Virus record (IMG/VR): IMGVR_UViG_3300020470_000111
Span: 1-32,418 of that record
Length of the DNA stretch: 32,418 bases
Strand: one strand, 5' to 3'
Origin: a virus
Part shown: piece after piece, positions 1-32,418 of the stretch
How positions within the stretch are numbered: position 1 is the stretch's first letter
Layout: every line of letters begins with the position of its first letter
The notes under the pieces: generated by a model
Databases searched by the model: none
What the model was told of the DNA's origin: nothing
What the model saw: only the letters and a program-made list of their open reading frames with translations
Translations under genes and position numbers: made by a program

Positions 1-165
1 GGTAATAAGCAAGTTCGTAACGATGCTGAAACTGTAGAGCAAGAAGTTGAAGATGTGAGAGCATCTGCTCCTGTTGTTGAGACAGTAGAATCTGTATCTA
101 GAGCATCTACAGAAGATGAGGATGATGATGCAATGTCCTATTTTGCAAAATTAGCTGCAGAATAA
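1..165 (+). CDS. 32: Probable gp32 ssDNA-binding protein, C-terminal fragment (5' end outside window)
   Basis: Only the last 54 residues are present. They are strongly acidic (EQEVEDV, then STEDEDDDA) and end in a short hydrophobic tail, YFAKLAAE. T4 gp32 has an acidic C-terminal domain that binds other replication and recombination proteins, and an acidic stretch followed by a short amphipathic tail fits that layout. No OB-fold sequence lies in the window, so the identification rests on the tail alone. A strong terminator begins 95 nt after the stop, which fits a highly expressed gene at the end of its operon. The gene converges on the leftward baseplate block. It could be another acidic-tailed T4-type protein. 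Confidence 0.5.
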   Translation, partial: GNKQVRNDAETVEQEVEDVRASAPVVETVESVSRASTEDEDDDAMSYFAKLAAE

Positions 166-260
166 TGAAAATCAAGCCTCTTAAACATTGTCGATTATCC
201 CAGATGAAATTTTTCTACTGGGATCCGAAAGATGATCCAAGAGAGCCTGAATATTGGGAA

Positions 261-286
261 GACTCACCTTCGGGTGGGTCTTTTTT
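261..286 (+). terminator. Rho-independent terminator with UUCG loop
   Basis: Stem GACTCACC (261-268) pairs over all 8 positions with GGTGGGTC (273-280), with one T-G wobble. The loop is TTCG and six T follow (281-286). It stops rightward transcription from the gp32-like gene and overlaps the stop codon of the convergent gp53 gene at 285-287. Read leftward, the hairpin is not followed by a T run, so it should work mainly in the + direction. Confidence 0.9.
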
Positions 287-989
287 ATGGGTTGATTGAG
301 TTATTAATAGTATTACTTAAAGTTGGGGTGATATAACTAGAACTTCGACTATATGATAATGATGTTTTGAGATCTTGAAGGAATATTGAAACATATCTTT
401 TATCTAATGTATCTATTTCTCTTTTATCTTCATTTTTGGCAATTTCAAATTGATAATTAGAAACACCGATAATTGGACTAATTGTTTCTAAGTTGTATGT
501 TACTATTTCTCCCGAATCATAATATCCTTTCCAAGATGCACTAAGTGATCTTTTCCTTGGTCCATCAAGTTGATAGTTACTATCTACAACTTTTCCTTTA
601 GGCATTATTAATCTATCTTTTTCATCTCTTACTTCAATTGTTTCATAGTGATGAATTTCATTTAATCCAGAAATACCATATTTGTCTAATGAATAATTAT
701 ATAAGTCTCTAGAAGATAATGGCCATTGATCTGTAATATTTGTAATTCCTGCACACATTACAACAACAAAGTCTAAATGCGAATCCCCATATAGACCATT
801 TGCAACTGTATCAGGTCTTTCACCATCTGCTATATACGATTTATTGAAGAAATAAACAGAATCAGCCAACCATTGTTTTAGTTTTGCCTTTCTAAAAAGG
901 TTTTTAACTATAATAGTATCCTTAGATGAGTTTTTATGTGATAGTGGTGATGGGTAAACTACATCAGGTAAATGAAATAAATATGCCAT
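285..989 (-). CDS. 53: Baseplate wedge subunit gp53
   Basis: A 234-aa protein, against about 196 aa for T4 gp53. The N-terminal half shows the family pattern: an early FHLPDVVY segment, then GERPDTVANGLYGD followed by a hydrophobic VVVMCAGI stretch and DQWPLSS. In T4 this matches the region around the YGD motif and the DWPMS-like motif. gp53 clamps neighbouring wedges together in the baseplate. It is the last gene of the leftward group, starting 1 nt after the gp48 stop, so the two are probably cotranslated. The C-terminal 80 residues are less recognisable. In T4 gene 4 lies next to gene 53, and the same neighbourhood is kept here. Confidence 0.85.
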   Translation of the reverse strand: MAYLFHLPDVVYPSPLSHKNSSKDTIIVKNLFRKAKLKQWLADSVYFFNKSYIADGERPDTVANGLYGDSHLDFVVVMCAGITNITDQWPLSSRDLYNYSLDKYGISGLNEIHHYETIEVRDEKDRLIMPKGKVVDSNYQLDGPRKRSLSASWKGYYDSGEIVTYNLETISPIIGVSNYQFEIAKNEDKREIDTLDKRYVSIFLQDLKTSLSYSRSSSYITPTLSNTINNSINP

Positions 990-990
990 T

Positions 991-2247
991 TTAGTATCCT
1001 ACTCCTTTTCCTGATTTTTTATAATCTTCAGCATATATTGGGTTCATTTCAGAAAATGCCATTTGAGTCTTAATAAGAGTTGGTGTTCCATCGTAATATG
1101 ATGACCATACATTAGATCCTGTGTAATTTACACTGAATGATGTTAATGCACAAGGTTTGAATTTATTTAAGAAAGGATGTTCTCCACCTTTATGTAGATA
1201 TTTTAATAAAAATACATCTGGGGAACCTAAGAATATACCACCACTGTTGTTAAAAGTACCTGTACCAGAGATATATTCTTCACCTGCTTTGGGAGCCATT
1301 GCTGTTTTTAATGCTCTGATTATTTTCATTACTCTTTTACTTTCATCTTTACTTCTAGGTGCGAATGTAAAGTTAAAGGTAAAAGTTCTTAAATTAACAC
1401 CTTCAAATAATAATTCTTTATTAGAGTTTAAAATCTTACCATGTGCTCTTGACATCATTTGATTAGGTGTCACATTAGAACCAAATCCCTTAAGACCTAA
1501 TCCTGCTAATGAAGCTCTTAATCCACCAGCAATATCACTACCACCTTCAATACCTAAGGCTTCAAAACCTCTACCTCCACCAACTGCAGCATCTATTGCT
1601 GTTTGAACATTAGCAGCAGTAGCACCTGGCTCTTTCATCAATTCCATTGCCATAGTTGCACCAGCCATTTCAAAGGCATTCATTGTGCTTGCATCCCAAG
1701 AAACACTTTGACTATCAGAAAGTTCGTTTGGTATAGGTAATTCTACATAAAATTTTGTTTTACTATTATGTTTATCTCCAGCACCTCCTTGATATCTGGA
1801 GTCCATTCCTCCACCCATACTCATACCCTTCACATAGCCACTTTTTCCGTCTGAGAATTGACCTTTTTTTCCATTATATTGAAAATCTGGGCTTTGAATA
1901 AGTCCGTGTAATTCTGAATTTGATAGGTTTCCAGTATTATTATTTTGCAGATCATGAAGAGCATTTTTATAATCACTATTAAATTCTATGCCCATACCAC
2001 TTCCATCATCTGATGGTGCAATATATTTAACTGCTTGTATTATAAGACTATCTTCTTGGTCGTTTCTTTTTAGTGGATAACTTAGGAAGAAATCATCTCC
2101 TGCTGCTGATTTCCCATAACCAGAATGATCAAGTGCTGTACCACCTTCTTCAATTGTTTTTCTACGATCTTGTACTAATTCTGATTGTACTGGTGCTCCA
2201 GTTCTCCAATTATATTCTATTCCATTTACAGTATAATTTGCTGTCAT
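991..2247 (-). CDS. 48: Baseplate tail-tube cap protein gp48
   Basis: A 418-aa protein, somewhat longer than T4 gp48 (about 364 aa). Near residues 285-315 is FEGVNLRTFTFNFTFAPRS followed by a basic helix (KRVMKIIRALK), typical of the tube-like fold shared by gp48, gp54 and tail-tube proteins. The C-terminus has FKPCALTSFSVNYTGS and a TQMAFSEMNPI segment, also typical. gp48 caps the central hub and seeds tail-tube growth together with gp54. The start is supported by AAGG a few bases upstream and by a TATAAATA late promoter about 24 bp upstream. The middle (residues 130-260) is Gly- and Ala-rich. gp54 lies about 0.8 kb away on the opposite strand, whereas in T4 genes 48 and 54 are adjacent and codirectional. 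Confidence 0.8.
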   Translation of the reverse strand: MTANYTVNGIEYNWRTGAPVQSELVQDRRKTIEEGGTALDHSGYGKSAAGDDFFLSYPLKRNDQEDSLIIQAVKYIAPSDDGSGMGIEFNSDYKNALHDLQNNNTGNLSNSELHGLIQSPDFQYNGKKGQFSDGKSGYVKGMSMGGGMDSRYQGGAGDKHNSKTKFYVELPIPNELSDSQSVSWDASTMNAFEMAGATMAMELMKEPGATAANVQTAIDAAVGGGRGFEALGIEGGSDIAGGLRASLAGLGLKGFGSNVTPNQMMSRAHGKILNSNKELLFEGVNLRTFTFNFTFAPRSKDESKRVMKIIRALKTAMAPKAGEEYISGTGTFNNSGGIFLGSPDVFLLKYLHKGGEHPFLNKFKPCALTSFSVNYTGSNVWSSYYDGTPTLIKTQMAFSEMNPIYAEDYKKSGKGVGY

Positions 2248-2265
2248 CGACCTTTTTTAGTATTA

Positions 2266-2613
2266 TCAGCTATTTATACGGAATCTTGCAAAAGGAATAC
2301 CATCAAGGTCACTTAGCTCTTCATCAGTAACTTCATATAGTCCACCAGGCACTTCATTCCAAGTATATTGTCTATGATCATTCCAATGAAAATTGATTCC
2401 ACGAAATCCCCATTCAAATATTCCAGTTACTCCAACTAATGGATTTTGATCATACCTTATATTAGGTGTTTTTGGATTATATACAAAGACATAGAATTTT
2501 CCTACTTCTGGTGTTTTACTACCTTCTTCTAGGACACCAAGAATTTCCATCATCAAATCATCAGCATCTTCCGTGCCGATTAAATTATCCTTAATGTCTT
2601 TGATTCTACTCAT
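2266..2613 (-). CDS. Unknown 115-aa protein between gp4 and gp48
   Basis: I do not recognise the function. The protein is acidic and soluble, with no signal peptide or membrane segment. It has an N-terminal helix (RIKDIKDNLIGTEDADDL), an aromatic beta-rich centre (GKFYVFVYNPKTP, FEWGFRGINFHWND) and a C-terminal PGGLYEVTDEEL segment. The ATG overlaps the gp4 stop as ATGA, so translational coupling with gp4 is likely. Its place among head-completion and baseplate genes suggests a structural or assembly role, but that is inference from position only. Confidence 0.75.
   Translation of the reverse strand: MSRIKDIKDNLIGTEDADDLMMEILGVLEEGSKTPEVGKFYVFVYNPKTPNIRYDQNPLVGVTGIFEWGFRGINFHWNDHRQYTWNEVPGGLYEVTDEELSDLDGIPFARFRINS
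2271..2278 (-). promoter_or_regulatory. T4-type late promoter for gp48-gp53
   Basis: An exact TATAAATA on the minus strand, about 24 bp upstream of the gp48 ATG. The spacing matches that of the same element before gp26. T4 and cyanophage late promoters consist of this octamer read by the gp55 sigma factor. It lies inside the 3' end of the preceding 115-aa ORF. Confidence 0.8.
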
Positions 2614-3047
2614 TTAATTCCTAGTTCTTTCTCTGTAATGACTTTAAATTGCCATTGTCTATCAGCACAATATTCTCTTGCTTCTTTCCATTTTGCTTGG
2701 TTTGTAGCATATGTATATGCCTCAGTAATATATCTTCTAGTTTGCCTTTTTGGTTTCTTAGGGGGAGAACATTGTTTTAAAGGTTTAACTTCTATTACAT
2801 ATTTTTTTATAGTACCATTACTTTCTCTTACTTTCATATAGAAATCTGGAAAATATCTATGAGGTCTACGATCCACAGGAGACACATAAGGTATTGCTAT
2901 TTCTTCACTTGCCCATTCTAATACGTTTGCATTTTGATCACAGTAAACCATAAATTTCCTTTCCCACAATGATCTGAAAGTTATATTTGTAGGATCACCT
3001 TTATATTTGTGGGGAAAAGTTGGATAATACTTTCCTTTATAAGCCAT
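2610..3047 (-). CDS. 4: Head completion protein gp4 (TnsA/PD-(D/E)XK nuclease-like fold)
   Basis: A 145-aa protein, close to T4 gp4 (also called gp50/65, about 150 aa). The N-terminus KGDPTNITFRSLWERKFM is characteristic of the family. The residues of a PD-(D/E)XK core are visible: E29 in LWER, D68 in FPDFY, and E86/K88 in IEVKP. gp4 is needed to finish DNA-filled heads so that tails can join. A nuclease-like role at the packaged DNA end is suggested by the fold. It is the first gene of the leftward operon. Its ATG lies directly next to the divergent promoter used by gp54, and it overlaps the next gene by 4 nt. Confidence 0.88.
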   Translation of the reverse strand: MAYKGKYYPTFPHKYKGDPTNITFRSLWERKFMVYCDQNANVLEWASEEIAIPYVSPVDRRPHRYFPDFYMKVRESNGTIKKYVIEVKPLKQCSPPKKPKRQTRRYITEAYTYATNQAKWKEAREYCADRQWQFKVITEKELGIK

Positions 3048-3080
3048 CTAAATAGAAATGATATAGTAGAACTATTTAGA
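3047..3080. promoter_or_regulatory. Divergent late promoter pair between gp4 and gp54
   Basis: TCTAAATA occurs on the plus strand at 3047-3054 and again on the minus strand at 3080-3073. Both differ from TATAAATA at one position. Each octamer touches the start codon of the opposite gene: the + element abuts the gp4 ATG and the - element abuts the proposed gp54 GTG. Each lies about 26 bp upstream of the gene it would serve. The symmetry supports both promoters and both start codons. Confidence 0.65.
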
Positions 3081-3905
3081 GTGCCTGTTCCAATACCAAA
3101 GAAGATATCTCAAATTCTTCCAACATTTCAAAATGTTGCTCAGACTTCTCATTACTTAGTTAATTTTGGTCTTCCGTCTAAAGGACTGAGATCTCATTTA
3201 CAAGCTAGGGGAGTTGATCATAGATTTCATATGAGTGATATTGGATTGTTGTGTAGTGCTGCTGTTTTGCCTGGATCTGCTTTTGCAACTGAAATGGTGA
3301 GAGGTAATTTTCAGGGTGTTATGGAAAGTATGCCTCATACAAGAAACTTTACTGAAATAACTTTAGAATTTTATGTTGATAATGAATATAAATCACTTAA
3401 ATTTTTAGAGCATTGGATGGAATATATTACTGCTGGATCTGGAGCAGATCCTTCAGATGATGCATATAATTTTCAGTTAAATTATCCAGAATCATATAAA
3501 TCTAATACAACAACAATTACAAAGTTTGAAAGAAATTATAGACAAAGACTCGAATATTCATTCCGTGGATTATATCCAAAATCATTAAGTATGACAAGGG
3601 TTGCTTATGCAAATTCTCAAGTATTGAAAACATCAGCAGCTTTTGCATTTGATAGGTATGTTTGTGGTTCAGATAAATCTTCGGATAGAAGAAGGGGTAC
3701 TGATAATAATAAGGTTAGTAGTAATTCTGCAGCTAATAGATTATATAATAAGACTCTTAATAACTTTGTTGAACCTTCACCAGGAAAAGTTGAATTATTA
3801 AATGCATCTCAAGAACAGATTAATACTCTTAGGAATTATGGATCAAAACTTTATCAAGATGTTAGTGGTGGTGGTACTGTTATAAGTGAGGGTAGAGTAG
3901 TTTAA
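3081..3905 (+). CDS. 54: Baseplate tail-tube initiator gp54 (GTG start)
   Basis: A 274-aa product from GTG 3081. The frame is open further upstream to an ATG at 3009, but that start lies inside gp4 on the other strand and before the late promoter, so the GTG is preferred. The protein has a tube-like fold pattern: YLVNFGLPSKGLRSHL, then SDIGLLCSAAVLPGS (the clamp segment before the beta strands), FTEITLEFYVDNEY, and YPKSLSMTRVAYANSQ near the end. gp54 sits on the gp48 cap and starts polymerisation of tube and sheath. It differs from gp48 in lacking the Gly-rich middle. The short NH2-terminal PVPIPKK segment is typical of cyanophage structural proteins. Confidence 0.78.
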   Translation: MPVPIPKKISQILPTFQNVAQTSHYLVNFGLPSKGLRSHLQARGVDHRFHMSDIGLLCSAAVLPGSAFATEMVRGNFQGVMESMPHTRNFTEITLEFYVDNEYKSLKFLEHWMEYITAGSGADPSDDAYNFQLNYPESYKSNTTTITKFERNYRQRLEYSFRGLYPKSLSMTRVAYANSQVLKTSAAFAFDRYVCGSDKSSDRRRGTDNNKVSSNSAANRLYNKTLNNFVEPSPGKVELLNASQEQINTLRNYGSKLYQDVSGGGTVISEGRVV

Positions 3906-3914
3906 AATAACTGC

Positions 3915-3922
3915 TATAAATA
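3915..3922 (+). promoter_or_regulatory. T4-type late promoter for gp26 and the tail-hub operon
   Basis: An exact TATAAATA 22 bp upstream of the gp26 ATG, in the short gp54-gp26 gap. It is the strongest late-promoter match on the plus strand and should drive gp26, the frameshift ORF and probably the tape-measure-like genes. Confidence 0.85.
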
Positions 3923-3944
3923 AAATTACTGAATTGCAAATATT

Positions 3945-4661
3945 ATGCCTTTACCAAAAATTTCGACACCTTCTTATGAGTTGGTAATTCCTTCATCTAA
4001 AAAGAAAATTAAGTATAGACCTTTTTTAGTTAAAGAAGAAAAAATACTAATTTTGGCTATGGAAAGTCAAGATAGTAAACAGATAGCAAATGCCGTTAAA
4101 GATGTAATTTCATCTTGTGTTATAACAAGAGGAATAAAAGTTGATAAATTATCTACCTTTGATATTGAATATCTATTTCTTAATATTCGTGGAAAATCTG
4201 TTGGTGAAGAAGTTGAAATTATGGTAACTTGTCCTGATGATGGTAAGACTCAAGTTCCTACTGTTATTAATCTAGATGAGATTCAAGTTGAGATTGCTAA
4301 AGATCATTCAAGAGATATTAAGTTAGATGATGAATATACAATGAGAATGAAGTATCCTTCATTGGATGAATTTATTAAAACTAATTTCTCAACAGGTGAT
4401 ATTAATGTTGATGATACTTTTAAATTGATTTCATCTTGTATTGATCAAGTTTATTCTGAAGATGAATCTTGGACATCTGCAGATTGTACTAAAAAGGAAT
4501 TGACTGAATTTGTTGAACAGTTGAATTCTAAACAATTCAAAGATGTTGAAAAGTTTTTTGAGACAATGCCCAAACTTTCTCATACTGTTAAGGTAACTAA
4601 TCCCAATACAGAAGTAGAAAATGAAATTGTATTGGAGGGATTGCAGAGTTTTTTCGTGTAA
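3945..4661 (+). CDS. 26: Baseplate hub/assembly protein gp26, probable frameshift donor
   Basis: A 238-aa protein resembling T4 gp26 (about 208 aa). It opens with PLPKISTPSYELVIPSS and has KYRPFLVKEEKILILAMES, a conserved patch of the T4 gp26-like family, then VDKLSTFDIEYLFLNIRGKS and VTCPDDG. In T4, gp26 is needed for hub assembly and may act as a chaperone rather than remain in the particle. The reading frame ends SFFV-stop. The TTT TTC codons for the two Phe form a slippery heptamer followed by a stem-loop, so a fraction of ribosomes may enter the -1 frame and make a 299-residue extended form. This resembles the G and GT proteins of other long-tailed phages. Confidence 0.85.
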   Translation: MPLPKISTPSYELVIPSSKKKIKYRPFLVKEEKILILAMESQDSKQIANAVKDVISSCVITRGIKVDKLSTFDIEYLFLNIRGKSVGEEVEIMVTCPDDGKTQVPTVINLDEIQVEIAKDHSRDIKLDDEYTMRMKYPSLDEFIKTNFSTGDINVDDTFKLISSCIDQVYSEDESWTSADCTKKELTEFVEQLNSKQFKDVEKFFETMPKLSHTVKVTNPNTEVENEIVLEGLQSFFV

Positions 4662-4691
4662 GTATGGCTCATGAAGACCTTGAGTCATACT
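4649..4691 (+). promoter_or_regulatory. Candidate programmed -1 ribosomal frameshift signal
   Basis: The heptamer T TTT TTC (4649-4655) is in the correct X XXY YYZ register for the gp26 frame. After a 5-nt spacer, AGTATGGCTCA (4661-4671) pairs over all 11 positions (one G-T) with TGAGTCATACT (4681-4691), leaving a 9-nt loop. The zero-frame stop TAA (4659-4661) lies between slip site and stem. A -1 slip continues without a stop through Arg-Val-Ser into the downstream ORF. The stem also covers that ORF's only nearby ATG (4664). Confidence 0.8.
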
Positions 4692-4843
4692 TTAAAGTAA
4701 ATTTTGCTTTGATGCAACACCATAAATATAGCTTAACAGAGTTAGAAAATATGATTCCTTGGGAAAGAGAAATATATTTAACTCTTCTTCAACAATATAT
4801 TGAAGAAGAAAATTTAAAAGCACAGCAAGCAGCAAATGCCTGA
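4664..4843 (+). CDS. Short -1-frame extension of gp26 (GT-like tail assembly chaperone segment)
   Basis: This encodes 59 residues from ATG 4664, or a C-terminal extension of gp26 if reached by frameshift at 4655. The sequence is helical and acidic: LESYFKVNFALMQHH, then SLTELENMIPWEREIYLTLL and an EEENLKAQQ tail. Its size and helical character resemble the T part of GT-type tail assembly chaperones. No clear Shine-Dalgarno precedes the ATG, and the ATG is buried in an 11-bp stem, so independent initiation looks poor. It overlaps the start of the next gene by 8 nt. In T4 naming this could be confused with gp51 by position, but I see no sequence basis for that. Confidence 0.75.
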   Translation: MAHEDLESYFKVNFALMQHHKYSLTELENMIPWEREIYLTLLQQYIEEENLKAQQAANA

Positions 4844-6347
4844 AATAGCATCACCAATAGGAAGAAGTATAAAAGCAATTAGGAGAACCTTTTCTTCTAG
4901 TTTATTTTCACCTGCTGCTACTGCACCTGCACCTGCTCAACCAGATCCTAAATTAGTACAATTAATTGTTAGAAATACTAATGCAGTAAATTCTGTTACT
5001 GTTCAATTAACTAATGTTTCTAATCAAGTTAATGTTTTAACGTCATCTTTAAATTCAATATCTCAGAGTTTAGCTTTAAATGCTCAATTAGATCAACAGA
5101 GAGCAAATGCTGAACTTAATAGACAGCAGCAATTAGCACAATTAAAACTTAGAGAAGGAAAAGAAAGTCAAATAGAGAAAAAGATGCAAGATGCATTGAT
5201 AAAACCTATTGCTGCGGTAGCTCAAAAAGCATCAAATATATTAGGAGCTTTAAGTCAATATTTTACAACTATATTATTTGGTTGGTTGGGAACCCAGAGT
5301 CTTGAGTATTTACGTGCTCTTGCATCTGGTAATCAAGAAATGTTGAAGAAAATACAGGGTACGATAGTAAATGGTTTATTAATTGCAGGTGGTTTATTCA
5401 TAGGTGTTAATGTAGCTATTACTGCATTAACATTATCTCTTAAAGGACTTGCCAAAAGACTTCTTAACTTTACTTTTAGGAAATTAATAAAAGCACCATT
5501 TGTAAGTCTGATAAACGTATTCAGAAACTTGGCAGGAGCAAGTTTACTTGGTGGTGGTATAATGGGTGGTCTCGGAAAAAATATTCGTCCTCCTGCAATA
5601 ACAAACCCAAGTCAGATGTTACCTGGAAAACAGGGATTCTTTGCTAAAGTTGGTAATTTCCTTAAAGGTGGAACGGCATATGGAATGCTTGATGCTGGTA
5701 TGGATATGATGGGAGGTAAAAATCCTATTGGTGCAATAACTGATAGTGCTGGTGGTGTATATGGATCGAGAGTAGGAACCAATATATTAGGTAAAATTTT
5801 AGGTAAGAGATTCAAATGGTTAGCTCCAATACTTGGATTTGTAGGAGGAAAACAACTAACTCAAGGAACTAGAGAGGCTTTGACTAGTAATTTGTTTAGT
5901 GGTGATGGTAATCAACAAGGTGCTCAACCAGAAATGACAGAAGCACAGAAGTTGGCATGGGCAAACAGTATTAATCCTGGTGATCAACCAATAGATACAC
6001 CTACTGAACAAAAAAAGGAAGGAAATCGTGGATTTCTTGGTTGGAGATCTTCTGTTGATTGGTTAACAGGTGGACTGACTGATTTAGATAAAAAAGGAAG
6101 TGATTTTAATCTTATTAATCCTAAGTCACAGAAAACAACTCAATTAAAAGAAGCTGATCTTAGTTTAGCAGAACCTGCACCAGAACTTGTTGCTATGGGT
6201 GGTGGAGATGGATCACAAGGAAAAGATCAATCTATTAGTTCTGGAACTGGAAGTATGGGTGGATCTGTACCTAAAATACCTTCATCTAATAATGATAATA
6301 CTTATATCTTTAATGGATTAAGAGAATATCAAATAGCACCTGCATAA
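4836..6347 (+). CDS. Tape-measure-like tail protein A (503 aa)
   Basis: The N-terminal 40 residues are Ala/Pro-rich. Residues 40-125 form a long helical, Gln/Asn/Leu-rich segment suited to a coiled coil. Residues 125-215 contain hydrophobic helices (TTILFGWLG, VNGLLIAGGLFIGVNVAITA), and a Gly-rich region follows. Near residue 396 begins GNRGFLGWRSSVDWL, a roughly 35-residue block also found almost unchanged in the next gene. Both proteins also share a GWL plus KKIQG pattern in the middle. Position directly after a frameshifted chaperone pair and before the 27-like hub gene is where tape-measure genes sit in other long-tailed phages. T4 uses gp29 (about 590 aa), which I cannot match here. The tape-measure role is therefore inferred from context and composition. 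Confidence 0.72.
   Translation: MPEIASPIGRSIKAIRRTFSSSLFSPAATAPAPAQPDPKLVQLIVRNTNAVNSVTVQLTNVSNQVNVLTSSLNSISQSLALNAQLDQQRANAELNRQQQLAQLKLREGKESQIEKKMQDALIKPIAAVAQKASNILGALSQYFTTILFGWLGTQSLEYLRALASGNQEMLKKIQGTIVNGLLIAGGLFIGVNVAITALTLSLKGLAKRLLNFTFRKLIKAPFVSLINVFRNLAGASLLGGGIMGGLGKNIRPPAITNPSQMLPGKQGFFAKVGNFLKGGTAYGMLDAGMDMMGGKNPIGAITDSAGGVYGSRVGTNILGKILGKRFKWLAPILGFVGGKQLTQGTREALTSNLFSGDGNQQGAQPEMTEAQKLAWANSINPGDQPIDTPTEQKKEGNRGFLGWRSSVDWLTGGLTDLDKKGSDFNLINPKSQKTTQLKEADLSLAEPAPELVAMGGGDGSQGKDQSISSGTGSMGGSVPKIPSSNNDNTYIFNGLREYQIAPA
6021..6125 (+). repeat. 105-nt direct repeat, copy 1
   Basis: This segment is repeated at 7613-7717 with 6 differences in 105 nt. The first 54 nt are identical, including codon third positions. 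It encodes the shared block starting GNRGFLGWRSSVDWL near the C-terminus of both tape-measure-like proteins. Identity at synonymous sites points to recent duplication or gene conversion. Confidence 0.95.
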
Positions 6348-6352
6348 GATAA

Positions 6353-7921
6353 ATGGCAACTACAGAATCGGTTAAGGGACTATTACTCAGATCTTCTATT
6401 AACCTCAAAGCTATAAACGAATCAACCAGATCTTTTTCTGAAGGAATGACGAAAGCTAGGCTTTCTACTCAGAAGATTGCTTCAAGTTTGGAGGAATCTA
6501 ATAGAATAAAGAAGAAGATGATAGCTAGTGATGATACATGGTTTAGGAAAAGGAGAAATGCTGTAAAGAGAAAAGAAAATGAAGATCTTATGGAGGCTGG
6601 TAGTATAGGTGGTGCAGTAAAGAGAACAGGAAAGGCACTTGCAGATAGTACCAAAGGATTCTTGGGTAGAATTATGGATTTTGTTGGTGTTATTATGGTT
6701 GGGTGGTTAGCAAGTAATCTACCAACTATTATTAAAGGTGCTCAAGAATTGATGAAGAAAATACAGGGTGTTGTTGATATAACTACTGGTTGGTTCAATT
6801 TTGTTGTTGGTATATTTTCGGGATTGGGTGCTAATCTAGAACAGCAGCAAGATTCTGTCACTAATAGTAACCTTACATTACAGAAAGAATCTGGAGCAGT
6901 TGAAAAGGAACTTAATAATGTTCGTCGTGGAGTTAATATAATGGAAATGGAGATACTGGATGGTTTTAACCAATATAATGCTGCTGTTGATGAAGAAAAT
7001 AAAAAAAGAGGAAAGAAAGATGAAAATAAAGATGATGGTGCAGAAGGACAACAAAATCAATGGTGGGATTTTCTTGATTTGTTCCCAAATAAAGAAAAGG
7101 AACAAGAGGTTGAAACAGATCAAGAATCTGATGAAAATCAAGTAGAATCTGAACAGGAATCTGATAGTGTTCAGGTAGATTCAGATAAAGATAAAGTTGC
7201 TAATCTTAAAACACAACAAAATAATAAGGTTGAAAAGGTTGATACTGATAGAGATTCGGAATCAGAAGAGTCTGAAATTTTTAAAGATGAGGGTGATGGA
7301 GAACCTCTTGATATGTTTAAGGATGGTGGTATTGTAGAAGGAAAACCTCATTCACAAGGTGGAGAAGATATTAATGTTGAAGGTGGTGAAGCTGTTATAC
7401 CTAAGAAGAGTGTTGACAAATTAGGACCTGAATTTATTACTAAAATGATTCAAGGTAATGTTGACACTACGAGTGGTAAATTACAGGAAGCAGGAAGTTT
7501 AATGAAAAAACTTGTTGCAGAACAGTCAGAACAGATGAAAGGTGTTGATGGAATATTTGATGATATGCAGGGAAGTATTGATAAATTGAAAAAGAAAAAG
7601 AAAGAGGATAAAGGAAATCGTGGATTTCTTGGTTGGAGATCTTCTGTTGATTGGTTAACAGGTGGATTAACTGACTTAGATAAAAAAGGAAATGAATTTA
7701 ATCTTATTAACCCTAAGAACAAAAAGGAGAAAATAGAAAAATTAAAAACTCCAAGAAAAGGGTCGAAGGTAATTATGTTAAATAATGAGAGTAGCAATTC
7801 TTCTCCTAGTGGTGGACAACCATCACTCAGTAAACCAAGTGGTGGTGTTAGAAGATTATCTGGCGATACTGGTTCATTTTATAGAAAGATTGCTTCAGCA
7901 TCAATATACGCATATACTTAA
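6353..7921 (+). CDS. Tape-measure-like tail protein B (522 aa), paralogue of the preceding gene
   Basis: The N-terminal 110 residues are helical and basic. Hydrophobic helices follow (MDFVGVIMVGWLA near residue 107, then WFNFVVGIFSGLG near 145). Residues 160-320 are charged and highly acidic, with many Glu-Ser-Asp repeats. Near residues 325-360 is GGIVEGKPHSQGGEDINV followed by GGEAVIPKKSV, which closely resembles the C-terminal GG...GGE.VI pattern common in phage tape-measure proteins. The shared GNRGFLGW block follows near 421. The gene starts 5 nt after the previous stop. Together these suggest that two tape-measure-type subunits are encoded in tandem. Which one sets tail length, or whether both do, cannot be read from sequence. 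Confidence 0.72.
   Translation: MATTESVKGLLLRSSINLKAINESTRSFSEGMTKARLSTQKIASSLEESNRIKKKMIASDDTWFRKRRNAVKRKENEDLMEAGSIGGAVKRTGKALADSTKGFLGRIMDFVGVIMVGWLASNLPTIIKGAQELMKKIQGVVDITTGWFNFVVGIFSGLGANLEQQQDSVTNSNLTLQKESGAVEKELNNVRRGVNIMEMEILDGFNQYNAAVDEENKKRGKKDENKDDGAEGQQNQWWDFLDLFPNKEKEQEVETDQESDENQVESEQESDSVQVDSDKDKVANLKTQQNNKVEKVDTDRDSESEESEIFKDEGDGEPLDMFKDGGIVEGKPHSQGGEDINVEGGEAVIPKKSVDKLGPEFITKMIQGNVDTTSGKLQEAGSLMKKLVAEQSEQMKGVDGIFDDMQGSIDKLKKKKKEDKGNRGFLGWRSSVDWLTGGLTDLDKKGNEFNLINPKNKKEKIEKLKTPRKGSKVIMLNNESSNSSPSGGQPSLSKPSGGVRRLSGDTGSFYRKIASASIYAYT
7613..7717 (+). repeat. 105-nt direct repeat, copy 2
   Basis: Second copy of the segment at 6021-6125, in the same reading frame and at an equivalent place in the paralogous gene. 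All 6 differences fall in the second half. Confidence 0.95.
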
Positions 7922-9247
7922 ATGTCAGCAGTAGATCCATCAATATACGAGGAAATTATAATTGAATCAGCAGACGGTTCAAAGACAGTTGATATAGCTG
8001 CTGGTACTGTTATGATTGATTATTATGAAGATATTCTTTCACCTACAATTACTGTTAAGTTGCAAGTTGTAAATGATGGTGGTACTATAGAAGGAGAAGA
8101 TGGTAAATTGCAGACTGTATATAATGGTTTACCTTTAAGGGGTGGTGAAAGAGTTAAACTTAAGATTGCTGGTAATACTAAAGATAATCCAGGACTTGAT
8201 TTTGCTTCTCAAGAAGACAAATACTTATATGTTTCTAGTATTACTAATGTATTGTCTAAGACTGAAAGTGAAGCATTTACTTTGAATTTAGTTTCTCGTG
8301 AAGCATTAACTAATGAAACAACAAGAGTAGGTAGAAAATTTCCTACTTCTCTTAAAATTAGTGAGTCTGTTAAAAAAATCATTAAGGATAAAAAGTATTT
8401 AAGTACTAATAAATCAATATTGATTGATGAAACTCAGAATAAGTATGGTTTCGTTGGTAATATGAGGAAACCTTTTACTATATTAACATGGTTAGCTTCT
8501 AAGAGTGTTCCTGGAAAAAATAAGAAGAGTTCTGGGACTGCTGGATATTTCTTTTATGAAACTAGAACTGGATATAAATTTAGATCTATTGATAGTATGA
8601 TAGCTGGAGAGCCTTTTGGTAAGATTTATCGTTTTACTGAGGTTGTTCAAAAAGGACCAGGTACTGATTATAAGATTATAAGTTATAATACAAATCAAAA
8701 TCAAGATCTTTTAGGCAATCTACAAAGAGGTGCATATTGTAGTCAAAGGATATTTTTTAATCCTTATACTTTTGAATATACAGATCCTGCAAAGGGTTTA
8801 TTTAAATTAGAAGATTATAGGAAGAATACTGAAAATTTGGGTAAGGATATAAAATTACCAAGAATACATCCTGATGATGATAGAACTTTAGGTGATATTC
8901 CTAGTAGAAATGTTACAGCAGTTCTTGATGTTGGAACAATGGAAAAGGATGCTTCTACCGACTCAAAGAATGCTGATCCTGGTAAAACACAGTCTCAAGC
9001 TATGATGAGGTATAACACCTTGTTTACACAATTAATTTCTATGACAATACCATCAAACACTAATTTGGAAGCTGGTAATATTATTGAATGTAGTTTTCCT
9101 AGAATTACTAAAGGTGATAAAAAAGATGATGATCCAGAGCAAAGTGGTCTATATATGATTAAGGAATTGTGTCATCATTATGATCCTAATGGGTCATATA
9201 CTTCGTTAAAATTAATAAGCGATACATTCGGATCTAAACCATCATGA
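7922..9247 (+). CDS. 27: Baseplate hub protein, gp27-like
   Basis: A 441-aa protein, against 391 aa for T4 gp27. The N-terminal domain has YYEDILSPTITVKLQVVND and LPLRGGERVKLKI, the tube-like hub fold. The middle has PFTILTWLASKSV followed by GYFFYETRTGYKFRSIDSM, a pattern kept in gp27 and gpD-type hub proteins. gp27 forms the trimeric ring that joins the tail tube to the gp5 spike. Its last codons overlap the next start as ATGA, consistent with co-production of the two partners. The tape-measure, hub, spike gene order also supports the call. Confidence 0.75.
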   Translation: MSAVDPSIYEEIIIESADGSKTVDIAAGTVMIDYYEDILSPTITVKLQVVNDGGTIEGEDGKLQTVYNGLPLRGGERVKLKIAGNTKDNPGLDFASQEDKYLYVSSITNVLSKTESEAFTLNLVSREALTNETTRVGRKFPTSLKISESVKKIIKDKKYLSTNKSILIDETQNKYGFVGNMRKPFTILTWLASKSVPGKNKKSSGTAGYFFYETRTGYKFRSIDSMIAGEPFGKIYRFTEVVQKGPGTDYKIISYNTNQNQDLLGNLQRGAYCSQRIFFNPYTFEYTDPAKGLFKLEDYRKNTENLGKDIKLPRIHPDDDRTLGDIPSRNVTAVLDVGTMEKDASTDSKNADPGKTQSQAMMRYNTLFTQLISMTIPSNTNLEAGNIIECSFPRITKGDKKDDDPEQSGLYMIKELCHHYDPNGSYTSLKLISDTFGSKPS

Positions 9248-11349
9248 TAGAACAGTCACTATTAAAAAGTAATTTTGTAGGAAGAGATGGTTTTCGTTGG
9301 TGGATAGGACAGATCGCACCAGAAGATTGTCAAGGTGATCAAATAAATCAATCAGGATCTTCTTGGGGTAATAGGATTAAAGTCCGTATTATGGGATATC
9401 ATCCTCAAGATCTTACTGAATTGAAGAATGATGATCTTCCTTGGGCACAGGTTTTATTACCAACAACTGCAGGATCTGGTGGTGCTGATAGATTTAGATC
9501 CATTAGATTGAGTCCAGGTGATAGTGTATTTGGATTCTTTCTTGATGGTGATGATGCACAACTACCTGTTATTGTAGGTCTTTTTGGTAGAACTAAAGGA
9601 CAGTTTCCATCTAAAGATTATAGTATGCCTTTTGCACCTTTTACTGGGTATACTTCTAAGATTACTAATGATGGTTCATACTTCTTGAAGACTGAGGTTG
9701 GTGAGCAATCTTCTAGTGCTCAATCATTACCAGTTCAACTTCCTGAGAAGTTAGTTAACAAATTAAATGAAAAATTAGAAGATGTTGAAAAATTAAGATC
9801 TACTCATCCTGTTATAGGTAAAGTTATCAATCTTGCTAGTAATGAATCGACTTCTACAATAAGTGAAATAAAGGATCAAGTTGGTGGATTGGTTGATGAT
9901 ATTCAAGGTATGGTTGCTGGTGGTAAGTTATCTGAATTAACTGGAGCAGCAAAACAATTATCGAAGAAAAAAATAGGACTTGTTACTGATAAACTTGCTG
10001 GACTATCTGGTGGATTAGCTGGGAGTATGATGAGCAGTCTTACCAGTGAAATGGGACCTAAGTTGAATGGTGGGTTGAAAAAGTTATACAAAAAAGTATT
10101 TGGTACAGTATTTGCTGCTACTAAGAGTCGTTCTATAGCTAAAAAAGCTGGTGCTAAAGCACAGGCAGCTTTAATTAATCCTCTTAAAGCTATTGAAAAT
10201 GGTATGCCTTGTATTATGCAAAACATTGTTGGTGGTTTGAAAGATACTATTAGTGGAATGCTTAAAGGATTATTAGATAATGTTAAGAATTTTGTTTCTT
10301 GTATTGGTGATCAATTTATTGGTGGATTGATGAATCAGATTATTGGAGGTATTACTAAAGGTCTTGGACCACTTTTAGGTGGAATAGGTAGTATATTAGG
10401 TGGATTTAGTCCTGGTGATTTCTTAAGAAGTAAAGCAGAAGCATTACTTAATGTTGCTAAAATGTTTGAATGCGAAACACCACCAACACCATCTAATCGA
10501 GAAGTTACTAAATGGGTTCTAGGTAAAGGACCAGTAGAAGCTGCTGAGATTGCAGTTGATAAGATATTATCTGTTGCTAATACTGCTGATAAATTGACCG
10601 AAGGTTTAGTTGATGCTGCTCAAGGGTTAAGTATTGCTAGTGGTAGTTTAGGAGTATTTGATTTTATGAATCCAAGTGTATCTGTTCCTAAATTTAAGAG
10701 TCCATTGGGCGAATGTTATGGTGGTCCTCCATTAAAATGTGCTGGTGTTAAAGTTAAGATTTTTGGTAGTGATGGAGTTGGTGCTAATGCTAGAGCAATT
10801 TTAGGTAATAGAATTGGTGATGGTGTTGAAGCAGTAGGTAGTCTTATTGGTATTGATTTGAAGAGTGGTGGATCTGGATATAATAGACCACCATTTGTAG
10901 AAATAACTGATGAATGTAATCAGGGATATGGTGCAGTTGCTAGGGCAGTTATTGATTATGATGAAGAATCTCCAACATATCAGCAAATAACTGATATCTA
11001 TGTTGTATCGGGAGGTGAAAATTATCCAATTAAAGATACTGATATGGATGGTAAAGATCCAGTGGTAGTTGATCGTGTTACTATTGTTAATCCAGGAAAG
11101 GATTATGATAAAGATGATAAGGTGACTGATGAAGATGGTAATGAATATACCACTTATATTGATAATATGGGAAGAATAGTTAATGTTATACCACCAAGTG
11201 CTGCAACAGTTAATGTTAAGGAGATATCTAAGTTACCAGAACTTAAAATTGATACGAGAACAGGTTATGGTGCTATCTTGAAACCAAGATTAGGAGCAAG
11301 ACCTCCATATCAAGGTGAAGTTAAGCAGGTTATTGATTGTGTCAGTTGA
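9244..11349 (+). CDS. 5: Baseplate central spike base, gp5-like without a visible lysozyme domain
   Basis: A 701-aa protein. Residues 1-120 look like the gp5/VgrG OB domain: IKVRIMGYHPQD, LPWAQVLLPTTAG, LSPGDSVFGFFLDGDDAQLPVIVG and LFGRTKG. Residues 160-420 form a Gly/Ala-rich helical and hydrophobic region in place of the T4 lysozyme domain; I see no lysozyme motif. From about residue 540 come beta-rich GGSGYNRPPFVEITDE and GYGAVARAVIDY segments, a module common in marine phage structural proteins. T4 gp5 also has a C-terminal beta-helix, which here seems to be encoded by the next gene. The protein should form the trimeric base of the cell-puncturing device. Confidence 0.75.
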   Translation: MIEQSLLKSNFVGRDGFRWWIGQIAPEDCQGDQINQSGSSWGNRIKVRIMGYHPQDLTELKNDDLPWAQVLLPTTAGSGGADRFRSIRLSPGDSVFGFFLDGDDAQLPVIVGLFGRTKGQFPSKDYSMPFAPFTGYTSKITNDGSYFLKTEVGEQSSSAQSLPVQLPEKLVNKLNEKLEDVEKLRSTHPVIGKVINLASNESTSTISEIKDQVGGLVDDIQGMVAGGKLSELTGAAKQLSKKKIGLVTDKLAGLSGGLAGSMMSSLTSEMGPKLNGGLKKLYKKVFGTVFAATKSRSIAKKAGAKAQAALINPLKAIENGMPCIMQNIVGGLKDTISGMLKGLLDNVKNFVSCIGDQFIGGLMNQIIGGITKGLGPLLGGIGSILGGFSPGDFLRSKAEALLNVAKMFECETPPTPSNREVTKWVLGKGPVEAAEIAVDKILSVANTADKLTEGLVDAAQGLSIASGSLGVFDFMNPSVSVPKFKSPLGECYGGPPLKCAGVKVKIFGSDGVGANARAILGNRIGDGVEAVGSLIGIDLKSGGSGYNRPPFVEITDECNQGYGAVARAVIDYDEESPTYQQITDIYVVSGGENYPIKDTDMDGKDPVVVDRVTIVNPGKDYDKDDKVTDEDGNEYTTYIDNMGRIVNVIPPSAATVNVKEISKLPELKIDTRTGYGAILKPRLGARPPYQGEVKQVIDCVS

Positions 11350-11357
11350 AATAAATA
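11350..11357 (+). promoter_or_regulatory. T4-type late promoter for the spike-tip gene
   Basis: AATAAATA, matching the cyanophage form NATAAATA, 20 bp upstream of ATG 11378 in the 28-nt gap after the gp5-like gene. It would allow the spike tip and the following fibre genes to be transcribed apart from the hub genes. Confidence 0.65.
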
Positions 11358-11377
11358 ACAGAGTATAGGTAGTGTAA

Positions 11378-11905
11378 ATGTCTAATAAAACATCCTGGCA
11401 AAGTAGATCTGTTGATTCTTTCGGACCTAACTTCAAAATAGAAACGGCAAGTCCAAAGTTTGGTATGGCTGGATCTAGAATATATGCTATAACTGGTAGT
11501 TCAGAATCTGGTAATACTACTATAGAAATGGCTGATACTGGTAATTTGGATATTACTGTTGACGAAACTCTTACTCTTGCTGGTGGTGGAGGAAAGGGTA
11601 ATGCTGGTGCAGAAGGATCTGATAAGGGTGTTAATATAGTATCTACAAATGGAACTGGTATTAGTATTACTGCGGATAATGGAAAAATTACAATAAAGGG
11701 TAATGCTATTTTAATAAAATCTGATACTACGATAGATTTTGAGGCTGGTAGTAATATTACTTTTAATAATAAAGGTAATAGTATAAATCTTAATTGTGAA
11801 ACATTAAATACCACTGCTAAGTATTCTAGCACTCTCTGGATAAGAGATGTTAGTTGGATGGGAATGTGTTTTGGTGGAACTCAAATACCAACGGATAGGT
11901 TATAA
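11378..11905 (+). CDS. Beta-helical central spike tip protein (gp5C-like)
   Basis: A 175-aa protein. Residues 45-150 are short beta repeats rich in Gly, Asn, Thr and Ile (GNLDITVDETLTLAGG, GISITADNGKITIKGNAILI, TIDFEAGSNITFNNKGNSIN). This is the usual look of a three-stranded intertwined beta-helix like the C-terminal part of T4 gp5 or VgrG. There is no OB domain. The end (WMGMCFGGTQIPTDRL) differs in character and may cap the needle or bind a tip protein. Placement directly after the gp5-like gene suggests the two form one spike. Confidence 0.65.
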   Translation: MSNKTSWQSRSVDSFGPNFKIETASPKFGMAGSRIYAITGSSESGNTTIEMADTGNLDITVDETLTLAGGGGKGNAGAEGSDKGVNIVSTNGTGISITADNGKITIKGNAILIKSDTTIDFEAGSNITFNNKGNSINLNCETLNTTAKYSSTLWIRDVSWMGMCFGGTQIPTDRL

Positions 11906-11908
11906 GAT

Positions 11909-14900
11909 ATGGCAGAATCCGATAATTTTGAAGGTTTAAATGGGGGTAATAATCATAGAGTTGGTAATGTAGCTGAATTTTATAATGATGTCTATGTTTA
12001 TGGAACTCTTTATGCGGATTTATTTGGTAATACAGATTTTGGAGATGGATTAAATCTAAACATTCAGAATTTAAATGTATCTGGTATTGCTACATTTGAT
12101 CAAGATGTTTTTATTAATGCAGAATTATATACAGATTATCTAACAGTAAAACATAGATTTAATGTTGGTTCTGCTGGAACTGTTTTTGTTGCTATATCTT
12201 CTCAGAAAGATGCTGATGATGGTCAGACGGCAGGTCGGGTTGGAATTGGAACTACACAACCTGATGCCAGATTCCAAGTCGGTGCTGCAAATACGTCTTT
12301 TGTTGTTACTAAGGATGGTCTAGTTGGTATCGGAACTACTATACCAGGTAGTAAATTCCAAGTTGGTGTTGAATGTGTACATGTTCTTACTGACCCGTGT
12401 AGAGTTGGTATTGGAACTACTTTACCTGCAGATTTATTGCAGGTTGGTAAAAAGGATAATTCAGTTACATTTGCCCGTGATTCGGGCACTGGTAAAGTTT
12501 CTGTAGGTGTTGGAAGTGTTATACCTTTTGGTAGATTTCAAGTTAATGCTGAAGATAATATATTTACGGTTACAGATGATGGTCGAGTAGGAATTGGTAG
12601 TACATTTCCTGGTGAAATACCTGGATATCCAGGAGCTGTTGAGACTGTTGAAGGTAAATTAGCATTAAATGTAGAAGGAACAGTTAAGATTGATAGAAAT
12701 ATTGTTGACTCTGCTGATTCTCCAGGTGTAAATGGATCATATTTAACAAGAGATGGTAATGGAATTAGATGGGTTGAAGCATCTCCTGTATCTTTGGATG
12801 GAATGTATGTTCAAGATGAGCATGTAAGTTTACCTACAAATGGTGCAGCACAATTATTCCAGTGGTTGAATTTTACACAACAGAATAGTTTAGGACTTGG
12901 TACAGATACTATAATACCAATACCAGATCCAAATAATCCTACTGCAGTTGCAAGGATACAATCACGGGATTTGTGGGGTCATACTAATATTCAGAATAAT
13001 TCTCCAATCTATAGGATGACTAAGGTTGGTATTCTTAATAACAATCCAGCAGTAGAATTAGATGTAACTGGAGAACTTCATGTAACTGATAATGTTAAAT
13101 TTGATGCTCAGTTAGAAGTAGATGGTGATACTAATTTAAATGCTAAATTAGATGTTGATGGAGTATCTACATTTAATGATACTACTGATTCAACTTTCTC
13201 AACCACTGGAGCAGTTCAGATAGATGGTGGTGTTGGTATCGCTAAGAGATTGAATATTGGTGGAAAAACGATAGTAGAAGATTCTACAGAATCTGTTTCT
13301 TGCAGTACTGGTGCTTTAGTTGTATATGGTGGACTTGGTGTTGCTAGAAATTTAAATGTTTGTGGAAATCAAGACTTATCAGGAACTCTTAGAGTTAGTT
13401 CTACAGAACTATCTACTGATTGTACTACGGGTGCTGTAGTAATTGGTGGTGGTGTTGGTATTGCTGGAGATTTAAATGTATGTGGTGATGAGCATATTTT
13501 TGGAACTACACAATCAGTAACTAAAGATAGTGGTGCATTGGTTGTTGAAGGTGGTGTAGGAATTGAGAAGAATTTAAATGTAGGTAGTAATACAAAACTT
13601 ATTGGAACTCTAGAATTAGAGAACCAAATAATTGATTATGAAAATGATGTTGGTTTTGATGCATCCAGAGCTCAGAATGATTATAGATTATCAGCTACTA
13701 ATAGTGGTGTTAAGTGGAGACCAGCTGGAGTAGAAACAGAGAATATAATTTATGTTACAAGAGATGGTGATGATGGTAATAGTGGATTTTTAGAAGGTGA
13801 TGCGAAAAGAACTATTGGTGCAGCAGCAGCGATAGCACAAGAAGGAGATACAATTAAGGTTCGTTCTGGTGTTTATAATGAAAATAATCCAATTGGATTG
13901 AGAAATAAGGTTACTATTACTGGAGAGGATATTAGACTAGTAACTATTGTACCTAATAATATTAATAAGGATGTATTCCATGTTAGAAATGGTTGTTTAA
14001 TTGAGAATCTTAACTTTGCTGGTGCAACTATAACTACAAATCATCAAGATTGTGCTGCGGTTGCTTTCCCACCAACTCAAAAATATATTGATGCTGGAGT
14101 ATCATATGGTGCTGTAACGGGATATACTGCTGCTGGACCTGCTGATGAAGGACCTAATGGTAGATATAGAAGTCCATATGTTAGAAACTGTACTAACTTT
14201 ATGACTGGTAGTATTGGTATGAGAATCAATGGACATCATGTTGATGCTTCTTATACTGGAGTCAATGATTTAGGACAAGATTTAAAGAGTATGGTTTGTG
14301 ATGCATTTACACAGTATAATGAAGCAGGTATTGGTGTTTCTATTTCTAATAATGGATATGCTCAGTTAGTTTCTATTTTTACTATTGGATGTCAAATTGC
14401 TATTGGATGTACATCTGGTGGGCAGTGTGATCTAACAAACTCTAACTCTTCATTTGGTATTTTTGGATTAGTTGCTGATGGTACAGGTGTTGTTGAATTT
14501 GATGGAGATTTGGGTGCTGATATTGATGGAGAATCTGATAAGGTTATATTAAATAATTGCCAAGATTTTAATGTTGTTGGTGGAAGAAGAATTAGAACAC
14601 CTTTTGATGGGCAAGCAGCATACTTCCATTTGAATATGAATGATTATGCTGATACACCTTCAACAGCACAAATAACTGAACCAATGCAGTTCATAAGATC
14701 TGTAACTGTTGTAGATGGTGGACAACCTGGTGATTATAGTCCAGGTGCTCCTCCAATTATTACTGCTACTTTACCAGAAGGTCCAGAATCAATTCTGGCA
14801 GAATTTTCTCCTAATGTAAGTGCTGCAGGAACCATTACTTCTGTTGATGTAATTAATGCTGGTAGGAATTTCTTACCAACACAAAATGTTGTGCTTAGTA

Positions 14901-15343
14901 TTTCTGGTGCTGGTTCTGGACAAGTAACAGCAAATATGGATCCAATTTTATTTACTGTAAGTGAAGCAACAGATGCTGCAGCAGTTACAGGTATTACGAC
15001 TGTTACATTTAATGAATTTATTCCATATCCTGTTGAGGCAGGAACAAAAATGGAATTGGTGAGATTGAGTAGGATTATAACCAGTTCACATTCATTTGAA
15101 TACGTAGGTGCAGGTACGAATATAAATACAGCTAACCCGTTCCAAGGTGGAAAACCAATACCAGAAAATGAAGTTGTTGCCATTAATGGTGGTCAAGTTC
15201 CTTTCACGAGTACGGATCAAAAAGGTAATTTCAGAATTGGTGATGGTTTGACAATTGATCAAACAACCTCTACAATAAGAGGAAGGGATTTCAATAGAGC
15301 AATACAAGCACAATTAACACCACTTATATTAGCGTTAAGATAG
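11909..15343 (+). CDS. Large beta-helix tail fibre/baseplate structural protein (1144 aa)
   Basis: Modular fibre protein. Residues 1-100 give an N-terminal attachment region (FYNDVYVYGTLYADLFGN). Residues 108-240 hold several VGIGTT.P...FQVG repeats, a shaft motif known from trimeric fibres. Residues 430-570 hold four tandem units of the type TGALVVEGGVGIEKNLNVG. From about 612, YVTRDGDDGNSGFLEGDAKR and DTIKVRSGVYNEN begin a pectin-lyase-like right-handed beta-helix. The C-terminal 100 residues (SHSFEYVGAGTNIN, FTSTDQKGNFRIGDGL, RAIQAQLTPLILALR) resemble the end of the giant protein at 27882-32418. No enzymatic residues were identified. It starts 3 nt after the spike gene. Confidence 0.7.
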   Translation: MAESDNFEGLNGGNNHRVGNVAEFYNDVYVYGTLYADLFGNTDFGDGLNLNIQNLNVSGIATFDQDVFINAELYTDYLTVKHRFNVGSAGTVFVAISSQKDADDGQTAGRVGIGTTQPDARFQVGAANTSFVVTKDGLVGIGTTIPGSKFQVGVECVHVLTDPCRVGIGTTLPADLLQVGKKDNSVTFARDSGTGKVSVGVGSVIPFGRFQVNAEDNIFTVTDDGRVGIGSTFPGEIPGYPGAVETVEGKLALNVEGTVKIDRNIVDSADSPGVNGSYLTRDGNGIRWVEASPVSLDGMYVQDEHVSLPTNGAAQLFQWLNFTQQNSLGLGTDTIIPIPDPNNPTAVARIQSRDLWGHTNIQNNSPIYRMTKVGILNNNPAVELDVTGELHVTDNVKFDAQLEVDGDTNLNAKLDVDGVSTFNDTTDSTFSTTGAVQIDGGVGIAKRLNIGGKTIVEDSTESVSCSTGALVVYGGLGVARNLNVCGNQDLSGTLRVSSTELSTDCTTGAVVIGGGVGIAGDLNVCGDEHIFGTTQSVTKDSGALVVEGGVGIEKNLNVGSNTKLIGTLELENQIIDYENDVGFDASRAQNDYRLSATNSGVKWRPAGVETENIIYVTRDGDDGNSGFLEGDAKRTIGAAAAIAQEGDTIKVRSGVYNENNPIGLRNKVTITGEDIRLVTIVPNNINKDVFHVRNGCLIENLNFAGATITTNHQDCAAVAFPPTQKYIDAGVSYGAVTGYTAAGPADEGPNGRYRSPYVRNCTNFMTGSIGMRINGHHVDASYTGVNDLGQDLKSMVCDAFTQYNEAGIGVSISNNGYAQLVSIFTIGCQIAIGCTSGGQCDLTNSNSSFGIFGLVADGTGVVEFDGDLGADIDGESDKVILNNCQDFNVVGGRRIRTPFDGQAAYFHLNMNDYADTPSTAQITEPMQFIRSVTVVDGGQPGDYSPGAPPIITATLPEGPESILAEFSPNVSAAGTITSVDVINAGRNFLPTQNVVLSISGAGSGQVTANMDPILFTVSEATDAAAVTGITTVTFNEFIPYPVEAGTKMELVRLSRIITSSHSFEYVGAGTNINTANPFQGGKPIPENEVVAINGGQVPFTSTDQKGNFRIGDGLTIDQTTSTIRGRDFNRAIQAQLTPLILALR
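13208..13600 (+). repeat. Four tandem coding repeats in the 1144-aa fibre
   Basis: Units of the form GA-hydrophobic-GG-GI-LN-G begin at about 13208, 13310, 13430 and 13532, a spacing of 102, 120 and 102 nt. The protein is conserved between units but the DNA has diverged, so these are old repeats forming a fibre shaft. Confidence 0.8.
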
Positions 15344-15344
15344 T

Positions 15345-16643
15345 ATGGCGATAGCACCAGTAAATAAATTTGTAAATATTGCTGTTCCTGTAGCACCTGG
15401 AGCACAAGAACTTTATGAAGTTCCTACAGGAACTTCTTCTTTATTATTGTATGCTCAAGTCGCTAATGTTGCTATAGGTGTTACTTATCCGACAGTTACC
15501 TTTTGGCAGAGAAGAGAATCTAGAAGTACAGGAAATACAAGGGATATTAAAGTAGTTAAAGACGCTGAGATTCCACCAAATGATGGATTAATATTGGTTG
15601 ATGGTAGAATAGTATTAGAAAAAACTCCTTTAGTACTTGATAAAGTATTTATTAGAGGTAATCAGATTGGTGTTACTACTGTTTCTGGTGCTGATTATGA
15701 TGAACCAACGGGAATTGTTACCGTAACAACGATGGGTGAGCACGGGTTTAATCCAACTGAAAAAATTACTTTGGGTGGATTATACTTTACTTGTGGTGCT
15801 ACTTATACTGCTGGTAGTAATACAACATACAATCCTGTTGACGGTCTTTTGGAAATTGATGTTGGTAGTGGTCATAAATTACAAGTTGGACAATCTATAA
15901 CAATTGCTGATGATGGATTGACATTTACTTGTACTCATGGTAGTGGTAATCATTCATATCCAAGAGCAACAGATCCTGCTAGTAACAAGGCTTTACCTAT
16001 TCTTGCTATTTCTAATAGTACTGTTACTGTGAAAGTTCTTGATACAGTTCCTTCTTCAAATGTAACTCCACATACTTTTCAATTTGGAGCTCCTAATGCT
16101 ATAAAGAATAGTTATACTGGAATAACTACAAATGTCTTTCCTAATCCACAACAATCATATGTTGTAGAAACTGTTCCAACTCCCACTACATTTTCATTAG
16201 ATGTTGGAAGATCTACAGGAAATATACATAATTATCAACCATCACCTCATACATTCGTTCGTGCAACACCATTATGTGTTGAGGTTGTTGATGGAACTGG
16301 TAGTAGTCATTCTGCTGGAGATAAATTTAGTGTATGGAATGCAGATTATAATCCTACATCAGGTGAGCTTGTTTTAACTATTGGTGCTAATAGTCTTGTC
16401 AATGGAAATACTATTAAAATAGCAGATAATTCTCTGGTATTTACTTGCACTATGGATGGTAATTTTAGTGAACATTCTTATCCAAGATCTACTGATCCAG
16501 TATCTGGTTCTAGTATGACACTTGCAGTTGCTGGTTTTAATGAATCTATTAGGGTTCAAGTAGGATCAACAAATGCAGGTGGTATGGTCGCTCCATTACA
16601 AATGGAATTCATTGCAAGTATTCTAGAGAATAGTAATGTCTAG
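15345..16643 (+). CDS. Virion structural protein with repeated FTC/HSYPR modules (432 aa)
   Basis: The first 105 residues (VNIAVPVAPGAQELYEVPTG, SLLLYAQVANVAIG, FWQRRESRSTGNTRDI, EIPPNDGLILVDGRIVLEK) form a beta-rich domain common in cyanophage structural proteins. Two clear copies of a module follow, with the pattern Y-P-G-L/E-beta-GH-G-I-IADD-FTC-HSYPR-TDP. They start near nucleotides 15828 and 16345, and a degenerate unit lies before them. A further copy opens the next gene. Cys in the FTC motif and the HSYPR segment are conserved between copies. The function is probably fibre attachment or capsid/tail decoration. No enzyme motif is visible. The end overlaps the next start by 8 nt. Confidence 0.65.
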   Translation: MAIAPVNKFVNIAVPVAPGAQELYEVPTGTSSLLLYAQVANVAIGVTYPTVTFWQRRESRSTGNTRDIKVVKDAEIPPNDGLILVDGRIVLEKTPLVLDKVFIRGNQIGVTTVSGADYDEPTGIVTVTTMGEHGFNPTEKITLGGLYFTCGATYTAGSNTTYNPVDGLLEIDVGSGHKLQVGQSITIADDGLTFTCTHGSGNHSYPRATDPASNKALPILAISNSTVTVKVLDTVPSSNVTPHTFQFGAPNAIKNSYTGITTNVFPNPQQSYVVETVPTPTTFSLDVGRSTGNIHNYQPSPHTFVRATPLCVEVVDGTGSSHSAGDKFSVWNADYNPTSGELVLTIGANSLVNGNTIKIADNSLVFTCTMDGNFSEHSYPRSTDPVSGSSMTLAVAGFNESIRVQVGSTNAGGMVAPLQMEFIASILENSNV

Positions 16644-19600
16644 TTTAAACAGATATATTAGTGGAAGGGTTAAGAGAACCCCACAAGATCAATTAAAAGA
16701 AGATAGGTATAAGTATCTTAATGTAGAACAGGCAGAACCTAATTTAGGTGATCCTGTTGAGATGACCTATCATGATGTTACTGATGCAACTTATGATCCA
16801 GTTTCTGGTGATTTAGAGTTAACTCTTGGTGCTGGTCATGGATTAACTGTAGGTAATACTTTGGGAGTTGTAGGTGCTGCACTTACATTTAAATGTGATT
16901 ATAATGGAGATAATTTTACAACTGAGAAATCATATCCAAGAGAATTTGGTGCTAATACAGATACTGGTTCTGATTATCTTTATAATACTGTCGTTGGCAT
17001 TAGTGCTGTAACTGCAACTACTGTTACTATTAATGCTAATGCTGGTGGTGCAATAAGTGATACTTCAACTCATCAATGGTTTGGGCAGACTGCATATAAG
17101 GCAGTATATTCTGGTGATTATAATAAACCAACTCCTATTGGAAATCAATATCAAATAGTATCTGTTCCTGGTTTTCCAGGAGAAAGATTCTGGGTTCCAA
17201 TCGGTGGAGGTACAACTCCTGGTGCGTTAAGTATTTACGATGAAGGAGTTCTTGTAGGAACTGCTGCTCACATTAGTGAGATAGATTTTAGAGGAGCACC
17301 CGTAACAGCGACTGCCCTAGCTAATCAAAATAGGGCAACAGTTAGAGTTACTCCAGTTACTATTGGGTCTAATCCACCATCTAATCCATTTCATGGTGAA
17401 TTGTGGTGGGAGGATGATACTGGAGAATTGATGATATGGTACGCTGATGGTACTAGTGGTCAGTGGGTTGTATGTAACTCTGGTGGTGGTAATCTTAATC
17501 CAGGTCCTAAAGGACAAAAAGGTGATGAAGGTGATAAGGGTAGTCAAGGATTAACTGGATCTCAAGGTATTAAAGGTGAACAGGGTGCTGATTCAACTGT
17601 TCCAGGTCCAAAAGGTGAAGAAGGTACTAAAGGGCAAAAAGGTCTTGATGGTGATGGTGATAAAGGACAAAAGGGAGAAAAAGGTGACTTAGGGCAGAAA
17701 GGTCTTGATGGTGATAAAGGTTTTGACGGTACTAAAGGTGATAAGGGTGAACCTGATGGTGAGAAAGGACAGAAAGGTGTAAGTGGCGATAAAGGTAATA
17801 AAGGTGATGATAACTCCACTAAAGGTGAGAAAGGAGATCAGAATGCTAAAGGGCAGAAAGGTGAAGATGGTGCTTCCGCATCTAAAGGTGATAAAGGTGA
17901 AAAAGGTCAAAAGGGTGAAATAGGAGATAAAGGTTCTAAGGGTGATGTAGAAGCACAAGGTAATAAAGGTGATAAAGGTGAGAAAGGTGAGTTTAAAGGA
18001 CAGAAAGGTGAAGAAGGTGATAAAGGAATAAAAGGTGATGTACTACAAAAAGGTATTAAAGGTGATAAAGGTGAAGAAGGTGATAAAGGACAGAAGGGTA
18101 ATGTAGATGCACAAGGTAATAAAGGACAAAAAGGTGCAAAGGGTGAAGAAGGTCAAAAAGGTGAAATAGGAGTAGGTGAGAAAGGAGCACCAGGAACTGC
18201 TGCGTCTAAAGGAGATAAAGGTAATAAAGGTGAGAAAGGTGAGTTTAAAGGGGAGAAAGGTGATGAAGGACAAAAGGGTGATGATGGTGATGTTCTTGCA
18301 AAAGGTGTAAAGGGTGAACCAGGAGTATCAGAGAAAGGTCAAAAGGGTGAAGAGAGTGATAAAGGACAGAAAGGTGATTCTATAAAAGGGCAGAAAGGAG
18401 AAGATATAAAAGGTCAGAAGGGAGAACCAGGTGGTGAAGGTGATAAAGGTATAGAAGGTGATAAAGGACAACCAGGTGATGGTCAGAAAGGTAATTCTGG
18501 AGATAAGGGTCTAGATGGTGATAAAGGACAACAGGGAGATAAAGGTATAGAAGGTGATAAAGGACAACCAGGTGATGGAGATAAAGGTAATCAGGGAGAT
18601 AAGGGTCTAGCTGGTGATAAAGGACAACAGGGAGATAAAGGTCAATCAGGGGCAGATGCTGATAAAGGGGCAGATGGAGATAAGGGTCAAGAAGGAGATA
18701 AAGGTCAAAGAGGTGAAGATGGTGATGGGGATAAGGGTGAAGAAGGAGATAAAGGACAAGAAGGAGATAAAGGACAACCAGGTGAAGGTGGTGATGGAGA
18801 TAAAGGACAAGACGGAGATAAAGGACAACAGGGAGATAAAGGTATAGAAGGTGATAAGGGACAGCCAGGTGAAGGAGGTACTGCTGGTGCAGGTGGTAAT
18901 GACCACGATATCCAATATAATGATAATGGATCTCTTAAAGGTGCTGCTAGGTTACATTATCATGATAGTGACCATAAACTTGAATTCCTTAATAGCGGTG
19001 GAACGGCAAAATCAAAATTTTATATAAACAGTAGTAATGAACATGAAATTTGGACTGATACTTGGTCGGCTAATAATGGTTCTGCTGGAGTAGCACAAAA
19101 ATTTAAAGATAAGGGTATATGGTTTCCAGGTAAGATATATTCTTATGAAACTCCATCAAACCCTGAAAATGAAGGTGCTCTTGGTGAACCTGCTATGTCT
19201 GGTGGAACAACAGGAGCTTGGGATTGGGTTCCAGAATTTATTATTGATAATCATGCAAAGAGAGAGGTTTTTGGTCCTGGAAGTCATAGTTGGACAGCTG
19301 ATCTTACTCGGTATGCATTCTTTATATGGATTCTTACTGGTGGTGGTGGATCAGGTGGAGAAGGTTGGACAAACGCAGGAGGCGGTGGCGGTGGATCAGG
19401 TGGAACAGTTATTCAAATGGGTGGTCATGGTATGATTGGTAATCCTGCATCTATTTCTATAACAGTAGGATCTGGTGGTGCTGCTAGTAGTAGTGGTAAT
19501 GGAAATAATGGTGGTAATAGTTTTATATACCCTACTTACGGTTATAATATGGCTGCTGGTGGAGGTGGTGGTGGAATTGGTAATAACACTGTTAATGGTG

Positions 19601-19854
19601 GTGGTTTTGGTGGTACTGCAACAGGTACTTTCAGTGGTATTATTTCTCAAGGGGTAGCAGCTAATGGTGCTTTTGGTGGAGTAGGACACTCTGCTGGTTA
19701 TCTTCGTGGTTTTGGTGCTCCATCCTTCTGGGGAGGACCTCATGGTAGTAACTTTACTATTAAAGGTGCTCCTGGTTCTGGTGGTACTGGTTCTCAGAAT
19801 GGCACTGCTTCTCAACCTGGTGGTGATGGTGTTTGTGTTATAATATCAATCTAA
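16636..19854 (+). CDS. Collagen-like tail fibre with Gly-rich tip (1072 aa)
   Basis: Residues 1-40 (LNRYISGRVKRTPQDQL, RYKYLNVEQAEPNLGDP) are an N-terminal domain seen in cyanophage fibres. Residues 50-140 hold one FKC/KSYPR module like those in the previous gene. Residues 145-285 form a linker domain with ELWWEDDTGELMIWY. Residues about 288-750 are Gly-X-Y collagen repeats, mostly G-(Q/D/E)-K, forming a long triple helix. A globular head follows (NDHDIQYNDNG to about 895). The last 170 residues have Gly-rich runs (GGGGSGGEGW, AAGGGGGGIGNN) that resemble the polyglycine sandwich adhesins of T4-type phages, a plausible receptor-binding tip. Confidence 0.75.
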   Translation: MSSLNRYISGRVKRTPQDQLKEDRYKYLNVEQAEPNLGDPVEMTYHDVTDATYDPVSGDLELTLGAGHGLTVGNTLGVVGAALTFKCDYNGDNFTTEKSYPREFGANTDTGSDYLYNTVVGISAVTATTVTINANAGGAISDTSTHQWFGQTAYKAVYSGDYNKPTPIGNQYQIVSVPGFPGERFWVPIGGGTTPGALSIYDEGVLVGTAAHISEIDFRGAPVTATALANQNRATVRVTPVTIGSNPPSNPFHGELWWEDDTGELMIWYADGTSGQWVVCNSGGGNLNPGPKGQKGDEGDKGSQGLTGSQGIKGEQGADSTVPGPKGEEGTKGQKGLDGDGDKGQKGEKGDLGQKGLDGDKGFDGTKGDKGEPDGEKGQKGVSGDKGNKGDDNSTKGEKGDQNAKGQKGEDGASASKGDKGEKGQKGEIGDKGSKGDVEAQGNKGDKGEKGEFKGQKGEEGDKGIKGDVLQKGIKGDKGEEGDKGQKGNVDAQGNKGQKGAKGEEGQKGEIGVGEKGAPGTAASKGDKGNKGEKGEFKGEKGDEGQKGDDGDVLAKGVKGEPGVSEKGQKGEESDKGQKGDSIKGQKGEDIKGQKGEPGGEGDKGIEGDKGQPGDGQKGNSGDKGLDGDKGQQGDKGIEGDKGQPGDGDKGNQGDKGLAGDKGQQGDKGQSGADADKGADGDKGQEGDKGQRGEDGDGDKGEEGDKGQEGDKGQPGEGGDGDKGQDGDKGQQGDKGIEGDKGQPGEGGTAGAGGNDHDIQYNDNGSLKGAARLHYHDSDHKLEFLNSGGTAKSKFYINSSNEHEIWTDTWSANNGSAGVAQKFKDKGIWFPGKIYSYETPSNPENEGALGEPAMSGGTTGAWDWVPEFIIDNHAKREVFGPGSHSWTADLTRYAFFIWILTGGGGSGGEGWTNAGGGGGGSGGTVIQMGGHGMIGNPASISITVGSGGAASSSGNGNNGGNSFIYPTYGYNMAAGGGGGGIGNNTVNGGGFGGTATGTFSGIISQGVAANGAFGGVGHSAGYLRGFGAPSFWGGPHGSNFTIKGAPGSGGTGSQNGTASQPGGDGVCVIISI
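17500..18888 (+). repeat. Collagen-like Gly-X-Y coding repeat block (first fibre)
   Basis: About 460 codons of Gly-X-Y with Lys common in the Y position and Asp or Glu after the next Gly. Several longer segments recur almost exactly: the unit encoding GDKGIEGDKGQPG occurs near 18436, 18538 and 18838. Interruptions are few compared with the second fibre. Confidence 0.9.
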
Positions 19855-19868
19855 ATATTTAAAAAAGT

Positions 19869-20474
19869 ATGGCAATAGGACTCACACAAACAGTAGAAAT
19901 AGCGAAGCAGCAAAAGGCTGATCAATTGAGTGAGTTTTTTGCGTCTTTAACTTCTTCTCAAACTGCCTCATTAGAGGAACAAGGAACTAAGGCTACTTTT
20001 ATACAGTTTAAAGAGTTCCAAGATACAGTATTTGCTAAAGAAGCTGAAAAGGTTCAAAGTGCTGTTGGTATTACCTCACGATGTGCGATAGTTAATGATA
20101 GTGATGGAATACTTCAGGGTGTATATCCTCAGAATGTTCCAATAAATGAATTTAATCATCCACCTGAAACTACTGTTGTTGGTATAGCAAGTACATATTT
20201 TTCTGGATCAGGATGTAATGTACATGCTGGATGGAAATATACAACAGAAAGTGGATTCTTTAATCCTAATTTACCTACAAATTCTGATCTTTTTAAAACA
20301 CTTAGAGAAACTAGAGATCTATTTCTTACTCAATCTGATTGGACTAGAATGGATGATAATCAGTTATCATCTGATAAGAAAACAGAGTGGGCTACATATA
20401 GACAAGCATTGAGAGATCTTCCAGCAAACACTGCAGATCCTAGTAATCCAACTTGGCCAACGAAACCTAATTAA
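19869..20474 (+). CDS. Tail fibre assembly chaperone-like protein 1 (201 aa)
   Basis: The C-terminus has the pattern LRETRDLFLTQSDWT, then YRQALRDLP and WPTKP, typical of phage tail assembly chaperone families found next to fibre genes. The N-terminal half (IAKQQKADQLSEFFASLTSS) is helical and the centre is beta-rich (CAIVNDSDGILQGVYPQN). The same C-terminal pattern ends the 169-aa protein at 24807-25316, so each collagen-like fibre is followed by one such protein. The likely role is folding or trimerisation of the preceding fibre, or serving as a cap bound to it. That role is inferred from the family and the position. Confidence 0.65.
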   Translation: MAIGLTQTVEIAKQQKADQLSEFFASLTSSQTASLEEQGTKATFIQFKEFQDTVFAKEAEKVQSAVGITSRCAIVNDSDGILQGVYPQNVPINEFNHPPETTVVGIASTYFSGSGCNVHAGWKYTTESGFFNPNLPTNSDLFKTLRETRDLFLTQSDWTRMDDNQLSSDKKTEWATYRQALRDLPANTADPSNPTWPTKPN

Positions 20475-20476
20475 TT

Positions 20477-23400
20477 ATGGCAATAGATTTTCCCGATAAT
20501 CCGTATGTAGGTCAAATTTATACCTACGGCAATGCTAGTTGGAAGTGGGATGGTGTTGCCTGGAGAAGAATACCTGATCCTGGTGCAAAGGGTGAAGGTG
20601 GTGATGATGGAGAGGACGGTACAAAAGGTGAAGTAGGACAGAAAGGTGAACCAGGATTTGGTGAGAAGGGACAAAAGGGTGAAATAGGACAGAAAGGACT
20701 TGATGGAGATGGTACAAAAGGTGAGAAAGGTCAGAAGGGAGATACTGGAGATAAAGGTGAAGTAGGTCAGAAGGGTGAAGTAGGTTTCAAAGGAGAGAAA
20801 GGTGCTGTAGGTGTTGGACAAAAAGGTGAACAAGGTGATAAAGGACAGAAAGGTGAAATAGGTCAGAAAGGTGATGAAGGAGATAAAGGAGAAATAGGTC
20901 TAGGTGAGAAAGGAGAGAAGGGTGAAAAAGGTGTTAAGGGTGAGATAGGTGATAAAGGACAGAAAGGAGAAGTAGGACAGAAAGGAGAAGATAACTCAAC
21001 TAAGGGTCAGAAAGGTGAAGTAGAAAAGGGTGAGAAAGGTCAGAAGGGAGATACAGGAGATAAGGGAGATGAAGGACAGAAAGGTGAGATTGGTGTAGGT
21101 CAAAAGGGTGAACAAGGAGAAGATAACTCTACTAAGGGTCAAAAAGGAGAACTAGCTGAGAAAGGTCAGAAAGGTGAAGTAGGTGATAAAGGAACAAAAG
21201 GTGAAGATAATTCTACCAAAGGTGAAAAGGGGGATGATAACTCAACAAAAGGTCAGAAAGGTGAAGTAGCAGAAAAAGGTCAGAAAGGAGAAGTAGGACA
21301 GAAAGGTGAATTAAATGATAAGGGTCAGAAAGGACAAGTTGGTCAAAAAGGTGTTGAAGGTGCATCTGGAACAAATATTGGACAATGCCCAGTAATAGAT
21401 ACAACTGCTTCTTCTAGTGGTTGGACATATTCAAATAATGGTTATACAGCTACCATAGGTGCTGTAGCGGCTCATAAAGATATTAAGTGTGTAAAATTAG
21501 ATAATAATACGATCTATGAATTTAGGGTTGCTGGTAGTGCTTCTGGTGGTTATTGGGGATGGTATATTAGTGATGATCAATCTACTGGAACAGAAGGAGC
21601 TTCTCAATCTGCTCAAAATCAAATTACTCAAAATGTATTGCCTTGGTCTGCTAATTGGATAGGAATGGCAGATAATTATGGTTCTATTGATATGAATCAG
21701 GGATTTGATTGGACTACTCATTCTGCTGTAGAGATGTTAAGTGGTATTACTTGGGGTAATGAGCTTCATTTTGTAATTGATATGCCACAGCGTAAGGTGT
21801 GGATAAAGGGTATTGATCAATATGGTGATAAAGAAGACACTTGGTGGACTTACACTACTAATCAAACTGCAGGTACTCCTGTTCGTTCAGATAGTAATCC
21901 AACTTGCTTCTTAAGAGAAGATGGAAATATGGGATCTCTTTCTGGAGATTATTACTTTAATGTGGCAGTGTGGGCTCAATATAATGGAACTATTACTGTA
22001 GAACCAATACCACAAACAGAATCTGTATTCCGTAATGGTGCATTAGGACCACAGGGTGATAAGGGAGAACCAGGTGATAAAGGTACTAAAGGAGAAGTAG
22101 GTGATAAAGGGCAAAAGGGTGAAGATAATTCTACCAAGGGTCAGAAAGGTGAAGATAACTCAACAAAGGGTCAAAAGGGAGAAGTAGCCGAGAAAGGTCA
22201 AAAGGGTGAAGTAGGACAAAAAGGTGAAGCTAATGATAAAGGTCAGAAGGGAGAAGTAGAGAAAGGACAAAAAGGTGATGACAATTCTACTAAGGGACAA
22301 AAAGGAGAAGTAGGGCAGAAAGGTGAGAAAGGTGATGTAGAAGCACAGGGTAATAAAGGTCAGAAGGGAGAAGTAGAGAAAGGGCAGAAAGGAGAAGATA
22401 ACTCAACTAAGGGTCAGAAAGGTGAAGTAGGACAGAAAGGTGAAGAAGGTGAGAAAGGTCAAAAGGGTGATGTAGAAGCACAAGGTAATAAGGGTCAGAA
22501 AGGAGAAGAAGGTGTTAAAGGAGAACCTAGTACTGTTAAAGGACAAAAGGGTGATGATAATTCTACTAAGGGTCAGAAGGGTGAAGAAGTTAAAGGACAG
22601 AAAGGAGATACTGGAGATAAAGGTGAACCTAGTACTGTTAAAGGACAGAAAGGAGAAGATAACTCAACCAAAGGTCAGAAAGGTGAAGTAGGTGAAAAAG
22701 GAATAAAGGGTGAAGATAACTCCACTAAGGGTCAGAAGGGTGAAGAAGTTAAAGGTCAAAAAGGTGAAGAATCTACTGTGCCTGGTGATAAGGGTAATAA
22801 GGGTGATCAAGGTGATAAGGGTGAGAAAGGTGAGAAGGGACAACTAGGTGCAAGAAATTATAATGTAACTGCTGGTAATTCAAGTGATTACACTATAGAT
22901 GGTGCTAGTGATCCGACTCTTGAATTGATTAGGGGATTTACTTATACCTTTACTGTAAATGCAAGTGGTCATCCATTCTGGATTAAAACATCACAAGTTA
23001 CTGGTACAGGTAGTGCATATACTTCAGGAGTAACAAATAATGGTACACAATCTGGTGTATTAACATTTGCTGTTCCATATGATGCACCTAATACTTTGTA
23101 TTATATTTGCCAATATCATAGTAGTATGACAGGAACCATTAATATTAGTGGTCTTGGTCCTAAAGGTGATAAAGGTACTAAAGGTGAAATAGGACAGAAG
23201 GGTGATCAAGGGCAAAAAGGACAAGCTGGAGTAGGTGAAAAGGGAGTAAAGGGAGATGATAACTCTAGTAAAGGTCAGAAAGGAGAGGATAACTCTACTA
23301 AGGGTCAAAAAGGTGAAAAGGGTGATGAAGGGCAGAAAGGAACTACAGGTGTTGGTCAAAAAGGAGTATCAGGTGATGAAGGTGATAAGGGTCAGAAAGG

Positions 23401-24442
23401 TGAGATTGGTGTAGGTGAAAAGGGACAAAAAGGAATAGATAACTCTACTAAAGGTCAGAAAGGTGAGATTGGACAAAAAGGTGAGATTGGTGTAGGTGAA
23501 AAGGGGCAAAAGGGAGTAGATAACTCCACTAAAGGTCAGAAAGGTGAAGTAGGTGTTGGTCAGAAAGGTGAAGTAGGTGTAGGTCAAAAGGGTCAAAAGG
23601 GTGATCTAAGTAATCCAGTAACTTATGATTTAACAGCATCAAATGGTAGTACTGCAAACCATGAAAAAATACTACTTTCTGGTAGTGATAATACAGAAGA
23701 TGCAGTAACTCTTGCTGTTACTGATAGTCTAACAATATCACGTTCTAATAATTGGATAACATTTGGTAATTCAGGTCCATCTGGTCCATCTATTCCTTCA
23801 GGAACTACCATGTTGTTCTATCAATCTTCTGCTCCTACTGGATGGACAAAATCAACATCACATAATAATAAAGCACTCAGAGTTGTAAGTGGTTCTGGTG
23901 GTGGTTCTGGTGGTAGTCAATCATTTACTAGTGCTTTCCAAAATCATACTGTAAGTATCAGTGGTAGTGATACTGTAAGTATCAGTGATAGTGATACTGT
24001 AAACGTCAGTGGTAGTTTTAGTGGTAGCGATACAGTAAGCATCAGTGGTAATTGCGGTGGATCACAGATAATGTATGTTACTACCACTCAAAATTGGTTA
24101 TCGATAGATCAGATGCCATCTCACCAACACCAATATCATAATCCAATTGGTACTTCTGGTGGACAACATGGATTTGTAGATACTCAAAACGCTGGTTCTT
24201 CAGGACAACCTAGTGTTAATGCTAAGGGTGGCAGTAATTTCCACACACACGCTGTGATAATGTATACTATAAGTGGTTCTAACTTCACTTTCAGTGGCAG
24301 TGATACTGTAAACGTCAGTGGTAGTTTTAGTGGCAGTGATACTGTTAGTATTAGTGGTAGTGATACTGTAAACATCAGTGGTAGTGATAATGTAAATACT
24401 GCAGTTCAGTATATTGATGTTATAATATGCACAAAGAATTAA
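20477..24442 (+). CDS. Collagen-like tail fibre with cupredoxin-like domain and HxH tip (1321 aa)
   Basis: Domains in order: residues 1-35 N-terminal domain (DFPDNPYVGQIYTYGNASW); 36-296 collagen block I; 297-522 globular domain; 523-789 collagen block II; 790-893 a cupredoxin-like domain with H832, C878, H881 and M884; 893-1045 collagen block III; 1046-1321 a collar/needle-like tip. The tip has PSGTTMLFYQSSAPTGW, MPSHQHQYHN and NFHTHAVIMY, like the metal-binding HxH tips of T4 gp12 and gp37-type fibres, and is flanked by SGSDTV repeats. The collagen parts are broken about fifteen times by an identical DNSTKG (once DNSSKG) insertion. The protein probably forms a long trimeric host-binding fibre. 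Which receptor it binds cannot be read. Confidence 0.78.
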   Translation: MAIDFPDNPYVGQIYTYGNASWKWDGVAWRRIPDPGAKGEGGDDGEDGTKGEVGQKGEPGFGEKGQKGEIGQKGLDGDGTKGEKGQKGDTGDKGEVGQKGEVGFKGEKGAVGVGQKGEQGDKGQKGEIGQKGDEGDKGEIGLGEKGEKGEKGVKGEIGDKGQKGEVGQKGEDNSTKGQKGEVEKGEKGQKGDTGDKGDEGQKGEIGVGQKGEQGEDNSTKGQKGELAEKGQKGEVGDKGTKGEDNSTKGEKGDDNSTKGQKGEVAEKGQKGEVGQKGELNDKGQKGQVGQKGVEGASGTNIGQCPVIDTTASSSGWTYSNNGYTATIGAVAAHKDIKCVKLDNNTIYEFRVAGSASGGYWGWYISDDQSTGTEGASQSAQNQITQNVLPWSANWIGMADNYGSIDMNQGFDWTTHSAVEMLSGITWGNELHFVIDMPQRKVWIKGIDQYGDKEDTWWTYTTNQTAGTPVRSDSNPTCFLREDGNMGSLSGDYYFNVAVWAQYNGTITVEPIPQTESVFRNGALGPQGDKGEPGDKGTKGEVGDKGQKGEDNSTKGQKGEDNSTKGQKGEVAEKGQKGEVGQKGEANDKGQKGEVEKGQKGDDNSTKGQKGEVGQKGEKGDVEAQGNKGQKGEVEKGQKGEDNSTKGQKGEVGQKGEEGEKGQKGDVEAQGNKGQKGEEGVKGEPSTVKGQKGDDNSTKGQKGEEVKGQKGDTGDKGEPSTVKGQKGEDNSTKGQKGEVGEKGIKGEDNSTKGQKGEEVKGQKGEESTVPGDKGNKGDQGDKGEKGEKGQLGARNYNVTAGNSSDYTIDGASDPTLELIRGFTYTFTVNASGHPFWIKTSQVTGTGSAYTSGVTNNGTQSGVLTFAVPYDAPNTLYYICQYHSSMTGTINISGLGPKGDKGTKGEIGQKGDQGQKGQAGVGEKGVKGDDNSSKGQKGEDNSTKGQKGEKGDEGQKGTTGVGQKGVSGDEGDKGQKGEIGVGEKGQKGIDNSTKGQKGEIGQKGEIGVGEKGQKGVDNSTKGQKGEVGVGQKGEVGVGQKGQKGDLSNPVTYDLTASNGSTANHEKILLSGSDNTEDAVTLAVTDSLTISRSNNWITFGNSGPSGPSIPSGTTMLFYQSSAPTGWTKSTSHNNKALRVVSGSGGGSGGSQSFTSAFQNHTVSISGSDTVSISDSDTVNVSGSFSGSDTVSISGNCGGSQIMYVTTTQNWLSIDQMPSHQHQYHNPIGTSGGQHGFVDTQNAGSSGQPSVNAKGGSNFHTHAVIMYTISGSNFTFSGSDTVNVSGSFSGSDTVSISGSDTVNISGSDNVNTAVQYIDVIICTKN
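20581..21365 (+). repeat. Collagen-like repeat block I (second fibre)
   Basis: About 260 codons, mainly GQKGE and GDKGE units, with four DNSTKG interruptions. It encodes the first triple-helical segment. Confidence 0.9.
22047..22846 (+). repeat. Collagen-like repeat block II (second fibre)
   Basis: About 265 codons with seven DNSTKG interruptions, plus recurring GEPSTVKG and DVEAQGNKG variants. The DVEAQGNKG variant also occurs in the collagen block of the first fibre near 17946, so the two genes share repeat types. Confidence 0.9.
23155..23612 (+). repeat. Collagen-like repeat block III (second fibre)
   Basis: About 150 codons with three DNSTKG and one DNSSKG interruptions and repeated GEIGVGEKGQKG units. 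Confidence 0.9.
23950..24395 (+). repeat. SGSDTV-type short repeats flanking the fibre tip
   Basis: Short units encoding SGSDTVSI/NV occur in two clusters (about 23950-24050 and 24290-24395) on either side of the HxH tip region. Alternating Ser/Gly/Val suggests beta strands in the needle shaft. Confidence 0.75.
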
Positions 24443-24444
24443 AT

Positions 24445-24457
24445 AATGTGTTATAAT
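24445..24457 (+). promoter_or_regulatory. Sigma70-like extended -10 promoter, copy 1
   Basis: AATGTGTTATAAT contains TGTTATAAT, a perfect extended -10 (TGnTATAAT). A weak -35 (TGCACA, 24428-24433) lies 18 nt upstream. The ATG of the 110-aa gene is 20 nt downstream. The same 13-mer occurs before the carbamoyltransferase. Confidence 0.6.
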
Positions 24458-24477
24458 ATGAATAAAGATTTAATATA

Positions 24478-24810
24478 ATGAAGATTGAAGCAGGTAAGTT
24501 TTGTCCTTTAATTGGTAAGGATTGTATACAATTACAATGTTCTTGGTTCACTCAGGTTCGTGGAGTGAATCCACAAACAGGAGAAGAAGTTGATGATTGG
24601 GGTTGTGCTGTTACTTGGTTGCCATTAATGATAATTGAAAATTCAAATCAACAAAGACAAACTGGTGCTGCTATTGAATCTTTTAGAAATGAAACTGTGA
24701 AATCAACTATGAAAGCACAAGAAATATATCAAAGAGAATTAGAATTAAAAGCTCAAGAAAGATTACTAAAATCTAGACAAATACAAAATGTAACGGAGAC
24801 AGAAGAATGA
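24478..24810 (+). CDS. Four-cysteine protein of unknown function (110 aa)
   Basis: The N-terminal half has C9, C16, C21 and C43 in FCPLIGKDCIQLQCSWF and DDWGCAVTWLP, a CX6CX4CX21C arrangement that could bind an Fe-S cluster or zinc. Residues 60-110 form a charged helix (MKAQEIYQRELELKAQERLL) suited to a coiled coil. I do not recognise a function. It lies between the fibre and its chaperone-like gene and overlaps that gene by 4 nt (ATGA), so the three may work together in fibre assembly. The upstream sigma70-like promoter could separate its expression from the late fibre gene. Confidence 0.75.
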   Translation: MKIEAGKFCPLIGKDCIQLQCSWFTQVRGVNPQTGEEVDDWGCAVTWLPLMIIENSNQQRQTGAAIESFRNETVKSTMKAQEIYQRELELKAQERLLKSRQIQNVTETEE

Positions 24811-25316
24811 AATTAACAGTTGTTCCACCAGATAAAACTATAGTCATTGACGGTGTTTCAGTACATCCTTGTACTCATGTTGACCTTTCATGGATTCCAT
24901 CAGATGTTCACGGAATGTGTTTTGATACTACTACAGGAAAAGGTTTTATTGAATATGAAGAAGATGCTGTAGATGAAAATGGAGATAAAAAATGGGGTGA
25001 GAATATTACTGAAATAGGTATTTGGCAACAAGCAGTAACAGATCATGCGAATGAACAAACCCTTGCAGCTGCTGCATATGAAGCAGCAAGAAATCATTTA
25101 CAGGAAGTAAAGGATTATAGAAATTGGTTGCTTGCTGTTAGTGATTGGACTCAAGGTAATGATTCTCCATTAAGTTCTAGTAAGAAAGCAGAATATGTAA
25201 CCTATAGACAATCATTAAGAGATCTTCCAGCAACCATAGCAGCAGATGATAATTTAACTGCAAAAGCATTAGCAGATGATCACTCACATTCTTCTTGGCC
25301 GACAAAACCTTCATAA
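24807..25316 (+). CDS. Tail fibre assembly chaperone-like protein 2 (169 aa)
   Basis: The C-terminus has VKDYRNWLLAVSDWTQG, YRQSLRDLP and SSWPTKP, nearly the same pattern as the 201-aa protein at 19869. The N-terminal part is different and beta-rich (TIVIDGVSVHPCTHVDLSWI, GMCFDTTTGKGFIEYEED), a layout common in phage tail assembly chaperones with an N-terminal variable domain. A helix (DHANEQTLAAAAYEAARNHL) joins the two halves. The variable N-terminus may recognise the particular fibre. The gene overlaps the four-cysteine gene by 4 nt. Confidence 0.7.
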   Translation: MKLTVVPPDKTIVIDGVSVHPCTHVDLSWIPSDVHGMCFDTTTGKGFIEYEEDAVDENGDKKWGENITEIGIWQQAVTDHANEQTLAAAAYEAARNHLQEVKDYRNWLLAVSDWTQGNDSPLSSSKKAEYVTYRQSLRDLPATIAADDNLTAKALADDHSHSSWPTKPS

Positions 25317-25328
25317 ATGTGTTATAAT
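25316..25328 (+). promoter_or_regulatory. Sigma70-like extended -10 promoter, copy 2
   Basis: The identical 13-mer AATGTGTTATAAT as at 24445-24457, again with TGTTATAAT. It starts at the last base of the preceding stop codon and lies 23 bp before the carbamoyltransferase ATG. The -35 (GACAAA at 25301-25306) is weak, as expected for extended -10 promoters. Confidence 0.6.
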
Positions 25329-25351
25329 AATTGAATCCAGAATAAATTGAT

Positions 25352-27091
25352 ATGAATATTATTGGTATACACGGTTCCTTAGATGTTGCTGGTGCAGGTG
25401 GTTGGGAAAATAAAGGTACATATGAAGATACAGTGCATGATGCTGGATGCACTTTATTTGTAGATGGAAAACATATTAGAAGTGTTGATGAAGAACGAGT
25501 ATCTAGATTAAAACACGACGGAAGAATGCCATTAAAGGCAATAGATTATTGTCTTGGAGATCTTACTAGAGAAGATGTTGATGTAGTATGTTTTGCACCT
25601 ACGGGTGTAGAAGATTGCAATTTTCAAATGATTAATAAAATTGCATCTCAAAAATTTAAAAGTCTTTTTCCCAATGCTAAATTATGGTTTGTTGGTCATC
25701 ATCTATGTCACGCTGCCTCTTCTGTTTTTACTTCTCCTTTTAATAGTGGTAGTTTTTTAACATTAGATGGAATGGGAAGTTCTATGTGGAACTTTAATTT
25801 AGCCAATACACCTGAAGGTGAACATAATAGTATTGGATATTTTGATAAAAAGAAAAGAATATTCAGATTTTTTAGGATGCCATCATGGGGTTCGTTTTCA
25901 GGAACTAATGTTTTTGGTCAGTTTTATGGAGCTATAGCACTTCATATACAAGACGATATTTACAGTGATGAACCAGAAGGAGATCGTAAAAAAAGATTTG
26001 AGGATTTTTTGAATTGTGAAGGTAAGGTAATGGGATTGTCTGCCTATGGTAAAGATAACAAATATGATTTTCCTCAGTATTGTACAGAAAATACTAGACC
26101 TTATGCAGCATCTCCTTTAGATGCTTTAGATGCATTTCAAATTGATAGGTATGAAATGGGTCTTCCTTATATAAATTTTCATCCTACTGGTGGAGTTGTT
26201 GAAAATATGTTGAAAATGAAAATTTCTCCAGCAGATAAGGCTTTCTTTGTACAAAAGTATTATGAAGAGGCTCTTTTATATCTAATTAAAGAACTTAGAG
26301 ATGATTATCTTACGGATGATGTGTGTTTTGCTGGTGGTTGTTTTTTAAATATTACTGCTAATGATAAGTTAAGACCTTTATTCAAGAATATACATATTCC
26401 ACCCAATACTAATGATTCAGGTATTCATTTTGGAGCAGCAGCTTGGGCATCATATAGACTTAAATATGAGATTGAAATACCACACAATATTGCTCTTTTA
26501 GGTAAATCTTATAATGATAAAGAGATTGAAAAGGCAATAGGATTTAATGATTTGAAAAATATAGGAGAAATTAAATATATTAAGTATAAAGATTTTGATG
26601 AACTATGTGAAGTAGTTGCTAAGTATCTTGAGGATGATAAGATTATTGGATGGTTTCAAGGTAGATCTGAAGCTGGTCCTCGTGCTCTTGGATCTAGATC
26701 TCTTTTAATGAGTCCTCATAAAGAAGAAAATAAGGATATAATGAATAAGAGAGTTAAGCATAGAGAGTATTGGAGACCTTTTGCTGGTATAACTTTAGAG
26801 GGAAGTGGATATGAATCTTCTCCATACATGCTTTTTAATCATAAAGTAATAAGTGATGATATTCCTGCTATTACTCATGTAGATGGTAGTTGTAGAATGC
26901 AAACAGTTGATGATGAATTGAATCCTAAGATGTGTTCTTTGCTTCGTAAATTAAAGACTCCAATATTATTAAATACATCGTTTAATGACAATGGTGAACC
27001 TATAGTAGAAACTCCAGAAGATGCTATGAATGCATTTAAAAAGATGGATATAGATTATCTTGTTATTGGAAATTATATAATATCTAAATGA
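25352..27091 (+). CDS. NodU/CmcH/TobZ-family O-carbamoyltransferase
   Basis: A 579-aa protein, full length for the family. The Kae1-like domain shows VDEERVSRLKHDGRMP, GHHLCHAASS (H116, H117, H120), LTLDGMGSS (D139) and NDSGIHFGAAAWA (D355), corresponding to the metal and nucleotide site of TobZ-type enzymes. The C-terminal YrdC-like part has GWFQGRSEAGPRALGSRS, REYWRPFAG and LLNTSFNDNGEPIVETP. Such enzymes make carbamoyl-AMP from carbamoyl phosphate and ATP and transfer the carbamoyl group to a hydroxyl, usually on a sugar or antibiotic. It overlaps the 2OG oxygenase gene by 4 nt. The substrate is unknown: phage or host glycan, or a hydroxylated fibre residue, are possible. Confidence 0.9.
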   Translation: MNIIGIHGSLDVAGAGGWENKGTYEDTVHDAGCTLFVDGKHIRSVDEERVSRLKHDGRMPLKAIDYCLGDLTREDVDVVCFAPTGVEDCNFQMINKIASQKFKSLFPNAKLWFVGHHLCHAASSVFTSPFNSGSFLTLDGMGSSMWNFNLANTPEGEHNSIGYFDKKKRIFRFFRMPSWGSFSGTNVFGQFYGAIALHIQDDIYSDEPEGDRKKRFEDFLNCEGKVMGLSAYGKDNKYDFPQYCTENTRPYAASPLDALDAFQIDRYEMGLPYINFHPTGGVVENMLKMKISPADKAFFVQKYYEEALLYLIKELRDDYLTDDVCFAGGCFLNITANDKLRPLFKNIHIPPNTNDSGIHFGAAAWASYRLKYEIEIPHNIALLGKSYNDKEIEKAIGFNDLKNIGEIKYIKYKDFDELCEVVAKYLEDDKIIGWFQGRSEAGPRALGSRSLLMSPHKEENKDIMNKRVKHREYWRPFAGITLEGSGYESSPYMLFNHKVISDDIPAITHVDGSCRMQTVDDELNPKMCSLLRKLKTPILLNTSFNDNGEPIVETPEDAMNAFKKMDIDYLVIGNYIISK

Positions 27092-27615
27092 TTGATATTG
27101 GTGTAGAGAATGTTAATAGTTCTGTAGGTATTTTTTATACTAATTTGCAAAATTATACTTATTTGAAGACGGATGTTTTAAACCATAGAAAAAAATATCC
27201 AGAAACTAATGAGACTAATGTAAAGTCATCATGGACAAGTTCATATTATACACATCAAGAAACTGATAAATTTAATCCATTAATTGAAGAGGTGTGCAGT
27301 GTCTGTGAATTTATATCTTGTTCTTATTATAAGTTAAATTGTTCGTATCAACCTATTAATATGTGGGCAATGATATATGAAGAAGGTGATTTTGCTATTA
27401 AGCATCATCATTTTCCTACTAGTGCATTTTCTTGTTGCTATTATATTGATGTTGAGGATGATTGCTCACCGATTATATTTGAAGATGAAACTAGCATCAC
27501 ACCAGAAAATGGATTGCTTTTAGTTTGGCCATCAATTTTATTTCATGAGATTCCACCCACTAAAGGAAAGAGAATGTGTATCTCTATGAATATTGACAAA
27601 ATCCTTAGATTGTAG
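27088..27615 (+). CDS. 2-oxoglutarate/Fe(II)-dependent oxygenase
   Basis: A 175-aa protein with the double-stranded beta-helix pattern common in cyanophage oxygenases. HHH at 106-108 followed by FPTSAFSCCYYIDVED holds the first iron ligands (probably H106 or H108 with a nearby partner). FEDE and NGLLLVWPSILFHEIPP follow, with H153 as distal ligand, then R162 in KGKRMCISMN as the 2-oxoglutarate contact. It resembles prolyl/aspartyl hydroxylase-type families in phages. It is translationally coupled to the carbamoyltransferase (ATGA overlap). The substrate is unknown; proteins, including the collagen-like fibres, are one option. Eight cysteines in 175 residues is unusual. Confidence 0.8.
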   Translation: MIDIGVENVNSSVGIFYTNLQNYTYLKTDVLNHRKKYPETNETNVKSSWTSSYYTHQETDKFNPLIEEVCSVCEFISCSYYKLNCSYQPINMWAMIYEEGDFAIKHHHFPTSAFSCCYYIDVEDDCSPIIFEDETSITPENGLLLVWPSILFHEIPPTKGKRMCISMNIDKILRL

Positions 27616-27633
27616 TATTATACAAAAAAGGAG
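27593..27633 (+). promoter_or_regulatory. Strong sigma70-type promoter and Shine-Dalgarno
   Basis: TTGACA (27593-27598), a 17-nt spacer and TATTAT (27616-27621) form a near-consensus host-type promoter, followed by AAGGAG (27628-27633) 6 nt before ATG 27640. Most genes in this window lack such a clear ribosome binding site. It looks like an early phage promoter. Confidence 0.75.
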
Positions 27634-27639
27634 TATTTT

Positions 27640-27849
27640 ATGGATACTGAAGAGACCGTACAAGATATTATAGTTGATGTATGTAAAAAGAGAATTACTC
27701 TGATTAGTAGTGAGGGTGAAACTAGATTTGTTAATTGTGAAAACAGTAAACAATTCATAGGTGTCATGGAAGTAATCAAAGAACATGCTGATCCAGAGAT
27801 CATTACTTATGTTGAACCAAAATTAACGACAGATCGGAAGGCTAAATAG
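27640..27849 (+). CDS. Small protein of unknown function (69 aa), probably early
   Basis: Acidic N-terminus, then a beta-rich centre (IIVDVCKKRITLISSEGETR) and a helix (NSKQFIGVMEVIKEHADPE), ending KLTTDRKAK. There is no signal peptide or membrane segment. I do not recognise it. The strong sigma70-type promoter and AAGGAG ribosome site point to early and efficient expression, unlike the late structural genes on both sides. Small early T4-type proteins often act on host functions, but nothing in this sequence shows a target. Confidence 0.75.
   Translation: MDTEETVQDIIVDVCKKRITLISSEGETRFVNCENSKQFIGVMEVIKEHADPEIITYVEPKLTTDRKAK
27841..27848 (+). promoter_or_regulatory. Probable late promoter for the giant 3' structural gene
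   Basis: GCTAAATA, one base from the TCTAAATA variant used between gp4 and gp54, 33 bp before ATG 27882. It overlaps the end of the 69-aa gene. A TTGGCCAA palindrome at 27865-27872 lies between promoter and start codon. Confidence 0.5.
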
Positions 27850-27881
27850 AAACATAGAAATATTTTGGCCAATATTCTCCG

Positions 27882-30800
27882 ATGCCTCTTAATAAATTAG
27901 AAAATTTCATAAAGAATAGTGAAGGACGCATTCTTTATGTAAATCCCAATGACCTTGATGCTACAGACGGTATTGAGAATCAGGGTAATTCATTAACAAA
28001 ACCGTTTAAAACGATTCAAAGAGCACTTCTTGAATCTGCTAGATTTTCCTACCTGCGAGGGAATGATAATGATATAGTAGAGAAAACAACTATATTATTA
28101 TTTCCTGGTGAACACCTTGTAGATAATAGACCAGGATTTGGTATTAGGGATGAGAATGGTGTAGCAAAGGCAGTTAGTCCTGCTGGAACAGAAAGTGGAG
28201 CACTTAATACACTAACACTTACATTAAATTCTAATTTTGATTTAACGCAAGAAGATAATTTACTTTATAAGTTTAACAGTACAGAAGGTGGTGTTATAGT
28301 TCCTAGAGGAACATCTATTGTTGGACTAGATTTAAGAAAGACTAAGATAAGACCTAAGTATGTTCCTAATCCTACTGATGATTTTGTAAAACCTGCTGCA
28401 ATATTCAGAGTTACTGGTTCTTGCTATTTCTGGCAATTTACTATTTTTGATGGAGATGAGAATACTTTAGTATATACTGACCCACAAGATTTCAGTACAA
28501 CTAATCAATCAAAACCAGTATTTTCTCACCATAAATTAACTGTATTTGCATATGCAGATGGTATAAATTCATTAGATAATTTTAGTGGATTAACTGATCT
28601 AGATGTTTACTATAGTAAATTATCTAATGCATATAACAGGGCATCTGGTAGAGAAATAGATCAGAAATTCCCAACAGAAAGAGAATCATTTGCCAAGCAA
28701 AGACCTGAGTATGAAATAGTTGGTGCTTTTAATTCTGATCGTATTCAAATTACTGATATAATTTCTGGTGATGGTGCAACACCAGGACAAGTTGTTACAG
28801 TAACAACTGCAGTTCCTCATGAATTAACTGGTGGTACTCCTATTAAGGTTGAGGGTGTTAACTGGGAGGAGTATAATATTTCAACAAAGGTACAGAATGT
28901 TTTAAATGATACTCAGTTTACTTATTTACTTTCGTTTGTTCCTGCAAACTTAGCTGCTGGTCCTGCTAGTGGATTGACTGCTGGTGGTGCAGAAGTTAGT
29001 GTTGAAGTTGATACTGTTAGTGGTGCATCTCCATATATCTTTAACTGTTCATTGAGATCTGTTTATGGTATGCAAGGTATGCATGCTGATGGATCTAAGG
29101 CAACTGGTTTCAAATCTATGGTTGTTGCCCAGTTTACTGGTGTCTCACTACAGAAAGATGATCGTGCATTTGTAAAATACTTACCAGAGAGTAGATCATA
29201 TCAGGGTATTCAATATCAGAAACAAACTGGTGAATTATTATCATCTAAATCATCTGCTCCTACTGAAGGACAAGTTTATCATTTAGATCCTGATGCTGTT
29301 TATAGAGATGGTTGGAAAACTGCTCACATTACACTAGAGAATGATGCTGTCTTCCAGATAGTTTCTGTGTTTGCTATTGGTTATCACATTCACTTCTATA
29401 TGAAGTCTGGTGGTGATGCATCAATTACAAACTCTAACTCAAACTTTGGTCAGTTTGCTCTTGCTGCTGATGGATTTAAGAAGGATGCTTTTGCTAAGGA
29501 CGATAAAGGATTTATTACTTCTATTATTGCACCAAAAGCAGTTGTTACTAATGAAGCACCTATTGAATTAGCACAACTTGATAAGTCAGTAAACCTAGCT
29601 GCAAATAATCCTGAAAGATTATACATCTTAGGTCAGACAACTCAGAGTATTAAACCAACTGATGTTGCTCAAGGATTTAGGATTGGTTCTAGATTTGGTG
29701 AAAAGATTACTATTCCTATAGATGGTGGAACTGATTTACAGGCATATATTGTAATGCCATCTAAGGTTAGACCAAATGGTACTACAAATGAAAGCACTAG
29801 TTTCTCTTCTGAGAAAGCATATGAGGCAACCCATAATGATACAACAACTGGGTCTGCTACTTTAATTCATAAGTTAACAATGACAACAGCTCATCATTTG
29901 AATAATGGTGAGTCGATAAGAATTATATCTGAGAGTGGAGATTTACCTGAAGGATTAAATCCACATCAAGTTTATTATGCAATTACTGATGAAAAAAATG
30001 CAACTAGACAAGATGGTTTAAGTTTAAATCAATATGAAATACAGATTGCAGCATCAAGAACTAATGCTGAAAGAACAACTCCTGTATATCTTAAAACTAT
30101 ATCTAACCCTGCTGCAGGTTTACTAAAAATTATTAGTAGAGTTTCTGATAAGCAACCAGGTGATTTAGGACACCCAATGCAATGGGATTCTACACAAAAT
30201 AACTGGTATATGCATGTAGATTCTGCTACAAACACTTATACTACACCTACAGGATTCCAGGTATTATCTGACGATGATGAGGAAATTCCATTCATTAATA
30301 GAAGAAGTGATAATAGAAGTTTAGATGATAAACTTTATAAGGTTAGATATGTAATTCCAAAAGAATTGCAAAATGCTAGAGATCCTAATGATGGATTTGT
30401 AATTCAGGATTCTAGTTCTACTAACTCTAGATTTAATGAAGACTTTACTAGAGTATCAATTGGATCAACTGATTATGATTTCAATAGAAACTTAAGGTTT
30501 ATATCTTATCTGACTTATAATCCTACAACAAAGATTGTTACTATCAGATCTGATAAGAGGCACAATCTAAATGTTGGGGATCAGATAACAGTTAAGAATA
30601 TAATCAGTGATACTAATACTAATGGTGCTGCTGATCGTGGATATAATGGAATATTCTCAGTAAATAATGTTATAAACGATAAAACATTTGAATACAAGAC
30701 AACTGATGTTTTAGGCATAGAGCATATTGTTGGAACTTGGACAAATGATACTCATACTAGGGACACAACATTACCTAGATTTGAGAGAACAGATAACCAA

Positions 30801-32418
30801 GATAATCTGTACATTTATAGGTCAGAAACAATATCACCATATATCGAAGGTGCTCAAGATGGTGTTTTCCACTTGTATGTTCTTAATGGTAATAATGCCA
30901 TAGAAGAAGAGTTTACGGATGCAAAATATAATCAGGCAGTTACAGATCTTTATCCACAATTAGATAGAGATAATGTAAATGAGAACCCACAGGAAGCACA
31001 AACCTATGCAAAAAGATTCCCAATAGGTGATGTTGTTACTAATGACCTTAAGAAGAGTATTACTAGAGAAACTACTAATAAGTTATTAAGTAACTTTGGT
31101 ATTTCTAATACAATTACTTCAGTAAATGATAGTACAACAACTGCTATTTTAAATTTTGATACTGAGCATGAGTTTAATGGTTTAAGATATGCTACTACAC
31201 TTGGGTCTGGTGGATCTAATTATGCTGATGGTACATATCATAATATAAAATTATTTGATGATGCATCTGCACCATCAACTGCTGTTTGGAAAGGTGCTAC
31301 TGCATCAGTTACAGTTACTAGTGGAGCAGTTACTTCATTCGAGATAACTGAACCAGGATCTGGTTATAAAGTTAGTAGTAATGCAGCAAATAACAATCTA
31401 TTCTTTGATGCTTCTTTAGTAGATCAAGGTGGAATCAGTAGTGGAGGAGGTCCTGGTGCATATATCACTATCGCTGGTGATAATGTTAGTTCATCTGTAG
31501 GACATTATGTTCAGGTAACAGGTATTACTACTGGTACAGATCATTATTTCAGAATTAATGATGTTCCATCTACAAAGTCTATCAATATTAATAAGACTGC
31601 AAATGAACTTATTCTTGATGGTCAGCAAGTAATTGGATTAGGTGCTGTTGTTGATGTGACTTCAGCAGTTCAATCAAGCAATACTACTACTTTTGTTTGT
31701 AGTGCTGCTCATGGATTATTAGAAGGAAATAGATTTAGGGTCTTAAATTCTTCTGATGCAAATCTAGGTGATTATATAGTTTCAAAAGTTATTAATTTCT
31801 CTCAATTTGAAGCGATAACTTCTGCTGCTGGATTAACAGATCCTAAGTATATTCTTAAACATGGTCTATCTGCTAATGATGCACAATCTGGTAAGGGTGG
31901 AGAGAGTTTAGGAACTAGAGGAGTATCATTCTTTGGTAATGAGAATCTAAAGTTAACTGCTAATATTAATTCTACAGAAGATGAGATTCCAATTGCTTTA
32001 CCTGATGGATCAACAACATCTGCATCTATTCAAGCAAGATTCCCATTAGGATGTTATATCCAAATTGAGAATGAGATACTACGAGTTATTGATAAGACGA
32101 TTCAAACTGGGGTTAAATTAAAAGTTATTCGTGGTGCATTAGGTACTATTGTTGATAACCATGTTATTGGACAGTTAGTAACTAAGATCAATCCACTTCC
32201 TGTGGAATTACGAAGACCATCTATCTTGAGGGCATCTGGTCATACTTTTGAATACCTTGGTTATGGTCCAGGTAACTACTCAACTGGTTTACCACAGGTT
32301 CAACTTAAGACTCTAACTGAAAGAGAAGAGTTCCTATCACAATCACAAGAAACTTCTTGTGGTACTGTTGTTTACACAGGTATGAATGATAAGGGTGATT
32401 TCTATATTGGAAACACTA
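27882..32418 (+). CDS. Giant beta-helix structural/fibre protein, N-terminal part (runs off the window)
   Basis: The frame is open from ATG 27882 to the window edge, 1512 codons, with no stop found on reading the whole stretch. The N-terminus (MPLNKLENFIKNSEGRILYV, NPNDLDATDG, SLTKPFKTIQRALLESARFS) is typical of large cyanophage virion proteins, and the KPFKTIQRA segment starts a pectin-lyase-like beta-helix. An SNFGQFALAADGF segment matches SSFGIFGLVADG in the 1144-aa fibre. Near the window end, SGHTFEYLGYGPGNYS and GMNDKGDFYIGNT match the C-terminal domain of that same protein, so this gene may end soon after the window. It is probably a baseplate or fibre component. Confidence 0.8.
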   Translation, partial: MPLNKLENFIKNSEGRILYVNPNDLDATDGIENQGNSLTKPFKTIQRALLESARFSYLRGNDNDIVEKTTILLFPGEHLVDNRPGFGIRDENGVAKAVSPAGTESGALNTLTLTLNSNFDLTQEDNLLYKFNSTEGGVIVPRGTSIVGLDLRKTKIRPKYVPNPTDDFVKPAAIFRVTGSCYFWQFTIFDGDENTLVYTDPQDFSTTNQSKPVFSHHKLTVFAYADGINSLDNFSGLTDLDVYYSKLSNAYNRASGREIDQKFPTERESFAKQRPEYEIVGAFNSDRIQITDIISGDGATPGQVVTVTTAVPHELTGGTPIKVEGVNWEEYNISTKVQNVLNDTQFTYLLSFVPANLAAGPASGLTAGGAEVSVEVDTVSGASPYIFNCSLRSVYGMQGMHADGSKATGFKSMVVAQFTGVSLQKDDRAFVKYLPESRSYQGIQYQKQTGELLSSKSSAPTEGQVYHLDPDAVYRDGWKTAHITLENDAVFQIVSVFAIGYHIHFYMKSGGDASITNSNSNFGQFALAADGFKKDAFAKDDKGFITSIIAPKAVVTNEAPIELAQLDKSVNLAANNPERLYILGQTTQSIKPTDVAQGFRIGSRFGEKITIPIDGGTDLQAYIVMPSKVRPNGTTNESTSFSSEKAYEATHNDTTTGSATLIHKLTMTTAHHLNNGESIRIISESGDLPEGLNPHQVYYAITDEKNATRQDGLSLNQYEIQIAASRTNAERTTPVYLKTISNPAAGLLKIISRVSDKQPGDLGHPMQWDSTQNNWYMHVDSATNTYTTPTGFQVLSDDDEEIPFINRRSDNRSLDDKLYKVRYVIPKELQNARDPNDGFVIQDSSSTNSRFNEDFTRVSIGSTDYDFNRNLRFISYLTYNPTTKIVTIRSDKRHNLNVGDQITVKNIISDTNTNGAADRGYNGIFSVNNVINDKTFEYKTTDVLGIEHIVGTWTNDTHTRDTTLPRFERTDNQDNLYIYRSETISPYIEGAQDGVFHLYVLNGNNAIEEEFTDAKYNQAVTDLYPQLDRDNVNENPQEAQTYAKRFPIGDVVTNDLKKSITRETTNKLLSNFGISNTITSVNDSTTTAILNFDTEHEFNGLRYATTLGSGGSNYADGTYHNIKLFDDASAPSTAVWKGATASVTVTSGAVTSFEITEPGSGYKVSSNAANNNLFFDASLVDQGGISSGGGPGAYITIAGDNVSSSVGHYVQVTGITTGTDHYFRINDVPSTKSININKTANELILDGQQVIGLGAVVDVTSAVQSSNTTTFVCSAAHGLLEGNRFRVLNSSDANLGDYIVSKVINFSQFEAITSAAGLTDPKYILKHGLSANDAQSGKGGESLGTRGVSFFGNENLKLTANINSTEDEIPIALPDGSTTSASIQARFPLGCYIQIENEILRVIDKTIQTGVKLKVIRGALGTIVDNHVIGQLVTKINPLPVELRRPSILRASGHTFEYLGYGPGNYSTGLPQVQLKTLTEREEFLSQSQETSCGTVVYTGMNDKGDFYIGNT

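Follow-up and report, generated by a model that had tools for sequence, protein, structure and literature searches.

Short and long tail assembly chaperone forms from a T4-type gp26 locus, very probably through programmed -1 ribosomal frameshifting

The locus described here raises the question of whether two adjoining phage open reading frames (ORFs), gp26 and a shorter ORF in the -1 frame, are two genes or one gene read in two ways. The window, which is the whole stretch of DNA analyzed, is a complete IMG/VR virus record of 32,418 nt. Gp26 closes with ...GGA TTG CAG AGT TTT TTC GTG TAA, and the -1 reading from the slip site gives TTT TTT CGT GTA AGT ATG GCT ..., continuing to 62 sense codons (4655-4840) and a TGA (4841-4843). 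An earlier preliminary description of this DNA gave the -1 frame as open for 63 further codons to 4843; the end point and the 299-residue total stand, and the sixty-third codon is the stop. A short form (238 aa) and a C-terminally extended form (conceptually 299 aa) can be read from this one locus. The locus very probably encodes a two-form tail assembly chaperone (TAC) by programmed -1 ribosomal frameshifting, a pairing already proposed in the preliminary description and now borne out in several ways. The direct basis is the anatomy of the junction, the conservation of heptamer and stem, covariation, relatives in which the second ORF lacks a start, homology between the fusion and T4 gp51, and structural likeness of gp26 to known TACs. 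The features are collected in Table 1.

Table 1. Features of the gp26 junction and its surroundings in the window
Feature	Coordinates	Strand	Evidence
Tail tube protein, upstream context	3075..3905	+	phrog_45 tail tube, E 3.3e-36
gp26, short TAC form (TAC-N), 238 aa, zero frame	3945..4661	+	PF12322, phrog_150, structural match to HK97 2ob9
Internal Shine-Dalgarno (SD)-like GGAGGG, putative stimulator	4634..4639	+	9-10 nt 5' of heptamer; anti-SD energy, codon bias
Slippery heptamer T TTT TTC; zero-frame TTT TTC would re-pair as TTT TTT	4649..4655	+	Invariance in relatives
-1 extension (TAC-C domain; "gp51" in cyanophages), 62 codons + TGA; fused TAC-NC 299 aa	4655..4843	+	phrog_634, C-terminal part of phrog_150, T4 gp51 alignment
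Zero-frame stop TAA of gp26	4659..4661	+	Sequence, ORF call
5' arm of putative 3' stimulatory stem, containing ATG 4664-4666	4660..4671	+	Folding; 95% pairing and 11 compensatory cells in the consensus helix
ATG taken as gp51 start in cyanophage annotation; most likely a Met codon within the fusion	4664..4666	+	Absent in several relatives, weak SD
3' arm of putative stimulatory stem	4681..4692	+	Folding, covariation
Next ORF (503 aa), an unproven candidate for the tape measure or a related tail protein	4836..6347	+	Position only

Profile matches cover both parts of the locus and place it in the T4-type gp26/gp51 family. Gp26 matches PF12322 (T4_baseplate, E 1.7e-75) and phrog_150 (E 1.3e-82), and the -1 ORF matches phrog_634, "baseplate hub assembly catalyst" (E 7.6e-28). 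Because the -1 ORF also matches the C-terminal end of the phrog_150 model (239-278 of 282), this pattern suggests that both parts exist as one protein in some phages. T4 gp51 (249 aa) covers positions 13-280 of the 282 in phrog_150, and its first 201 residues match PF12322; T4 gp26 covers phrog_150 positions 14-235. The conceptual fusion, in the stretch FFRVSMAHEDLESYFKVNFAL, aligns with T4 gp51 straight across the junction (E 6e-7). From these alignments, T4 gp26 and gp51 look like short and long chaperone forms made from two genes, gp26 resembling the short form and gp51, a single ORF, resembling the whole fused form. The difference is that T4 genes 26 and 51 are separate and lie on opposite strands, and that gene 26 lacks a slippery site, the same Phe pair being encoded by the non-slippery TTC TTT. 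In cyanophages the gene that forms the second ORF of the window goes by the name gp51, "baseplate hub assembly catalyst"; together the two ORFs are the counterpart of T4 gp26 plus T4 gp51. Cyanophage gp51 was described by Sullivan et al. (2010; PMC3037559) as lacking ~200 residues that stand at the start of the T4 protein.

Structure comparison gives further support. For an AF2 model of gp26 (pLDDT 85), the best structural match after realignment of Foldseek candidates by VIA-align is the HK97 tail assembly chaperone 2ob9_A (Z 7.5 over 84 residues). The next matches are 3fgx and 3klu (Z 7.2 and 6.8), and the following row drops to 4.5; 3fgx and 3klu (YqbN) belong with HK97 gp13 among the phage tail assembly chaperones. 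Foldseek of the gp26 model against the PDB itself returned no significant match, with 2ob9 chains at E 2-3 only, and a PDB sequence search with the gp26 profile returned no match. The modeled fold corresponds to the N-domain of known TACs with middling Z scores, which is support rather than proof. The -1 domain is predicted to be helical (pLDDT 79), and the first of these helices would run on from the final helix of gp26.

The slip site itself fits X XXY YYZ in the zero-frame register and lies just ahead of the gp26 stop. Its register had been given correctly in the preliminary description, and it proved to be the only in-frame TTTTTTC among the 16 plus-strand ORFs checked. Other in-frame T6 runs comprise one T TTT TTA in gp26 at 4022 and three T TTT TTN in the ORF at 25352-27091. 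The decisive argument against chance occurrence of the heptamer is its conservation in relatives. The junction comparison that had been proposed at the outset was run on 152 distinct gp26/second-ORF junctions taken from viral contigs and phage records, 145 of which have a T6 run in register: T TTT TTC in 140, T TTT TTT in 3 (phiM12, pf16, and Melnitz), T TTT TTG in 1 (Rhizobium phage RHph_I1_9), and T TTT TTA in 1 (Pseudoalteromonas phage XG4). Among 84 representatives of the window's clade, heptamer entropy is zero at all seven positions. The heptamer recurs in distant T4-type lineages, most of which keep T TTT TTC/T/G/A with the last base free. The codon ahead of the slip pair varies (AGT, AAT, GCT, TCT, GAT, CGT) and always ends in T. 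Counted against frameshifting at such a site are E. coli tests in which U UUU UUA and U UUU UUU were far less shift-prone than A AAA AAG (PMC5009743).

T6 is missing from seven junctions: three belong to near-T4 contigs, two to distant phages, and two to contigs in which the end of gp26 is broken. In the distant phages, Vibrio phage D533 and Pseudomonas phage Cygsa01, the same gene pair is present with a slip region of CTT TTC or ATT TTC; the -1 frame is still open in both, and therefore the shorter slip site may be in use. The two broken contigs were not counted as exceptions to the heptamer, the gp26 frame appearing disrupted upstream in both: in contig L115 the gp26 stop lies 142 nt ahead of the second ORF, which is in another relative frame, and in contig L117 the normal gp26 end is missing.

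Conservation of a heptamer within a coding region could in principle be a by-product of protein conservation, with Phe-Phe under selection and TTT TTC its spelling by chance, and T4 gp26, while lacking a slippery site, does keep the Phe pair. Codon choice refutes this explanation and leaves it a vanishingly small probability. Among 103 representatives less than 90% identical, the slip codons are TTT in 103/103 and TTC in 98/101, and their entropies of 0 and 0.19 are the lowest of the 27 conserved gp26 columns; these counts are not corrected for phylogeny, and the other Phe columns, which serve as the within-gene control, share the same phylogeny. The other invariant Phe columns (27, 78, and 204) have entropies of 0.91-1.0, reflecting codon mixtures of ~50:50 to 67:33. 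Moreover, the last slip codon encodes Leu (TTG, TTA) in some distant relatives, which alter the residue yet retain the U6 run, and T4 keeps the residues with TTC TTT.

A second element, absent from the preliminary description, is the SD-like GGAGGG upstream of the heptamer. Its mean anti-SD duplex energy is about -8 kcal/mol versus +0.5 in the background, and 92% of the 84 representatives reach -5 or lower versus 3% of background. The Glu codon within the site is GAG rather than GAA by 122:12, compared with 1107:2299 elsewhere in gp26. GGAGGG lies ~24 nt from ATG 4664, too distant to be a ribosome binding site for that ATG. According to a review, internal SD sequences 9-14 nt away stimulate -1 shifting (PMC5009743). 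Position and conservation suggest that the SD-like site would likewise stimulate slipping at this locus.

The third element is a hairpin of 12 bp with a 9-nt loop, beginning after a 4-nt spacer (ViennaRNA). It is the hairpin reported earlier as an 11-bp stem with the same loop and a 5-nt spacer, a count from which the basal A-U pair had been omitted. The gp26 stop, formerly placed between slip site and stem, does follow the slip site and overlaps the first two paired bases, and the 5' arm does cover the ATG of the second ORF, as had been stated. The folded 62-nt stretch has an energy of -17.4 kcal/mol (z = -4.0), matched by 0/200 shuffles. Over the 103 representatives, folding energy averages -12.9 kcal/mol for the 48 nt that follow the heptamer, and other gp26 windows mostly fall between -4 and -7. 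Across a ten-pair helix in 45 sequences from the window's clade, standard pairs make up 95.1% of the cells versus a shuffle mean of 91.2 (0/500 shuffles), and sliding the partner by 1-3 columns, as a control, reduces pairing to 21-47%. Eleven cells are compensatory, all in one pair (U-A/G-C/A-U), where the synonymous wobble base of an Ala/Ser codon tracks a replacement in the partner codon (GCT/GAG, GCA/GTG, TCG/GCG). The stem is conserved, with compensatory changes, and its covariation is real but narrow, because it is limited to one pair. Hairpins with quite unlike sequences occupy this site in S-PM2 and ME01. Weighing against frameshifting, some distant relatives (CC2, RHph_I1_9, and LPCS28) have a predicted stem that is weak or shifted in position. 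An Rfam search of 4500-4900 gave sub-threshold chance matches only and no known frameshift family. Separately, a second, smaller, clade-wide energy dip (mean -8.7 kcal/mol) lies ~96-156 nt after the heptamer (~4752-4812 in the window), inside the -1 ORF.

Both flanking elements bear on transcriptional slippage, in which RNA polymerase would add one U to some transcripts at the T6 run and ordinary translation would then yield the fusion. The site is a homopolymer run, and a one-base insertion would change the frame just as a -1 shift does. However, the bacterial cases cited in PMC5009743 use runs of nine A or T, the run is never longer than T6C in the window's clade, and two distant relatives have only four T. 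Nor does slippage by RNA polymerase account for a conserved downstream RNA hairpin and an SD-like site conserved at ribosomal spacing. Transcriptional slippage is therefore highly improbable here, and slippage by the ribosome is preferred.

A more conventional reading is the one in GenBank, where gp26 and gp51 are two separate genes and gp51 would be translated from ATG 4664 by termination-reinitiation or translational coupling. In S-PM2 and P-SSM4 the -1 ORF is annotated as gp51 with a start just past the gp26 stop, and it has its own CDS also in phiM12 and others. In the window the ATG comes two bases past the stop, and 127/145 junctions have an ATG at that codon. Against two genes, at 9 junctions the first 12 codons of the -1 frame include no ATG, GTG, or TTG, and in Aeromonas phage CC2 the earliest start codon is at index 33 of the -1 reading, well within the conserved domain. 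The second ORF has no usable start codon in several relatives, and therefore only frameshifting explains its translation there. ATG 4664 itself is enclosed by the stem, and SD complementarity at the spacing expected of a start is weak (mean -1.9 versus -0.6 kcal/mol for the control). Separate initiation would also leave unexplained both the invariant heptamer and the alignment of residues between slip site and ATG across relatives (FFRVSMAHEDL, FFRISLFHNTL, FFRLVLLHTSL, FFRITLVNHTI), and it does not fit with T4 gp51 being the fused form. Past the stem, variation in the second ORF peaks at -1 third positions (0.92 versus 0.40 and 0.12). Taken together, these observations make two independently translated genes very unlikely, although some extra free gp51 may come from ATG 4664. 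A viral-contig search with T4 gp26 yielded only six loci, a number insufficient for a broad control with split genes.

Frameshifting at this locus can be pictured as follows. Most ribosomes would read gp26 to the TAA and release the short form, TAC-N. As a ribosome reaches the heptamer, the anti-SD of its 16S rRNA would pair with GGAGGG behind it and the hairpin would resist in front, causing a pause while two Phe-tRNAs sit on T TTT TTC. Some of the time the two tRNAs would slip back together to TTT TTT, which would take the ribosome past the stop and add 62 residues (TAC-C) to give TAC-NC. If lambda G/GT is a guide, the short form would act in many copies as a coat on the tape measure protein, and the long form, present in smaller number, would bring in tail tube subunits through its C domain. 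We infer the translational nature of the slippage, its tRNA-level steps, stimulation by the SD-like site and stem, its efficiency, and the role in tail assembly.

The resemblance to lambda gpG/gpGT is that a low-level -1 shift near the end of the first ORF gives a short and a long chaperone; the difference is that here U6C is accompanied by an SD-like site and a hairpin, in a T4-type phage. E. coli dnaX shares the upstream internal SD, an X XXY YYZ heptamer, and a downstream stem loop (PMC5009743), but its heptamer is A AAA AAG rather than U UUU UUC, its shift shortens the protein rather than lengthening it, and the genes are unrelated.

The 2022 work of Vladimirov and colleagues reportedly found that several T4-like groups keep frameshifting and that T4 uses genes 26 and 51. 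A 2016 review still gave T4 as an exception. In passages of two later papers, Vladimirov, Gautam, and Davidson (Virology 2022, 566:9-15) are credited with identifying T4-like chaperone genes and frameshift signals (PRFect, PMC10885494) and are cited for the poly-T frameshift signals that T4-like phages carry in their TAC-N genes (the Adele paper, PMC12846349). The preliminary description, which knew of no such frameshift for T4-type gp26, was on this evidence out of date. As those passages present it, the earlier system has the same genes, with gp26 as short form, a gp51-type C domain, and a poly-T slip signal, and nothing basic was found to set the present locus apart from it. The main claim of a frameshifted T4-type TAC is already known, and the window is a well-supported further case. 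The SD-like element, the covarying hairpin, and the relatives with a start-less gp51 may add detail. A literature search found nothing specific linking cyanophages or SD elements to TAC frameshifting. We see a roughly even prospect that, in marine cyanobacterial T4-type phages and their relatives, a dnaX-like three-part cassette (SD at 9-10 nt, U UUU UUC, and a covarying hairpin containing the supposed gp51 start) sets the ratio of short to long form, with the T4 lineage using two genes, and that the SD-like element and hairpin are undescribed for this gene pair. Three sequence elements may in this way set the chaperone ratio in an abundant marine phage group; T4, with a separate gene for each form, stands in clear contrast.

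For annotation, the "gp51, baseplate hub assembly catalyst" of cyanophages and their relatives is most likely the C-terminal part of a frameshift product and not a free protein. On this reading it is mis-annotated or missed in the phage records examined, none of which annotates a joined gp26-gp51 product. The -1 chaperone domain is present yet unannotated in Aeromonas phage CC2, Cronobacter phage LPCS28, ACG-2014e, ACG-2014d, and S-CAM1.

The locus sits between the tail tube gene and two ORFs (4836-6347 and 6353-7921) for which a tape measure role is plausible. Neither ORF matches PHROG or Pfam, and no tape measure gene was found by homology in the window; in Sinorhizobium phage phiM12, an ORF two genes downstream is annotated as tape-measure-like. 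The two ORFs share a 38-residue block (GNRGFLGWRSSVDWLTGGLTDLDKKG..., 89% identical) and a weaker hydrophobic segment, and they are perhaps a duplicated or split tape-measure-like gene. Elsewhere in the window, at 24478-25316, a matchless 110-aa ORF overlaps a tail-fibre-assembly-like ORF (phrog_4912) by 4 nt (ATGA); no slippery site was seen at this junction, which looks like an ordinary gene overlap. After the tail fibre region come genes for a Nol-like carbamoyltransferase (25352-27091) and a 2OG-Fe(II) oxygenase (27088-27615).
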